This document shows positions 1-64,000 of a stretch of DNA of 64,000 nt, in pieces. The position numbers and the translations under genes were made by a program. The stretch spans positions 124,001 through 188,000 of the forward strand of contig DATNPK010000089.1 of the NCBI GenBank assembly GCA_036703275.1. Reading direction: 5' to 3'. This DNA is from Coleofasciculaceae cyanobacterium (lineage in GTDB: Bacteria > Cyanobacteriota > Cyanobacteriia > Cyanobacteriales > Xenococcaceae). Each line of letters begins with the position of its first letter. The stretch's first letter is position 1. The notes below the pieces were generated by a model. The model was not told where the DNA came from. It ran no database searches and saw only the letters and a program-made list of their open reading frames with translations.

Positions 1-1161
1 TCACTTTTTTTAGCTACACTTTCTAGCTTATTGCTAATAAATTTTGACCAGCCACCGCTGTTTGTTAAATCTAAGCAACCAAACTGTTTTTCCCCAACAC
101 TATAACAGCCTAAATCTAGACTTTTTTTAGGACGATTAACCTTAATTGATTTAGTTAATAGTAAGGGCGATTTATCTCTCAAAATAATTCCTAGAACTTT
201 TTGAGGTTTTATCCTAACATCAACATTGTAAATTTTTTGAGCCAACCATTTAGCTGTATTCTCCCCTTTTTTAAAGCGATCTTTAGTAGGTTGACGAGTT
301 TGAGAAAAAACTTAGCAGCTTCTTTGGAACCTCTTTCTTTTAAAATACTTAAAATTTCCATTGTTATACTAGGTCTTAATCTAGTAGAAAGATGTGGTAT
401 TTCTTGATTTTTGCTATCTAAATAAACAACCCTCGCATCCTTAATTTCAGCTTCTGTTGCAGGTATGTTTAATTTTCGATGATAATCTGTTAGACTCGCC
501 CCTGTTAATAATATTACTTGCTCAGGGTTTTCATTACTAGTGCGAACTAGTTGCCAAGAAAGAAAATTATAGGTATTTCGTACCCACTTAATTGGAATAT
601 CAGAATAAGTTTGTAACCATTGTTATAATGTCCAAGGAGAGTAAAAACGATGATGAGTATCAAGTTCAACTAATACCATGCCTGAATAGTGAAGCTCTAA
701 ATCTAAACGAACCCCTGTGTGAACTTCCCAACCTAAATCTTCGAGAATAATTTTATCCGCATTCCACAAATAAATCCTCCTTCTCGGGCTTTTTCTATTC
801 TATTTCTTGCGGATCTTTGTCTAATTTCATTACCTAACCAACGCCTTTCTAGTCTTTCTAAAGCCTGTTTTTCAACTAACTTTTCTGAATTTAAAAGCTT
901 GGTTTCTTGATGTTGTAAAGTCCAATCTTTATTACTCAAGTATTTGTCAGATATTTTCTCTTTAGTAATAATAGTTGAACCAAATCTTACTCCTGATGTA
1001 TATCCAATTTTATAAGGAATGCTGTTGATTGCAGAATATTCTTGACCTAATTCAGGAGATGACTCAAAGTTGCATTTATAGATCTGAACAGTTTTATCCA
1101 CCTCAGTTAATTTTTTAAGCGGAAAGCGATTTAAGTAGACTTTAACGTCGGCTTGATTCAT
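1..1161 (-). pseudogene. Broken long prokaryotic Argonaute (SeAgo-like), N-terminal to MID part
   Basis: Reading the minus strand from the ATG at 1161 gives about 385 residues that I recognise as a cyanobacterial long Argonaute. Landmarks shared, from memory, with Synechococcus elongatus SeAgo are an N-terminal VYLNRF segment, GSTIITKE, HHRFYSPWT in the PAZ region, WVRNTY, RLRPSITME and, near the window edge, GEKQFGCLDL leading into MID. The reading frame is lost three times: a frameshift near 766-772 (after EGGFI), an in-frame TAA at 623-625 and a frameshift near 301-311. The catalytic PIWI half lies beyond position 1, so it cannot be judged. Intact family members are guide-directed nucleic-acid nucleases used in plasmid and phage defence or replication decatenation. 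This copy should be non-functional unless the lesions are sequencing errors. No nuclease or helicase partner gene is visible on the right side. Confidence 0.75.
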
Positions 1162-1216
1162 TCAAGTAAGTTTGTTTAGTTTCTGATTCGTGCAAATAAT
1201 TGAGATTGTATCTCCT

Positions 1217-1243
1217 AAAAAAAAAGCCTGCCAAGGCAGACTA
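1217..1243 (-). terminator. Rho-independent terminator of ndhB
   Basis: On the minus strand a 7-bp stem (GTCTGCC with GGCAGGC, one G-T pair) closes a two-base loop and is followed by nine T. It sits about 25 bp after the ndhB stop codon. Confidence 0.85.
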
Positions 1244-1266
1244 AACATAAGTGTTATCTAACTAAA

Positions 1267-2862
1267 TTAATTAGTTGATTGTTGATTAATCAAATCTTTC
1301 ACTGTCGAGACTTGAACTTTGCTTTGAGGTATTTGTATTTCTTGAGTAATAATCGCCGATTGCAATATTGGCGTAGTAGCAACAGAATTACTGCTCAAGG
1401 TAAACAAAGGATTAGATAAAATTCCAGCTAAGGAAGTAATAATTGCTGAAGCTACAAGACCTACTTGTAAAGGTCGCATGCCTGGAAGCTTCCAGTTGAT
1501 AGTCGGGTAGTTTTTAACCGACTCGGACATTTCCTGGGGTTCTTTCACTACCATCATTTTAACGACGCGGATGTAGTAGTAAATCGAGATAACGCTGGTG
1601 ATTAAACCAAGTAAGACTAAGCCATAAAGCCCAGCTTGCCAACCTGCCCAAAATAGATAAATCTTACCGAAGAAGCCAGCCATCGGGGGAATACCGCCCA
1701 AAGAAAGTAAGCAGATGCTCAAGCAAAGAGTTAGTAAGGGATCTTTTTGATATAAACCTGCATATTCACCAATTTGATCTGTACCTGTACGCAGAGAGAA
1801 CAGAATAATACAGGTAAACGCTCCCAGGTTCATAAATAAATAGATAAACAGGTAAAAGATCATGCTGGAGTAACCATTATCAGTACCAGCAATCAGACCA
1901 ATCATCACAAAGCCAGCTTGGGCGATGGATGAATATGCCAACATTCGCTTGATGCTAGTTTGCGCTAGGGCTACCACGTTACCCAATATTAGACTGAGAA
2001 TTGCCAGGGCAGTAAAGATAAAGTGCCACTGTTCGGTTAGCGAACCAAAAGCAGTTACCATCAGGCGAATAGCGAGAGCAAAACCCGCTGCTTTTGAACC
2101 AACAGACAGGAAAGCCACTACGGGAGTGGGTGAACCTTCATAAACGTCTGGTGTCCACTGGTGGAAGGGAACTGCCGAGATTTTAAAAGCAATACCTGCA
2201 ATAACAAATACCAAAGAAATCGCTAAACCCAAAGACTGTACGCCGTTGATGGCTGTAACTTTACTAGCGATCGCATTAAGATTTGTTTCTCCCCCAGACA
2301 AACCATAAAGTAATGACATTCCATAAAGGAAAATTGCGGAACTGGCAGCACCAATCAGCAAATACTTCAGCGCAGCTTCGTTAGAACGAGGATCGCGCTT
2401 CATGTAGCCCGTCATCAGGTAAGAAGAGATACTCAACATCTCTAGAGAGATAAACACCATCGTCAGCTCATTTGCCCCAGAAAGGAACATTCCCCCTAAG
2501 GTAGCGGTAAGCATAATTGCGATGAATTCTGCCAAAGATGTTCCCGACTGCTGAATATAGCGAATAGACATCGGGATAGTGACCATTGCAGAGAGAGCGA
2601 CAATCCCGCGAAAGACAATGCTAAGATTGTCACCATTAAACGAGCCTAAAAAGGCGATCGCCTCAGGGTTGTTCCACTGAAAAAAGAGAGCTACGAGAGT
2701 TGTAAATAAGCCTGCGATCGCCAGATACGGCAACCACCAGGAGGAACTACGCCCAAAGATTAAATCGCCTACTAAAACAGCCATTATAGTAATAATGACA
2801 ATGCCCTCAGGCCAAATTGTCGCTGCATGAAGCTGAGAGGCTACGCTGCTAGAAAAATCCAT
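1267..2862 (-). CDS. ndhB: NAD(P)H-quinone oxidoreductase subunit 2 (NdhB)
   Basis: Membrane subunit of the photosynthetic complex I (NDH-1), which passes electrons from ferredoxin to plastoquinone and pumps protons across the thylakoid membrane; it serves respiration, cyclic electron flow and CO2 uptake. The 531-residue protein is the usual length for cyanobacterial NdhB and is almost entirely hydrophobic helices. The proton-antiporter core holds the conserved stretch [20 protein letters not shown] with its buried Lys and His, and [14 protein letters not shown] further on. The ATG at 2860-2862 (MDFSSS) is preferred over an upstream in-frame TTG at 2895. It is monocistronic here, divergent from topA, with a strong terminator downstream. 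Confidence 0.97.
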
Positions 2863-3138
2863 AGAGTTTTTAGGTATTGTCAGATATAGATACAATTGAA
2901 AAATTGCTGTAAGAGCTATACAAAGGATTGTAACTCTCTATCTTTATTCTGTTTCAGCTTATTATGTTTTGGCTTTTTAATAAACCGAGCATCAACTTTT
3001 CGCAAATCTTGGTTATGGTGAAAACAACACCTCAACAAAAAAGATGTTTGTCGTTTGAGGGATTATAACTATAGATTAGAAAATAAATCTCTATTAAAAA
3101 TTAACTCCTGCTATTAAACTTTCGTTAACTTCATCTCT

Positions 3139-5823
3139 ATGTCAACATTAGTTATTGTCGAGTCTCCTACAAAAGCGCGTACTATTCGTAACTATCTGCC
3201 TTCTGGCTATCAGGTTGAGGCATCTATGGGTCATGTTCGAGATTTGCCCCCCTCTGCCAAAGAAATTCCCCCTGCCTACAAAGACAAGGAATGGGCAACT
3301 TTGGGAATTAATATAGAAGATAAGTTTCAGCCGATTTATGTCGTTCCAGAGAAAAAAAAGAAGATAGTCAGAGAATTAAAAACTGCTTTAAAGACCGCAG
3401 ATGAATTGATTCTGGCGACAGACGAAGACCGCGAAGGAGAAAGCATTAGCTGGCATTTATTAGAGATTCTTAAGCCTAAAGTGCCGGTAAAACGCATGGT
3501 GTTTCATGAAATCACTAAAGAAGCGATCCAAAGGGCATTACTAGACTGTCGTGAGGTAGACCAAGATTTAGTCCATGCACAAGAGACGCGACGCATTTTA
3601 GATCGTTTGGTGGGCTATACTGTCTCGCCTTTGCTGTGGAAAAAAATATCCTGGGGTTTATCCGCAGGTAGAGTTCAATCTGTAGCAGTGCGCTTAACTG
3701 TAGCCAGAGAAAGAGAACGCCGAGCATTCCAATCTGGTGGTTACTGGGATCTCAAAGCCGACTTGGAACAAAACAAAAAACCTTTTGAAGCAAAGCTAAT
3801 TACCCTCGATGGCAAAAGGCTAGCTACTGGTAGCGACTTCGACTCAGATACAGGAAAAATTGCTGAAGGTCGAGACGTTGTATTGCTCAACGAAACTGAA
3901 GCCAATAAGCTCAAAGAGCGAATAATTGACAAGACTTGGACAGTTACTAATCGTGAAGAAAAAGCTTCCAAACGCCGTCCTTCTCCTCCTTTTACTACCT
4001 CTACCCTACAGCAAGAATCTAATCGTAAATTCGGTATCTCTGCTAGAGAAACTATGGGAGTAGCCCAAAAACTCTACGAAAAGGGATTTATTACCTATAT
4101 GCGGACAGATTCAGTCCATTTATCTAAACAGGCGATCGCGGCTGCCCGTAACTGTGTAGAACAAATGTATGGCAAGGACTATCTCAGTCCTAAATCTCGT
4201 CAATACAGCACTAGCAGCAAAGGCGCACAGGAGGCGCACGAAGCAATTCGTCCGGCTGGGGAAAGTTTCCGTACACCAAAAGAAACCAAGCTTAAAGACC
4301 GCGAATTTAAGCTGTATGATTTAATCTGGAAACGGACTGTTGCTTGTCAGATGGCAGATGCCCAACTGACTCAAATTGCGGTTGATGTGAGCGTAGAAAA
4401 TGCGGTTTTTCGCGCCAACGGTCAGCGAATCGAGTTTCCAGGCTTCTTCCGCGCCTATGTCGAAGGTTCGGATAATCCAGATGCAGCTTTAGAAGATCGA
4501 GAAGTACTTTTACCTGCTTTGAAAAAAGGCGATCGCCCCGAGTGTAAAGAATTAGAAGCGATCGGACATGAAACTCAACCTCCCGCTAGATATACCGAGG
4601 CATCTTTGGTTAAAACTCTTGAAAAAGAAGGTATTGGTCGCCCTAGTACCTACGCTAGCGTTATTGGCACAATCATCGATCGCGGTTATGTTCAGATGCG
4701 TGGCAAGGCTTTAATTCCTACCTTTACCGCTTTTGCGGTGACTGCCCTGTTAGAAGAACACTTCCCCGATCTAGTTGATACAGAGTTTACTTCCAAAATG
4801 GAGCAAACTTTGGATGAAATTGCCCGTGGTGGGGCCGAGTGGATTCCCTATCTCAAGCAGTTCTATAAAGGAGAAACAGGTCTAAAAACTCAAATTGATG
4901 TCAAAAATGATCAAATCGAACCAGCGATCGCCAAAACCATTCACTTAGAAAACCTCGACGCTACGGTTCGTATCGGCAAATATGGTCCTTATATTGAAAT
5001 AACTAATGATGAGGGAGAAACAGAAGTCCTCAAAGTTTCGATTCCCGACGATTTAACCCCTGCGGATCTAAACCCAGAGCAAATTGAAGCTTTAATTCGC
5101 CAGAAGAAGGAAGGACCTGAAAAAATTGGTCTGCATCCCGAAACGGGCGAACCAATTTATTTTAAAATTGGTAAATACGGCCCTTATGTACAGCTGGGTG
5201 ACAAAACCGATGATAATCCTAAGCCAAAAATGAGTTCGATTCCCAAAAAAGATAGCAAAACAAATGCTACTAAGGATGACGTAACTCTAGAAATGGCGGT
5301 GGGCTTATTGTTACTTCCCCGTTTATTAGGACAGCATCCCGCTACAGGAGGCAAAATTAAAGCGGCATTAGGACGTTTTGGCCCTTATGTAGTTCATGAA
5401 TTTAAAGGGCCAGAAGACACTAAACTACAGCGAGATTATCGCTCGCTCAAAAAAGAAGATGATGTCTTAACCGTAACTCTAGAAAGGGCTTTAGAGCTAC
5501 TGGCAGAACCAAAACGCGGTCGCGGAGGCAGCAAAAAGACACCCCTGCGGGAATTAGGCGCACATCCTGAAGATAAAGAGCCAGTCAATATTTATCAAGG
5601 TCCTTACGGTAACTATGTCAAGCATGGCAAAGTTAATGCTGGTTTACCTCAAGACGAAACTGTAGAAGGTATGACTTTAGAAAAAGCTCTAGAGTTATTA
5701 GCCGAAAAAGCAGCGACTAAAAAGAAAACCACTAGAAAAACTACGGCTAAGAAAAAAACTACGGCTAGGAAAAAAACTAGTACTGCCAAGAAGAAAACTA
5801 CGGCTAAGAAAGAAGCTTCTTAA
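3139..5823 (+). CDS. topA: DNA topoisomerase I
   Basis: Type IA topoisomerase that relaxes negative supercoils by cutting one strand. The N-terminal TOPRIM domain carries Glu8 and the acidic DEDREGE motif (Asp95, Asp97). The catalytic tyrosine is Tyr320 in YMRTDS. Cys4 zinc fingers of the E. coli type are absent; the C-terminus has four G-x-Y/F-G-P/N-Y repeats (around residues 613, 678, 745 and 821), as in many cyanobacterial and actinobacterial enzymes. The last 35 residues are a histone-H1-like lysine/threonine-rich tail, likely a non-specific DNA-binding extension. At 894 residues the gene is full length. It is transcribed divergently from ndhB and followed closely by a TPR gene. Confidence 0.97.
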   Translation: MSTLVIVESPTKARTIRNYLPSGYQVEASMGHVRDLPPSAKEIPPAYKDKEWATLGINIEDKFQPIYVVPEKKKKIVRELKTALKTADELILATDEDREGESISWHLLEILKPKVPVKRMVFHEITKEAIQRALLDCREVDQDLVHAQETRRILDRLVGYTVSPLLWKKISWGLSAGRVQSVAVRLTVARERERRAFQSGGYWDLKADLEQNKKPFEAKLITLDGKRLATGSDFDSDTGKIAEGRDVVLLNETEANKLKERIIDKTWTVTNREEKASKRRPSPPFTTSTLQQESNRKFGISARETMGVAQKLYEKGFITYMRTDSVHLSKQAIAAARNCVEQMYGKDYLSPKSRQYSTSSKGAQEAHEAIRPAGESFRTPKETKLKDREFKLYDLIWKRTVACQMADAQLTQIAVDVSVENAVFRANGQRIEFPGFFRAYVEGSDNPDAALEDREVLLPALKKGDRPECKELEAIGHETQPPARYTEASLVKTLEKEGIGRPSTYASVIGTIIDRGYVQMRGKALIPTFTAFAVTALLEEHFPDLVDTEFTSKMEQTLDEIARGGAEWIPYLKQFYKGETGLKTQIDVKNDQIEPAIAKTIHLENLDATVRIGKYGPYIEITNDEGETEVLKVSIPDDLTPADLNPEQIEALIRQKKEGPEKIGLHPETGEPIYFKIGKYGPYVQLGDKTDDNPKPKMSSIPKKDSKTNATKDDVTLEMAVGLLLLPRLLGQHPATGGKIKAALGRFGPYVVHEFKGPEDTKLQRDYRSLKKEDDVLTVTLERALELLAEPKRGRGGSKKTPLRELGAHPEDKEPVNIYQGPYGNYVKHGKVNAGLPQDETVEGMTLEKALELLAEKAATKKKTTRKTTAKKKTTARKKTSTAKKKTTAKKEAS

Positions 5824-5854
5824 GAAGTCAGAAGTCGAGGAGAATAATAACAAT

Positions 5855-6478
5855 ATGTCCTTAAAAATTACGGCAAAAATTCTTTTAGCGATTACGCAAT
5901 TAGTCGCAGGCGTCGCCAGTCTAGAAATTGTCTTATTTTTCAGCACTTTAACCCCCATAGCCACAGCGCAAAATATTTATTCCCCGACTTCCATACCCAG
6001 AGAAACTGTTAACCAGGCGACAAAACTGTCTCAGCAAGGAAAAGCTAAAGCCGAGGTGCAAGACTACCGAGGAGCGCTCGCCGATCTTAGTCAAGCTATT
6101 CAGCTTAATCCCAACGAAGCAGATTTCTATTATCAACGTGGTTTAATTCTTGTTAAGTTATCAGACAGACAGGCTGCGGTTCGCGACTTTGACGATGCAA
6201 TTCTAAGAGATCCAAATCATGCCTGGGCATACCTACATCGAGGAGGAATCGCTTTAAATTTGGGGTCTAGCTATCAAATCGCTGATTATCGAGGCTTCAA
6301 TTACCAAATTACCCAAGTCATTGGCGATCGAGGAGGAGATGCTCAAGCCATGCTAGATCTACGCACAGCCAGAGATTTGTTTGCTCAACAAGGCGATCGC
6401 GAAGGATATAAAACAGCAAACAGACTAATTCAACACTTTGGCACAGATATAAAACAAAAAGCTAATCAGGATTTTTAG
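5855..6478 (+). CDS. Exported TPR-repeat protein
   Basis: A 207-residue protein with an N-terminal hydrophobic segment (about residues 5-38) that looks like a signal peptide or anchor, ending near TATAQ. Two to three tetratricopeptide repeats follow (roughly residues 52-140), recognisable by the pattern QDYRGALADLSQAIQLNPNEADFYYQRG. TPRs bind peptides and scaffold complexes; the partner is unknown. A clear ribosome site (AGGAG) lies 11 bp before the ATG. It starts 31 bp after topA, so it could be co-transcribed with it. It is one of the many short cyanobacterial TPR proteins without an assigned role. Confidence 0.8.
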   Translation: MSLKITAKILLAITQLVAGVASLEIVLFFSTLTPIATAQNIYSPTSIPRETVNQATKLSQQGKAKAEVQDYRGALADLSQAIQLNPNEADFYYQRGLILVKLSDRQAAVRDFDDAILRDPNHAWAYLHRGGIALNLGSSYQIADYRGFNYQITQVIGDRGGDAQAMLDLRTARDLFAQQGDREGYKTANRLIQHFGTDIKQKANQDF

Positions 6479-6480
6479 TG

Positions 6481-6522
6481 ACAACTAACAACTAACAACT
6501 AACAACTAACAACTAACAACTA
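6481..6522. repeat. Six tandem copies of ACAACTA
   Basis: A perfect 7-bp microsatellite lies directly after the stop codon of the TPR gene and about 50 bp before the next start. Six identical units are visible, followed by a partial unit. It is intergenic and not in a reading frame. Copy number may vary by slippage. Confidence 0.9.
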
Positions 6523-6573
6523 ATAATTTTCTAAACTAAAAAATAGCTCTATTGAATAAATCAATTAAATTCG

Positions 6574-8187
6574 GTGGTAATTGCTCAAAATATTAGGTCT
6601 GGTCTTATTTCTTTGGTTTTAGGCGTTTCTTCGGTCTTTTTTTCCTTTTCAGTCGCCGCAGCAGAAAGAATTGCATTTAATTTTCCGCCCTTGGGTCAGT
6701 TTGATATTAAGGTTGAAGATCTCGAAGCCTTTGCCAATCAAGGGGAAATATCTGCCGAACTTGCTTACTATTTAGATCGCTTGCCACCAGAGCAACTAGC
6801 AAGGCTGCCTGAGATCTTGTCTACTCCCCTAGAGTTCGATCCTCTAACTATTGCTAAATTTAGCAATTCTAGTATTGGAGAAGCGGTTATCAAGAATTTT
6901 GGCAAAGGTATTAGAGGCGATATTGAACGTAATGGTTTTTATGCTTTAAGAGGAGCAATTATTGCTGCTGCCTTTGATGATCGAGGATTAACGATCATCA
7001 ATTTACTACGCCAATTTCCTTTGTCAACAGTTTATCTGGATTTGAAAGTGTTGACTCAATACATCCAACTAGGGACGGCACTCGCTTCAAATCGCGAAGC
7101 AATTAACCAAACTTGGTTTGCCGATGATGAGCATCGGCAAGGCGCAAATAATCATCATACAGAACTCAATCGGCTACCAGATCTTAAAATTTCAGGAAAA
7201 TACACTTGGAACAAACAAACCATTACCTACAATAATCCTCGTCGCCCCAATCCAGGATATTTCGATCTTTATCAGCCATCAACAAAGCAACCTGTTTCCC
7301 TAATAGTTATTTCTCATGGTGTAGCTTCTAACCGTCTTACCTTTGCTTATTTAGCCAAACATTTAGTTTCCCATGGCTTCGCTGTAGCTGTAATTGAACA
7401 TGATGATATTAGTCTGAACAAGTTTGATCGATTTTTAGCGGGACAGGAGCGATTTCCCGAACCAAATAATTTAATCGATCAGCCTTTGGATGTAAAATAT
7501 GCTCTCGATAAATTAGAATCAGAATCCAAAATTAATCTGCAACAGGTAGGAATAATTGGTCAATCTTTTGGCGGTTATACCTCTCTAGCTTTAGCTGGAG
7601 GAGAATTAATTGCTGACCAAACGGCCACAGAGTGCGAACCAGAAAATTATCGCGATGTCCTATTAGATTTATCTTCTTTAGCCAAATGTACTTTAAATGA
7701 ATTAAATCAGCCTCGCATCCAGTTAAAAGATCCCAGAATCAAGGCGGTTATCGCCATCAATCCGATGGGAAAAATTTTTGGTAAAGCTGGAATGAGTTCG
7801 ATCCAAGTACCCACTATGCTAGTTTCGGGAACAAATGATTTAATCATGCCGCCTGTTACCGAACAAATTAGACCGTTTAGCTGGTTAGATGGGGATTTAG
7901 ATAAATATCTGGTGTTGTTTAAACCAGGAACACACTTTAGTTTTTTGCAAGAGGGTTTAGGGGTTTTACCGATCCCCAATACAGTTGTCGGGCCTAGTCC
8001 AACTTCGGCGCATCCTGCTTTAAAAACTTTAAGCACTGCTTTTTTTAAAGTTTATCTGGCTCAACAACCAGAATATCAAACCTATTTACAAAGCGATCGC
8101 TCGAACCAACTCAGCAACGATGTCTTTGAATTATCAATTATTCGTTTCTTAACTACAGCTCAACTGGAAGAAATCATTAACAACTAG
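6574..8187 (+). CDS. Alpha/beta hydrolase with DUF1400 N-terminus
   Basis: A 537-residue secreted or periplasmic hydrolase. Residues 10-30 form a signal peptide (SLVLGVSSVFFSFSVAAA). Residues about 30-170 match the cyanobacterial DUF1400 type that precedes the hydrolase fold. The C-terminal domain resembles dienelactone hydrolase/PAF acetylhydrolase. A catalytic triad can be read off: Ser331 in GQSFGG, Asp422 in SGTNDLIMP and His454 in PGTHFSF, so the enzyme should be active, probably as an esterase or lipase. The substrate is unknown. The start is GTG at 6574, since no better ATG precedes the signal peptide. It converges on glgP, with a shared bidirectional terminator between. Confidence 0.85.
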   Translation: MVIAQNIRSGLISLVLGVSSVFFSFSVAAAERIAFNFPPLGQFDIKVEDLEAFANQGEISAELAYYLDRLPPEQLARLPEILSTPLEFDPLTIAKFSNSSIGEAVIKNFGKGIRGDIERNGFYALRGAIIAAAFDDRGLTIINLLRQFPLSTVYLDLKVLTQYIQLGTALASNREAINQTWFADDEHRQGANNHHTELNRLPDLKISGKYTWNKQTITYNNPRRPNPGYFDLYQPSTKQPVSLIVISHGVASNRLTFAYLAKHLVSHGFAVAVIEHDDISLNKFDRFLAGQERFPEPNNLIDQPLDVKYALDKLESESKINLQQVGIIGQSFGGYTSLALAGGELIADQTATECEPENYRDVLLDLSSLAKCTLNELNQPRIQLKDPRIKAVIAINPMGKIFGKAGMSSIQVPTMLVSGTNDLIMPPVTEQIRPFSWLDGDLDKYLVLFKPGTHFSFLQEGLGVLPIPNTVVGPSPTSAHPALKTLSTAFFKVYLAQQPEYQTYLQSDRSNQLSNDVFELSIIRFLTTAQLEEIINN

Positions 8188-8242
8188 ACCAAGACAATCT
8201 GGGTAATTCTTATTTAAATGCTTCAGGTTGATTCTGGGCTAT

Positions 8243-8272
8243 AAAAAAAGATGCCTTATTTTAAGACATCTG
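8243..8272. terminator. Bidirectional terminator between the hydrolase and glgP
   Basis: A 10-bp stem (AGATGTCTTA with TAAGGCATCT in the minus direction, one T-G pair) around a three-base loop, followed on the minus strand by a seven-T run. On the plus strand the same hairpin is followed by TGTTTAATTA. It lies between two convergent genes and can serve both, better for glgP. Confidence 0.75.
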
Positions 8273-8343
8273 TTTAATTAATTAAATTAATCTATTAATC
8301 TATAGTCGCATTGTTAGCTTGAATAAGATTCGACTAGCTGGTG

Positions 8344-10887
8344 CTAGTTATTGTATGCGTCTAAATTAATTTGAACTGACTCTACATCCCAAATTTGTTC
8401 ACAGTATTCTTTAATAGTGCGATCGCTAGAAAATTTACCCATCCGTGCGGAATTGAGAATCGACATCTTAGTCCATCGATCTCGATCTTTGTACGTCTCA
8501 GAAACTCGCTCCTGACAGTCGATGTAGTCTTGATAATCTGCCAGCAACATATAGGGATCGTCAAAGAGTAAAGAGTCAACAATCGGTTTAAATAGCTTGG
8601 TATCACCGTGACTGAAGTATCCGTTAGCAACGCGATCGATTACTGCCTTTAATCCCTCGTTGCTATTGTAATACGACATTGGATCGTACCCATCTGCCTT
8701 CATTTGATAAACTTCCTCGGCTGTCAAACCAAACAAGAAAAAGTTCTCTTCCCCAGCTTCTTCACGGATTTCAATGTTAGCCCCATCTAAAGTACCAATA
8801 GTCAATGCACCATTCATGGCAAACTTCATATTTCCCGTACCCGAAGCCTCTTTACCAGCGGTAGAAACTTGCTCGGATAAGTCCGCAGCTGGATAGATTT
8901 TTTGACCCAAAGAAACATTAAAATTGGGCAAAAAGACTACTTTTAAACGTCCTCTGACATCGGGATCTTTGTTGACTACTTCTCCTACCGCGTTAGCAAA
9001 TTTGATAATTAGCTTGGCCATAAAATAACCAGGGGCAGCTTTCCCACCAAAGATAAAGGTACGAGGCACAATATCGATATTGGGATTTTCTTTGATGCGG
9101 TTGTAGAGAGTAATAATATGCAGCACCATTAAATGCTGACGTTTGTATTCGTGAATTCGCTTGACTAAAACATCAAAAATGGAATCAACGTTAACGTCAA
9201 TATTTTTAGTTTTCTTAATTTGCGCTGCCAGGTTAATTTTGTTTTGACGCTTAATTTCTCGCCATTGCTGACAAAATTCGGGATCGTCGGTAAATTTTTC
9301 TAATACTCGCATCTCGTCTAAGTTTTTCAACCAAGAGTCACTTTGACTTTTTTCCGTAACCAGCTTTGCTAGTCGAGGATTGCTGAGCAAGATCCAGCGA
9401 CGAGGAGTAACCCCGTTAGTTTTATTAAAGAATTTTTCGGGCCACAATTTGGCAAAACCCTGAAGAGTATATTTTTGCAGCAGCTTGGTGTGTAGGGCGG
9501 CAACGCCGTTGATGGCATGGCTACCAACGCAGGCAAGGTTTGCCATCCGAACTTTTTTGTCTGCTCCTTCTTCAATAATGGAAAGCTCAGAAGCTAAATC
9601 TTCATCGTCAGGAAACCAGGTGCGAATATCTTCTAGAAAACGGTGATTAATTTCGTAGATAATCTCGATGTGTCTTGGCAACATTCGACCAAATAAACTA
9701 ACTGACCATCTTTCTAACGCTTCTGGTAGTAGAGTGTGGTTAGTGTATGCCAAGGTTTTTTGAGTAATGTCCCAAGCCTGATCCCAGTCCATGCCGTGTT
9801 CATCAACCAACAGGCGCATTAATTCTGCTACCGCTACTGCGGGATGAGTATCATTGAGTTGAATTGCCGCCCGTTCGTGGAAGTTACTTAGGTCGGGATG
9901 AACGTTTAAATGAATGCGAATCAAATCATACAGCGAAGCAGAAACAAAGAAATATTGCTGTGCTAGGCGTAGCTCTTTACCTTGGGGAGTATTATCGTTG
10001 GGATACAGTACCTTAGAGATAGTTTCCGAACTCATTTTTTCGGCTACGGCGCGGTCATAGTTACCTGCATTGAACGCCTCGAAGTTAAATTGTTCACTAG
10101 CTTCAGCTTTCCAGAGGCGCAAGGAGTTTACGGTATTAGTGCGATAGCCTGCCACAGGTGTATCGTAAGGAACGGCTTTTACCTTGCGATCGCAAATCCA
10201 GCTCACGCGGTTGTGTCCTTGTTCATCACGATAGCTTTCGGTATGTCCCCCTAGCTTGATCTCGACTGAATCTTCGGGACGAGCTATTTCCCAAGGATTT
10301 TTAAACATCAGCCAGTTATCGGGAATTTCTGCTTGCCAGCCGTCCCTTAAAGCCTGATGAAAAATGCCAAATTCGTAGCGAATACCATAACCAATGGCGG
10401 GAATTTCTAAGTTAGCTAAAGAATCAAGGAAACAAGCAGCCAGTCTACCTAAACCGCCGTTACCCAAGCCTGGATCGGGTTCTTCTTCTACTAGCTCTTC
10501 GATATCTAAATTGAATTCTCCTACTACCTGGCGCATTTTTTCGTAGATACCAAGAGAAATCAGGTTGTTTTCCAAATGGCGACCCATTAAAAACTCGGCA
10601 GAGAAATAAGAAACGACCTTAACGTCTTCTGTATAGTAGGTGCGTCCAGTCTTGATAAAACGATGGAGTAAACGATCTCTGACTGTGAAGGCTAATGCCT
10701 GATAGTAATCATGAAGTGTAGCCGTAGATTCGTCTTTCCCCTGAACATAAAATAAGTTGTCATTAAAGGCTCGTTTTAGAGTCTCTATGCTCATTCCTGT
10801 GCGATCGTCTTCTACTTGAATCGTCGGATTAGCCAAATTACTACCAGTATGGTTTTGACCAAGCTTTTGAGAAGTTTTTATGTCCAT
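8344..10887 (-). CDS. glgP: Glycogen phosphorylase
   Basis: Releases glucose-1-phosphate from the ends of glycogen using phosphate; the PLP cofactor is held by a lysine. The 847-residue protein has the usual family length. The PLP-binding lysine is about residue 688 in GTGNMKFAMNGA, and the conserved GNGGLGRLAACFLDS and TNGVTPRRW motifs are intact. The N-terminus reads SIETLKRAFNDNLFYVQGKD, typical of cyanobacterial GlgP. It lies downstream of eno and gap1 on the same strand (gap to eno 230 bp), a grouping that fits night-time glycogen use. Its leader contains a nested inverted repeat. Confidence 0.97.
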   Translation of the reverse strand: MDIKTSQKLGQNHTGSNLANPTIQVEDDRTGMSIETLKRAFNDNLFYVQGKDESTATLHDYYQALAFTVRDRLLHRFIKTGRTYYTEDVKVVSYFSAEFLMGRHLENNLISLGIYEKMRQVVGEFNLDIEELVEEEPDPGLGNGGLGRLAACFLDSLANLEIPAIGYGIRYEFGIFHQALRDGWQAEIPDNWLMFKNPWEIARPEDSVEIKLGGHTESYRDEQGHNRVSWICDRKVKAVPYDTPVAGYRTNTVNSLRLWKAEASEQFNFEAFNAGNYDRAVAEKMSSETISKVLYPNDNTPQGKELRLAQQYFFVSASLYDLIRIHLNVHPDLSNFHERAAIQLNDTHPAVAVAELMRLLVDEHGMDWDQAWDITQKTLAYTNHTLLPEALERWSVSLFGRMLPRHIEIIYEINHRFLEDIRTWFPDDEDLASELSIIEEGADKKVRMANLACVGSHAINGVAALHTKLLQKYTLQGFAKLWPEKFFNKTNGVTPRRWILLSNPRLAKLVTEKSQSDSWLKNLDEMRVLEKFTDDPEFCQQWREIKRQNKINLAAQIKKTKNIDVNVDSIFDVLVKRIHEYKRQHLMVLHIITLYNRIKENPNIDIVPRTFIFGGKAAPGYFMAKLIIKFANAVGEVVNKDPDVRGRLKVVFLPNFNVSLGQKIYPAADLSEQVSTAGKEASGTGNMKFAMNGALTIGTLDGANIEIREEAGEENFFLFGLTAEEVYQMKADGYDPMSYYNSNEGLKAVIDRVANGYFSHGDTKLFKPIVDSLLFDDPYMLLADYQDYIDCQERVSETYKDRDRWTKMSILNSARMGKFSSDRTIKEYCEQIWDVESVQINLDAYNN

Positions 10888-10930
10888 ATTTCCCTAAAGA
10901 TGATGTTTGGATAAATAATTGCTGGTGGCA

Positions 10931-10978
10931 TAGACAGGCATTTTGATGACAAAATCGCACCAGGGCAAACGCTGTCTA
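10931..10978. promoter_or_regulatory. Nested inverted repeat in the glgP leader
   Basis: Outer arms TAGACAG (10931-10937) and CTGTCTA (10972-10978) enclose an inner hairpin ATTTTG/CAAAAT (10940-10955). It lies 44-91 bp before the glgP start codon, so it could be an operator or an mRNA leader structure. The function is inferred from position only. Confidence 0.35.
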
Positions 10979-11117
10979 AGTCCAATTTTGTATAATTCAC
11001 TTCTATACTGCCATGTCTAATTTCGATCTGGCTGTTTATAGAGTACTACTAGAATTGGGATCAAAGGCTGATAAAGACCCAAGCCTTAATTTTTGGTTGA
11101 GAAACTAAGAATTGATA

Positions 11118-12419
<1,302 letters not shown>

Positions 12420-12480
12420 TTAAACTAGTAAATTTTATGTCTTGATCGATATCCAGGCGAAAATTAATATATCTTTTTTG

Positions 12481-12579
12481 GTGACAGTACGGGGAACTTT
12501 GTGTATTGAAGATGGCGATGCGACCCAGAGTCAAGCAGTTGCTTTGAATCGCGATCGCGCACTTTTAACAGAAATTTAG
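12481..12579 (+). other. Short open frame in the eno-gap1 gap, possible gene remnant
   Basis: A 32-residue frame starting at a GTG reads like protein (RGTLCIEDGD, QAVALNRDRALL) and ends at a TAG. It runs against both neighbours and has no ribosome site. It may be the fragment of a lost gene; I do not recognise the family. Confidence 0.2.
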
Positions 12580-12638
12580 ACATTAGGCATGAGAATAAAA
12601 AAATTCCGCTTGACCCTTATTTCTAAAATAATTTAAGC

Positions 12639-14441
<1,803 letters not shown>

Positions 14442-15248
14442 ATGAATAACAAATCTAACGATAATTTCGATTTTCAGAAAACAGTGATAAATAAAGCTGC
14501 TGAAGCTGCGATCGCCAGTCAAATAGAGTCAGCTAAAAATGTTGAGGTTGAAGTAGATAGCGAAACTTCACAAATAATTCATGGAGAAGTAAACTCTCTA
14601 AAAATTATTGGAGAAAAGATTATTGCTGTCCAAGATATTCAGTTAGAGCAAATAGATATTACCAGTGACAATTTGTCGCTCAACATAGCTCAAGCGCTCC
14701 TCGGCAAAATTTCTTTTGAACAGCCTGGCAACTTTAAGGTCAAAATCATCTTTACTGAATCAGATTGCGATCGCCTATTAAATTCCGAATATGTCAAAAT
14801 CCTCTTACAAAACTTATCTTTAGAAGTTACACCACAGTCAGCAAATTTTTATATTGAACAAGCCAAATGCCATTTAAAAGACGATGGTCATCTATCTTTG
14901 GTAACTACGATTGTCCTCAATCGAGAACAGCAAATTAAAATAGCCAGATTTGAAATTGCGCTCCAGGTTTGCCGAGATGGCACAATAATAAAAGTAATCA
15001 AGTTTAATGGTGGTCGGTATTTAGAAAATCAGACCTTAGATTTAGACGAGACAGTCGCAATAATGAGCAAAATTAGTGCTTTACTTTATCTGCGTGACTT
15101 TAGCAATGCTGATTTAGCTCTTAACATAACTGGCGTTGAGGTTAAAGCTCAAAAACTTATTTTACAGGGAAATGCTCAGGTAAAAAGACTACCTAATTCC
15201 ATAACTCAATCGCTCGAATCTGTCGCTTCAAAAATAAATCAGACTTAA
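14442..15248 (+). CDS. DUF2993 (LmeA-like) domain protein
   Basis: A 268-residue protein whose whole length fits DUF2993, a family of tubular lipid-binding-like domains common in cyanobacteria and actinobacteria (LmeA family). Alternating short beta strands are visible (VEVEVDS, GEVNSLKIIGEKI, EQIDITSDNLSLN) and a C-terminal NADLALNITGVEV stretch. There is no signal peptide. A role in lipid or membrane handling is inferred from the family only. It stands alone, 124 bp before the thioesterase gene. Confidence 0.7.
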   Translation: MNNKSNDNFDFQKTVINKAAEAAIASQIESAKNVEVEVDSETSQIIHGEVNSLKIIGEKIIAVQDIQLEQIDITSDNLSLNIAQALLGKISFEQPGNFKVKIIFTESDCDRLLNSEYVKILLQNLSLEVTPQSANFYIEQAKCHLKDDGHLSLVTTIVLNREQQIKIARFEIALQVCRDGTIIKVIKFNGGRYLENQTLDLDETVAIMSKISALLYLRDFSNADLALNITGVEVKAQKLILQGNAQVKRLPNSITQSLESVASKINQT

Positions 15249-15372
15249 CCGCTATCTAGTAGAGCGAATAAGTAACTAGTCACTAGTTATTGTTGACGGC
15301 TAAACTTATGGTTCTAAAGTTTTAGAATAATCTAAACGACTACTGGAACTATAAAATCAGGAGTATAAGCAA

Positions 15373-15876
15373 GTGACAGATCGAGAAAAGCAACCTCCTC
15401 AATTACCAAAATTACCAACCTTGGCGATTGAGACAGATCCAGGTTTACAGGCAAAAACTCAAAGATGGTTTGAGTATCCAGTCAAAGCTCAACCGCATCA
15501 TACAGATTATGCAGGCGTTGTTTGGCACGGTACATATTTGACCTGGATGGAAGAAGCTAGAGTCGAGTACCTGCAAACGATTGGGATTGGATTTGCCGAT
15601 TTGGTTGCCATGGGTTGCGATCTGCCAGTAGTAGAGCTTTCTCTGCGCTATCATTTGCCAATTCATCTGGGAGTATCAGCAATAGTTAAAGCACGTCTGG
15701 TAGAAAGTAAAGGAGTGCGCATCAACTGGGATTATGAAATACAGTCGTGCGATCGACAAGAATTATTTCTGACAGGAAAAGTTATTCTAGTGGCAGTAGA
15801 TCGAGAAAAAGGCAAAATTATGCGTCAACTACCATCTCAGGTTCAAGATGCTTTAGTCAAGCATATTACAGCTTAA
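15373..15876 (+). CDS. Acyl-CoA thioesterase, 4HBT hot-dog family
   Basis: A 167-residue single hot-dog domain. The active-site helix region reads HHTDYAGVVWHGTYLTWMEEAR, matching the 4-hydroxybenzoyl-CoA thioesterase signature with its catalytic Asp and following Tyr/Trp-Met-Glu. It hydrolyses an acyl-CoA thioester; in cyanobacteria close relatives act on DHNA-CoA (phylloquinone pathway), but this one could have another substrate. The start is a GTG at 15373 with AGGAG ten bases upstream. Its 3' end overlaps the convergent surE gene by 11 bp. Confidence 0.85.
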   Translation: MTDREKQPPQLPKLPTLAIETDPGLQAKTQRWFEYPVKAQPHHTDYAGVVWHGTYLTWMEEARVEYLQTIGIGFADLVAMGCDLPVVELSLRYHLPIHLGVSAIVKARLVESKGVRINWDYEIQSCDRQELFLTGKVILVAVDREKGKIMRQLPSQVQDALVKHITA

Positions 15877-16546
15877 TCAGGGTCACAGCGATATTGCCAC
15901 CAAAACAAATATCCACATCTGTCCCAGGATGGCGATCGCGCTTGGCATATTCTCCTTGATAATGATAAGTATCTCCTTGGGCTCGATAATCTACTGGTAG
16001 AGGAGCAGTACTTGATTCACACAAAATAATTTTGGGTTCTGGTCGATTTGGCTCGAGATGGGGTAAATTGACGTTCCAAAAGCTACCTGGTGGCAGAGGA
16101 CGAGGCAATAAATCTTGTAATACCCGACTAGTCCAACGAGTCGCTACCTCCCAATCAATAATTAAAGGGCTTTTAATCCAGTGAGAGATCGCCACTCCAG
16201 GAATACCATGAATAGCAGCTTCTCTTACCGCAGCTACCGTACCAGAAATATAAACATCTATTCCTAAGTTTCCTCCTGCGTTAATGCCCGACAAAACTAG
16301 CTTGGTGTTTGTGGCTATCTGCGTAATAGCGATCCGAGTACAATCAACAGGAGTACCGTTTACAGCATATTCCCTAGCCGACCTTTTTTCTAGCTCTATG
16401 CCTCGATGAGTTGTAACCTGATGTCCACAGCCAGAATGTGCTTGTTTAGGAGCGACAATGGTAGTTTCTCTCATGGTCACAGCCTGTTGCAAAGCGCGAA
16501 TCCCAGGCGCATCAATGCCATCGTCGTTAGTGAGGATAATTGTCAT
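15866..16546 (-). CDS. surE: 5'/3'-nucleotidase SurE
   Basis: Metal-dependent nucleoside monophosphate phosphatase of the SurE family, often linked to stationary-phase survival. The metal site is visible: TNDDG with Asp8 and Asp9 at the N-terminus, a Ser in the HSGCGHQVT segment and the Asn of SGINAGGNLG. The ATG at 16546 (MTIILTNDDG) fits the family better than a TTG three codons upstream. It is 226 residues and follows the DUF2079 gene by 5 bp, so it is the last gene of a four-gene minus-strand run. Confidence 0.95.
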   Translation of the reverse strand: MTIILTNDDGIDAPGIRALQQAVTMRETTIVAPKQAHSGCGHQVTTHRGIELEKRSAREYAVNGTPVDCTRIAITQIATNTKLVLSGINAGGNLGIDVYISGTVAAVREAAIHGIPGVAISHWIKSPLIIDWEVATRWTSRVLQDLLPRPLPPGSFWNVNLPHLEPNRPEPKIILCESSTAPLPVDYRAQGDTYHYQGEYAKRDRHPGTDVDICFGGNIAVTLIKL

Positions 16547-16551
16547 TGGTT

Positions 16552-17949
16552 TCAAGGAATTCTAGTAAATAAAAATACATCGTCTTGTTGAAACTTTAGC
16601 TGAAACTTTGATGTTTGCTTCAGTTTAGTCAAAAGAGCTTCAGCTATTTTAAGCGAGCTTCCCCAACCAGGATGGCGTAAATTAAGCAGGATATATTTAA
16701 ATTTTCCTAATTCTTCATAATTTAAGTCATCACTGGTCAACCCCAAGAGCGAACGATGAGTAAGATGTGGTGCAATATCGCTTGTGGTTAATACTCCCCC
16801 TGAACTGTCAACTAGAGCGATCGCCGTTTTGGTTGCTCCCCAAGTATCCCAGGTTTGTAGATAAATACTACCAAAATAACCATATTTTGCCAAAGCCAAC
16901 CAAGCCACTACCGACCAAATCAAAATCTGGCGCTGGCTTTTAAACCAGACGTGCTTACTGCTCATCGCCATAATTAGCATCACAAACAGCCAAGGAATAA
17001 TCGGCAAACAATACTGATGTACTAAATTACGTTGAGCAGGACTTTCAGAAAGAATATTAATCAGTAAAATTGGCAGTGCGCCGACAATAGGCATCAAGTG
17101 TTGGGCTGATAAGCCCCAGCAGACAGGCACGGCTAGCAAAAGAAGATAACCAAAGGTAGAGGGCGAAAAAATTTTGCCTAAGACTAAATTTGGCTTAATC
17201 AGCAAATTTTTGGCTATATCTAGTACTGAATCCCCAAGATAACTATAGCGGTCAACCGCAGCAGCTTCAGCTCCACTAAAGGCGGGAATAATCAATTGAG
17301 TGGCGATCGCAAACCAAGCGCAGCCCAATACAATAGCAATAATGCCATATTTGTACCTGGATTTGGATGAGAGCAACAGCCATAACCCCATGGCGATCGC
17401 ACTCAAAGCTAAAACGGCTTTACAGCTTAAAATTAAAATAATTGCCGTAACAAACCACCAAATTCGCTTCAGCTTTACTGCCAAGATGGCACCAAAAATA
17501 GCGGGTACGGCAATAACTTCAGGATGAAAATCAAAAAGATTGACGTTAAAAATTGCGGGATACAGCAAATAGACTAACGCCAGTGTATTGCTTTGGGTTA
17601 AGCTTAAGCCCGATGCACGACTCAGATGCCACAAAGGCAATGCACCCAAACTCAAAGACAACGCCTGAATAAAAAATAGCCAATGAATGTCAGGATAAAT
17701 CTGATACAGCAGGGCAAGAGGATAAATGATCCAGGCTGCATGATCGCCTAAAATATGCAGACCTCTAAAAGCAACGAAGGGTTTCTCTCCTTGACTAATT
17801 AAATAAACAGCATTGTCAAAGATAGCCAGATCGAAACTTGATTGAAACAAAGCATGGCGTACACTGCTACATAAAAATAAGCTTAAAGTGCTAATAGCGA
17901 TCGCCAAACTGAGAAACCAAAACTGAGACTTATTTTTAACCAGAAGCAT
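16552..17949 (-). CDS. DUF2079 multi-pass membrane protein, copy 1
   Basis: A 465-residue protein with about eleven membrane helices, typical of DUF2079, a family distantly like GT-C/PMT glycosyltransferases. The first external loop carries a conserved acidic pattern (DLAIFDNAVYL and HILGDHA), the expected active-site side in GT-C folds. The hydrophilic C-terminal 90 residues include TTSDIAPHLTHRS. It is a tandem paralogue of the gene just upstream, with matching motifs in the same order. Its start overlaps the upstream stop by 14 bp, so translation is probably coupled. The biochemical function is unknown; glycosyl transfer is an inference from fold only. Confidence 0.75.
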   Translation of the reverse strand: MLLVKNKSQFWFLSLAIAISTLSLFLCSSVRHALFQSSFDLAIFDNAVYLISQGEKPFVAFRGLHILGDHAAWIIYPLALLYQIYPDIHWLFFIQALSLSLGALPLWHLSRASGLSLTQSNTLALVYLLYPAIFNVNLFDFHPEVIAVPAIFGAILAVKLKRIWWFVTAIILILSCKAVLALSAIAMGLWLLLSSKSRYKYGIIAIVLGCAWFAIATQLIIPAFSGAEAAAVDRYSYLGDSVLDIAKNLLIKPNLVLGKIFSPSTFGYLLLLAVPVCWGLSAQHLMPIVGALPILLINILSESPAQRNLVHQYCLPIIPWLFVMLIMAMSSKHVWFKSQRQILIWSVVAWLALAKYGYFGSIYLQTWDTWGATKTAIALVDSSGGVLTTSDIAPHLTHRSLLGLTSDDLNYEELGKFKYILLNLRHPGWGSSLKIAEALLTKLKQTSKFQLKFQQDDVFLFTRIP

Positions 17950-19390
17950 TGTTAATTATTTTCTTGAACAGAAAAACATCTTGCTGTTGGTAAACCAAGT
18001 TAAACTCAGAGGATTTTAACAAGTCCTCAATAGTTCGCTCGGCTACCTGCTGCGAAATACCTAAGCCCAAATGTTGCTGGGCAATCAATACTGTGTCGAT
18101 ACCGTGTTGTGCTACTCTTTCTAGATTAGGATCGTTATCTAGTAACATAATCGTGGAACGGTGACTGAGATGAGGTGCAATGTAGCCTGAAGTTAAAACT
18201 TTGGCATCAGGTTCAACCGAGTTAACTGCACCTTGAACCGCAGCCACGTTAGCAAATAAAGGTGCGTAGCGAGTCCAAAAATAACCATATTTAGCCAAAG
18301 CCAGCCAAGCAAGAAGCGACCAGGTAATTAATAAACGTCTAGACAGCCATTGTCTTTGATGACGTTTGGTCAAATAAGCCAAAGACGCAATCAACCAGAC
18401 AAATAAAAACGGAATAATTGGCAAAGAATACTGATGAATTAAATCTCGCTGTCGCGGAAAATCAGCCAAAATGTTTAATCCTAGCATCGGTAAAGCAGGC
18501 ACAATTGCCGAGATTTTGCGCCAGTGTAAGCCGAGTAAAATCGGCAAGATTAACAGTAAATAATAAAATAAGCGATCGCCTGTTAAAGCCCGACTCAACA
18601 AAATTTGGGGATTAGTCATTACCTTGACCGCAATTTCTGTCAAGGAAGTTCCCAAAGATTCATAGTGCCAAGTCCCCGCCATTTGATTCCCACCACGAAA
18701 AGTAGGGATCAGGTAAACAGCAGCGAAGCTAAACCAAACTACCCCAGCGACAATACAGCTCAAGCCATAGATTAAGCGTTGCTGCAATGCTAGCCATAAC
18801 CCCAAGCCAATTACAGTGAGGCTCATCGCCTCCTTACAGCTTAGAACTAAAATAATGGCGATCGCTAATTGCTCAGAAGATTTTTTAACTGCGGCTAAAA
18901 CCGCCCAAAGTAAAGCAGGTACAGCAATAGTTTCGGGTCGAAACTCCGTATAAAAATTGATGTTAAATATCGCGGGATAGAGAATATAACACAGAGCAAC
19001 TGCTTTGGCATATCTTACTGACAAACCATTTTCACGACTTAAAGCATAAATCGGAATTGCACCACTGGCTAAAGCGATCGCCTGCACTGCTAATAACCAA
19101 TAAACGCTAGGATAAATTACATATAGCAGTGCTAAAGGAAAAAGAATGACTGCTCCATGATCGCCAACTAAATGCACTCCTTCTAAAAGAGTAGAAATAG
19201 GAGCTTGTCCTCGACTTAGCAAGTAAACTAGCTGATCGAAGAAGCCCAGATCATTCCCCGCACGAAACAGCCATAGCTGTAGACTACTAAAACCCAATAA
19301 AATCAAAGATGCGATCGCTACCAACCCAGCTAAGAACAAAGTAGCTGATTGATGTCGATTTTTGACTATCTCAAGACGGGCAATTTTCAC
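17936..19390 (-). CDS. DUF2079 multi-pass membrane protein, copy 2
   Basis: A 484-residue paralogue of the neighbouring copy. Shared landmarks are DLGFFDQLVYLLSRG, HLVGDHGAV, LALLYVIYPSVYWL, ILVLSCKEA and TSGYIAPHLSHRS. The start is a GTG at 19390. It lies 38 bp after the ABC ATPase gene and overlaps copy 1. The pair probably arose by tandem duplication and may act as a heterodimer or on different substrates. Membrane location is clear, the reaction is not known. Confidence 0.75.
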   Translation of the reverse strand: MKIARLEIVKNRHQSATLFLAGLVAIASLILLGFSSLQLWLFRAGNDLGFFDQLVYLLSRGQAPISTLLEGVHLVGDHGAVILFPLALLYVIYPSVYWLLAVQAIALASGAIPIYALSRENGLSVRYAKAVALCYILYPAIFNINFYTEFRPETIAVPALLWAVLAAVKKSSEQLAIAIILVLSCKEAMSLTVIGLGLWLALQQRLIYGLSCIVAGVVWFSFAAVYLIPTFRGGNQMAGTWHYESLGTSLTEIAVKVMTNPQILLSRALTGDRLFYYLLLILPILLGLHWRKISAIVPALPMLGLNILADFPRQRDLIHQYSLPIIPFLFVWLIASLAYLTKRHQRQWLSRRLLITWSLLAWLALAKYGYFWTRYAPLFANVAAVQGAVNSVEPDAKVLTSGYIAPHLSHRSTIMLLDNDPNLERVAQHGIDTVLIAQQHLGLGISQQVAERTIEDLLKSSEFNLVYQQQDVFLFKKIINNASG

Positions 19391-19428
19391 TAATAACTAA
19401 TAATCCTTAACAAATGACAGACGAGCAA

Positions 19429-20205
19429 TTACTGACCTAAATACGCTTCTAAGACCGAGGCATTATTCTGAATCTCTTCTGGTGTACCTTCTGCTAGGTT
19501 AGTACCTTCTGCTAATACCCAAACGCGATCGCACAGGCTCATAATCACATCCATGTTGTGTTCGATTATTAAAAAAGAAATTCCTCGCTGATTCCAGTCA
19601 ACAATATGTTTGCAAATCTGATTGATTAAAGTCGGATTAACACCCGCTGCTGGTTCATCCAATAAGATTAGCTTAGGATTGGTCATCAGAGTACGAGCCA
19701 TTTCTAAAAGTTTTCTCTGTCCACCAGATAAAGCACCTGCATAATCGTAAGCCTTAGCAGCCAACCCTACAGATTCCAAAATGTCCATTGCCCGTTCCTT
19801 ATTTTCTCGTTCTTCTGTGCTTAATTTTGCTTGTTGAAACCAAACCTTAAAAAAGTTTTCTCCTGTTTGGTTTGGCGTTGCCAGCAACATATTTTCCAAT
19901 ACTGATAAGCGAGACAGCACTCTAGCTACCTGAAAAGTACGAATAAAACCTAGAGTTGCAATTTTATAGGATGGCAAATTGTGGATCGGCTGGCGATCGA
20001 ACAAAATTTTGCCGCGATCGGGCTTAATAAAATTAGCCAGCAAATTAAATAAAGTTGTTTTTCCTGCTCCATTAGGCCCAATTAAGCCCGTAATACTGCC
20101 GCGAGCGACTTCAAGACGAGCATTATTTACCGCTTTGATTCCGCCAAAGCTCTTCGACAAATCTGTAGCCATAAGTAGCGGATCGTTTGACAAATCTGGT
20201 TGCAC
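19429..20205 (-). CDS. Branched-chain amino-acid-type ABC transporter ATPase (LivG-like)
   Basis: A 258-residue ABC ATPase with Walker A GPNGAGKTT, signature LSGGQRK, Walker B LILLDEPAAG and the H-loop IIEHNMD. The insertion VARVLSRLSVLENM and the C-terminal AEGTPEEIQNN place it in the LivG subfamily, which drives uptake of neutral amino acids or urea. No LivF, permease or binding-protein gene adjoins, so its partners must be elsewhere. The start is a GTG at 20205; an ATG twelve codons later (MATDLSKSFGG) is an alternative. It heads the run with the DUF2079 genes and surE. Confidence 0.85.
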   Translation of the reverse strand: MQPDLSNDPLLMATDLSKSFGGIKAVNNARLEVARGSITGLIGPNGAGKTTLFNLLANFIKPDRGKILFDRQPIHNLPSYKIATLGFIRTFQVARVLSRLSVLENMLLATPNQTGENFFKVWFQQAKLSTEERENKERAMDILESVGLAAKAYDYAGALSGGQRKLLEMARTLMTNPKLILLDEPAAGVNPTLINQICKHIVDWNQRGISFLIIEHNMDVIMSLCDRVWVLAEGTNLAEGTPEEIQNNASVLEAYLGQ

Positions 20206-20381
20206 TATTTTCTAAATATTATTTGGTTAACAATTTATCTAAAGTACCAAAAATTTTTATAACTAGCTTCAAATACCTGCTAAACATAATGACAACTCAG
20301 TAAGTGTCCAGTATTTAAACCACATTTGATTAAAGAAAAATTAAGGTAGTAACATAGAATAGAGCAAATCTTAGTTCGTTA

Positions 20382-21089
20382 ATGAATCAGTTAAAGTCGC
20401 AGCAGAATTCAATTAGTTTAAGTTCAGAATCTGATGAATTAAATTCTCGTATATCTCCTTGGATGGCTAAAATACTATATCCATTGGGATGCTATCTAGT
20501 TTTACCTCTTTTCTTTGGCAAAATTCAAATTAACGGACAGGAAAATATTCCTTTACAAGATCCTGTAATTGTTGCACCAACTCATCGCTCTCGTTGGGAT
20601 GCTTTTATCGTACCCTATGCCATAGGAAGACTAGTCAGCGGTAGAGACTTGCGCTTTATGGTTTCTGCTAACGAGGTAACAGGATTTCAAGGTTGGGTTA
20701 TTCGTCGCATGGGAGGGTTTCCTGTAGATACCGACCATCCTCAGCTAAGTAGCGTACGCTATAGCGTTGAATTGCTAAAGCAAGAGCGGGAAATGTTAGT
20801 AATTTTTCCCGAAGGCGGCATTTTTAATGATTACAAAATTCATGCTCTTAAAAGGGGAGTAGCCTCTATTGCTTTACAGGCAGAAACAGACAAATCAAAT
20901 CGAAAGGTTAAAATATTACCGATGACAATTCGCTATAGCCAGCCTTACCCAAGCTGGGGAACAGAGGTTAAAGTCGATATCGGTAAGCCTTTAACTGTCA
21001 ATGAGTATCTTGGCAAATCACTGCGCCAAAGCTCTCAAAAGCTAACCATTGCTTTAGATGAGAGCTTGAAACAGCTCTATGAGCAATGA
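20382..21089 (+). CDS. 1-acyl-glycerol-3-phosphate acyltransferase (PlsC-like)
   Basis: A 235-residue acyltransferase of the PlsC superfamily, acting at the inner face of the membrane in phospholipid or glycolipid synthesis. The catalytic HxxxxD is present as HRSRWD and the second motif as FPEGGIF. A hydrophobic stretch (LYPLGCYLVLPLFF) near residue 30-45 can anchor it. Several PlsC paralogues are usual in cyanobacteria, so the acyl donor and acceptor cannot be told. It is divergent from the LivG-like gene. Confidence 0.85.
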   Translation: MNQLKSQQNSISLSSESDELNSRISPWMAKILYPLGCYLVLPLFFGKIQINGQENIPLQDPVIVAPTHRSRWDAFIVPYAIGRLVSGRDLRFMVSANEVTGFQGWVIRRMGGFPVDTDHPQLSSVRYSVELLKQEREMLVIFPEGGIFNDYKIHALKRGVASIALQAETDKSNRKVKILPMTIRYSQPYPSWGTEVKVDIGKPLTVNEYLGKSLRQSSQKLTIALDESLKQLYEQ

Positions 21090-21390
21090 ATTTGTTCAGC
21101 AATAAGTAAAATTGCGACAAAAACCAACATAAATATAATTTCTAATTTACTATAGAGAAATCTTAAATACGATGAGATTTGGCAAAATAAATCGATTGGG
21201 AAGTTTATAATATCAGCTTGAGAGCTAGTGATTCTCCGCCTTTGTTTGGCAGAGACGGCTTTAACTGTTGGTCAAGAAACGTCAAATTTATGGAGTCGCT
21301 TATTCATCCAAATTTTAGAGTGGCTTTCTACAGCTAAAAGTAATCTCAGCTCCGCTTGTATCGGAGTATGCTCAATAGTTTAAAACATCC
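21090..21390. other. 300-bp gap before the phosphatase gene
   Basis: No open frame of coding character. A small hairpin (CTCCG/CGGAG, 21350-21366) lies 25 bp before the phosphatase start codon and may affect its translation. Nothing else was seen. Confidence 0.4.
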
Positions 21391-23271
21391 ATGTCACACC
21401 CTGAGCTTAGAATTCAATGTTCGAGTCCTCATTGCGCAGCGTCTAACCCACTAGAAGCTAGTATTTGTGAACGATGTAGCACTCCAATAGTAAGACGTTA
21501 TTTGTGGAGCAATCAAAAGGCGATCGCTCCAGAGCAAGAGCAAACCTTAATCAGCGGTAGATACTTGGCGTTGAGCGAGCGCATATTTTTAGATACTCAA
21601 CCTAATCAGCCTCCAGTAACCTCAGAAGAAGTTCCTCCAGAAATCGTAGTTTATCTACAGCTCTTTTCTTGCTATCCTCATATTCCGCAAGCTTATGGTT
21701 TATTAGATGGGACAGATGCTTGGCTATTTGATTATGGTACTGTGCCAATTGATGCTGATACGGGGAAATTAATCGACCCACAACTTATTCCCCCAATCAA
21801 ACATTTATGGATTGAGGCAACACCTCTGCAACAACTCAATTGGCTCTGGCAAATCGCCAAATTATGGAATCCTTTGTTGGATAAAAATGTAGCATCTACT
21901 TTACTTAATCCCGATCTAATCAGAATTAATGGACAGCTAGTACAGCTATTGCAGCTCCACCCTGAGGACGAACATCCACCTAATCTTCGAGATTTAGGCG
22001 ATTTATGGTCGCAGTGGGCAGAAAATGCCCATCCTAATATTAAAAATGTCATAAATGAGCTTGCAGTGCGTTTAAAAACTGGCATAGTCGATCGAGCAAG
22101 TCAGGTAATTGCCGTTTTAGATCGTGCGATCGGTCTTTGTCGCAAAGCCAACCAGTATTCCTATCATATTTATGCTCTCAGTGATTCTGGACCTAGCCGA
22201 ACTAATAATGAAGATGCTGCTTACCCAGTTCATCCCCAGGAAATTTCAGGCTCGGAAAATGCCTTAGCAATTGTTTGTGATGGAGTCGGAGGTCATGATG
22301 GCGGAGAGATTGCCTCTGGAGAAACAATCAAATATTTACGCAGTAAAATCTCCAAACTAGCTTTAGAAGAGCAATACAGCTCCAGCCAAATGTTAGATAA
22401 ATTAGCCAAGTACATTAATGGGGCTAATGACATTATCAGCAAGCGCAATGATACCGAACAGCGTCAGGAAAGACAGCGCATGGGTACAACCCTAGTAATG
22501 GCTCTTTCTTACGCCCAAGAAATGTTTCTCGCTCACGTTGGTGATTCCCGAATTTATTGGATTACCCCTAATAGCTGCCATCAAATGACTATTGATGACG
22601 ATCTTGCCTCACGGGAGGTTCGTTTGGGGTATGCTTTGTATCGAGATTCTTTACAATACCCTTCGGCGGGAGCATTAATTCAGGCTATAGGAATGCGAGA
22701 TTCAGCGGCGCTTCATCCTAATCTGCAACGCTATATGATTGATGATGACTGCATTTTCTTGCTTTGTACTGACGGCTTGAGTGATTTTGATCGCGTAGAA
22801 CAACAGTGGCGACATAGTGTTTTACCAGTACTCGAAGGCAAACAAGATCTTGCCACTGCTGTTAAAGATTTAATTGCCCTTGCCAATGAGAAAAACGGTC
22901 ATGATAACGTCACCATAGCGCTGGTTCACAGTATGGTAAAGCCATCAACTAATGTTAGTGAAGTATCAGTTTCCTGGTCTGATGTCGAATTTGTGCTGGA
23001 TGAATCAACATTGTGGTCTAAAGCTAATATGACTAACTCTATTTTGCCAGACTCGACTGCTGTTGAGAGTTCACCAACAGAAACTGAAATTCCCGAACCG
23101 AAAATTGGCGAACCATTGCCAGCTAAAAAACAACCAAAATGGCTCAAGCCACTAATTTTGCTGCTGCTAATTTCAACCATCATCGGATTATTTGCTTATT
23201 ACTTGTTGCATGACAGAATAAATGACAAAGATAATAATCAGCTTGAGGGTCAAGATACGGAAATAAATTAG
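21391..23271 (+). CDS. Zinc-ribbon PP2C-type protein phosphatase, membrane-anchored
   Basis: A 626-residue protein. The N-terminal zinc ribbon uses Cys10, Cys15, Cys26 and Cys29. Residues about 50-245 form a region that looks like a degenerate kinase-like or adaptor domain without catalytic motifs. Residues about 260-510 are a PP2C domain with all metal-binding acidic motifs (TNNEDA, CDGVGGHDGG, HVGDSRIYW, CTDGLSDF, GHDNVT), so it should dephosphorylate Ser/Thr. An acidic linker leads to a transmembrane helix at about 588-605 (LILLLLISTIIGLFAYYLL), placing the catalytic part in the cytoplasm. The target is unknown. Confidence 0.85.
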   Translation: MSHPELRIQCSSPHCAASNPLEASICERCSTPIVRRYLWSNQKAIAPEQEQTLISGRYLALSERIFLDTQPNQPPVTSEEVPPEIVVYLQLFSCYPHIPQAYGLLDGTDAWLFDYGTVPIDADTGKLIDPQLIPPIKHLWIEATPLQQLNWLWQIAKLWNPLLDKNVASTLLNPDLIRINGQLVQLLQLHPEDEHPPNLRDLGDLWSQWAENAHPNIKNVINELAVRLKTGIVDRASQVIAVLDRAIGLCRKANQYSYHIYALSDSGPSRTNNEDAAYPVHPQEISGSENALAIVCDGVGGHDGGEIASGETIKYLRSKISKLALEEQYSSSQMLDKLAKYINGANDIISKRNDTEQRQERQRMGTTLVMALSYAQEMFLAHVGDSRIYWITPNSCHQMTIDDDLASREVRLGYALYRDSLQYPSAGALIQAIGMRDSAALHPNLQRYMIDDDCIFLLCTDGLSDFDRVEQQWRHSVLPVLEGKQDLATAVKDLIALANEKNGHDNVTIALVHSMVKPSTNVSEVSVSWSDVEFVLDESTLWSKANMTNSILPDSTAVESSPTETEIPEPKIGEPLPAKKQPKWLKPLILLLLISTIIGLFAYYLLHDRINDKDNNQLEGQDTEIN

Positions 23272-23380
23272 TAATTTTTAGCAGTTCATCTATCTCAAAT
23301 TAGACTGAAGAATTAGAAAATATTAAAATTGCTGTTGATTGTTATCTTGGTAAATATTTGAGCAAATAAATAATTGCGAT

Positions 23381-24160
23381 ATGTTTTGGTACAGTGGCAA
23401 ATTAATTAATTCTGAGCAAATCCAGCTCGATATTGATGAGCCAGGGTTATGCTACGGAGCAACAGCTTTCACCACCATGAGGGTATATAATCATTCCCTT
23501 CAACATCCTCTCACCTGTTGGCAAGCTCATGGCGATCGCCTTAATCTTACTCTTCAAGCATTTAACTGGCGACAACCAAACTGGCAGCAGCTACAACGAG
23601 GAGCAGAGCTAATGCTACAACATTTTCCGATTCTTCGTATGGCGGTATTTCCCAACGGTAAAGAATGGATTGCAGGACGTAGCTTACCGCCTGAACTTAA
23701 ACAACGCCAAACCAAAGGTATTACAGCCTGGATTGCCAAAGAGCCTATATATAGAAGAGATTTAGCTCAATATAAAACTGGTAATTATTTATCTGCTTAT
23801 TTAGCTCGCGATCGAGCATTAAATTCAAATGCTCAAGAAGCTATCTTGATTGATGCTCAGGGTAACTGGCTAGAAACTAGTACTGGTAATCTTTGGGGGT
23901 GGAGAGATGACTGTTGGTACACTCCTTGTCTAAGTTCTGGGATTCTACCAGGTATTGCGCGATCGCGCTGGCTCAGTTTTCTGAGAGAGAATAAAATCGA
24001 AGTCATCGAAAATGTCTGGACTCCCGAATTTAGCCAAAGTTTAGCAGCTTTAGCTTATAGCAATTGTGTAGTAGACATGATTCCAATCACCACAGTTCTC
24101 AATTCAAATTACCAGGTGCGTTATTTACGTCAACTGCCTTTAAGCTCTAACATTAGCTGA
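23381..24160 (+). CDS. Class-IV aminotransferase, probable aminodeoxychorismate lyase
   Basis: A 259-residue fold-type IV PLP enzyme. The PLP lysine is in QYKTGNYL, and the conserved Glu with phosphate-binding residues is in ETSTGNLWGW; LSSGILPGIAR follows. The short length and the N-terminal FWYSGKLI suggest 4-amino-4-deoxychorismate lyase (PabC), which makes p-aminobenzoate for folate. Branched-chain or D-amino-acid transaminase activity cannot be excluded by eye. It stands alone and converges on hmpF. Confidence 0.75.
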   Translation: MFWYSGKLINSEQIQLDIDEPGLCYGATAFTTMRVYNHSLQHPLTCWQAHGDRLNLTLQAFNWRQPNWQQLQRGAELMLQHFPILRMAVFPNGKEWIAGRSLPPELKQRQTKGITAWIAKEPIYRRDLAQYKTGNYLSAYLARDRALNSNAQEAILIDAQGNWLETSTGNLWGWRDDCWYTPCLSSGILPGIARSRWLSFLRENKIEVIENVWTPEFSQSLAALAYSNCVVDMIPITTVLNSNYQVRYLRQLPLSSNIS

Positions 24161-24192
24161 GCAAAAATAGCATTACCAGAGCAGATAAAACT

Positions 24193-25914
24193 TTAAGCAA
24201 CCGTTAATTCATTAATAATTTGCTCAATTTTAGCCAAAGCGTTATGAGGATTATTTTCCGCGTAAGTTACCATCGACTGCTCCATAACTGCAACTTGCTC
24301 GCCCACAGCATCTAAAGCATCCTGCAAAGGCTTTAGCTTTTGTTGATAAAAATCAATTTGGGACTGCATTTGAACGATGCTCAAATTTAATTTATGCCAA
24401 CTATTTTGTTGTTGCTCTATTTCTGACTCTAATTGTCTTTTTTGAGCTTTTTGTTGAGCTAACTTAGTTTCTAACCCCTTAATACTCTGCTCTATTTGTG
24501 CTATCTCTCCCAATAGCTCTTGTTGTTGTCGTTGCAGCTTTTGCTGTTGTTTTTCTAAACCTTCTTTGATGGGAGTTAAATCTATATCTTGAATCTCAGA
24601 CTCCAAATCAAAGTCAATTATTCCTTGACGGCGTTTTAAGACTCGAGAATGTTGCAGCAATACATTGTGCCTTTCTTTGAGAGAGCGACGCTGACCGACC
24701 AAAGTTTGATCCAGCATCTTTTTGGCTTCCCTTTCATCAGCTAACTCCTGTTCTAAAGTCAGACGCTCAAAATCTCCTGCGGCAACCATCTTAGCTTCGA
24801 GTTCTTCTACGGCTTTGCATTGCCAACCTAACTCTTCCTCTTGGTCATTGACAAATCTGGCTACCTTTTCTAGGTCTTGCTTCAAACTCTCAACCCTAGT
24901 CTCTAAATTTGGTAAAGGCATATTCTCCAGTTCGCCGAGATTAATCTTCCCTCCCCCATCAGAATCAGCTTCAGAACCCGAAAGCATCTGTAACATGGTG
25001 TTTTGAGCTTCTGATTGCAGATTGAGAAACTGAGTTAATTCATGTTTAACTTCTAAAGACTTTTGTTCTATACTCAGCTGTTGTTCCGCTTTAGCAATAT
25101 ATTCTTCTAAAGATTTTACTTGCTGTTTTTTCTCTGATAATCCTGCTGTTAAATTGTCCAGATTTTGACGTGAGGTCTGGATATCTTCGCTGCTTTGCGC
25201 CAAATTTTGCCAATGAGGCTGTAAAATTTGCTGTTGCTGTTTGACCGCTGCTGCTGCCAAATTCATCTTATCTTGAAGAGAACTAGTAGAATCGTTGGCA
25301 GCAGAAATAGCTGCTAATTGTGTTTTGATTTCCTGGGCGTGATCTCGATCTAAAACTTTGGCTTGTTTTAACTGCTCCTCTAAATTTTGTTGTTGACCCC
25401 GCAATTGTGCCCAAGCACCTTCTAGATTCGTGCTTTTAGCTGCAAATTCAGCTCTCATCTTTTCGGTTTCTGTTTGAGCGATCGCAATTTCTGAGCGTTG
25501 TTGCTCAAACTGTTTAAACTCCTCTTCCATCTGCTCTACCTGTTCCAGACGAGTTTCCATCTCTATCTGTCGTCGGCTTAATTCTTCACTTTGAATTGCT
25601 AAAGACTCTTTCCACTGGTCAATTTCTTGTTCTTGATCGTGAGTTTTTTCTAACAGGCGAGAGAAATTTTTGAGTACGCCAATAATTTTTTGCGAGGCTG
25701 ATTCTATCTTTCCCTGTATTTGGCGGTTAACACCTAAGTTAACCACGACCATAGCTCCATCACCAAAGTCGTTAGCTTCTTCAGTAGTAACTGATTCATT
25801 ATTAATCAGGATCCAGCTTTGATCGTTTCGCTGACAGGCTATGAGCTTTAGCTTAGTCTCCACACCACCCATAAAACCTTTACTCTGTTTTTGTATTTCC
25901 GCCAGATATAGCAC
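24193..25914 (-). CDS. hmpF: Pilus motility taxis protein HmpF
   Basis: A 573-residue protein with a compact N-terminal domain (about residues 1-80, MLYLAEIQKQ, ELKLIACQRND type) followed by a very long coiled coil (about 85-560) rich in Gln, Glu and Lys. This layout and the N-terminal sequence match cyanobacterial HmpF, which in Nostoc punctiforme is needed for type IV pilus extrusion and hormogonium motility and sits beside the hmp chemotaxis genes. Here too it lies next to a CheY-CheW-MCP set, transcribed divergently across a 629-bp spacer. The start is GTG at 25914. Confidence 0.8.
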   Translation of the reverse strand: MLYLAEIQKQSKGFMGGVETKLKLIACQRNDQSWILINNESVTTEEANDFGDGAMVVVNLGVNRQIQGKIESASQKIIGVLKNFSRLLEKTHDQEQEIDQWKESLAIQSEELSRRQIEMETRLEQVEQMEEEFKQFEQQRSEIAIAQTETEKMRAEFAAKSTNLEGAWAQLRGQQQNLEEQLKQAKVLDRDHAQEIKTQLAAISAANDSTSSLQDKMNLAAAAVKQQQQILQPHWQNLAQSSEDIQTSRQNLDNLTAGLSEKKQQVKSLEEYIAKAEQQLSIEQKSLEVKHELTQFLNLQSEAQNTMLQMLSGSEADSDGGGKINLGELENMPLPNLETRVESLKQDLEKVARFVNDQEEELGWQCKAVEELEAKMVAAGDFERLTLEQELADEREAKKMLDQTLVGQRRSLKERHNVLLQHSRVLKRRQGIIDFDLESEIQDIDLTPIKEGLEKQQQKLQRQQQELLGEIAQIEQSIKGLETKLAQQKAQKRQLESEIEQQQNSWHKLNLSIVQMQSQIDFYQQKLKPLQDALDAVGEQVAVMEQSMVTYAENNPHNALAKIEQIINELTVA

Positions 25915-26543
25915 TATGCGCCTTCCTCTTGATTTCTTCTGTGCAGGAACTCAGAAAAATTAAGCTTTTCCAGTTTACTGCCGATTTATTAAAATAACCA
26001 GATTAAATTAAATTCAAATCTGACCCACAATTTGCCAATTAATTAATTGGCTATTTTTAGCATAACCAGCAACCTAATTGGTTGCCAAGATTTTTTAATT
26101 AACTAATTTTTGATCGCAGCAATAGCCGTCAGCAATAATTTATTTTGAATAGTAAGATTGCAATCATACTTCTGTTATTTATACTCAGCATAAATATGAG
26201 TTAAATAGTTGAATTCAACTTGATAAAAGCTCAATCATAATCTATAAAATAGCTGATTTTCTCCGTAAATAACATATTTACAGATTTATGAGATTACCAA
26301 ATAGTCACGATTCAATTAAATTGAGCGGTAAGCAATTTAACTAAAAAGTAAAGCTAGCTTGAATTATGTTGATCGTGACATGGCGATCGGTCAAAAAGTA
26401 GAGTATATTCTGAAGCGGATAGGTTACCAATCAAATAAATTTATTCATACGTAAACGAATTTGGGTAGAAATTTAACTTTCATTAATTTAATGATTTGCC
26501 AAGTAGACTTAAGTTAAGTATGACTTTTCGTAGATAGCGTGTT
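25915..26543. other. 629-bp divergent spacer between hmpF and the CheY gene
   Basis: AT-rich, no coding frame. It holds a perfect 18-bp palindrome GCCAATTAATTAATTGGC at 26034-26051 and, 18 bp on, a plus-strand hairpin with T run (26069-26096). Both could mark regulation of the divergent taxis genes or a short RNA; no promoter is obvious. Confidence 0.5.
26069..26096 (+). terminator. Orphan terminator-like hairpin upstream of the CheY gene
   Basis: GCAACC (26069-26074) pairs with GGTTGC (26080-26085) and is followed, after five bases, by six T. There is no plus-strand gene just upstream, so it may end a small RNA or attenuate the taxis operon. Confidence 0.35.
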
Positions 26544-26909
26544 ATGAGCAAAGTTCTAATCGTAGAAGATAGTCTGGCGCAAAGACAAATGATTTCCGAT
26601 CTCCTCAAAGGTAGCGGTCTTAAAGTAACTGTTGCTTGCGATGGAGTTGAAGCTTTAGAGCATCTAGAAACATTAAATCCTGACATAGTGGTTATGGACA
26701 TTGTCATGCCCAGAATGAATGGCTATGAATTGTGTCGTCGCTTAAAATCAGATCCTAAAACTCAAAATGTTCCAGTCGTTATGTGTTCTTCCAAAGGAGA
26801 AGAATTTGATCGCTACTGGGGCATGAAACAGGGTGCAGATGCTTATATTGCCAAACCTTTTCAACCAGTCGAATTAATCGGTACTGTCAAACAATTGCTT
26901 CGAGCCTGA
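26544..26909 (+). CDS. CheY-type single-domain response regulator (HmpB/PilH-like)
   Basis: A 121-residue receiver domain. The acidic pocket is in VEDS, the phosphorylated Asp in VMDIVMPRMNGYE, the conserved Ser in CSSKGEEFDR and the Lys in AKPFQP. The SKGEEFDRYWGMKQGADAY stretch is typical of the PilH/PixH/HmpB proteins next to cyanobacterial taxis operons. It would be phosphorylated by a CheA and act on pilus motors. First gene of a CheY-CheW-MCP row. Confidence 0.9.
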   Translation: MSKVLIVEDSLAQRQMISDLLKGSGLKVTVACDGVEALEHLETLNPDIVVMDIVMPRMNGYELCRRLKSDPKTQNVPVVMCSSKGEEFDRYWGMKQGADAYIAKPFQPVELIGTVKQLLRA

Positions 26910-26968
26910 ATCACAATTATTTTTGATGATACAGTTAGCAGTCTCAAATAATATTTACAAAAAATCTT

Positions 26969-27496
26969 ATGGTTACTAATCCAGAACTGTATACCGACAG
27001 TGGTCTAGATTTATCTCTAGACATCAAGCCATTAGAAAATCCTGATGGCGAACTTCATCTGCGCTTTTATTTGCCATCAGGGGAGGCTTGTGCTTTTCCC
27101 GCTACAGGTATAGCGGAGGTGATGCAACAAACGCCCGATCAAATTGCCCCGATTCCTAACGCTTCTCCTTTATTATTGGGAACAATAAACTTACGAGGAA
27201 GAGTAATCTGGGTTGCCGATCTCGGTCAGTTTTTGGGGGATAGTGTCGCTTTAAAAACCGACCGTCCAGCAATTCCGGTAATTGCCATTGAAGAGCAAGA
27301 GCAAATTATCGGTTTGGCAATCAGCAGTATTGGCGATATGGATTGGTTAGATGTAGAACAATTAGAAATTTATCAACCTTTAGCCGATAGAATGGCTCCT
27401 TTTGTTCAGGCTCAATGGCAGCCCGAAGATGAAAATTTAATTGTAAATTTATTAGATCCAGGAAAAATTTTACGGTCTGCACGATGGGCAACCTAG
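26969..27496 (+). CDS. CheW-domain adaptor (HmpC/PilI-like)
   Basis: A 175-residue CheW domain protein that couples an MCP to a CheA kinase. The fold is seen from the segment FYLPSGEACAFPATGIAEVM, the LLGTINLRGRVIWVADLGQFLG core and the VIAIEEQEQIIGLAI strand. It starts 59 bp after the CheY gene and is followed by the MCP, consistent with one transcript. Confidence 0.9.
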   Translation: MVTNPELYTDSGLDLSLDIKPLENPDGELHLRFYLPSGEACAFPATGIAEVMQQTPDQIAPIPNASPLLLGTINLRGRVIWVADLGQFLGDSVALKTDRPAIPVIAIEEQEQIIGLAISSIGDMDWLDVEQLEIYQPLADRMAPFVQAQWQPEDENLIVNLLDPGKILRSARWAT

Positions 27497-27694
27497 TTAC
27501 ACCGAAGAGTCAATCATTCAATCAATGCTTAAGTTGAAACTTATACCTAATTCAGCAATATTGAAGAAAATATCATTATTACCTTAGTTTTTTATTTCTA
27601 TAAACTTACGGTCATCATCAGAGTCAAATCACAGAGTAACTATCACTGGTCAGCACAAGCAACTAAAATTTAGATTAATTTGGCAAGAAGCATA

Positions 27695-30259
27695 ATGGCA
27701 TCAGGAACTAACTATTCACAGGAATACGGGCAAGCAGAAAAAGCCTATTTAGAAAGTAATTTTGCTCAAGCAGCAGAAATAATCGATCATTTAGTTGATG
27801 AATTTCCCAACGATCCAAATGTCTTGTTGCTGCGGGGTCATATTTATTGTTATGGATTCCAAAACTATGATCTGGCGAAACACCAGTATGAAAGGGTTTT
27901 AAATCTTAGCGAAAAGCAAGATTTACTCGATTTTGCTCACAGTGGGATCGAACAGGTAGAGCAACTTCAACAACAGTCAGAATCAGCATTAACTATTGAT
28001 GAAGATCACCTAGAGCTGACACAAATGAGCGATGAAGAGGATGTTGACGAGATTGAAGATTTGATTGGCATTGATTTTCCTGACGAAGATATAATCGTTG
28101 AAGATTTTGATAGCGGGGGTTTTGTTCCTGAGCAGGATTATGAGACTGTTGATGATCTTGCGAGTATCGACTCGGACATCGATGATAGCTTTATTTCTGG
28201 GGGAGAAGACTCCTATGGCAATCCTTTCGCCGAAGATGTAGATGTCAACCTAGAAAATATAGCTCCTATTAATGAATACGATCGCTCCGAAGATCCTTTT
28301 GCTCAGTTTGAAACTGAATCAGCTTCCGTGTCGGCAAAATTGCCAGCACAAGAGCCTATAGACGTTCATACTAGCTCTACCTTTATAGATGATGATGACC
28401 TGCCCGATTATACCGCCGAAGACTTTGCCGTCGATCAAAGCGAATATGAAAATGATGATGATGACAGTTCTGAACTAGAAATTGATACTGTTTTAACTGA
28501 ACCGTTCTCGATGGGAGGTGAGGAACACTATGGCGTGGAGGATATTGCCGAACAAGAGGGTTTAGATTATCAGGACGAACTAGAATTTGATGAAATTGAC
28601 AGTAGCTTTTTTGATTTGGAAGAACTCGAGCAAGGTCTTCCAGATACTGGATTATTTAACGTAGATGAAGAACCGATTAGCGCTAGTTTAAACACTACTA
28701 ATGATTTCGTTTTAGAACCAAACCCGATTCCATCTGAAGAAGTTGCTGTTAGTGAATTGAGTTCAGGTGCAACAACATTTGCTAAAGCAAAGGAAGAGCC
28801 ACAGATAGAAGTCAAGCAAGGAAATTTAGGCAACTTCATTAATGCTCCGATTCAGAAAAAACAGCTAATTACTGCTGGAATAACCGGGCTGGTCTCGGCG
28901 ATCGCCGTTTTGCTCATTGGTCTAATCGGCTCTAATATCGCTGCGCGTCAAAATCCTGACCGAACCATCGCAGGAGTTCAAAATAGCTTTTTATTAGCTT
29001 TGATTGCTGGATTATCGAGCGCGGGAACAACAGCAGCACTGGGTAACATTACAGCCAAACATATCACCAAAGCCAGCCAGGATTTACAAAATCAGTTTGA
29101 TGATGTTTATCAGGGTAATCTTAACGCTAAAGCAACCGTATATTCCCAAGATGAATTTGGACAATTAGCCTCTGGCTTTAACCGCATGACTAGAGTAATT
29201 CTGACTACTACTCAGGAAGCTCAAAGAAGAGCCGAGGAAACTGAACAGGCAAAAGAAGATCTTCAACGTCAAGTAATTCGTTTACTAGATGATGTAGAAG
29301 GTGCAGCCAGAGGAGATTTAACGGTTCAAGCAACCGTAACCGCCGACGTACTAGGAGCTGTTGCCGATGCTTTCAACTTAACGATTCAGAGTCTGCGAGA
29401 GATTGTCCGTCAGGTAAAAGAGGCTGCCGAACAGGTAAACCAAAGCTCTACCGATAGTGAGTTGTTTGCTCGTAATCAGTCTAGTGAAGCCTTGCGGATG
29501 GCCGAAGAATTAGCAGTTACCTTGAATTCGGTACAGATGATGACTGAATCTATCGAGAGGGTAGCAGATAATGCGCGTGAAGCAGAAGAAGTTGCTCGTT
29601 CGTCTTCAGTCACTGCTCTCAAAGGCGGTAAAGCAGTAGAACGAACCGTGTCGGGAATCTTCCAGATTAGAGAAACCGTATCAGAAACAGCCCGTAAAGT
29701 AAAACGATTAGCCGAAGCTTCTCAAGAAATCTCGAAAATTGTGCTTTTAATCTCGCAAATTGCCGAAAGAACCAACCAGCTGGCTCTTAATGCTTCAATC
29801 CAGGCGGCTAAAGCTGGCGAAGCTGGTCGGGGTTTTGCCGTAGTTGCCGATGAAGTCAGACAGCTAGCGGATAGATCTGGTAAATCTTTAAAAGAAATTG
29901 AGCAAATTGTACTCCAGATTCAAAGTGAAACTGGCTCGGTTATGACCGCTATGGAAGAAGGTATTCAGGAAGTAATCGACGTAACCGAAAGAGCAGAACA
30001 AGCCAAAACTGCTCTCGAAGATATTATTCAGGTATCTAATCGGATTGATGTCTTAGTGCGTTCAATTACTGCTGATACAGTCGAACAAAGAGAAAACTCT
30101 CGTGCCGTAGCTCAGGTAATGCAGTCGGTAGAGTTAACTGCTCAAGCCACATCTCAAGAATCACAACGGGTTGGTGGTGCGCTACAAAGCCTAGTAGGAA
30201 TTGCTCGCGGTTTGCTTTCTTCAGTCGAAAGATTCCGTATTGATAAAGGCGAAGAATAA
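27695..30259 (+). CDS. Methyl-accepting chemotaxis protein with TPR and acidic N-terminus
   Basis: An 855-residue taxis receptor. Residues about 5-85 are TPR-like; residues about 95-375 are very acidic and probably disordered. Two transmembrane helices (about 390-412 and 430-450) are joined by only some 17 residues, so there is almost no periplasmic sensor. A HAMP domain follows, then the coiled signalling hairpin with a tip reading [25 protein letters not shown]. Input therefore probably comes from inside, through the TPR and acidic parts. The ATG at 27695 is preferred over TTG at 27680. It belongs to the PilJ/HmpD type. No CheA gene follows; pdhA is next. Confidence 0.9.
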
Positions 30260-30374
30260 AGTAATTATCTAATTCTCAATTTTAAGGCTTTTTAGTAGTC
30301 TGTCAAGCTCCTCTTTCGCCCACTGGAATTTTATGATTCAATAGAGTTTTGCGCCTTTATTTGTAAACTGCTTT

Positions 30375-31406
30375 ATGTGTGCCGAAAGAACCTTACCCCA
30401 ATTTGATTCTACCTCTGTCAAGATTACTCAGGAAGAGGGATTAATTCTGTATGAGGATATGGTTTTAGGACGCTTATTTGAAGATAAGTGTGCTGAAATG
30501 TATTATCGAGGCAAAATGTTTGGCTTTGTCCACCTTTACAACGGTCAGGAAGCTGTCTCTTCAGGTATTGTCAAAGCATTGCGAGCCAAAGGTGATTATG
30601 TTTGTAGTACGTATCGCGATCATGTTCATGCCCTAAGTGCTGGAGTACCAGCCAAAGAAGTAATGGCAGAACTATTTGGCAAAGAGACTGGGTGCAGTAA
30701 AGGTCGTGGTGGTTCGATGCATATGTTTTCTGCCGAGCATGGGCTTTTAGGAGGTTATGCTTTTGTGGCAGAAGGTATTCCCGTAGCGACAGGCGCAGCT
30801 TTTCAAAGCAAATATCGGCGCGAAGCAATGGGAGAGGCTGATTCTGATGCGGTTGCAGTTTGTTTTTTTGGTGATGGAGCAAGCAACAACGGTCAGTTTT
30901 TTGAATGTTTGAACATGGCAGCCCTCTGGAAATTACCGATTATTTATGTAGTAGAAAATAACAAATGGGCGATCGGCATGGCTCATGCGCGCGCAACTTC
31001 TCAGCCCGAAATTTACCAAAAAGCCAGCGTATTTAATATGGCAGGTTATGAAGTTGACGGAATGGATGTTTTAGCCGTGAATACTTTAGCTAAAGAAGCC
31101 GTAGCCCGCGCCCGCGCTGGAGAAGGACCTACTTTGATTGAGGCTTTGACCTATCGCTTCCGAGGTCATTCTTTGGCCGATCCAGACGAGCTTCGAGATC
31201 CTCAAGAAAAAGAATTTTGGGGCAAGCGCGATCCAATTAAGAAATTTGCTACCTATTTGATCGAGCAAGACTTAGCCACAGCCGAAGAGCTAAAAGAGAT
31301 CGCTCGCCAAGTTTCAGCAACTATAGATGAAGCGGTTAAATTTGCTGAAAGTAGTCCTGAACCAAGTCCTAATGATTTGCACCATTATATTTTTGCCGAG
31401 GACTGA
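30375..31406 (+). CDS. pdhA: Pyruvate dehydrogenase E1 component, alpha subunit
   Basis: Thiamine-diphosphate-dependent alpha subunit of the pyruvate dehydrogenase complex, which makes acetyl-CoA. The TPP motif is seen as GDGASNNGQ to [10 protein letters not shown], and the phosphorylation-loop equivalent [14 protein letters not shown] is conserved. The 343-residue length is usual. The beta subunit gene is not adjacent, which is normal in cyanobacteria. The gene ends six bases before a strong perfect hairpin. Confidence 0.96.
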
Positions 31407-31411
31407 ACATA

Positions 31412-31437
31412 CCTTGTTTAAAGGAGTTTAAACAAGG
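31412..31437 (+). terminator. Terminator-like hairpin after pdhA
   Basis: A perfect 11-bp inverted repeat (CCTTGTTTAAA with TTTAAACAAGG) around GGAG starts six bases past the pdhA stop. The following tract is only moderately T-rich, so termination may be partial. Confidence 0.6.
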
Positions 31438-31683
31438 TTGTCTGCTTTTATTCCGTCTGGTCATCAGCGATCGCCCTTGATAAAATTAGAGAGTGAGCCA
31501 AATATGGCGATCGCTTTGTTGGAAAAGCTGTTTAAATGCTCTGTAGCTGATTAAGTTATTAAGTTAAAAATATACACCTGTCAAAATATAACCCGATCGT
31601 CCATAACAACTAAGTGTTAATTGCCTACATCCTAAACAATGTCAGAATAAATAAATACACGAATTGCATCTATCTAACTTATT

Positions 31684-34338
31684 ATGGCTGACCTCGCACA
31701 CCTAAGCGGTAGCGACATCCGCGACAAGTTCTTAAAATTCTACGAGTCTAAACAACACAAAATATTGCCCAGCGCATCCTTAATTCCCGAAGATCCAACG
31801 GTAATGCTAACTATTGCGGGAATGCTGCCGTTTAAGCCGATATTTTTAGGACAGCGCCAAGCACCTCAACCTCGCGCTGCAACTTCTCAAAAGTGTATTC
31901 GGACTAATGATATTGAGAATGTAGGACGTACCGCCAGACATCATACTTTCTTTGAAATGCTGGGTAACTTTAGCTTTGGTGATTATTTTAAAGAACAGGC
32001 GATCGCTTGGGCATGGGAACTTTCTACACAGATATATAAATTACCAGCAGATCGCATCGTACCTAGTGTATTTGAAAAGGATGACGAAGCCTTTGCCATC
32101 TGGCGCGACAAAATTGGTATTGCTGAAAATCGTATTCAGCGGATGGGAGAGAAAGATAATTTTTGGCAATCGGGAATTACTGGCCCCTGTGGACCTTGTT
32201 CGGAATTGTATTACGATTTTCATCCAGAATTGGGCGATGAGCATATCGATCTAGAAGACGACAGCCGATTTATCGAGTTTTATAACTTGGTATTTATGCA
32301 ATACAATCGTGATGCAGAAGGTAATCTGACACCTTTAAAAAACAAAAATATTGATACGGGTTTAGGTTTAGAAAGGATGGCGCAAATCCTGCAACAAGTA
32401 CCTAATAATTATGAAACCGATTTAATATTTCCCATTATTGAAACTGTGGCTGAAATTGCCGACATAGACTACGGCAAAGCCGATGAGAAAACTAATACAT
32501 CTCTTAAGGTGATTGGCGATCATGTTAGGGCAGTAGTTCACATGATTGCGGATGGGATTACGGCTTCTAATACCGATCGCGGTTATATTTTACGTCGTCT
32601 AATTCGTCGGGTAATTCGTCACGGTAGGTTAATTGGGATTGAGGGTAATTTTGTTAATCAAGTTGCAGAAACTGCGATCGCTCTGGCTGAATCTGCTTAT
32701 CCCAATGTTAGAGAAAGAGACAGCTTTATTAAAAGCCAACTACAGCGAGAAGAATCTCAATTCCTGAAGACACTGGAAAGGGGCGAGAAGTTACTGGCAA
32801 AAATTATTGCCGACGCTGCTAATTTATCAGAGAAACAAATATCAGGTCAAGATGCCTTTGAACTATATGATACTTATGGCTTTCCCTTAGAACTGACTCA
32901 AGAGATAGCTGAGGAACAGGGTTTAACTATCGATCTTCAAGACTTTGAACGGGCAATGGCAGAACAGAAAACTCGTTCTAAAGATTCCTATGAGGCGATC
33001 GATCTGATGACTCAAAATGCTTTGGGTGAAATAGTTACAGGCAGCAATGAAACTAGCTTTTTAGGTTACACCCAACTAGCAGCACAAGCTCAAGTTATGG
33101 GAATTGTGGTTAGTAGTAAAGATCTATCTGATAATGTCGTTAGTGCTAATGCAGGGGATACAGTCCAAATTATTTTGGATCAAACTCCCTTTTATGGCGA
33201 GTCTGGCGGACAAATTGGCGATCGCGGTTATCTTTCTGGGGATGATGTTTTAATTCGCATCGAAGATGTACAAAAAGAAGGCAATATCTTTGTTCATAAG
33301 GGCAAAGTCGATCGCGGTACTCTTAAGCTTGGAGATGTGGTCAAGGCTACCATAGATCGGGCTTGTCGTCGTCGTATTCAAGCAAACCATACTGCAACTC
33401 ATTTACTACAGGCTGCATTAAGGAAAGTAGTTGATGATTCTGTGTCTCAGGCTGGTTCGTTGGTCAACTTTGATCGCTTGCGGTTTGACTTTAATTCTCC
33501 TCGCGCCTTGACTCAAGAAGATGTGCAGCAGATAGAAGAACTAGTTAATACCTGGATCTCGGAAGCACACGAAGCGGATATAAATATTATGCCGTTAGAA
33601 GAAGCCAAAGCTAAAGGTGCAACGGCGATGTTTGGCGAAAAGTATGCCGATGATGTACGAGTAATTGATTTCCCTGGAGTTTCGATGGAACTTTGTGGCG
33701 GTACTCATGTTCATAACACGGCAGAAATTGGCGTATTTAAAATCATCTCCGAAACAGGAATTTCTTCAGGAGTAAGAAGGATCGAAGCGGTGGCAGGGGC
33801 TGCTATTTTAGATTACTTGAATGTACGGGATAAAGTAATTAAAGAATTGAGCGGTACTTTCAAAGTTAAGCCCGAAGAAATTAGCGATCGCGTCAATAGT
33901 TTACAGACGGAACTTAAAGCTACTCAAAAAGAACTAGAAGCGGCCAAACAAGAACTCGCGCTATTCAAATCAGACAGTTTATTATCCCAAGCAGAAACCG
34001 TAGGAGAATACAAAATTCTGGTGGCTAATCTGGGCGAAATGGATGCTAAATCATTACAGTCTGCGGGTTCAAGATTACAGCAAAAATTAGGTGAATCTGC
34101 CGTAGTAATTGCTTCGATTCCTTCTGAAGGCAAAGTTAGTCTAGTTGCAGCCTTTAGTCAGAAAGTTATCCAAGAAAAGCAACTACAGGCTGGTAAATTC
34201 ATCGGCGGTATTGCCCAAATCTGCGGCGGTGGAGGTGGTGGTAGACCAAATCTGGCTCAAGCTGGCGGAAGAGATGCTAGTAAGTTAGATGAGGCTTTGA
34301 AGACTGCCAAGCAACAGTTAATTGAAGGGTTGAGTTAA
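31684..34338 (+). CDS. alaS: Alanine-tRNA ligase
   Basis: Charges tRNA-Ala. The 884-residue protein carries the catalytic core (FLKFYESKQHKILPSASLIP, then GPCGPCSELYYD), the editing domain with HTATHLLQAAL and CGGTHVHNT (zinc and editing ligands) and a C-terminal C-Ala part with a coiled coil and the glycine-rich CGGGGGGRPNLAQAGG. All domains are present at normal length. It follows pdhA by 277 bp with no other gene between, and ends at a terminator. Confidence 0.98.
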   Translation: MADLAHLSGSDIRDKFLKFYESKQHKILPSASLIPEDPTVMLTIAGMLPFKPIFLGQRQAPQPRAATSQKCIRTNDIENVGRTARHHTFFEMLGNFSFGDYFKEQAIAWAWELSTQIYKLPADRIVPSVFEKDDEAFAIWRDKIGIAENRIQRMGEKDNFWQSGITGPCGPCSELYYDFHPELGDEHIDLEDDSRFIEFYNLVFMQYNRDAEGNLTPLKNKNIDTGLGLERMAQILQQVPNNYETDLIFPIIETVAEIADIDYGKADEKTNTSLKVIGDHVRAVVHMIADGITASNTDRGYILRRLIRRVIRHGRLIGIEGNFVNQVAETAIALAESAYPNVRERDSFIKSQLQREESQFLKTLERGEKLLAKIIADAANLSEKQISGQDAFELYDTYGFPLELTQEIAEEQGLTIDLQDFERAMAEQKTRSKDSYEAIDLMTQNALGEIVTGSNETSFLGYTQLAAQAQVMGIVVSSKDLSDNVVSANAGDTVQIILDQTPFYGESGGQIGDRGYLSGDDVLIRIEDVQKEGNIFVHKGKVDRGTLKLGDVVKATIDRACRRRIQANHTATHLLQAALRKVVDDSVSQAGSLVNFDRLRFDFNSPRALTQEDVQQIEELVNTWISEAHEADINIMPLEEAKAKGATAMFGEKYADDVRVIDFPGVSMELCGGTHVHNTAEIGVFKIISETGISSGVRRIEAVAGAAILDYLNVRDKVIKELSGTFKVKPEEISDRVNSLQTELKATQKELEAAKQELALFKSDSLLSQAETVGEYKILVANLGEMDAKSLQSAGSRLQQKLGESAVVIASIPSEGKVSLVAAFSQKVIQEKQLQAGKFIGGIAQICGGGGGGRPNLAQAGGRDASKLDEALKTAKQQLIEGLS

Positions 34339-34346
34339 ATATTCAG

Positions 34347-34372
34347 AGGTGGGTAAATACCCACCTATTTGT
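34347..34372 (+). terminator. Terminator of alaS
   Basis: AGGTGGGT (34347-34354) pairs with ACCCACCT (34359-34366) around AAAT, followed by ATTTGTTT. It lies about ten bases past the alaS stop. Confidence 0.7.
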
Positions 34373-34409
34373 TTATATTTATTAAATAATTACCTTTTCA
34401 TAACATTAG

Positions 34410-34694
34410 TTAGCATCCTAAAATATTCATGATTGCTGCAACAAGAGAAGCTAATACTTCTGCTCCTCCATAACTGGCAAAGGCATCTCCTGAGACAGCC
34501 GTAGCAATTGTTGAAATAGACGCACCACTAATCGCCATACTTACTATAGTTGAGCCAACACTAATAGCTGCAACTCCAGTCATAACACTAAATATTCCCG
34601 CACCGCTAATCAACGCAATAATTGTAACCCACTCAATAGCATTTGGTTGAGTGCAAACACCACCTACTTGTGCAAATATAAAACTCAAATTCAT
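34410..34694 (-). CDS. Small hydrophobic glycine/alanine-rich protein of unknown function
   Basis: A 94-residue protein with three long hydrophobic stretches rich in Gly, Ala, Ser and Ile (ALISGAGIFSVMTGVAAISVG, then AISGASISTIATAVSG and VLASLVAAIMNILGC) and only three or four charged residues. It ends in Cys and has another Cys near residue 14. The composition resembles pore-forming bacteriocin-like peptides or small membrane proteins, but no leader cleavage motif or export gene is present. It lies between alaS and a decayed toxin-antitoxin pair. I do not recognise a family. Confidence 0.5.
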   Translation of the reverse strand: MNLSFIFAQVGGVCTQPNAIEWVTIIALISGAGIFSVMTGVAAISVGSTIVSMAISGASISTIATAVSGDAFASYGGAEVLASLVAAIMNILGC

Positions 34695-34839
34695 ATTCTT
34701 TATTTGAAATCACTTTAACTCAATTATCAAGTTATCTTTTCTTTAGTTGTGTGATTAATCTCACTAAAGATGTACAGATTAGCTACAATTAGGAAGCATC
34801 ACTAAATAAATTATTAATTTGCTTTTAATAGTAATAACA

Positions 34840-35106
34840 ATGCCAAAACATCTAACAATAAGCGAAGCGCAAAAAGAATTACCATAATTATCAGAACAAT
34901 TGACCGACCAGCCAGCAATTACAACCAAAGGTGGTAAACCCGTCATGATTGCTTTTGAATTAGAATAATTAACATCATTAATTGAAACAATTGAAATAAT
35001 TACTGATAAAGAATTTATGAGAAATTTAAAACAAGGTATTAAAGAAGCACAATTAGAAGAAACTATTAGCTTAGATGATTTAAAAGCTGAGTTTAATCGT
35101 CAATAA
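34840..35106 (+). pseudogene. Decayed Phd/YefM-type antitoxin gene
   Basis: The frame from ATG at 34840 reads as an antitoxin of the Phd/YefM kind (ISEAQKELP, then TKGGKPVMIAFELE, then an acidic C-terminus) but is cut by TAA at 34885-34887 and again at 34966-34968. In both places CAA (Gln) would suit the alignment, so each may be one C-to-T change. The true end would be the TAA at 35104. Confidence 0.65.
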
Positions 35107-35117
35107 TCTAGGATCGA

Positions 35118-35237
35118 GAATATCAAATCAAATTGACGAAACAAGCGCGCAAGCTTTTTAATAAGATTAAAGACCGTAAAGAACAAGAAATACTATTAGT
35201 AAGATTAGAAAAACTAAAATACAACCCCGATAAATAA
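35118..35237 (+). pseudogene. Decayed RelE/ParE-type toxin fragment
   Basis: Directly after the antitoxin frame, about 39 residues read like the N-terminal half of a RelE/ParE toxin (YQIKLTKQARK, IKDRKEQEILL, LEKLKYNPDK). There is no start codon in the right place, and two stop codons follow, with no recognisable C-terminal half. The order antitoxin-toxin is the usual one. It cannot make a working toxin. Confidence 0.6.
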
Positions 35238-35323
35238 TAAGCAATGATCGTGTTACATACTTTACTCATCTGTAGCAAACATTTAAGCATTTCATATTAG
35301 ACAAAATAATAATTAGATAGTCG

Positions 35324-38300
35324 TTATTTTTTTGTCAACAAAGCTGCCACTGTATTAATTAATTGCTGTGGTTGAACGGGTTTACCGAGGTAATCTGTTG
35401 CCCCCAAACGTTTAGCTTTTTGCTGGTGGCGATCGCCCGTACGAGATGTTGCCATTACAATTGGCGTATTTTTAAAGGCGGGTTGTGCGCGGACTTTTTC
35501 TAGTAGTTCAAATCCATTTAATCTGGGCATTTCAACATCAGAAAGTATTAAATCGATTCGCCCTTGATATTGTTCTATTAGATCTAGAGCTTCCTGTCCA
35601 TCACGGCACACAAGTACTTGATAACCTGCGGCAGTTAATACTTTATCTAGCATTCTTCTGGTAGCAACGGAATCTTCCGCAATTAGTATAGTAGAAACTG
35701 TATTGGCGATCGTCACCGTCCTATTTTTGACTGATGTTGAGGAGATTGCACCTTTAGCAATTCCTTGAGGCAAAATTACTGGAATCACCTCTCCCGTACC
35801 TAATACGGTACACCCCACAATATAGGTTGGTACGGGAACAGTTTCATCAAAAGGTTTAATAATTAATTTTTCTTCTCCCGCGATCGCATCAACTAAAATT
35901 GCCAGGGGTTCAAAAGCAGTTTCCAAGACAATAGCCACTTTGCCTTGACTTAATTGCAGCGGTTTTCTGGGACAGGGAAATAGATTAGATGCAGAAGCCA
36001 GAAGTATAGTCTGTTCTTTCCAGTTAATATATTCTTTACTTTGATTGGTAAAGTATAGTTCTTGATAGGGTAATATTTCCAGAATACTGGTGTGAGGAAT
36101 AGCCAGCAGCCTGTTTTGTAACTGAACTAATAAAAGCGATTGCAAACTAAGATTTAAAGGCAAGCTAATCGTAAAGGTTGTACCCCGACCAACATCGGTC
36201 GTGACGTATAGTTGACCCCGCAGTTGGCTAATTAAGTTAAGCACAATATCCAATCCCATTCCTCGACCAGAAATATCACTAACTTTGGCAGCGGTAGAGA
36301 AGTCTGGTTCAAAAATCCAGTTGACAATTTCTTCGGGTCTATAATCTTTGATTGATTTGGTAGGAGGACAAATTCCTCTTTCTACCGCCCGATGGTAAAC
36401 TTTCTCAGGATCGATCCCACCTCCATCATCTCGGATCGCAATGACTAGCTGATTGTTTTGTAACTGCGCTTTTAAAGTAATGGTTGCCGTTTCTGATTTA
36501 TTAGCAGCGATACGGTCATACTTAGATTCAATCCCATGATCGAAAGCATTATTGAGTAAATGAGTTAAAGGAGTTTGGAGTTGTTCGAGCAATATTTGGT
36601 CAACTAGGGTATTTTTACCCTCAATTTCTAAATTCACTGGTTTATCAAAACGCTGACCTAAACCACGAATTTGCGGAATGAATCGTTTAGCTAAAACATC
36701 GAAGGGAACTAAGCGCGAATCAGTAACTTGCGCATAAAGGATATCCAGATTTTTCTCAGTTTGCTCTAAATCTCCAGCTAATTCTCGATCCACAAAGTCA
36801 ATATCGGTACGAGTTTCTTGGATCTGTAACATTAATTCTTGGAAAGACTGCAAACTGGTGTGCAGGTCTGTATAACGATCCATTTCCAAAGCATCAAAAT
36901 CATCGTCTTCGTCTGAATTGATTGATAACTTGTTGATTGAATTAACAGCAAGCTGATTATATAAATCTTGGATCTGTTCACGAATCGGTTCAAACTGGCG
37001 TGTTAGCGATCGCAAACGATGATTAGCCTGATTTAAAGTCTGTTGTTGGCGACTGATGCGGGATTGACTCAGAATTAATTCTTCAACATGATTGGTCATT
37101 CCCTCTAGCTTTTCTAGGGATATTCTGACCTGATTGCTACCAGCGGGCTTTTGAGATTCTACTACCTTGGCGACTATTTGATCTTCAGATAAAGCAGGGG
37201 GTGCAAACATTACTGTAGATAGTGCAGCATCATCTGCTTCTTCGGGAAAATCAAAAAATCCCTCGTCAGGAGCTTCTACCAGTTCATCTAACTCGTTATC
37301 CACCCGATCGATAGCTTCGACCTCTAAATCTGTAAAGTTGGCTAAATAATAATTACGCCGTTGGCGAATTTCGCCGACTAATTCCTGTACCGTTAATAAA
37401 GCTTCTAAAGGGTCGCATTCAGCCAAAATAGCTTCAATCGGCGCGATCGCCGAACTTAACCAGGGTAATTCTAAAGTTTCGCTCAAAAAGATACATTCGT
37501 CAGCAAAGCCTGCTATGGCTTCGTTAATTACCGCTTCTGGGGTATCCATGCCTAAATCGGCGATCGCCTGACACATCGCCTCGAGATCCTGGTTTAGGGT
37601 GTTAGTCACTAAATCACGATCTATTTCTGGCTGCGGTTCGACGTTGGCTACAAGTTCTAAATTATCCAGATACTGCCCAATCTCAGTCCGTAAATAGCTG
37701 ATAATTTCTTTGGTCACTAGCAGTGATTCACCTGTGTCTGTTGTCTCCAGCACCTCAACTATCGGGTCAACAGCTTTTCCTAACCAAACCAGGTCCAAAG
37801 TTTCTGCTAAAAAAGTGCATTCATCGACAAAACCTGAGAGTAAAGACTGAACTACTGCTGCTGGAGCATCTATTTCCAGTTCTTCGATAACAACAAAGCT
37901 ATTTTCTAATTCTTCCGTGAGAGTGCTGCGAATCAAATCGTGATTATCACCGCCAAATTCTGAGTCTGAGAACTCTTTTGCAGAACTTGAGCCGACTAAA
38001 GATTCTAGAGCAATCATTAATTCAGGATTAGCGATCGCATCATCGACGGTGCGCGCCTGACTGATAATATATCCTACCTCATCGATACTTTTCTCAACTA
38101 AAGCCCAAGCTAGTTCTATTTCTCCAATTTGCGATTGCTGTAGTCCCACCAGCACATCTTCGAGTTTATGAGCTAAATATTGCAAACTAGTTAATGATGC
38201 CAAACCAGCACCGCCTTTAAGCGAGTGTGCAGCCCGCAATAGAGCAGTAAAGTCGGGATTGGCGCGGTCATGAAAGCCTGAGTTGAGCATCTGAAGGTAC

Positions 38301-38383
38301 TCTGGAGCATCTTCATTTAAAAAACATTGGCGCGCTTCAGCGGTAATAGCAGCGAGAATTACAGGATCTAACTGGGAACTCAT
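35324..38383 (-). CDS. Hybrid chemotaxis histidine kinase CheA with C-terminal receiver (PixL/HmpE-like)
   Basis: A 1019-residue kinase that phosphorylates CheY proteins. The N-terminal Hpt domain has the phosphorylated His53 in AAHSLKGG. Two tandem ~94-residue repeats follow (about 150-243 and 253-346) that lack a phosphorylatable His. Then come the dimerisation part (SLEKLEGMTNHVEELI), the ATPase (NNAFDHGIE, RDDGGGID, SGRGMGLDIV), a CheW-like domain and a receiver with Asp in SDVEMPRLNG. It is the last gene of a five-gene minus-strand taxis operon. The architecture is that of cyanobacterial PixL/PilL/HmpE. Confidence 0.93.
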   Translation of the reverse strand: MSSQLDPVILAAITAEARQCFLNEDAPEYLQMLNSGFHDRANPDFTALLRAAHSLKGGAGLASLTSLQYLAHKLEDVLVGLQQSQIGEIELAWALVEKSIDEVGYIISQARTVDDAIANPELMIALESLVGSSSAKEFSDSEFGGDNHDLIRSTLTEELENSFVVIEELEIDAPAAVVQSLLSGFVDECTFLAETLDLVWLGKAVDPIVEVLETTDTGESLLVTKEIISYLRTEIGQYLDNLELVANVEPQPEIDRDLVTNTLNQDLEAMCQAIADLGMDTPEAVINEAIAGFADECIFLSETLELPWLSSAIAPIEAILAECDPLEALLTVQELVGEIRQRRNYYLANFTDLEVEAIDRVDNELDELVEAPDEGFFDFPEEADDAALSTVMFAPPALSEDQIVAKVVESQKPAGSNQVRISLEKLEGMTNHVEELILSQSRISRQQQTLNQANHRLRSLTRQFEPIREQIQDLYNQLAVNSINKLSINSDEDDDFDALEMDRYTDLHTSLQSFQELMLQIQETRTDIDFVDRELAGDLEQTEKNLDILYAQVTDSRLVPFDVLAKRFIPQIRGLGQRFDKPVNLEIEGKNTLVDQILLEQLQTPLTHLLNNAFDHGIESKYDRIAANKSETATITLKAQLQNNQLVIAIRDDGGGIDPEKVYHRAVERGICPPTKSIKDYRPEEIVNWIFEPDFSTAAKVSDISGRGMGLDIVLNLISQLRGQLYVTTDVGRGTTFTISLPLNLSLQSLLLVQLQNRLLAIPHTSILEILPYQELYFTNQSKEYINWKEQTILLASASNLFPCPRKPLQLSQGKVAIVLETAFEPLAILVDAIAGEEKLIIKPFDETVPVPTYIVGCTVLGTGEVIPVILPQGIAKGAISSTSVKNRTVTIANTVSTILIAEDSVATRRMLDKVLTAAGYQVLVCRDGQEALDLIEQYQGRIDLILSDVEMPRLNGFELLEKVRAQPAFKNTPIVMATSRTGDRHQQKAKRLGATDYLGKPVQPQQLINTVAALLTKK

Positions 38384-38496
38384 TTTTTATAAGATTTTTT
38401 CTATCTAAATAGTTAATAAATAGTTATTAATGCTATGAGGCAAGACAGTGCGCCAAATTAAATCGCCAAGTTGCTGCCATGGTTATGAACCTAGTC

Positions 38497-40140
38497 TTAA
38501 AGCTTAAATTGCGAAATTGAAGACTGGAGGTTTTCCGCCTCAGATACTAAAGTTCGCAGAGACTGCACCACGTTTTGCGCTTCAGTAGAGTTAGTTCTTG
38601 CCAAAGTAGCAATGCCGCTAATTTTCTGGTTAACTTCTTGAGAGGTGTTAGTTTGGTCAATAGTACTAGTAGAAATATACTTAAGATACTCATCAATTTG
38701 TTTACTGGTTTGTGCCAAACTTCGCAGATTCAGTTTAGTCATACGAACTAGCTCACTGCCGTTAACTACTTCTGAAGTACTGGTTTCCATTCCTTGCAGC
38801 ACCGAAGTTGTATCCTGCTGAATTGTATCGACTAACTCTTGAATGTCTTTAGTTGCTTCGGTGATTCGATCCGCCAAACGACGTACCTCTTCGGCAACAA
38901 TTCTAAATCCTTCACCATGTTCTCCTGCCCGTGCTGCCTCAACCGAAGCGTTGAAGGCGAGTAAGTTGGTTTTTTCCGAAATACCCGAAATAATCTCGAC
39001 AATTTGGGCGATTTCTTGGGAAGATTCGGCTAGCTGCTTTACTTTTTTTGAGGTGTTGGCAACAGTATCGCGAATTTTTTCAATACTATTTACCGTAGCA
39101 TCCATAGCTAAATCTCCTTCCCTAGCTTGAATCGAACCGTTACGAGCGATTTTAGCTGCTTCTTGAGCATAGTTGGCTACGGTTTCGACGGACTGATTAA
39201 TTTCATCAATACTGCTAAGAGCCTGGTTAATTTCTGCTGTTTGACTGATAGCCGATTCCGAAAGCTGACGTACCGAGTCCTCCCCTGCCAAAGATAACTG
39301 ACCTACTTCGGCAGAAACCGCCTGTACCTCTTGTAGTAGTCCTCGCAGTTTACCCATAGTTGCATTAAAAGCATCGGCGATCGACCCTACTGCACCATCG
39401 GTCATTTGGGCTCTGACGGTCAAGTCTCCTTTTTGCGCGCCTTCTACGTCCAACAGCAAACTCATTACTCCTTGCTGAAGCAGCTCTTTTTCTCGACGCT
39501 GCTGTTTTGTCTCTGCTTCTTGGGTATATAGCAAGCCTTCGATTTGTCCTGCCATTTTATTAATATTGCGACCTAAATCTGCTAGCTCATCCTTTCCTGA
39601 GATCGATACGCGGGTTTTTAAATCTCCTTGACCCAATTTTTCGATTGCATCTCCTACCTGCATAATTGGTCGAACTAACCGATTAGCCGATAGATAACCA
39701 ATCCCTGCGGTCACAACAGTTACTGCTGTTGCAGATAAAGCTAAAGTCCAAGCTAAATTTTGTGCCGTATCTATATTCTCGTTTTCAAAAGTTGTCTGCG
39801 TAGTTAATTGATTGACTAATGAGTATGCTGTAGCACCAACAAAAATTGTCGGAAATATGCTGAGCGCGATTATGAGAAACGGAACTTTGAATTTTAAACT
39901 AAAACTGTGCCACGATCTTGTTTGAGAATTAGACAAACTTACCTGAGACTGTTGAACGCTCGAAGACGATAACTCCTGCAAACTAGCTAAAGCCTGTTGA
40001 GCCACATCAGCGTAGTTACCACCACGATCTAACTCTAAAATTTCTTGATATAAAGCGATCGCCGCTTCTGCTTCTCCCGCATTTTCTAAGGCGTTTGCCT
40101 CAACGATCTTACTGACAAGATCATTAGTGTGATCGGACAT
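38497..40140 (-). CDS. Methyl-accepting chemotaxis protein (PixJ/PilJ-like, no GAF)
   Basis: A 547-residue receptor. Residues about 1-58 form one or two TPR-like helices (ENAGEAEAAIALYQEILELD). Two transmembrane helices (about 83-110 and 128-150) enclose a short loop of about 20 residues, too small for a classical sensor domain. HAMP and a signalling hairpin follow, with the tip sequence LLAFNASVEAARAGEHGEGFRIVAEEVRR. No GAF or bilin-binding cysteine motif is present, so it is not a phytochrome-type PixJ phototaxis receptor. It is co-directional with CheW and CheA. Confidence 0.92.
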   Translation of the reverse strand: MSDHTNDLVSKIVEANALENAGEAEAAIALYQEILELDRGGNYADVAQQALASLQELSSSSVQQSQVSLSNSQTRSWHSFSLKFKVPFLIIALSIFPTIFVGATAYSLVNQLTTQTTFENENIDTAQNLAWTLALSATAVTVVTAGIGYLSANRLVRPIMQVGDAIEKLGQGDLKTRVSISGKDELADLGRNINKMAGQIEGLLYTQEAETKQQRREKELLQQGVMSLLLDVEGAQKGDLTVRAQMTDGAVGSIADAFNATMGKLRGLLQEVQAVSAEVGQLSLAGEDSVRQLSESAISQTAEINQALSSIDEINQSVETVANYAQEAAKIARNGSIQAREGDLAMDATVNSIEKIRDTVANTSKKVKQLAESSQEIAQIVEIISGISEKTNLLAFNASVEAARAGEHGEGFRIVAEEVRRLADRITEATKDIQELVDTIQQDTTSVLQGMETSTSEVVNGSELVRMTKLNLRSLAQTSKQIDEYLKYISTSTIDQTNTSQEVNQKISGIATLARTNSTEAQNVVQSLRTLVSEAENLQSSISQFKL

Positions 40141-40179
40141 AGACTTGGATTCCTAGTAATTCAATATATACAATTTAAT

Positions 40180-40662
40180 TTAGGCTGATACCAGAATTGA
40201 TTCTTGATGTAGCCGATTCAGTAAGGCAGCAGAATCAATGACATAAGTAGTTTGCAATTCGGTTTTGACAAGGGCACAACAGCACTCACGCAGCATTGGA
40301 GAAACGTTATCTCGATCTGTTAGGGGCTTCAGACAAGATGGCTCAACCGCCAAAATTCCCTTCAATTGTTGGGTTACTATGGCTACTTTCTTTTGATTAT
40401 CTGACTGCTGATTTTTGAGAATTACCGCCGTGAGTTTTTGTGGTTGCCTGTTGTTCTTAATGTTTAAATTAAAAAAGCGATCGCTATCTAAGATCCACAG
40501 CAAAGAACCTTTAAAATTAACTACTCCATACCAAAAGTTAGCTACCCCTGGCACAGTACAAATATTTTTAACTTCAAATTGGGCTACTGTTCCCATATCT
40601 GCCAAAGAAAGCCCTACGTCAACCTCGGTTGATAATGCAATGGTAAAGTATTCTTGATTCAT
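40180..40662 (-). CDS. CheW-domain adaptor (PixI-like)
   Basis: A 160-residue CheW protein linking MCP and CheA. The characteristic VANFWYGVVNFKGSLLWILDSDRFF segment is the CheW core. It starts 21 bp after the CheY stop and lies 39 bp before the MCP. The sequence diverges from the CheW of the 27-kb locus, so the two are not a recent duplicate. Confidence 0.85.
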   Translation of the reverse strand: MNQEYFTIALSTEVDVGLSLADMGTVAQFEVKNICTVPGVANFWYGVVNFKGSLLWILDSDRFFNLNIKNNRQPQKLTAVILKNQQSDNQKKVAIVTQQLKGILAVEPSCLKPLTDRDNVSPMLRECCCALVKTELQTTYVIDSAALLNRLHQESILVSA

Positions 40663-40683
40663 AAGATTAGAGCAAAACTTAAT

Positions 40684-41049
40684 CTAGCTGACAAACTGAG
40701 TCACCTTATCTACCAAGTTTTGAGGAACATAAGGCTTAGTGATATACTCATTTCCTCCCTGGCGAATTGCCCAAAAGCGATCGAATTCTTCGGCCTTGGA
40801 ACTACAGAAAAGAATCGGAATATTCTGCCAGTCGGAATGTTCTCTAATTTTGCGACATAAATCTAATCCGCTTTCTCCTGGCATGACAATGTCCAATAAG
40901 ATCAAGTTGGGCGCAGGATGGTTATTAAGCCATTTCCAAGCTGATTCGGCATCTTCGGCAACCGCAACATCAAACCCAGCATGAGTTAATAAAGCTGAAC
41001 TCATCTGTCTTTCTGCATGGGTGTCTTCAACAATAAGTACAGTTTTCAT
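40684..41049 (-). CDS. CheY-type response regulator (PixH-like)
   Basis: A 121-residue receiver. Acidic pocket VEDTH, phosphorylated Asp in ILLDIVMPGESGLD, conserved Ser in FCSSKAEEFDRFW, Lys in TKPYVP. The CSSKxEEFDR motif is the same as in the 26.5-kb CheY, marking both as PilH/PixH types. It lies 103 bp downstream of the PatA-like gene. Confidence 0.9.
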   Translation of the reverse strand: MKTVLIVEDTHAERQMSSALLTHAGFDVAVAEDAESAWKWLNNHPAPNLILLDIVMPGESGLDLCRKIREHSDWQNIPILFCSSKAEEFDRFWAIRQGGNEYITKPYVPQNLVDKVTQFVS

Positions 41050-41152
41050 AATAATTAATTACTTTTTCCAATTATCTTCAAAACAAATAATTTGGCTATC
41101 ACTATAATTCCCCAAAATTCGCTTAAACTACCATTACAGCAATACTTGTTGC

Positions 41153-42382
41153 TTAATTAACAGTTGCCGCCGATTTTTCTAATGCTTTGGTCAGGGTAAT
41201 TAACTTATTAGGGTCACAAGGTTTAGTTAGATAGTCTGTCGCGCCAACTATTTTGGCTCTAACTCGGTCGATCATGCCATCTCTTCCTGTAAGCATCACA
41301 ATCGGAATTTCTTTGAATTTTTGTGATTTTCTTAATAGACTACAGAGATCGTAGCCGTTGAGATTAGGCATATTGATGTCCAGAAAAATCACCGCCGGTT
41401 GATGTTGCGATAGTTTTTTTAAGGCTAGAGTGGGATCTAAAATACTCAAGACTCTATAGCCACCTGCTTCTAACGTCATTCTTAGCTGTTTTTGAACTGT
41501 TTTGCTATCATCAACACAGACGATTAAAGCTGATGAATTATCACTCTTAGACTCAGATGATTGAAGCAAATCAGACTTTGTTTGGCTAGAAGTTAAATTA
41601 CTTTTTTTAGTCTGACTTTTCTGCTGGAGTTCTTCTAGAGTCAGTTCTTTGAAAGGGAAGAGGTCAATTAAACCTTCAGCTATAGATTGTTTGAGATATT
41701 TTGCCAAAAAATAGGTATCAGCGTTAGCTTTAGTCGCTATTTGGTACAGGCAACTTTTGGCAACAAATAAGCTAACAAAGGATGAAAGTTTATGTGTTTT
41801 GGCGATCGGCTCTAGTTCTGGATTAGCGTACTTGGGTTGCCAAATTTTATAAAACTTGAGCGCATTTTTCTGCTCTAAATATAAACGACAAAAGCAAGAA
41901 GGAAGATAAGATCTAATTTGTTGCCAAGCCTTAATTTGCTCTTCTAATTTAGCGACCAACTGTTCTAAGCTAAAGCTAATTATTGATTTTTTAATTCGTC
42001 TGGCGGGGATTAAATTAATTTTAGTTTGTTCGATACTTAAAACATTGCCTAATGCTTCTCTGGTAAATCGAAACAAATGTTTTTTAATCTCTAGATTAGA
42101 TAACTGTTTGTTAGCCAAAGCTTGACATAGCTGGACATATTCTGAGGTTTCTTTTTTGTCTAGCTGAGGACACTGCGAACCCAAGTTAAATTTCTGCCAG
42201 AGGTAGTTTAAGCGTACCTGTTGACCTATGGAACTATTAATATACTGTATTTTTCCTTCCAGCAAGTAAACATTCCAACTAACAGAAGCATCTTGCGGTT
42301 CTTCAATTTCAATACAGCCAGACCAAGCTTCGTTAGATTTTACTTTAAGAACCTGTAAGGGATTCTGAAAATTATTGTTCAT
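41153..42382 (-). CDS. PatA/PixG-like response regulator with N-terminal DUF4388-type domain
   Basis: A 409-residue protein with an N-terminal PATAN/DUF4388-like region (ALQVLK type, VYLLEGKIQYINSS), a middle helical part and a C-terminal receiver from about residue 280 (CVDDSKTVQKQLR, Asp in FLDINMPNLNGYD, Lys in TKPCDP). PatA-like proteins head cyanobacterial taxis operons (PixG, PilG, HmpA) and regulate pilus motors. This is the first gene of the second, complete taxis operon. Confidence 0.88.
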   Translation of the reverse strand: MNNNFQNPLQVLKVKSNEAWSGCIEIEEPQDASVSWNVYLLEGKIQYINSSIGQQVRLNYLWQKFNLGSQCPQLDKKETSEYVQLCQALANKQLSNLEIKKHLFRFTREALGNVLSIEQTKINLIPARRIKKSIISFSLEQLVAKLEEQIKAWQQIRSYLPSCFCRLYLEQKNALKFYKIWQPKYANPELEPIAKTHKLSSFVSLFVAKSCLYQIATKANADTYFLAKYLKQSIAEGLIDLFPFKELTLEELQQKSQTKKSNLTSSQTKSDLLQSSESKSDNSSALIVCVDDSKTVQKQLRMTLEAGGYRVLSILDPTLALKKLSQHQPAVIFLDINMPNLNGYDLCSLLRKSQKFKEIPIVMLTGRDGMIDRVRAKIVGATDYLTKPCDPNKLITLTKALEKSAATVN

Positions 42383-42609
42383 GATGTTGCTGAAATTTCC
42401 TGGAGAAATAAGCCAAAAATAGGGCGAAGTTTATTCCACGAGTAAAAATACGGCGATCTTCCTTTCTCGCGTCAAAAAAAACTTCATCAGAAAGTAGAAT
42501 ACAACTGACTCAAAATAAGCATATTTGTCGTACTGTTTTTATTGTTCCCAAAAACTTTACTGAAATTCAGGTTCTGATTATTTATATTTCAGATAAGAGA
42601 TAGATAATT

Positions 42610-43973
42610 ATGGGTTTAATCATTGCTGGCGATCGCTCTGGAGTAGGCAAAACAACCGTTACCCTAGCCATACTGGCTTATCTGACAGCACAAAGCGATC
42701 GCGTACAGTCATTCAAAGTGGGGCCAGATTACATCGATCCCATGTTTCATCGTGCTGTAACAGGTTTACCCTGTCGCAACTTAGATCCTGTACTAACTTC
42801 CCCAAGCTATGTCCAAGAGTGTTTTAATCGTCACGCACAAGGTGCTGACTGGGTAGTAATCGAAGGTGTAATGGGATTATTTGACGGTATTAGCAACCCC
42901 AATAAATCAGAATCTTTAAATGACTATGGCAGCACTGCTCATATTGCCAGAATATTAGATTTACCCGTAGTGTTAGTTTTAGACTGTTCTAGCTTATCGA
43001 CTTCGATCGCTGCGATCGCCTATGGTTATACCAACATAGATCCTCAAGTAAATATTGCCGGGGTAATTTTAAATAAGGTGGCAAGCGATCGTCATTTAGA
43101 GCTATTAGAAACGGCATTAGCTAGTATTAAAATGCCAATTGTAGGAGTTTTAAGACGCGACGCGGCAGTAACTATCCCAGATCGCCATTTAGGTTTAGTT
43201 CCCTTCGCCGAACTTCCTAGTATTAGTGGTATTTTTGCCCAATTAGCCGATTTAGCTAAAACATCATTTAATTGGGATAAACTTGGTTCTCTTCTGGGTC
43301 AATCATCACCCAGTCACTTACTCACCCAGTCACTTACTCACCAATCAAAATCGCAGTAGCTCAAGATCGAGCCTTTAATTTTTATTACCAAGACAATCTA
43401 GATATCTTGACTGAACTAGGTGCAGAACTTATATTTTGGAGTCCGCTTCAAGATCACAATCTCCCCGATGAGATCCAAGGACTATACTTTGGTGGTGGTT
43501 TTCCCGAAGTATTTGCTCAACAGTTAGCTGACAACAAAAACGTTTTAAAACAGCTTAAACAGATTATTCAAGCTGGCATTCCTACTTATGCTGAATGTGG
43601 TGGCTTAATGTATCTCTGCAAACAGCTAATAGATTTTAAGCAACAAAGTTGGTCGATGGTAGGAGTTATTCCCAGCAATGTGACTATGCAAGCAAAATTA
43701 ACTTTAGGCTATCGACAAGCGATCGCGCTACAGGATAGTTCTTTAATTTCAGCACAACAAATAGTTCAAGGACACGAGTTTCATCGCTCTAAATTAATCA
43801 CACATCCAGAACATCCTCAATGGCAGCTACAGGGCTTTCATCAGTCTAGTCCTCAATTAACAGAAGGCTGGAATATCAATCGACTACACGCTTCCTATCT
43901 CCATATCCACTGGGGGGGCGCAAAATATCTGGCTCAAAGATTTATTCAAAGTTGCCGAAATTTTCCAATTTAG
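42610..43973 (+). pseudogene. cobB: Cobyrinate a,c-diamide synthase, frame broken inside a 16-bp tandem repeat
   Basis: Amidates cobyrinate in B12 synthesis. The N-terminal ATPase half (GDRSGVGKTTVTLA P-loop, FKVGPDYIDPMFH, VIEGVMGLFDG) runs to a stop at 43357. The C-terminal glutaminase half (YAECGGLMYLC with its catalytic Cys, then LHIHWGG) continues in another frame, with normal family sequence visible again from 43341 (IKIAVAQDRAFNFYY). The break lies in the linker, in a perfect 16-bp repeat at 43306-43342. Removing both units or adding a third would restore one frame. It may be a real mutation, phase variation or an assembly collapse. Confidence 0.8.
43306..43342 (+). repeat. 16-bp tandem repeat in the cobB linker, 2.3 copies
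   Basis: The unit TCACCCAGTCACTTAC occurs twice perfectly, followed by a five-base partial copy (TCACC). Sixteen is not a multiple of three, so each copy gained or lost shifts the frame of cobB. Zero or three copies give an intact protein. Confidence 0.95.
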
Positions 43974-44014
43974 TTATATTGATTGGAGATACATAGTTAT
44001 CAAATTAGCCATTT

Positions 44015-44270
44015 AGGGATACAGGAGGTGATGCCCATGACAGAATATAGTAGTAACATGGGTCTCCTAGTTGATGATAGCCAGCTGTGTGCTGGGGCTG
44101 TTCTTTAAGCAGTCGCATCTTGAACTTCTTCGGAAGTAACTAGGTAGACATTGTTGGAGTTCCTTCCAGCAGTTAGGTTTCGACTAAGAGACCCTCTAGA
44201 CCGCCCTCATGAGTAATAACCATTGCAGCTTTGCTGTTTACCGTTATGGACTTGTGGGGGCGGATAGTTT
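44015..44270 (+). ncRNA. Candidate structured RNA between cobB and cysK
   Basis: About 250 bases fold into a row of stems: AGGAG/CTCCT enclosing CCCATG/CATGGG (44023-44068), AGCCAGC/GCTGGGGCT (44079-44099), ACTTC-UUCG-GAAGT (44124-44137), GGTTTC/GAGACC (44176-44193), and a 14-bp stem 44201-44214/44250-44263 with wobble pairs enclosing ATAAC/GTTAT and CAGC/GCTG. The C(UUCG)G tetraloop and compensating G-U pairs argue for a functional RNA. It is not recognisably tmRNA, RNase P RNA, SRP RNA or a known riboswitch; 6S RNA is possible but I cannot confirm it. It could also be the cysK leader. Confidence 0.5.
44037..44108 (+). CDS. Possible 23-residue leader peptide within the structured RNA
   Basis: An ATG at 44037 lies eight bases after AGGAGG, part of a ten-base perfect complement to the 16S rRNA 3' end (AGGAGGTGAT, 44023-44032). 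The frame (MTEYSSNMG ... CAGAVL) ends with TAA at 44106. The ribosome site itself is paired in the first stem, so translation would be structure-controlled. Whether it is translated is unknown. Confidence 0.25.
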   Translation: MTEYSSNMGLLVDDSQLCAGAVL

Positions 44271-44409
44271 TTGAGCAAATATATATTTCTGGTTTATTTC
44301 GGCAATCTCTACAGGAAATAAAGCTGAGAATTATAAACTATTAACAAATTGCTCGCTCGAGCAGTCAATAAGCAAGCAAAATAAATAATACCGATTACTT
44401 TTGCGTCCT

Positions 44410-45363
44410 ATGAAAATTGCGAAAAACGTTACCGAACTGGTAGGCAGAACTCCTTTAGTACAGCTCAATCGTATTCCCCAAGCAGAAGGATGTATGGCAA
44501 AAATAATAGTAAAATTAGAAGGAATGAATCCTGCTGCCTCTGTTAAAGACCGCATTGGGGTAAATATGATTAACGCAGCCGAAGCCGAAGGGACAATTAC
44601 CCCTGGTAAAACAATTTTAGTTGAACCAACATCAGGTAATACAGGAATTGCGCTGGCAATGGCAGCAGCAGCCAAAGGTTACAAGCTGATTTTAACTATG
44701 CCCGAAACCATGAATAAAGAACGACGGCTGATGTTAAAAGCTTATGGCGCACAGTTAGAACTGACTCCTGGCAGCGAGGGAATGGCAGGATGTATCAGGA
44801 AGGCACAGGAAATTAGCGAAAATGTACCCGATGCCTATATGTTACAGCAGTTTAATAACCCTGCTAATCCAGAAATTCATAAAAGCACTACCGCTGAAGA
44901 AGTTTGGGCAGATACTGATGGCAAGGTAGACATAATTGTGGCGGGAGTTGGTACAGGAGGCACAATTACAGGTTTAGCAGAAGTCCTCAAAAGATACAAG
45001 CCAGAATTAAAAGCGATCGCGGTTGAACCAATCGGCAGCCCGATCTTGTCAGGAGGACAACCAGGTTCTCATAAAATTCTGGGAATTGGTGCAGGCTTTG
45101 TCCCAGAAGTATTAAAAATAGATCTAATTGATGAAGTGATTACTGTTACCGATGATGAGGCGATCGATTTTGGTCGTCGCTTAGCCCGAGAAGAAGGCTT
45201 GTTATCAGGTATTTCGACTGGTGCAGCTCTTGCAGCAGCAGTCAAGGTGGCACAAAAACCAGAGAATAAAGATAAGCTAATTGTGATGATTCAGCCCAGC
45301 TTTGGTGAACGTTATCTTAGTACACCATTGTTTGCCGATCTCGAACAGCCTGTCTTTAATTAA
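44410..45363 (+). CDS. cysK: Cysteine synthase A
   Basis: PLP enzyme that makes cysteine from O-acetylserine and sulfide. The PLP lysine is Lys46 in SVKDRIG, with the PTSGNTG substrate loop and the phosphate-binding GTGGTITG loop intact. The ATG at 44410 ([20 protein letters not shown]) matches the family start better than a TTG at 44401. Length is 317 residues. A hairpin with T run follows. The long structured leader upstream is unusual. Confidence 0.95.
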
Positions 45364-45364
45364 G

Positions 45365-45389
45365 CTAAAAGCTATCAGCTATTAGTTTT
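45365..45389 (+). terminator. Probable terminator of cysK
   Basis: CTAAAAGCT pairs with AGCTATTAG (one A-A mismatch) around ATC and is followed by four T, two bases after the cysK stop. Confidence 0.5.
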
Positions 45390-45449
45390 GCTCACCCACT
45401 TTATCATAATTAGTCCTCTAGCAAATTAAACTAAAAATGATCCAAAGCC

Positions 45450-46145
45450 GTGAATCATTATCAAGTTCTTCAAGTTAATCTAAAAGCCACTCAACAAGAG
45501 ATTAAACAGTCATACCGACGTTTGGCAAAGCAATTTCATCCAGACAGCCAAAACGAAGTTCAAAACTCTGACAAGATTATTGCCATAAATGCTGCTTATG
45601 AAGTTTTGGGCAACAGCAACAGCAGACGCTTATATGACCGACAACAACAGCTTGGTCAAGCCAGTGATAGTGATTTCTTGATCAGACGACAGGCAAGAAA
45701 TGCTGCTGCTCATAGACAATATCAACAGCAACGCGCTTATACTACACCAGAAGTAAGTTATCAACAGTGGTTACAAGAGGTTTATTTTCCGATTCATCGT
45801 CTAACAAACGAAATTCTCGATCCCTTAGAAATAGAGATAGACCGTTTGTCTGCCGATCCATTTGATGATAGTTTAATGGAAAATTTTGAAGCGTATTTAG
45901 ATAGCTGCGAAGATTATTGGCAACAGGCGCAACAGAAGCTAACATCTCAACCAAATCCTGCTCAATTAGCAGGAGTTGCAGCTAATTTGTACTATTGTCT
46001 CAATCATATCGGTGATGGTATCAAGGAATTAAAGTGGTTTACCTTAAACTACAACGATCGCTATCTCCATACGGGACAAGAGATATTTAGAATTGCCGAA
46101 CAGCTACACGATCAAGCTCAAGAAAGAGCAATGTCTTTTTTATAA
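45450..46145 (+). CDS. DnaJ-domain protein
   Basis: A 231-residue protein with an N-terminal J domain (about residues 2-65) that stimulates a DnaK ATPase through its HPD motif, seen in QFHPDSQN. No zinc-finger or C-terminal substrate domains of classical DnaJ follow; instead the rest is helical (VYFPIHRLTNEILDPLE, LDSCEDYWQQAQQK). Such short J proteins are common in cyanobacteria and give a DnaK a special client. The start is GTG at 45450. Confidence 0.85.
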   Translation: MNHYQVLQVNLKATQQEIKQSYRRLAKQFHPDSQNEVQNSDKIIAINAAYEVLGNSNSRRLYDRQQQLGQASDSDFLIRRQARNAAAHRQYQQQRAYTTPEVSYQQWLQEVYFPIHRLTNEILDPLEIEIDRLSADPFDDSLMENFEAYLDSCEDYWQQAQQKLTSQPNPAQLAGVAANLYYCLNHIGDGIKELKWFTLNYNDRYLHTGQEIFRIAEQLHDQAQERAMSFL

Positions 46146-46254
46146 TCAGTCAAGATAGTCCCCAATCTCCAATCTGTCGATCCCCACGAAATAGTTTATC
46201 CTGATAGAAGAAACGATTTACTTAACTTTACATTTTAAAATATCAGTCCAATAT

Positions 46255-47124
46255 ATGGAATGTACTATTCATCGTCGCGCCCAGTTTTCTGCGAGTCATC
46301 GCTACTGGTTGCCAGAATTAGACGACGCAGAAAACAAACGCCTTTTTGGTGCTTGTAGTCGTTTTCCAGGACACGGACATAATTATTTGCTGTATGTATC
46401 CTTGGCTGGTGATTTGGATCAATATGGCATGGTAGAAAATCTATCTGTAGTCAAACAAGTAATTAAACGAGAAGTTACCAGCCAGCTAAACTATTCTTAT
46501 CTCAACGATACTTGGTCAGAATTTCAGTCAACTTTACCCACCACTGAAAATATTTCTAGAGTAATTTGGCAAAGACTTGCGCCTCATCTACCTTTAGTTA
46601 ACGTTAGATTATTTGAACATCCCGAACTTTGGACGGATTATAAAGGAAATAATATGGAAGCTAATTTAACAGTCAAAACTCATTTTAGTGCAGCACATCG
46701 TTTAGCGATTTCTAGCCTCAGCTTTGAAGAAAACCAAGAGATTTATGGCAAGTGCGCTCGTCCTAATGGTCATGGACACAATTATCATTTAGAAGTTACC
46801 GTAGCCGGAGAGATAGATTCTCGCACAGGAATGCTGGTTGATTTGGGCGCACTGCAAAATGCGATCGATGAATACGTTGTTGAACCTTTCGACCATACCT
46901 TTTTAAATAAAGATATTCCTTATTTTGCTGAGGTTGTACCTACAGCGGAGAATATTGCGGTTCGGATTGCCGATTTATTGCGATCGCCCATCCAAGAATT
47001 AGGTGTAGAGCTTGATAAAGTTAAGCTAATCGAAAGCCCTAATAACTCCTGTGAAATTAATTGCCGTTCTGCTAAAACAACTACCAAAGCAGGAAATCAT
47101 CAGCCTGCCATGGTTTCCTCATAA
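46255..47124 (+). CDS. Two-domain 6-carboxytetrahydropterin/6-pyruvoyltetrahydropterin synthase
   Basis: A 289-residue fusion of two PTPS/QueD domains. Each has zinc-binding histidines (FSASH and GHGHNY in the first, FSAAH and GHGHNY in the second) and a cysteine in the catalytic position (GACSRFPGHGH; GKCARPNGHGH). QueD makes the precursor of queuosine; PTPS makes a precursor of tetrahydrobiopterin-type pterins such as cyanopterin. Which product is made here cannot be told. Both halves keep the metal ligands. A terminator follows. Confidence 0.88.
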   Translation: MECTIHRRAQFSASHRYWLPELDDAENKRLFGACSRFPGHGHNYLLYVSLAGDLDQYGMVENLSVVKQVIKREVTSQLNYSYLNDTWSEFQSTLPTTENISRVIWQRLAPHLPLVNVRLFEHPELWTDYKGNNMEANLTVKTHFSAAHRLAISSLSFEENQEIYGKCARPNGHGHNYHLEVTVAGEIDSRTGMLVDLGALQNAIDEYVVEPFDHTFLNKDIPYFAEVVPTAENIAVRIADLLRSPIQELGVELDKVKLIESPNNSCEINCRSAKTTTKAGNHQPAMVSS

Positions 47125-47536
47125 TACACCGACAAATTAAATCTTCTGGCTGATTTTATCAAAAATTAATCGGGATATCTTATTTTATAGAGGAGAGGAT
47201 ATCCCTTTTTGCTTGAAATATAATTACTTACCTTTGCCGAATTATGACTACTATCAACATAAAGCGAAAATTAAGATTAACGTAGCAGTTTTGCTTAATT
47301 AATGTTGGATAATACTCGTAATCTGTTGAAAACTAGAAATATATCCCATTAAAGCGCATAATCTACCATAGGCTGACGACTATACTGTAAAAGCATACTT
47401 AAGACTATTAATAGTTACTTGAGTAATCTAATCAACATCAAAAGTGTTTGGTAATATGAGCAAAAGTATAGTCGTTAATAGCGAATCAGAGCAATAGCAG
47501 ACTAATAATCATTTAAACAATAGGAGAGCCAAAAAC
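47125..47536. other. 412-bp gap before the CAAD gene
   Basis: Apart from the terminator at 47172-47210 the stretch is AT-rich with no coding frame. It presumably carries the promoter of the CAAD gene, whose ribosome site (TAGGAG) lies 11 bases before the ATG. No other element was seen. Confidence 0.5.
47172..47210 (+). terminator. Terminator after the two-domain pterin synthase gene
   Basis: GGGATATC (47172-47179) pairs with GATATCCC (47198-47205) around an 18-base loop, followed by five T. Confidence 0.65.
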
Positions 47537-47974
47537 ATGGAATCTAATACTCCAGAAGTCATTGAAACCCAAGAAACCACAAGTTTTGATAGTGAATCCG
47601 CAGGGGCGATCGCCTCTACTCCACCCAAATCACCACCGACAGACAGCGCGGTTCAAGAATATTTGAATACGGGTTCAAGATTTTTAAGTCAAATTTTTGA
47701 CTATCTCAAAGAGTTTGTCGACAATAATCAAAAATCGCTAGTCAACTTACTGCTAATTTTTCTAGGGATTATTGCAGTTAAGGTAACTTTAGCTATTATC
47801 TCAGCGATCAATGATATTCCGCTACTGGCGCCTACTTTTGAGTTAGTAGGTTTGGGCTATACTGGCTGGTTTGTTTATCGCTATTTGTTAACTAAATCTT
47901 CTCGTCAAGAATTAGTTCAAGAGTTTGAATCTCTTAAAACTCAGGTTGTGGGTCAAGATTCATCAAAGCTTTAA
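47537..47974 (+). CDS. curT: CAAD-domain thylakoid protein (CURT1-like)
   Basis: A 145-residue protein with a CAAD domain: an amphipathic helix, two transmembrane helices (LVNLLLIFLGIIAVKVTLAI and LVGLGYTGWFVYRYLL) and a charged C-terminal helix. CAAD/CURT proteins sit in thylakoid membranes and bend them at their edges; the same domain is appended to some cyanobacterial tRNA synthetases. The N-terminal 45 residues are Pro/Thr/Glu-rich. A strong terminator follows. The symbol is by analogy with the Synechocystis protein. Confidence 0.75.
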   Translation: MESNTPEVIETQETTSFDSESAGAIASTPPKSPPTDSAVQEYLNTGSRFLSQIFDYLKEFVDNNQKSLVNLLLIFLGIIAVKVTLAIISAINDIPLLAPTFELVGLGYTGWFVYRYLLTKSSRQELVQEFESLKTQVVGQDSSKL

Positions 47975-48003
47975 TAGCTTAAATTTTAATTTATAATCGG
48001 CGT

Positions 48004-48030
48004 CCCCAGGAAACTGTTCTGGGGCTTTTT
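48004..48030 (+). terminator. Terminator of the CAAD gene
   Basis: CCCCAG pairs with CTGGGG around a nine-base loop and is followed by C and five T. It ends at the stop of the convergent gene. Confidence 0.85.
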
Positions 48031-49357
48031 ATTTATCCAATAGTCTTAGCTGGTGATTAATTCTACTGTGAACCGTCTGCAATTCTCGAAGGTTGGTTAT
48101 TTCGGCAGAATCAAAACAAGCCTGAATTCTCCTGAGTGTCTTCTCTAGCTGCTTGGCTAATTGTAAAGCCTGTTCGCTAACCTTATCCATCTGTTGTTGC
48201 TCATAAATTTGCAAAGTCCGATTACGTAGAATTTGGATTCTTACTGTTTCTTCCTCTTGAAGCATAAACTCCAAACGAAGTAAGATTCGTTCCTGCTCAT
48301 AAAATCTTTCTAAGATTACTTTTTTAGGATAGGCAGCTGTAATTTCAGAAAGTCTTGCCATCTTTTTGATTTCGTCAATCAAACAACAGAAGATTGGCAA
48401 GGGAATTAACTCGATCTGAGATTGAGACAATTCCTGTTTGTGGGCAATAATGCTACCGCGATCGCTATAGCGAGTTAAGCTAAGATATTCAGTTTGATAT
48501 TTGAAAGCCTGTTCTAGCAATTTTTGCCACGATAGTTGAGGCATTAAAGTAGGTAAGTAGTTTTCAGATGCTGCGGCTTTTTGAGCCTGATTACCTAAAG
48601 TTTCGGCGATTAAATTCGCTATTGGTGCCTCGCCACAGGCAATTTCTGGATCTTCTTGAGATGTTCCTTGAGCTAATAGTTCAGCAGGATTTGCGCCAAT
48701 GATCGTCGGTTTGTCATCAGAATTACGAGATGCTTTGTGATTGAGAAACTCTGGCGGAATCTCAAAGAGTATTGCTGTTGAATCTGCCTTAGACTTAGAA
48801 GCTTTTTGCACAGAATGTGGAGTTAAATCTAAATCTTTGAGAAAGTCTAAGTCTGGAGGTAAATCTGGCAATCCTTGAGAAATCTTAGGCTGAGATGAAG
48901 CAAATTCTTCTGGCTGAGAAATAATTGTGGGATCTGAATCGATAGATCTGCTTCTTGGCAAGTTATTTGAATTGACATTACTAGTATTGAAGTCAGTGTC
49001 AATCAAAGTTTTGTTTTGATCTGGCTCGGATTTTTGAGGCTGGAGCGAACTTTGAGGATAAATAGATAGTATTATCTGATGAGTTTGAAGATCGATTAAT
49101 TGAATTTCTAAATTGTATCGAAAGACGTTGGCAATTGAATTGACAAACTTTAATGATTCTTGATTATCGGGATTTAACATACCCAAAACTAAATCCTTGC
49201 CGACTAGCTTTAGTGGCAGAACTTGGTAGTACCGACAAGAATCCACGGGAAAAATTTGCTCAATCAGCTGAAAAATTTCTTGATTATTAGCAAGACAATC
49301 GGCAAGTGTCGCTGTTTTGAAGTTACCAGAATTAGAACTATTATTCATTTGAGACAT
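48029..49357 (-). CDS. Protein with type II secretion E/PilB N-terminal-like domain
   Basis: A 442-residue protein. Residues about 20-115 resemble the MshEN/T2SSE N-terminal domain that binds c-di-GMP in PilB-type ATPases (YYQVLPLKLVGKDLVLGMLNP). A low-complexity Ser/Pro/Asp linker follows (about 115-270) and a helical C-terminal domain of about 170 residues with Leu- and Gln-rich coiled-coil patches (LQIYEQQQMDKVSEQALQL). No ATPase motifs are present. It is probably a regulator or adaptor in pilus or secretion biology; that is an inference from the N-terminus only. Confidence 0.6.
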   Translation of the reverse strand: MSQMNNSSNSGNFKTATLADCLANNQEIFQLIEQIFPVDSCRYYQVLPLKLVGKDLVLGMLNPDNQESLKFVNSIANVFRYNLEIQLIDLQTHQIILSIYPQSSLQPQKSEPDQNKTLIDTDFNTSNVNSNNLPRSRSIDSDPTIISQPEEFASSQPKISQGLPDLPPDLDFLKDLDLTPHSVQKASKSKADSTAILFEIPPEFLNHKASRNSDDKPTIIGANPAELLAQGTSQEDPEIACGEAPIANLIAETLGNQAQKAAASENYLPTLMPQLSWQKLLEQAFKYQTEYLSLTRYSDRGSIIAHKQELSQSQIELIPLPIFCCLIDEIKKMARLSEITAAYPKKVILERFYEQERILLRLEFMLQEEETVRIQILRNRTLQIYEQQQMDKVSEQALQLAKQLEKTLRRIQACFDSAEITNLRELQTVHSRINHQLRLLDK

Positions 49358-49704
49358 CGTGCCTAGCTTAAGAATTTGTTGAGTAATAATATAGATAATC
49401 TAGTAGTTGCCGAGCTGACTCTGATTTTGAGCTGCTGTTGATTGATAATTAAAATTCATTAGTTACTCCATCGCCTCGACAATGCCTTTAATTTTAAGTT
49501 ACCCAAATAAGTCAATAAGATTAGCAAAATTCTGGAGGAATTATTCTGGTTTATTTTCCCGTAGCTAGTAATAGCTATTTATATTTACTATACTTTTGCT
49601 CTTTTGTTTCCCATCGTCTCATCGGCGATCGCTTATAGATCTCCTTGGTCCTCAATTTGTTTTAAAATAATCCCTCTAAAGACAGTTAATAAATATTGAG
49701 ACAA
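49358..49704. other. 347-bp divergent gap before dapB
   Basis: AT-rich spacer between the minus-strand 48-kb gene and dapB. It has a HIP1-like GCGATCGC at about 49625 but no coding frame, tRNA or long palindrome. Promoters for both genes should lie here; none is clear. Confidence 0.4.
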
Positions 49705-50532
49705 ATGACAAATAAATCGCCGATTCCAGTGGTAGTTAATGGTGCTTTGGGTCAAATGGGTAGGGAGGTAATCAAAGCCGTATCTCAAGCAGAAGACATG
49801 ATGTTAGTTGGCGCGGTAGATCTTAATCCTGAATATATGGGTCAAGATATTGGCGAAATTATTGGTATTGGTGCGCTAGAAGTTCCTGTGCTGAATGATT
49901 TACAGAGTGTTTTGGTGTTGGCAACTCAAGAAAAGGTGCAGGGCGTGATGGTAGATTTTACTCATCCTGACAGCGTGTATGAAAACACTCGTAGCGCGAT
50001 CGCCTATGGAGTTCGTCCAGTAGTGGGTACGACAGGGTTAACCGATGAGCAGCTTCGAGATTTGAGTGATTTTGCTGAAAAAGCTAGTACAGGGACTCTA
50101 ATTATTCCTAACTTTTCAATTGGCATGGTATTACTCCAGCAGGCAGCGATCGCCGCTACTAAATATTTTGACCACGTAGAAATTATCGAGCTACATCACG
50201 ATCGCAAAGCTGATGCTCCTAGTGGCACAGCGATAAAAACGGCTCAAATGTTGGCAGAAATGGGTAAATCGTTCAATCGGGCCAAAGTTGTCGCCAAAGA
50301 GACTATAACTGGAGCGAGAGGCGGTATGGCAAACAGTAATATTCCCATTCACAGCATTCGCTTACCAGGTTTGATTGCCCATCAAGAGGTGTTATTTGGC
50401 GCATCTGGTCAACTCTATACCCTGCGTCATGACACAAGCGATCGCTCTTGCTATATGCCTGGCGTACTGCTTTCAATTCGTAAAGTGACCGAACTAACTT
50501 CCTTGGTTTATGGTTTAGAAAAAATAGTTTAG
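49705..50532 (+). CDS. dapB: 4-hydroxy-tetrahydrodipicolinate reductase
   Basis: Second step of lysine and diaminopimelate synthesis, NAD(P)H-dependent. The dinucleotide-binding motif is [10 protein letters not shown] near the N-terminus and the catalytic [13 protein letters not shown] motif is intact, with the GARG loop after it. The ATG at 49705 is preferred over a TTG at 49696. Length is 275 residues, usual for the family. Confidence 0.96.
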
Positions 50533-50637
50533 CTATGATGTCGTTGCTGAGTATTTGACGATTAAGACGATCTAGAGTCAGCTTTAGGGAGTTTTGAATC
50601 TAGTTTTTAACCTTTTAGATTCGATTAATAATTTTTC

Positions 50638-51336
50638 ATGCTTAAGCCTTTAACCAGGGAAAAAATGGAGCAGTTAATTCCTTTAATTGCTACAGGAAAA
50701 CAATATAACTACTATTGGGGTAAGTGGTCTGATGTCTTAAATCGACTCTTAATTTCCGTAGTCGGAGTAGTTGTAGTTGTAATTTTGGATGTATTGCTTG
50801 GCGATCAAGGAGAAGCTTTAATTCTGCTTGTGGGTGGAATTGCCTCTCTCTACTGGTTGTGGTGTCCCGTTTATCAGGCAAGTCGGCGCAATGCTGCTAA
50901 TCGTCGTTTCAAGTATGCAGGCTTTTGGCGGGGCAGAGTGCTAGAGGTGTTTCTCACCGAAGAATTAATCGGTGAGGAGGAAACAGTTAATCAACGTGGG
51001 GAACTTGTTATTGTTGAAAATCGCGAACGCTGGATTAATCTGATACTGGGGGATGAAACTGGTTTTGAGCTGCAAGTCCAAGCCCCTTTACAACGAATTT
51101 ATAAAGGAATTAAGCCGGGACAGACTGCGGAATTGTTAGTGTTATCAAATAACTTAGATCTGAGTCAGATTAATAAGATTTCTGATGCCTACATTCCTCA
51201 ACAAAATATCTGGGTAGGACAATATCCCTATATTCAAAGAGATGTCTTTATTGAGGTAAGTCGCCAACTAGGAGGAATAACTCCTCAAAGAGTAAGTCGC
51301 AATCGTAACCGCAATATAAAACGTCGCGATCGCTAA
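50638..51336 (+). CDS. Conserved cyanobacterial membrane protein
   Basis: A 232-residue protein with two transmembrane helices (about residues 37-55 and 60-75), a long basic/aromatic soluble part (EVFLTEELIGEEE, ERWINLILGDETGFELQVQAP) and a very basic C-terminus (RNRNRNIKRRDR). This layout is typical of a conserved cyanobacterial protein of unknown role sometimes mislabelled as a phosphate permease. It follows dapB by 105 bp, same direction. Function unknown. Confidence 0.65.
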   Translation: MLKPLTREKMEQLIPLIATGKQYNYYWGKWSDVLNRLLISVVGVVVVVILDVLLGDQGEALILLVGGIASLYWLWCPVYQASRRNAANRRFKYAGFWRGRVLEVFLTEELIGEEETVNQRGELVIVENRERWINLILGDETGFELQVQAPLQRIYKGIKPGQTAELLVLSNNLDLSQINKISDAYIPQQNIWVGQYPYIQRDVFIEVSRQLGGITPQRVSRNRNRNIKRRDR

Positions 51337-51444
51337 AGGAGGCAACAGGCAAACTATTTTCCCCATTCCCCATTTCCCATTCCCTAGAAGGGCGGTGTAA
51401 CCTTGACTTCTGTTTTTGCTGTACCTATTGCTCCTTTGGCTTAC

Positions 51445-52068
51445 CTATAATCCATCTTGGCGATATGCTTGCCAGGTTAACCTAATCAAACCATTAAAAA
51501 TTGCCGCAGCTACGTTAGAACCACCTTTTGAGCTATTGACACAAACATGAGGAATATTAGAGTTTAGCAGTCTTTGTTTGACGGTTGATTCGATAAATAT
51601 TGGGGGAGTGGCGATCGCTAAACTCGGTTCAATAATTTTATTTTGGAGTAAGTCTACCATCGTAGACATGGCAGCTTCATCTTGACCAATAATAAAAATG
51701 CTAGTTGGATGTTTAGCACCTAAGATCTCTAGTCCGCTAGATGCTCTAGTTGCTTTGTTGATAACTTCGGTGCTAGTAGTAGCGCAACAATAAACAGGAT
51801 TGCCAAAAGTCTGCTGTAGTTTAGGAACAATGCTGACTTGAATCTCGGGTACATCTACTATGATGGGTGTAACTGCTGTTAGCGCTGCTGCACCTTTTGC
51901 CAACGCACCATCGGAAAATTTAAGCAGAGATTCATACTCTAAATCTGCTGTATGGTAGATAACCTGACGAATTATTTCGTATTGGGCAGGAGAAATATTT
52001 GCTTTGATCTCCTGAATTTGACGATCAATTATTGCCAAAGAAGAAGCCTCTGTAAAATTTAAATTCAT
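51445..52068 (-). CDS. cobH: Precorrin-8X methylmutase (CobH/CbiC)
   Basis: Moves a methyl group in the corrin ring to form hydrogenobyrinate or cobyrinate. The 207-residue protein has the catalytic His in VIYHTADLEYE and the conserved CVNSSKGGSNVAAAIFNGLIR near the C-terminus. It stands alone here, 7.5 kb from the broken cobB gene that acts soon afterwards in the same pathway. No cobalamin riboswitch motif was seen upstream. Confidence 0.93.
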   Translation of the reverse strand: MNLNFTEASSLAIIDRQIQEIKANISPAQYEIIRQVIYHTADLEYESLLKFSDGALAKGAAALTAVTPIIVDVPEIQVSIVPKLQQTFGNPVYCCATTSTEVINKATRASSGLEILGAKHPTSIFIIGQDEAAMSTMVDLLQNKIIEPSLAIATPPIFIESTVKQRLLNSNIPHVCVNSSKGGSNVAAAIFNGLIRLTWQAYRQDGL

Positions 52069-52348
52069 CTGTTTTATTTATGATTAATCGATACTTTTGT
52101 TGAGAAAGTATTTTAAAGTTAGCTCTATCAAACGCCTAATAAATCAAAGCTATTCCAGAAAACAGCTTAAGGCTGCGATTGGTATAGTTATAGTTCACAT
52201 ATAATTCACATTCAGCAACTCCACAGCTAAAAATTGTCTCAAACCGTGATTTTCTTTTCAAGAAAAAGCTTAATTTAATCAACGAAGAATTAATTATCGT
52301 ACATTTTAGGCTAATATAGCCGTACAAAATTAGATTAGGACACAAAAC

Positions 52349-52389
52349 GGACATAACGAGCTTTTGAGGTTTCCTCAAAAGACGTGTCC
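52349..52389. repeat. Nested inverted repeat (cruciform) 1
   Basis: Inner arms CTTTTGAGG and CCTCAAAAG with a three-base loop (52361-52381), outer arms GGACA and TGTCC (52349-52353, 52385-52389). Confidence 0.85.
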
Positions 52390-52456
52390 TCAACTATTGG
52401 CTCGTAAGTAGAGGTTGCGACCCCGCGTCTATCACGGATGCCGCGAAGGACGCGAA

Positions 52457-52539
52457 GCTAATCCTTTAGGGCTAGTCCGTGCATGATAAGCTTCGAGACC
52501 GAAGGGAATCATGCACGGGCATATCCTTTAGGGCATATC
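52457..52539. repeat. Composite palindromic element with TCCTTTAGGGC cores
   Basis: A perfect 11-bp inverted repeat CCGTGCATGAT/ATCATGCACGG (52477-52487, 52508-52518) encloses CTTCG/CGAAG with loop AGAC. It is bordered by two copies of ATCCTTTAGGGC (52460-52471, 52523-52534), the second between direct repeats of GGGCATATC (52517-52525, 52531-52539). The same core recurs near 58790. Confidence 0.85.
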
Positions 52540-52575
52540 GACGAAAGGCGTTTACCCTCAAAGCTATAAGGGCAA

Positions 52576-52629
52576 GCATCGCATAGTTTGATGCAAGGGC
52601 AGGAGTGCGGTTTAACCGTGAAAGCGCAC
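52576..52629. repeat. Palindromic element cluster, right part
   Basis: GCATC/GATGC (52576-52594), then GTGCG/CGCAC (52605-52629) enclosing CGGTTTAACCG. Direct copies of AAGGGCA flank the first hairpin. Confidence 0.7.
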
Positions 52630-52765
52630 CTCCCGAAGGGTAAGTACTAATCAAATAAAATTGTCCTAACTTTTATACGTAGTGCTATAAAACGATTAAA
52701 GGAGGTTAATGATCGTTAACCAACAAATCGACAGCAAATCAATAAGGTTAAAAATCTGTTAAACA

Positions 52766-53947
52766 TCAATTTTGAAATGCTTTTGCTCTAACTAATTGCC
52801 ACCAGCAAAACCAGCCAGAGATTAAAAATAAACAACCAGCTACAATTAATCCTGTAAATAGATCGTAGCCAGAGGCAATCGCACCAATCATCGGTGCAAC
52901 CACAGCAAAACCAAGGCCAAATATTAAACTATTGATGGAAAGAATAGTAGCTCTAACCGATGAAGATATTTGTTGATTGATTGCGTTGAGAATCAAGGGT
53001 GAAGATAAACCCCGCACTAGATAAAGACTCATAATAAAAACCATGCCCCAAACCTGGTTGATACTGCCCAGGCAAATATAAGAAATTCCTAAGATTAGTA
53101 TCAATAGAAAAGTAGCTTTTTTAATACCAAAAATACGCTCTACGCGATGTGCATTTACCGAAGCCACGCTCATACCTAGATGAAAGATTGCCCAAGCCCA
53201 ACCAAAAGCCTGAATCGGAATATTTAATTGCTTTAAGTAATCTTGTGATAACCAGACAATTAGAAAGCTAGCACTAGAAAAAGTACCGCTTAATAATATC
53301 AACCATCTGAGTTTCGGACGATTAAAAACATTAATAATTATGGTTTGTAGCTGTTTTAGCTTCTGAGTTTGGGCAATGGCTTGATGATCTTTTGGCTCAA
53401 CTAAGGTTAATGCCAAACAAAAATAAATGACTAAACAAACCGTTTGTAAATAAAAAGGATAGACTAAATTAATTGAAGCGATCGCCGCACCGATGATGCC
53501 ACAAACCGCCTCACTAATTCCAGCGATCGCGACTAATCTTCCTTCCCAAACCTGATAATATTTTTCTCTGCCTAACTGTAATAAAGTATCGTAACCGATC
53601 GCCGTATTTGCTCCAGAAATCAAACTTGCTGCCACTCCCGCTAAGACTTCGGCGAGCGCAAATTGATTAAAAGAAGTACCGACACAATAAATTAACCAGC
53701 TAACAATCCAAACCCCACTACCAATAACTAGACAGGCTTTTCTCCCCCACAGATCGGCGAGGTATCCTGACGGCACTTCTAGCACCAAAACTGACAGAGA
53801 TAAAATAGTTTTAAGTAGGACAATTTGCTCTATATCAAGCCCGTAACTTTCATAAAATAAAACAATAGTCGGAATCGGAAACCAAGCAAAAGCTAATCCT
53901 CGGAGAATGTATAGCTTGATTAGATTTGAGGCGAGGGATTTTTCCAA
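52766..53947 (-). CDS. MFS transporter
   Basis: A 393-residue major facilitator with about twelve hydrophobic helices. The loop after helix 2 reads VPSGYLADLWGRKACLV, the MFS motif A (GxxADRxGRK type), and the protein starts with a typical short N-terminus. The substrate is unknown; related cyanobacterial proteins are generic effluxers. Thirty bases separate it from the upstream ureE gene, so it may belong to the same transcript and could concern nickel or nitrogen compounds, but that is speculative. The start codon is TTG at 53947. Confidence 0.85.
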   Translation of the reverse strand: MEKSLASNLIKLYILRGLAFAWFPIPTIVLFYESYGLDIEQIVLLKTILSLSVLVLEVPSGYLADLWGRKACLVIGSGVWIVSWLIYCVGTSFNQFALAEVLAGVAASLISGANTAIGYDTLLQLGREKYYQVWEGRLVAIAGISEAVCGIIGAAIASINLVYPFYLQTVCLVIYFCLALTLVEPKDHQAIAQTQKLKQLQTIIINVFNRPKLRWLILLSGTFSSASFLIVWLSQDYLKQLNIPIQAFGWAWAIFHLGMSVASVNAHRVERIFGIKKATFLLILILGISYICLGSINQVWGMVFIMSLYLVRGLSSPLILNAINQQISSSVRATILSINSLIFGLGFAVVAPMIGAIASGYDLFTGLIVAGCLFLISGWFCWWQLVRAKAFQN

Positions 53948-53976
53948 GTAATAATTAAAGTAATTAAAGCAGCTGG

Positions 53977-54477
53977 TTAGTGACTATGGTGCGAGAAAGT
54001 AAATTCTTGATTGTCAGATTGCATTTGGTATTTAATTTGTAGCCCGGGAATATTTAATTGCTCGATCAGCTTTTCGACAATTGATTTATCTGTAATTAGC
54101 TGCACATATATCTTATTATTCTGCATCGTGATGGGATAATGATGGTTACCCAGAACATGACCTAAGTAGACTAATTCAGCAGTAGAAACACTTAAATCTA
54201 TAGCAGATAAATCTAATACTAACAACTCTTGTTCTTGCATGTAAATTAATAAGAGTTTACCCGAATTAGTTTTAAAAATGTCTCCCGATCGCAAAGCGAG
54301 ATCGCGACTTTTAATTATTCCTACCGCCACTCCAGAATCAGTATGAGCATGAATTCTACCTTTATGGCGATCGCTTTCTAGTAGGGTTACTGCTAAACAA
54401 GTTTCGATGGTAATTAATTCAGCTAAATCTGAATTATCTTGAATATTTCCGATATATGTTTGAGCTACTTCTGTCAT
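53977..54477 (-). CDS. ureE: Urease accessory protein UreE
   Basis: Nickel-binding chaperone that delivers Ni to urease. The 166-residue protein has the UreE N-terminal (peptide-binding) and C-terminal domains, with His-containing LGNHHYPI in the core metal site and a short His-rich tail ending HHSH. It lies five bases after ureD. Confidence 0.9.
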   Translation of the reverse strand: MTEVAQTYIGNIQDNSDLAELITIETCLAVTLLESDRHKGRIHAHTDSGVAVGIIKSRDLALRSGDIFKTNSGKLLLIYMQEQELLVLDLSAIDLSVSTAELVYLGHVLGNHHYPITMQNNKIYVQLITDKSIVEKLIEQLNIPGLQIKYQMQSDNQEFTFSHHSH

Positions 54478-54482
54478 ATTTA

Positions 54483-55331
54483 TTATTTAGCAATGTAAGG
54501 CAGAGGCGATTGATTAGTTATGGTTCGGATACAATTAAGCGCATAGGTAAAATATTTTTTTAATTCTCTAGTTTTATTGCTTAAAGCGCGAATCAAAATA
54601 CCGTTGTTTGTGGGTAAAATCGTTGTCGCTACTGCGATATTTTGCTGGTTAATTAATTTTAGATCTTTTAGATGTGTCGTTAATAACTGTAAATCAATAT
54701 TTGGTAATATGGCGATCGCATTTCCCATAATAGGTAAGGAGGCAAAAATTTGATTATCTTTAAATTTATTTTGCTTACCTGCTAAACGCATCACATCGGT
54801 AAACAATAATTTTTCTTGTAAATCTGTAACTCTCAAGCGATTAAAGTAATAGTTAAAATTATAATATTCTCCCTTAGCCAATCTACCAGTCAAGATAATT
54901 TCACTTAAGAAAAGCCTTGCTGTCGGGTGAAGCCTAATTACTGTTTCCTGCTCTAAAACTGCATCCGTATAGAGGATAATTGGCTCGGGGACTAATTCTA
55001 AACTGGCACCAGCATCAACAGTAATTTGATAATTAACCCTTGCTTTGCTATTAATTTCTGGCATAGGATGTACTTTAGTTGCCGCCTGATCCGTAAGATA
55101 CAAACTAGTGTTAGATCCAAGCTGCAAAGATAAATCTAATCGATCCCCAGCAAGTAACCCAGGGGAAATATTAATTAAGTAATGATAGGCTCGATTAGAG
55201 TTCGCTCCTTCTAAGCGAAAGATTGAAGACAAGCGCAAGGGATAGGTAGTGTATTGATGCTGACAAACTGTTTGAAAGCGATCGCACCGCAGCGACAACT
55301 CAAGATTATGTTGATATTTAATACTCTCCAT
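54483..55331 (-). CDS. ureD: Urease accessory protein UreD
   Basis: Scaffold protein that forms the UreDFG complex for nickel insertion into the urease alpha subunit. The 282-residue sequence has the UreD signatures SPGLLAGDRLDL, LTDQAATKVHPM and LVPEPIILYTDA, in that order. It starts nine bases after ureG. UreF, which should bind it, is not encoded here. Confidence 0.92.
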   Translation of the reverse strand: MESIKYQHNLELSLRCDRFQTVCQHQYTTYPLRLSSIFRLEGANSNRAYHYLINISPGLLAGDRLDLSLQLGSNTSLYLTDQAATKVHPMPEINSKARVNYQITVDAGASLELVPEPIILYTDAVLEQETVIRLHPTARLFLSEIILTGRLAKGEYYNFNYYFNRLRVTDLQEKLLFTDVMRLAGKQNKFKDNQIFASLPIMGNAIAILPNIDLQLLTTHLKDLKLINQQNIAVATTILPTNNGILIRALSNKTRELKKYFTYALNCIRTITNQSPLPYIAK

Positions 55332-55340
55332 TCTTTACCG

Positions 55341-55979
55341 CTAGCTTGAAGGCAGACAACGATTCGCCTCTACGTAAAATAAAACCGTTTCCAAAATAAA
55401 ACTTTTAACTTGTTCTAAACCTTCTTTGGTCTTACAGTTAGTATAGGCAATGGGTTTTTCTTTGCGGTGTTGTGGTGCTTGCTGACGAATCAAATCCAAA
55501 TTTGCCCCAACATAAGGAGCAAGATCGATTTTATTAATCACAACTAAATCTGCTTGAACAAAACCTGGGCCGTTTTTGCGCGGAATATCATCTCCCGCAC
55601 CTACATCAATAACAAAGATATAGGAATCAACCAAATCATAGCTAAAGGTAGAAGCCAAATTATCTCCGCCACTTTCGATAAAAATTAAGTCCAGCTGAGG
55701 ATAAAGTAACTCTAAATCTTTTACCGCTAACAAATTCATCGTCGGATCTTCTCGAATAGCCGTATGAGGACAGCTACCAGTTTCTACTCCAATAATTCTC
55801 TCGGGCGAGAGAAATCCTTTGCTTTTCAAACGATCTGCATCTTCAGTAGTTAATAAATCGTTAGTAATTACTGCAACTTCAATACCCTGCTGAGTTAGCA
55901 TCGGGATTAAGCACTCTAGTAGCGCAGTTTTCCCGCTACCTACAGGGCCTCCTATTCCTAATCTGGCGACATTTTTCAT
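55341..55979 (-). CDS. ureG: Urease accessory GTPase UreG
   Basis: GTPase that powers nickel insertion. P-loop GPVGSGKT at about residues 11-18, metal-binding Cys-Pro-His in ETGSCPHTAIRED, ESGGDNLASTFS and the guanine-specificity NKID motif. The 212-residue length is usual. It follows ureB by 26 bp, where ureC would be expected in many operons. Confidence 0.96.
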   Translation of the reverse strand: MKNVARLGIGGPVGSGKTALLECLIPMLTQQGIEVAVITNDLLTTEDADRLKSKGFLSPERIIGVETGSCPHTAIREDPTMNLLAVKDLELLYPQLDLIFIESGGDNLASTFSYDLVDSYIFVIDVGAGDDIPRKNGPGFVQADLVVINKIDLAPYVGANLDLIRQQAPQHRKEKPIAYTNCKTKEGLEQVKSFILETVLFYVEANRCLPSS

Positions 55980-56005
55980 TGAATTTTAAAACGACGATCG
56001 TCCCA

Positions 56006-56311
56006 TCATACTTGCCCTTCGACAAGACCATTAAAACCGTAAATTTCTCTGCTTCCGGCGATCGCCACTAAGGTGACTGTCTTCTCGTCTCCTGGCTCAA
56101 ATCTAACGGCTGTACCTGCGGGAATATCTAGGCGCATCCCTATGGTAGCCTCACGGTTAAACTGTAGTGCCGAATTAACTTCAAAAAAATGAAAATGTGA
56201 ACCGATCTGGATAGGGCGATCGCCTGTATTAGCGACTTCAACTTCTAGAGTTTCTCGACCAACATTTAATTCAATTGTCCCTGGTTGGGTAATTATCTCA
56301 CCTGGAATCAT
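56006..56311 (-). CDS. ureB: Urease beta subunit
   Basis: Small structural subunit of urease (urea to ammonia and CO2). The 101-residue sequence is typical: [28 protein letters not shown] and [20 protein letters not shown]. It lies 14 bp after ureA. The alpha subunit gene ureC does not follow. Confidence 0.96.
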
Positions 56312-56325
56312 AATTTGATTACTGA

Positions 56326-56628
56326 TTACTGAATTGGGTTATGTACCGTGACTAGTTTTGTACCGTCAGGAAAAGTAGCCTCTACCTGTACTTCGTGAAT
56401 CATTTCGGCAATACCTTCGATTACCTCATTTCGACTGAGTATTGTCGTTCCATAACTCATTAATTCGGCAACAGATCTTCCTTCTCTTGCACCCTCTAAA
56501 ATAGCAGCAGAAATGTAGGCTACTGCTTCAGGATAATTTAACTTTAGACCTTTATTTTTACGCCGTTCAGCAAGTAATCCTACAGTGAAAATAGTTAACT
56601 TATCTCGTTCTTGGGGTGATAGCTGCAT
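56326..56628 (-). CDS. ureA: Urease gamma subunit
   Basis: The smallest urease subunit, 100 residues, starting [11 protein letters not shown] and carrying [16 protein letters not shown] and the C-terminal [17 protein letters not shown]. First gene of the minus-strand ureA-ureB-ureG-ureD-ureE run. Confidence 0.97.
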
Positions 56629-57035
56629 TTCTATTTTGTCGCATAATGAACAACTAGGAGTTTAGTTTTATATCCTACAGTTGCAGGCTGTCTCAAGCTC
56701 CAAAACCTAAGATTTTGATCATAAATGCTTTAGCTTTAACCTTCGCTTGCCCATACGCGCCTATAGCCCGTCTCATTCAATTATGTGACAGATACTTAAC
56801 TTAATATTTCTTCCCGAATAACAAACAAATAATAAACATCTTGTCGAAGTCTACAAAACTTAAAGAGATATATAGAGCAATAATTATAGCCATATACATT
56901 GATGGCAATTATCTGTTTACTGTCGATAGAATATATAAAAATATAATTACAGCAGCTTTGACACAGCACCAAGCGTAATAACTTTCGCAAATATTGCCCT
57001 GGCTGCATCATTTTTTGCGATCGTCAATTAAAGTT
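56629..57035. other. 407-bp divergent spacer between ureA and the DUF6391 gene
   Basis: AT-rich, no coding frame. I looked for an NtcA box (GTA-N8-TAC), expected for a nitrogen-controlled urease operon, and found no good match. No repeats or RNA seen. Confidence 0.5.
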
Positions 57036-57677
57036 ATGAACGATGCCATTTACGCCAACGCCGAACTTGATTTTCCTTATTTTTATCCCAACCAGGACGC
57101 CGAATTATTAAAACAGTTTGGCTTTATTCCTGGCTTAAAAGAGTTTTTGCTCATCCGTCAGGTACACGCCTTAGAACATGCTACTGTCTGGATGTTAAGC
57201 GATACAATTAATTTGACTAAAAGAACCAAGTTATCGACTAGCTATTTATCCGCAGATAACGAAACTATCGGCGGACTGTCCACAGAAAAAGGATTCTATC
57301 TTTACGGAGAGATTGACCCGCTTAAACTAAGAAAAGCAGTTAATTTAGCTTTAACTCGTTTACAACAAGGAGAGTGGAATTTAGCACTCCATCCTCGCTG
57401 TGGCACAAATTCATCTGTAGCAGCAATACTTACCGCAGGAATGGCGATGACAGCGCATTTTACCCTACCGCGATCGCCCCTACACCAAATTATGGGCGTG
57501 GGATTAGCTGCTGTTGCTGCCAACTATCTTGCCCCCGATCTTGGCATCTACGTCCAGAAATACATTACTACGGCAATTCCTTTTAATCTTAAACTGCAAA
57601 AAATTACTAAAATAACTGATAAATCAGAAAACTTAGGCTATTTCGTCAGTCTAAACTGGATAACAAACAGTAATTAG
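57036..57677 (+). CDS. DUF6391 domain protein
   Basis: A 213-residue cyanobacterial protein. Conserved features are the motif RQVHALEHATVWML, GGLSTEKGFYLYG and LHPRCGTNSSVAA, followed by two hydrophobic helices (about residues 125-175). The HALEHA motif looks metal- or cofactor-binding, but the function is unknown. The ATG at 57036 is preferred over a TTG at 56994. It converges on chlG. Confidence 0.75.
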   Translation: MNDAIYANAELDFPYFYPNQDAELLKQFGFIPGLKEFLLIRQVHALEHATVWMLSDTINLTKRTKLSTSYLSADNETIGGLSTEKGFYLYGEIDPLKLRKAVNLALTRLQQGEWNLALHPRCGTNSSVAAILTAGMAMTAHFTLPRSPLHQIMGVGLAAVAANYLAPDLGIYVQKYITTAIPFNLKLQKITKITDKSENLGYFVSLNWITNSN

Positions 57678-57696
57678 CTGTTTAAATGCTGTTTGC

Positions 57697-58695
57697 TCAA
57701 ATTCCTGCGTGTCCCAAAGCAATACCTGTAAAGAGCATTCCGAATACTAAAAACGGCTGTGCGCTGGCTTGATACTTCACATCGTTTTCCAAAGGATCGC
57801 GGAGAAAATACATATCCTGAAACACAATTTGAGGAAGAACTAACAGAAAAACAATAGTAGCGTAGAGATTCTCATGAATTGCTACTAAATAACCGCTGAT
57901 TCCAATTTGGAAAACATCGATCGCAATAACACAAATCCAAGCAGCAGTAGTCACGCCAAACATTACAGGGAGGGATTTTAAACCCAAAGCGCGATCGCCT
58001 TCTACACTTTTAAAGTCGTTAACAATAGCAATTCCTAACCCAGCACAGCTATAGATTAAGGTTAAAATGGCGATCGTCCAGTTCAAGTCGCCAAACAAAG
58101 CATGACCAGTCCACCAAGGTAAGGCGATGTAACTAGAACCCAAAGCATAAGTACCCAACCAACCATTTTGCTTTAGTTTTAACGGCGGTGCAGAGTAAAT
58201 ATATGCTACAAAAGCACCCCCTAACGCAATACACAAAATAGTCGGGAAATCATGACCCACTGCTACGTCCAAAGTATAAGCCAATGCCAACCCTGCAATC
58301 AGCAAAACAAAAATCTGGATCTTGACCTGTGGTAGAGAAATTGCCCCAGAAGGTATCGGACGGTAGGGTTCGTTAATCGCGTCAATTTCGCGATCGTACA
58401 GTTCGTTGACGGTTTGAGTATAACCAGTCATTAAAGGGCCTGAAAGCAACATACAGGCTGCTGCTAGTAAGACATTTCCCAACGTCCAGGTATAGTTGCC
58501 TGAAGAAGCTGCACCACAAATTACACCCCAAATCAGCGGAATCCAGGTAATCGGCTTCATTAACTGCAATCGTATTTTCCAGAGAGAAGTTTCTCCCGAT
58601 GCTGCACCCTTCATCCCCAGTAGTTGACGGGTTTTAGAATTGCCTGAGTTTTCTGGTTTATCTAAATTATCTGGATTAGTTGTGATATCAGACAT
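57697..58695 (-). CDS. chlG: Chlorophyll synthase
   Basis: Attaches the phytyl or geranylgeranyl tail to chlorophyllide a, the last step of chlorophyll synthesis, in the thylakoid membrane. A UbiA-type prenyltransferase of 332 residues with about nine helices. The Mg-diphosphate motif is NELYDREIDAINEPYRPIPSG, and the second Asp-rich motif is in IVNDFKSVEGDRA. The N-terminal 50 residues are soluble. The gene after it in the genome on the same strand (upstream in transcription) is the ArsA-like ATPase, separated by a repeat. Confidence 0.96.
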   Translation of the reverse strand: MSDITTNPDNLDKPENSGNSKTRQLLGMKGAASGETSLWKIRLQLMKPITWIPLIWGVICGAASSGNYTWTLGNVLLAAACMLLSGPLMTGYTQTVNELYDREIDAINEPYRPIPSGAISLPQVKIQIFVLLIAGLALAYTLDVAVGHDFPTILCIALGGAFVAYIYSAPPLKLKQNGWLGTYALGSSYIALPWWTGHALFGDLNWTIAILTLIYSCAGLGIAIVNDFKSVEGDRALGLKSLPVMFGVTTAAWICVIAIDVFQIGISGYLVAIHENLYATIVFLLVLPQIVFQDMYFLRDPLENDVKYQASAQPFLVFGMLFTGIALGHAGI

Positions 58696-58746
58696 GGTGA
58701 TATTAAACGCTTGGTGTGAATCAGCTTAGTTAATCTTAAACGTTTT

Positions 58747-58848
58747 TTAGCTTTTAGCTCTTCTTACGAAGTTTGCGACGCGCAGCTAGTCCTTTAGGGC
58801 TCAACGGGTCACAGACCCGCAACGCAACTTCGCGCTTAGCTTTTAGCT
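58747..58848. repeat. 76-bp palindromic element between 13-bp direct repeats (MITE-like)
   Basis: Direct repeats TTAGCTTTTAGCT at 58747-58759 and 58836-58848 flank an element with outer arms CGAAGTTTGCG/CGCAACTTCG (58767-58777, 58823-58832, one bulge) and an inner perfect hairpin CGGGTC-ACA-GACCCG (58805-58819). It contains CTAGTCCTTTAGGGC, the same core as the 52.5-kb repeats. It lies between chlG and the ArsA-like gene. Confidence 0.75.
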
Positions 58849-58898
58849 AAAAATTACCCATAGACAAGAAGGGCGTTTAACTTATTACTCCTGCTTAC

Positions 58899-59996
58899 CT
58901 ATCCTACCGTTACTTCCAAGTAACCATTAGCAAATTTTGCACCTGTCACAGAATTACCACGCCAAGCAGGAGGCAGGGTAATATTGCGTCTTTGATCTCC
59001 AGCCTCAATGGTAATTTCAGGACCATATTGAGTCAGCTTGACATCTTTTTTGTCAAGTCCTGGGAGAAAAACTTTAATTTTGCGCTCTGATATGATGAAT
59101 TCCGTTGCTTGAGGTATATCGACGCTCTCCACCATAGCAGGTAGTCCATCAACTAGAGGCTGCCAGTTGCTACCGTCGTATTGAGGCAAAGAAATAACTT
59201 TCAAAGGAGCAAATTCAGTCGTTATCGAGTCTATAGTCTCTGCTTGAGTGACTAAAACTCCAGCCACACCTAAATTAACTTGTTGGGCGCTGCCCCAGAG
59301 ATACTTTGCTGTTGCTACTGCTGCGGGGTCTGGAGTAGTTACCAGATAGGCAATAACGTTTCCCTTGCTCAAGGCTGCTGTTCCTTCTTCTAGCATCTGA
59401 GTTGCAGGGTTATTAGTATTTCCTTGAATGTCGTTCGCTGTCCATGATGTATTTAGTACCGCACTGGTTATTGGCTGAACAAAAGGAGAAAGAGTTTTCA
59501 CAATATCAGATTCGGCAAAGATGCCTCGGAAGCGACGGAAATACCAGCTTAATATTTCTGGCATTCCCAACATTCTAAGGGTGTCGATTCCCCCCGTACC
59601 ATCATAGATAATTACGTCGTATCGATCGCTTTGATAATATTCGCGGATTTTATTGAGAGCTAATGCTCGATCCATTCCTGGCAAAATACCCAACTCTTGA
59701 CCATATACCTTTTTAAGAATTGGCGATCGCAAGTATTGGGCTTCTAGTTGCTTAACCTGTTCCCAGCTATTTTCTAGTAAGACAGCAGAATTTAATTGCA
59801 TGGCGGCAAAATTAGCGCTAATCTCTTGCGGTTCAGTAGTAGGAGTTGTTCCTAATGCCATACCAAAAGCAGGACTAGAATCCTGAGCGAGCAAGAGAAC
59901 TTTTTTGCCTTCTTTAGCTAGCTTTTTAGCAGTTGCGATCGCGCTAATGGTGCGACCCGTACCGCCTTTACCCAAAAAGGTGACGATCGATGACAT
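58899..59996 (-). CDS. ArsA/Get3-type ATPase with C-terminal HSP20-like domain
   Basis: A 365-residue protein. The N-terminal deviant Walker A reads GKGGTGRT: the signature lysine of the family is kept, but the usual GKT lysine is Arg. The domain resembles Get3/ArsA (tail-anchored protein insertion, arsenite pump energiser). Residues about 285-365 look like the ArsA_HSP20 domain (KVFLPGLDKKDVKL, RRNITLPPAW). Such fused proteins are found across cyanobacteria and chloroplast-bearing lineages with no settled role. Located next to chlG and petP, a thylakoid or protein-targeting context, it may insert membrane proteins; that is inference. Confidence 0.82.
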   Translation of the reverse strand: MSSIVTFLGKGGTGRTISAIATAKKLAKEGKKVLLLAQDSSPAFGMALGTTPTTEPQEISANFAAMQLNSAVLLENSWEQVKQLEAQYLRSPILKKVYGQELGILPGMDRALALNKIREYYQSDRYDVIIYDGTGGIDTLRMLGMPEILSWYFRRFRGIFAESDIVKTLSPFVQPITSAVLNTSWTANDIQGNTNNPATQMLEEGTAALSKGNVIAYLVTTPDPAAVATAKYLWGSAQQVNLGVAGVLVTQAETIDSITTEFAPLKVISLPQYDGSNWQPLVDGLPAMVESVDIPQATEFIISERKIKVFLPGLDKKDVKLTQYGPEITIEAGDQRRNITLPPAWRGNSVTGAKFANGYLEVTVG

Positions 59997-60036
59997 ATTT
60001 AAAAATTTAATCGGTTATAGATTTAATTTATTATGA

Positions 60037-60231
60037 CTAGTTTACGGGCTTAATTTCATCTTCAAAAAACCAAGTAGAGCGGCGATCGTCAAATTGAACA
60101 ACTACGCCAACCCCACTGCCGTCAGTCATTTTATATTCTTTAATAATGCCTACTTTACCTAACGTTCCGGCAACGTTTCTATTTACTCGATCTCTAAGGC
60201 GATAAACTTTTACTTTTTGCCCGATTTCCAT
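60037..60231 (-). CDS. petP: Cytochrome b6f subunit PetP (DUF2862)
   Basis: A 64-residue protein starting MEIGQKVKVYRLRDR at the ATG 60229-60231; an upstream in-frame extension is discarded because the family starts here. The SH3-like beta fold is seen in GKVGIIKEYKMTDG, VVQFDDRRSTWFFEDEI. PetP is a small, peripheral subunit of the cytochrome b6f complex in cyanobacteria and red algae that influences linear electron flow. Confidence 0.88.
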   Translation of the reverse strand: MEIGQKVKVYRLRDRVNRNVAGTLGKVGIIKEYKMTDGSGVGVVVQFDDRRSTWFFEDEIKPVN

Positions 60232-60525
60232 TGCTGTCAATTTATTCTGAATTATAATGAGCCATCTCACAGTTTAAAGCAAAATCTCCCTTCTTTAAAG
60301 CAAGGAAATAGTCGCTGATGCGACTTGCCTGAAAAGCGAGCTGCTGAACCTTAATTATCTAAGTCATAGCTTCTGGGCGATCGCCTTAGAGATATTGCCA
60401 TCTACCAGTAATTGAGTTTATAGTTACTGTCTAAATCAATCAAAGCAACAAAACTCATGCTCATTTTTTTTGCTTTGATTGACTACAATACGTCCCATAG
60501 GTAAAACTCGTAAAATAATCACTAT
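60232..60525. other. 294-bp divergent spacer petP / ABC permease
   Basis: No coding frame and no strong hairpin seen. It should hold the promoters of petP and of the polysaccharide-export ABC pair. Confidence 0.4.
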
Positions 60526-61332
60526 ATGGTGACATCTATTCCCAAAAATCTGCGAAATCACCAATTATCCTGGTATCGCGAATTATTAATTGTTTTGATT
60601 AGGCGTAACCTAAAAAGAAGATATCGCGGCTCTTTTTTAGGTATCTACTGGTCTTTATTAAATCCTTTGGTAATGACGGCATTGTATACGGCAATTTTTG
60701 GTACTACTTTTGCCCAGTACTATAACAACTCCGCTCTTAATTACGTTTTAGCTGCCTTTACTGGTCTAATAGTAATCAATTTCTTTTCTGCTTCCACGGC
60801 TCAAGCACTTGCCAGCGTAGTAGAAAATGGCTCAATAGTTAATAAGATTCGCTTACCATTATTTGTTTTTCCCCTGTCTACTATTGGGGCTAACATTTTT
60901 CAATTACTAATGGGCGCTTTCCCTTTACTAGTTGTAATCACCCTAATTATTTCTAAAAGTCTGATTAATGTAGCTGCTTTACTGTTACCCATAACAGGTC
61001 TAATTTTGGTTTGCACGGGAATTGGCATGCTGATGAGTGCGCTCTATGTATTTTTCCGTGACTTATCCTATTTTTATGAGTTACTGACCTTTTTATTGTG
61101 GATTAGCTCACCAATTTTTTATCCAGTTGATATTGTTCCTGAAGCTGTCAGCCGATTTTTAGTTTTCAATCCGATCTTACCCATTATTGAAAGTATTCGT
61201 CAGATTTCTCTGTCAGGAGATGTACCCGACTTGACTTTGATTGCTCACAGTTTAAGTAGTGGTGTAATAGTTCTAGTAATTGGGACGGTTGCTTTTTCAA
61301 ATTGGCGTTCTCAATTTATGGATTTACTATAG
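60526..61332 (+). CDS. ABC-2 permease for polysaccharide or teichoic-acid-type export (Wzm/TagG-like)
   Basis: A 268-residue permease with six membrane helices, starting with a short cytoplasmic amphipathic part (LIVLIRRNLKRRYRGSFLGIYWSLLNPL, the hallmark of the Wzm/TagG family). It partners the ATPase gene 15 bp downstream. Such pairs export O-antigen-like or capsular glycans. No glycosyltransferase genes are in view, so the cargo is unknown. Confidence 0.9.
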   Translation: MVTSIPKNLRNHQLSWYRELLIVLIRRNLKRRYRGSFLGIYWSLLNPLVMTALYTAIFGTTFAQYYNNSALNYVLAAFTGLIVINFFSASTAQALASVVENGSIVNKIRLPLFVFPLSTIGANIFQLLMGAFPLLVVITLIISKSLINVAALLLPITGLILVCTGIGMLMSALYVFFRDLSYFYELLTFLLWISSPIFYPVDIVPEAVSRFLVFNPILPIIESIRQISLSGDVPDLTLIAHSLSSGVIVLVIGTVAFSNWRSQFMDLL

Positions 61333-61347
61333 AAAATAAATTAAATA

Positions 61348-62124
61348 ATGCAAGAATCGATTAGATTAGATCAAGTGTCTTTATGGCGCAGAACTCAAGA
61401 GGAGTTCTCTTACGATCTTAAAAGAACTTTGCTTTCTTTCTTAGAAGGTAAATATCATCATCCTGCCAAAAAAATTGTTTTAGATAACGTTAATCTTACT
61501 ATTGAGCGTGGGGAGAAGATTGGCATTATTGGCGCTAATGGTTCGGGCAAATCTACCATGCTTAAGATAATTTCAGGTATTCTCCAGCCTACTTCTGGCA
61601 CAGTCAGAGTTAAGGGAAAAATTGCCCCTTTAATCGAGCTTGGCGCTGGGTTTGACACTGAACTAGCGGTTATAGATAATATTATTCTTTACGGAGTAAT
61701 GCTGGGCTATTCTCAAGCAGAAATGAAGGCCAGAGCTAAATTTATCTTAGAATTTGCTGAATTAGAAAATTATGCCCTGGTGCCTGTCAAGGGATTGTCT
61801 TCAGGGATGACTGCCCGTTTAGGATTTGCGATCGCTACCGACGTAAAACCAGACATTCTGATTCTGGATGAAGTGTTATCCGTAGGAGATGTCAGCTTTA
61901 AAAATAAGTGTAGCCAGAAAATGGAAGAGTTTTGGCAAGATCATGTTACGGTGCTGCTCGTTTCTCACTCGATGGAATTAATTCGCAAAAATTGCCACAA
62001 AACTATCTGGATGGAGCAGGGACGAATCAAAATGATTGGGGCAGCCGATAATGTAGTAGATGAATACTTAAGATGCGTTGCTCCAGATGCAGAAATTCCT
62101 CAGTCAGTAATGACTTCGGGTTAA
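61348..62124 (+). CDS. ABC transporter ATPase for polysaccharide export (Wzt/TagH-like)
   Basis: A 258-residue ATPase: Walker A GANGSGKST, signature LSSGMTARLGFA (the SSG form typical of Wzt/TagH/KpsT), Walker B ILILDEVLSVGD and H-loop SHSMEL. The C-terminal carbohydrate-binding domain of long Wzt proteins is absent, so it is the short form. Co-transcribed with the permease. Confidence 0.92.
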   Translation: MQESIRLDQVSLWRRTQEEFSYDLKRTLLSFLEGKYHHPAKKIVLDNVNLTIERGEKIGIIGANGSGKSTMLKIISGILQPTSGTVRVKGKIAPLIELGAGFDTELAVIDNIILYGVMLGYSQAEMKARAKFILEFAELENYALVPVKGLSSGMTARLGFAIATDVKPDILILDEVLSVGDVSFKNKCSQKMEEFWQDHVTVLLVSHSMELIRKNCHKTIWMEQGRIKMIGAADNVVDEYLRCVAPDAEIPQSVMTSG

Positions 62125-62767
62125 CTATCAGCAAACCCAAACAGTTTAATCTAAAAGATAAAATCAAAGCATTTCTCTAACTTGCCGGTGGAGGGGATGC
62201 TTTTTCTAAATTTAATTAAATTTTAGCAATGGACAACCCAACCAATTCAAACTAATCTAGCTCAGATATTAAATAAGCTAGACGGCAAATTAGACAAGCT
62301 AGAGACTAAATTTAATGACAAATTAGACAAACTAGACGAAAAAATCGACAAGTTAGCAATAGCTCAAGCTGAAATCAAAGGCGATGTTAAAGCTTTAGAT
62401 GTCAAAACAGAACAACTGAATACCAGAGTCGGTAACGTAAAGTTTGCCGTCCGAGGGATTTTAATCGGTTTGGCTGTAGTAGTACTCGGCGGATTTGCCA
62501 TGTTTTTCTAGATGTCGAGTATTTAACTCAACTCCATTCAAACCCTCCACCCTCTACATTTAAACAATCATTTGAGGAATATCGCTAAAAAAAAATTGCT
62601 TCTTCTTAAGCAGATCGTTATAAATTGCTTTTAGCCGTACTAGAAAATACTAAATTTAGGGACTCTAGTCTCTAATTTAGCAAACACTTAAGATCTATAC
62701 TCAGGCTGAACTATTACAATAAATGTATAAAATATAGACAAAATAGACAAAACATTTTTTAGATAGT
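62125..62767. other. 643-bp gap containing the broken small gene
   Basis: Outside 62229-62511 this stretch is AT-rich, with no coding frame. The right 250 bp should hold the promoter of the next ABC ATPase. No repeat or RNA was noted. Confidence 0.5.
62229..62511 (+). pseudogene. Small coiled-coil/transmembrane protein gene, start codon frame broken
   Basis: The frame ending TAG at 62509 reads QILNKLDGKLDKLETKF, then DKLAIAQAEIKGDVKALD, RVGNVKFAVRGIL and a final helix VVVLGGFAMFF. This is a common cyanobacterial small protein that starts MTTQP. Here the ATG at 62229 is followed by one extra G, so it is out of frame; in the correct frame TTQPIQTN follows TGG and an upstream TAG blocks extension. 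No other start is present. Coiled-coil part 15-60, membrane helix about 72-93. It may be a single-base sequencing or real error. Confidence 0.65.
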
Positions 62768-63787
62768 ATGGCTGCTGCCGTTTTAATCGAAAACCTACAA
62801 AAAAGCTATGGCGATATCCAAGCGGTAAAAGATATTTCTTTTACAGTTGAGCCAGGCGAGATCTTCGGTCTATTAGGCCCAAACGGTGCGGGCAAAACCA
62901 CCATTATTCGCTGTTTGTGTACACTTGCTAAACCTGACAATGGCAAAATTGAGGTAGGGGGAATTAGCGCGATCGCATCGCCGAAAGCGGTACGGCAAAG
63001 GCTAGGTTATGTGGCTCAGGAAGTAGCGATTGATAAGGTATTGACGGGAAGAGAATTATTGAAGCTACAGGCAGCACTATATCATCTACCTAAATCAACA
63101 ATTAGCGATCGCACAGAGCAGCTAATCGAAGTGTTAGGACTCCAGGAATATGCGGATAAGAAAACAGGCACGTATTCTGGGGGAATTCGTAAACGTCTAG
63201 ATTTAGCAGCAGGATTACTACATCAGCCTGAGGTATTAGTTTTAGACGAGCCTACTGTTGGTCTAGATATCGAAAGCCGTATGGTAGTGTGGAAGTTTTT
63301 ACGAGAGTTGCAAGCCGCAGGGACAACTGTACTGATTACCAGCCATTACCTAGAAGAAATTGATGCTCTAGCCGATCGCCTGGCAATTATCGATCGAGGA
63401 GTAGTAATTGATGAGGGAACACCATCGCAATTGAAAGACAAGCTGGGGGGCGATCGGGTAACTTTAAGGATTCGAGAATTCACCTCAGAGGTCGAAGCAG
63501 ATAAAGCCAAACATATTTTAGAATCTTTACCTTTTGTCGAAGAAGTAATTATTAACTCTGTTCAGGGCAATTCCCTTAACTTAATTGTCAAATCTGGTCA
63601 GAGTTCACTCAGTCAAATTGAGCAGTCCTTGGCAGAAGTCGAGCTACCTACCTTTAGTCTAGCGCAGTCTCGTCCAAGCCTTGATGATGTATATCTGGCA
63701 GCAACAGGGCAAACCATTATGGATGCACAATTAGCAGCAGCTAGCACCAGAGATCTCAAAAAAGAGAAAAAACAGCAAATGAAATAA
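62768..63787 (+). CDS. DrrA-type ABC transporter ATPase
   Basis: A 339-residue ATPase of the drug/daunorubicin exporter (DrrA/CcmA) kind: Walker A GPNGAGKTT, signature YSGGIRKRLDLA, Walker B VLVLDEPTVGLD and H-loop SHYLEE. It has the long C-terminal extension of about 100 residues (residues about 235-339). With a downstream ABC-2 permease it would form an efflux pump; the substrate is unknown. The next gene begins 113 bp further and is cut by the window end. Confidence 0.9.
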   Translation: MAAAVLIENLQKSYGDIQAVKDISFTVEPGEIFGLLGPNGAGKTTIIRCLCTLAKPDNGKIEVGGISAIASPKAVRQRLGYVAQEVAIDKVLTGRELLKLQAALYHLPKSTISDRTEQLIEVLGLQEYADKKTGTYSGGIRKRLDLAAGLLHQPEVLVLDEPTVGLDIESRMVVWKFLRELQAAGTTVLITSHYLEEIDALADRLAIIDRGVVIDEGTPSQLKDKLGGDRVTLRIREFTSEVEADKAKHILESLPFVEEVIINSVQGNSLNLIVKSGQSSLSQIEQSLAEVELPTFSLAQSRPSLDDVYLAATGQTIMDAQLAAASTRDLKKEKKQQMK

Positions 63788-63900
63788 CCGTTGTTTATTA
63801 GAGCGGCAATATTTTCAAAAATATCTTTAAATTGGTCTTTTGGTAGCTATCAGCTTTAAAGACAAGTTTTTTTCCCAAAGTTTATCATTGTAAAAAAATT

Positions 63901-64000
63901 ATGAGTCAGTCTATTTCCAGTGGCAAAATTAAATCTGCATTAGCCCCTAATCCTAGTATTAGCAGACACAACGAGCAAAGCAGTTCCTTGAGTGATTTTA
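63901..64000 (+). CDS. Probable ABC-2 type permease, partial (start only)
   Basis: The first 33 codons of an open frame run off the window: MSQSISSGKIK then a Ser/Asn-rich stretch. The position right after the drrA-type ATPase and the Ser-rich cytoplasmic N-terminus, as in cyanobacterial partners of this ATPase, suggest the permease of the pump. The membrane part is outside the window, so the call rests on position. Confidence 0.55.
   Translation, partial: MSQSISSGKIKSALAPNPSISRHNEQSSSLSDF

What the first reader, a model, noticed from the sequence alone, without database searches (positions are those of the whole stretch)
44015..44270. Candidate structured RNA with a buried perfect Shine-Dalgarno and a tiny frame
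Seen: five consecutive stems, one with a C(UUCG)G tetraloop, a long 14-bp stem with wobble pairs, and a ten-base perfect anti-SD complement paired inside the first stem, spaced eight bases from an ATG of a 23-codon frame. I could not match it to a known RNA class. Inference: a small RNA or a translation-coupled leader of cysK (for example for cysteine or sulfur sensing).
Basis: partly seen in the sequence, partly recalled or inferred. Interest (0 to 1): 0.75.

Follow-up and report, generated by a model that had tools for sequence, protein, structure and literature searches.

The report
Ancient cyanobacterial mini-gene RNA
This is a small gene found in most of the photosynthetic cyanobacteria sampled, making an RNA of roughly 285 letters with a very strong ribosome landing site, a tiny coding frame of about 23 codons and a long conserved hairpin-like rod; it very probably belongs to a little-studied RNA called ncl0160, its job is unknown, and in many species it sits next to a photosystem II gene.

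Summary
The finding is real but is not a cysK leader. It is a free-standing RNA gene, about 43987-44272: promoter-like site, a 10-base Shine-Dalgarno (SD) site fully complementary to the genome's own 16S 3' end, a 23-codon frame (44037-44108), a rod-like fold and an intrinsic terminator. Matches occur in 95 of 100 relatives, 162 of 194 class genomes and, with a model of the short variant, 92 of 151 genomes of one small-genome family. Rod and terminator covary: 295 double-change cells against 75 in shuffles. No Rfam family matches; 6S RNA lies elsewhere. cysK follows in 18 of 258 loci; psbD precedes in 130 and cobB in 41. The frame ends at codon 17, 23 or 24 in 225 of 225 unique sequences (one exception outside that set), but the peptide is only weakly constrained. 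By description (PMC4734099) it is almost certainly ncl0160, a conserved cyanobacterial sRNA with a predicted 23-25 aa peptide; its sequence could not be compared. Not found described elsewhere: the covarying rod, fixed SD-AUG-rod spacing, 17-codon variant and psbD linkage. Best mechanism (inferred): ribosome loading and translation open and close the rod.

The parts
43952..43980 (+). Predicted SigA-type promoter: TTGCCG (43952-43957), 17 nt, TATATT (43975-43980); overlaps the end of the cobB frame
   Evidence: Sequence. In relatives an extended -10 (TRYRYTANNNT) occurs in 166 of 235 unique upstream regions against 13.4 in mononucleotide shuffles; the window itself does not match that stricter motif. 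A full -35/-10 pattern is only weakly enriched: 100 of 235 against 58.
43987..44272 (+). Predicted transcript (about 286 nt; start within a few nt)
44023..44032 (+). AGGAGGTGAT, complete complement of the 16S rRNA 3' end
   Evidence: Own 16S ends GGATCACCTCCTTAT. AGGAGGTGAT in 190 of 225 unique sequences; GGAGG to start codon is 8 nt in 223 of 225.
44037..44108 (+). 23-codon frame MTEYSSNMGLLVDDSQLCAGAVL, stop TAA
   Evidence: Frame closes at codon 17, 23 or 24 in 225 of 225 unique sequences and in 17 of the 19 loci that one search missed; weak excess of synonymous changes.
44060..44064 (+). Rod helix 1, 5' strand GGGUC (partner 44190-44194 GACCC)
   Evidence: 98.4% of cells paired, C-G to U-A in 6 of 75 sequences.
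44068..44074 (+). Rod helix 2, 5' strand UAGUUGA (partner 44180-44186)
   Evidence: All 7 pairs show changes on both sides; 90.4% of cells paired.
44080..44086 (+). Rod helix 3, 5' strand GCCAGCU (partners 44171-44174 and 44176-44178)
   Evidence: 98.3% of cells paired, 4 of 7 pairs change on both sides.
44091..44105 (+). Rod helix 4, 5' strand (11 of these 15 bases paired; partner within 44157-44170)
   Evidence: 97.3% of cells paired, 7 of 11 pairs change on both sides.
44109..44156 (+). Variable insert at the tip of the rod, holding the ACUUC(UUCG)GAAGU hairpin 44124-44137
   Evidence: Length and sequence vary across relatives.
44157..44194 (+). Conserved 3' half of the rod (GAGTTCCTTCCAGCAGTTAGGTTTCGACTAAGAGACCC)
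44196..44272 (+). Intrinsic terminator: CUA, an asymmetric GA/A inner loop, a stem of at least 11 conserved pairs, then UAG-UUUUU
   Evidence: 96.7% of cells paired, 7 of 14 pairs change on both sides; inner loop GA/A in 56 and CA/A in 16 of 75.

Best explanation
A free-standing small-RNA gene of cyanobacteria, very probably the family called ncl0160. SHOWN (by sequence comparison): a conserved gene with a promoter-like site, a near-invariant perfect ribosome-binding site, a mini frame of 17-24 codons, a covarying rod whose 5' strand is the second half of the frame, and an intrinsic terminator; the rod starts 23 nt (less often 26, rarely 32) after the first base of the start codon, just past the expected footprint of an initiating ribosome (footprint recalled). 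INFERRED: ribosomes load on the site without having to melt the rod and translate the frame; translation opens the rod, which refolds behind the ribosome or when initiation stops. RNA state and translation are thus coupled, so the RNA acts as a translation-gated riboregulator or dual-function RNA. The peptide's exact sequence matters less than its being translated. Widespread linkage to a psbD gene suggests a link to photosystem II D2 supply.
For: Range: 95/100 relatives, 162/194 class genomes and 101/110 genera, 92/151 in one small-genome family. Structure: 96.3% of 3293 cells paired, 295 double-change cells against 75.1 +/- 13.2 in shuffles, 31-49% paired in slid controls; the short variant 97.9% paired, 35 double-change cells against 10.7. 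SD 10/10 complement, spacing 8 nt in 223/225, start-to-rod 23 or 26 nt in 225/225, stop at codon 17, 23 or 24 in 225/225. Stop-free over the same stretch: frame +1 33/165, frame +2 0/165. Tree-based synonymous fraction in frame 0 is 0.344 against 0.279 expected; the other frames lie below expectation. psbD C-terminal motif upstream in 130/258 loci, confirmed as TIGR01152 in 5 of 5 tested from 5 family labels. The literature describes ncl0160 with the same frame length, ribosome-binding site, stop usage and range.
Against: No expression or translation data were available here; ncl0160's own sequence could not be compared. Over 75 sequences the SD is unpaired with mean probability only 0.55 (0.58 with the rod enforced) and the AUG 0.45 (0.50), so the site is not fully open in the predictions. 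Codons 2-8 show no third-position excess (81 against 89 and 96 changes), and the excess in codons 9-23 could come from rod pairing. In the window the single-sequence optimum is not the rod (7.2 kcal/mol better); across 75 sequences the rod lies within 2 kcal/mol in 34 and within 5 in 52. One relative (L046) has a shifted 34-codon frame. In the window's own genus the gene follows cobB, not psbD, so a psbD link is not obligatory. No target or bound protein is known.
Confidence: 0.53

Rival explanations
1. Plain microprotein gene: the 23-24 aa peptide is the product, and the rod is a stabilising structure of its mRNA.
For: Frame kept in 225/225 and in 17 of 19 further loci; synonymous excess in frame 0 only; [quoted passage not shown]
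Against: The Ser codons 4 and 5 are held as AGT (150 and 164 of 165), which is constraint on nucleotides. 357 of 544 single-change codons on the tree are nonsynonymous. The frame stops at codon 17 in 19 of 225, and in the small-genome family the conserved GCCGGCTG motif is read in another frame, giving an unrelated end.
Confidence: 0.26
2. Ribosome-docking RNA: its main job is to bind 30S subunits by the perfect SD and AUG (sequestration or sensing of free subunits); the short frame is incidental.
For: SD complement and spacing near invariant; in the window the SD is mostly exposed when the rod forms (0.91); the rod starts beyond the expected initiation footprint.
Against: Family-wide the SD is only about 0.58 unpaired with the rod. 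A stop is kept at one of three positions, and frame 0 has a weak synonymous excess, so reading beyond initiation seems selected. Abundance unknown.
Confidence: 0.12
3. Base-pairing sRNA whose 3' rod strand is the targeting region, with the frame as a minor addition.
For: The 3' strand GAGTTCCTTCCGGCAGTC is highly conserved; sRNAs with small frames are known.
Against: That strand is paired in the rod (97-98% of cells in helices 3 and 4), and its conservation is explained by pairing; no target search was made.
Confidence: 0.07
4. 5' leader or attenuator of cysK.
For: The cysK ATG (44410) lies about 140 nt after the U run in the window, and cysK is found next to the element in 12 of the 13 same-genus loci L001-L013.
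Against: cysK found downstream in 18 of 258 loci; conserved terminator before it.
Confidence: 0.02

Closest known systems
ncl0160 (Synechocystis PCC 6803 sRNA; homologs in PMC4734099, of which passages and section 15 were read)
   Same: Intergenic cyanobacterial sRNA with 83 homologs identified (89 genomes compared); conserved 23-25 aa frame with a ribosome-binding site; mostly ATG, a few GTG; stops 47 TAA, 34 TAG, 2 TGA (here 103, 60, 2 of 165).
   Different: The text read gives no sequence, and its supplement, which holds a peptide logo and a predicted structure of the Nostoc homolog (Figure S2), could not be read, so identity is by description. That study left out the marine Prochlorococcus/Synechococcus lineage; the text seen reports no covariation, no psbD linkage ('psbD' 0 times) and no 17-codon form.
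Yfr6 of Prochlorococcus (PMC1242208, PMC2518516, passages read)
   Same: RNA of about 240 nt with a short frame; compared by its authors with RNAIII.
   Different: 33-codon frame starting at nt 97, described in Prochlorococcus; sequence not compared here.
Dual-function sRNAs such as SgrS/SgrT and RNAIII/delta-haemolysin (named in PMC2518516)
   Same: One small transcript with both structure and a tiny frame.
   Different: Here the second half of the frame is itself one strand of the conserved rod; no base-pairing target is known.
6S RNA (RF00013)
   Same: Rod-like bacterial RNA of similar size (recalled).
   Different: The genome's 6S RNA is a separate gene on contig C25.

Membership tests
ncl0160 | Conserved 23-25 codon frame in an intergenic sRNA | tested here: met
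   23 or 24 codons in 206 of 225 unique sequences; 17 in the other 19, 13 of them from family f41.
ncl0160 | Ribosome-binding site before every start; mostly ATG, few GTG | tested here: met
   GGAGG in every one, but the search required it; 222 ATG, 3 GTG.
ncl0160 | Stop usage TAA > TAG >> TGA (47/34/2) | tested here: met
   103/60/2 of 165.
ncl0160 | Sequence identity with the Synechocystis or Nostoc ncl0160 transcript | not testable with these tools
   Sequence not in the text read; supplementary look-ups were 0.
ncl0160 | Transcribed as a discrete RNA | not testable with these tools
   No RNA data.
6S RNA | Match to RF00013 | tested here: not met
   No Rfam match at this locus; RF00013 lies on contig C25.
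Any Rfam 15 family, riboswitches included | Score at or above gathering cut-off | tested here: not met
   0 matches in the whole window, 0 in 20 relatives, 0 in 9 deep relatives; in 10 more only 2 tRNAs elsewhere in the loci. Lax search of 43700-44500: one chance-level snoRNA match, E 3.1.
tmRNA | ARAGORN tmRNA call | tested here: not met
   0 genes in 20 loci of relatives holding the element; the window itself was not run.
Dual-function sRNA | Frame translated in cells | not testable with these tools
   Only conservation evidence.
Dual-function sRNA | Separate regulatory function of the RNA | not tested
   Structure is conserved; no function known.
cysK leader | Same-strand position upstream of cysK across relatives | tested here: not met
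   18 of 258 loci, searched to 1.4 kb after the SD where sequence was held.

The most novel reading that the evidence does not exclude
An ancient ribosome-gated RNA of the oxygenic lineage: translation of a mini frame whose peptide hardly matters switches a conserved rod between open and closed, so that the RNA reports free ribosomes or initiation rate and tunes photosystem II D2 supply from beside psbD.
Probability: 0.18. Interest if true: 0.85.

Novelty: new member of a known kind. Interest (0 to 1): 0.6.

Why it matters
An RNA gene kept in most sampled cyanobacterial genera has no match in Rfam 15 as used here, and the term 'ncl0160' occurs in 1 held paper. A covarying rod interlocked with a mini frame, a perfect anti-SD complement and widespread linkage to psbD make testable predictions in easily manipulated strains, and a covariance model would let genomes be annotated.

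Tried and rejected
Rejected: 6S RNA, riboswitches and other Rfam classes, tmRNA, cysK leader. A viral or plasmid origin found no support (0 matches in viral contigs with one exact pattern; none for the window's copy in phages, or plasmids). A conserved SD-burying hairpin was considered and not supported. Chance was rejected by shuffles and slides.

Led nowhere: literature searches for the peptide and motif letters (0 papers), for psbD2 with ncRNA (0 papers), for other cyanobacterial ncRNA or small-protein reports and for a Synechocystis Ribo-seq report (the best 12 of 65 papers listed, none opened for it). PMC5126843 (passages) lists Synechocystis microproteins; no 23-25 aa entry showed in the passages seen. 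PMC2662882, PMC3219970 and PMC13421787 (passages) did not mention the element there.

Rows dropped: 9 of 207 loci lacked both landmarks; alignment A1 holds 75 of 198 elements after thinning at 80% identity and leaving out L040, L046 and L082; A2 holds 42 of the 78 thinned ones; one search used 258 of 277 eligible loci (225 unique). The 19 missed loci were read afterwards: 17 end at codon 17, 23 or 24; L046 has a shifted frame of 34 codons; L138 is not a true copy. Two of them (L257, L278) have the rod 32 nt after the start, still in frame. The search pattern fixes the SD and ATG, so loci L091-L207 are biased towards both, and required GGAGG.

Full report
What is there. The stretch 44015-44270 is the body of a free-standing RNA gene that starts about 43987 and ends at the U run at 44272 (start and end predicted). 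From 5' to 3' it has a sigma-70-like promoter at 43952-43980; AGGAGGTGAT at 44023-44032, the exact complement of the genome's 16S 3' end; ATG at 44037 and a 23-codon frame to 44108; a conserved rod with a variable insert; and an intrinsic terminator. Its view that the SD is buried is not borne out: in the window the SD is unpaired with probability 0.65, or 0.91 with the rod enforced, while the AUG is the part that tends to pair. Over 75 relatives the SD means are 0.55 and 0.58, so exposure is partial in the family.

How widespread. BLAST-level matches occur in 95 of 100 relatives. A sequence-only model of the 5' part (R1) finds it in 137 of 386 phylum genomes; all 137 lie in the window's own class, but the answer does not say how many of the 386 lie outside it. 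In a class sample it is in 162 of 194 genomes and 101 of 110 genera. Misses include some of the 1.7-1.9 Mb genomes of f41, genus g94 of f39 and scattered others.

Structure. On 75 sequences thinned at 80% identity (A1), RNAalifold predicts 47 pairs, 26 with a change on both sides. Counted for the 44 pairs of rod and terminator: 96.3% of cells paired; 295 double-change cells against 75.1 +/- 13.2 in shuffles; slid controls 31-49% paired. Helix 1 is GGGUC/GACCC. Helix 2 varies in all seven pairs. Helices 3 and 4 carry the conserved GCCGGCU...GCCGGGG and CCGGCAGUC strands. The terminator has a conserved asymmetric inner loop, GA/A in 56 and CA/A in 16 of 75, just before UAG-UUUUU. The f41 version keeps the plan with other letters: GGGUC/GACCC, an inner rod, and a terminator with the same GA/A loop (CGA-GA-GCCCC.../...GGGGC-A-UCG). 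There 97.9% of cells pair, but all 8 pairs that change on both sides lie in the terminator, so its rod rests on conservation, not on covariation within f41. As a single sequence the window prefers another fold by 7.2 kcal/mol; over 75 sequences the rod costs a median of 2.3 kcal/mol.

The frame. In 225 unique sequences (258 of 277 loci) the gap from GGAGG to the start codon is 8 nt in 223, the start codon is ATG in 222 and GTG in 3, the distance to the rod is 23 or 26 nt, and the stop comes at codon 17 (19), 23 (189) or 24 (17). Here 'codon n' means n codons before the stop. Of the 19 loci missed by that script, 17 obey the same rule, two of them with the rod at 32 nt; L046 has a shifted 34-codon frame, and L138 is not a true copy. 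The other two frames are open over the same stretch in 33 of 165 and 0 of 165. On a tree of 168 sequences the synonymous fraction in frame 0 is 0.344 (187 of 544) against 0.279 expected; frames 1 and 2 lie below expectation. The third-position excess is confined to codons 9-23, which also pair in the rod; codons 2-8 show none. Ser codons 4 and 5 are held as AGT, and in f41 the shared GCCGGCTG motif is read in another frame. So being translated looks more conserved than the peptide.

Context. Of 258 loci, 130 have a psbD C-terminal motif upstream on the same strand (median 205 nt before the SD), 41 have cobB upstream and 18 have cysK downstream. Five of the psbD frames, from loci labelled f33, f41, f36, f37 and f13, match TIGR01152 above its cut-off; in 12 loci examined the psbD stop lies 94-405 nt before the element, too little for psbC in between. 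Reading locus origins, psbD-linked copies come from 22 family labels, so the linkage is probably old and was lost in the window's own lineage, where the gene follows cobB. No tree of the families was made to test this. The loci were not sampled evenly, so 130 of 258 is not a frequency for the class.

What it is called. PMC4734099 (passages and section 15) describes ncl0160, first seen in Synechocystis, as an sRNA widely distributed in heterocystous and other strains, with a conserved 23-25 aa frame, a ribosome-binding site and stops 47 TAA / 34 TAG / 2 TGA in 83 homologs; here 103/60/2 of 165. I take the two as one family (about 0.9), by description only. It is the only held paper with that name. 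The authors favour a translated peptide and show a predicted structure in a supplementary figure that I could not read. I found no description of the covarying rod, the psbD link or the short form in what I could read; that statement rests, several of them listings only.

How it may work. Shown: gene anatomy, structure, spacing and range. Inferred: a ribosome can initiate without melting the rod, because the rod starts about 23 nt after the start codon, beyond the expected leading edge of an initiating ribosome (recalled, not from a call). Translation must then open the rod, since codons 9-23 are its 5' strand. This couples translation to RNA state. Whether the output is the peptide, the freed 3' strand, a bound protein or ribosome titration is open; I give translation gating about 0.53 including the anatomy (lowered slightly on checking, because SD exposure is only partial over the family), a plain microprotein 0.26, and ribosome docking 0.12.

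Noticed in passing
window 42610-43973: cobB is split into two frames; a 16-bp direct repeat (CACCCAGTCACTTACT twice, from 43307) lies at the break. In 23 of the 24 other loci in which both parts were found they are in the same frame by position (L020 also shows an offset). Natural mutation or assembly error.
   Followed up: partly
upstream of the element in many draft genomes, e.g. L096, L106, L113: Contigs often end about 300 nt upstream of the element, within psbD, as expected if psbD has a second near-identical copy.
   Followed up: partly
G000:C8, C17, C18: The window's own genome gave psbD only as pieces, two of them at contig ends and one with a TAG inside the matched stretch.
   Followed up: no
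L258 and L271: psbD stop only 94 and 134 nt before the element's SD: the tightest links among the 12 examined, worth testing for read-through transcription.
   Followed up: no
G212:C1:2023817-2023974: A second, weaker copy of the short variant in one f41 genome (E 1.5e-15), about 5 kb from the first.
   Followed up: no
L138: Pattern hit in a contig labelled Anaerolineales MAG; the rod and terminator landmarks were not found, so probably a chance match.
   Followed up: partly
genus g94 of family f39: No match in the 7 g94 genomes shown among the misses (12 further misses not listed), although another genus of f39 (G604) has one: a possible loss worth checking.
   Followed up: no
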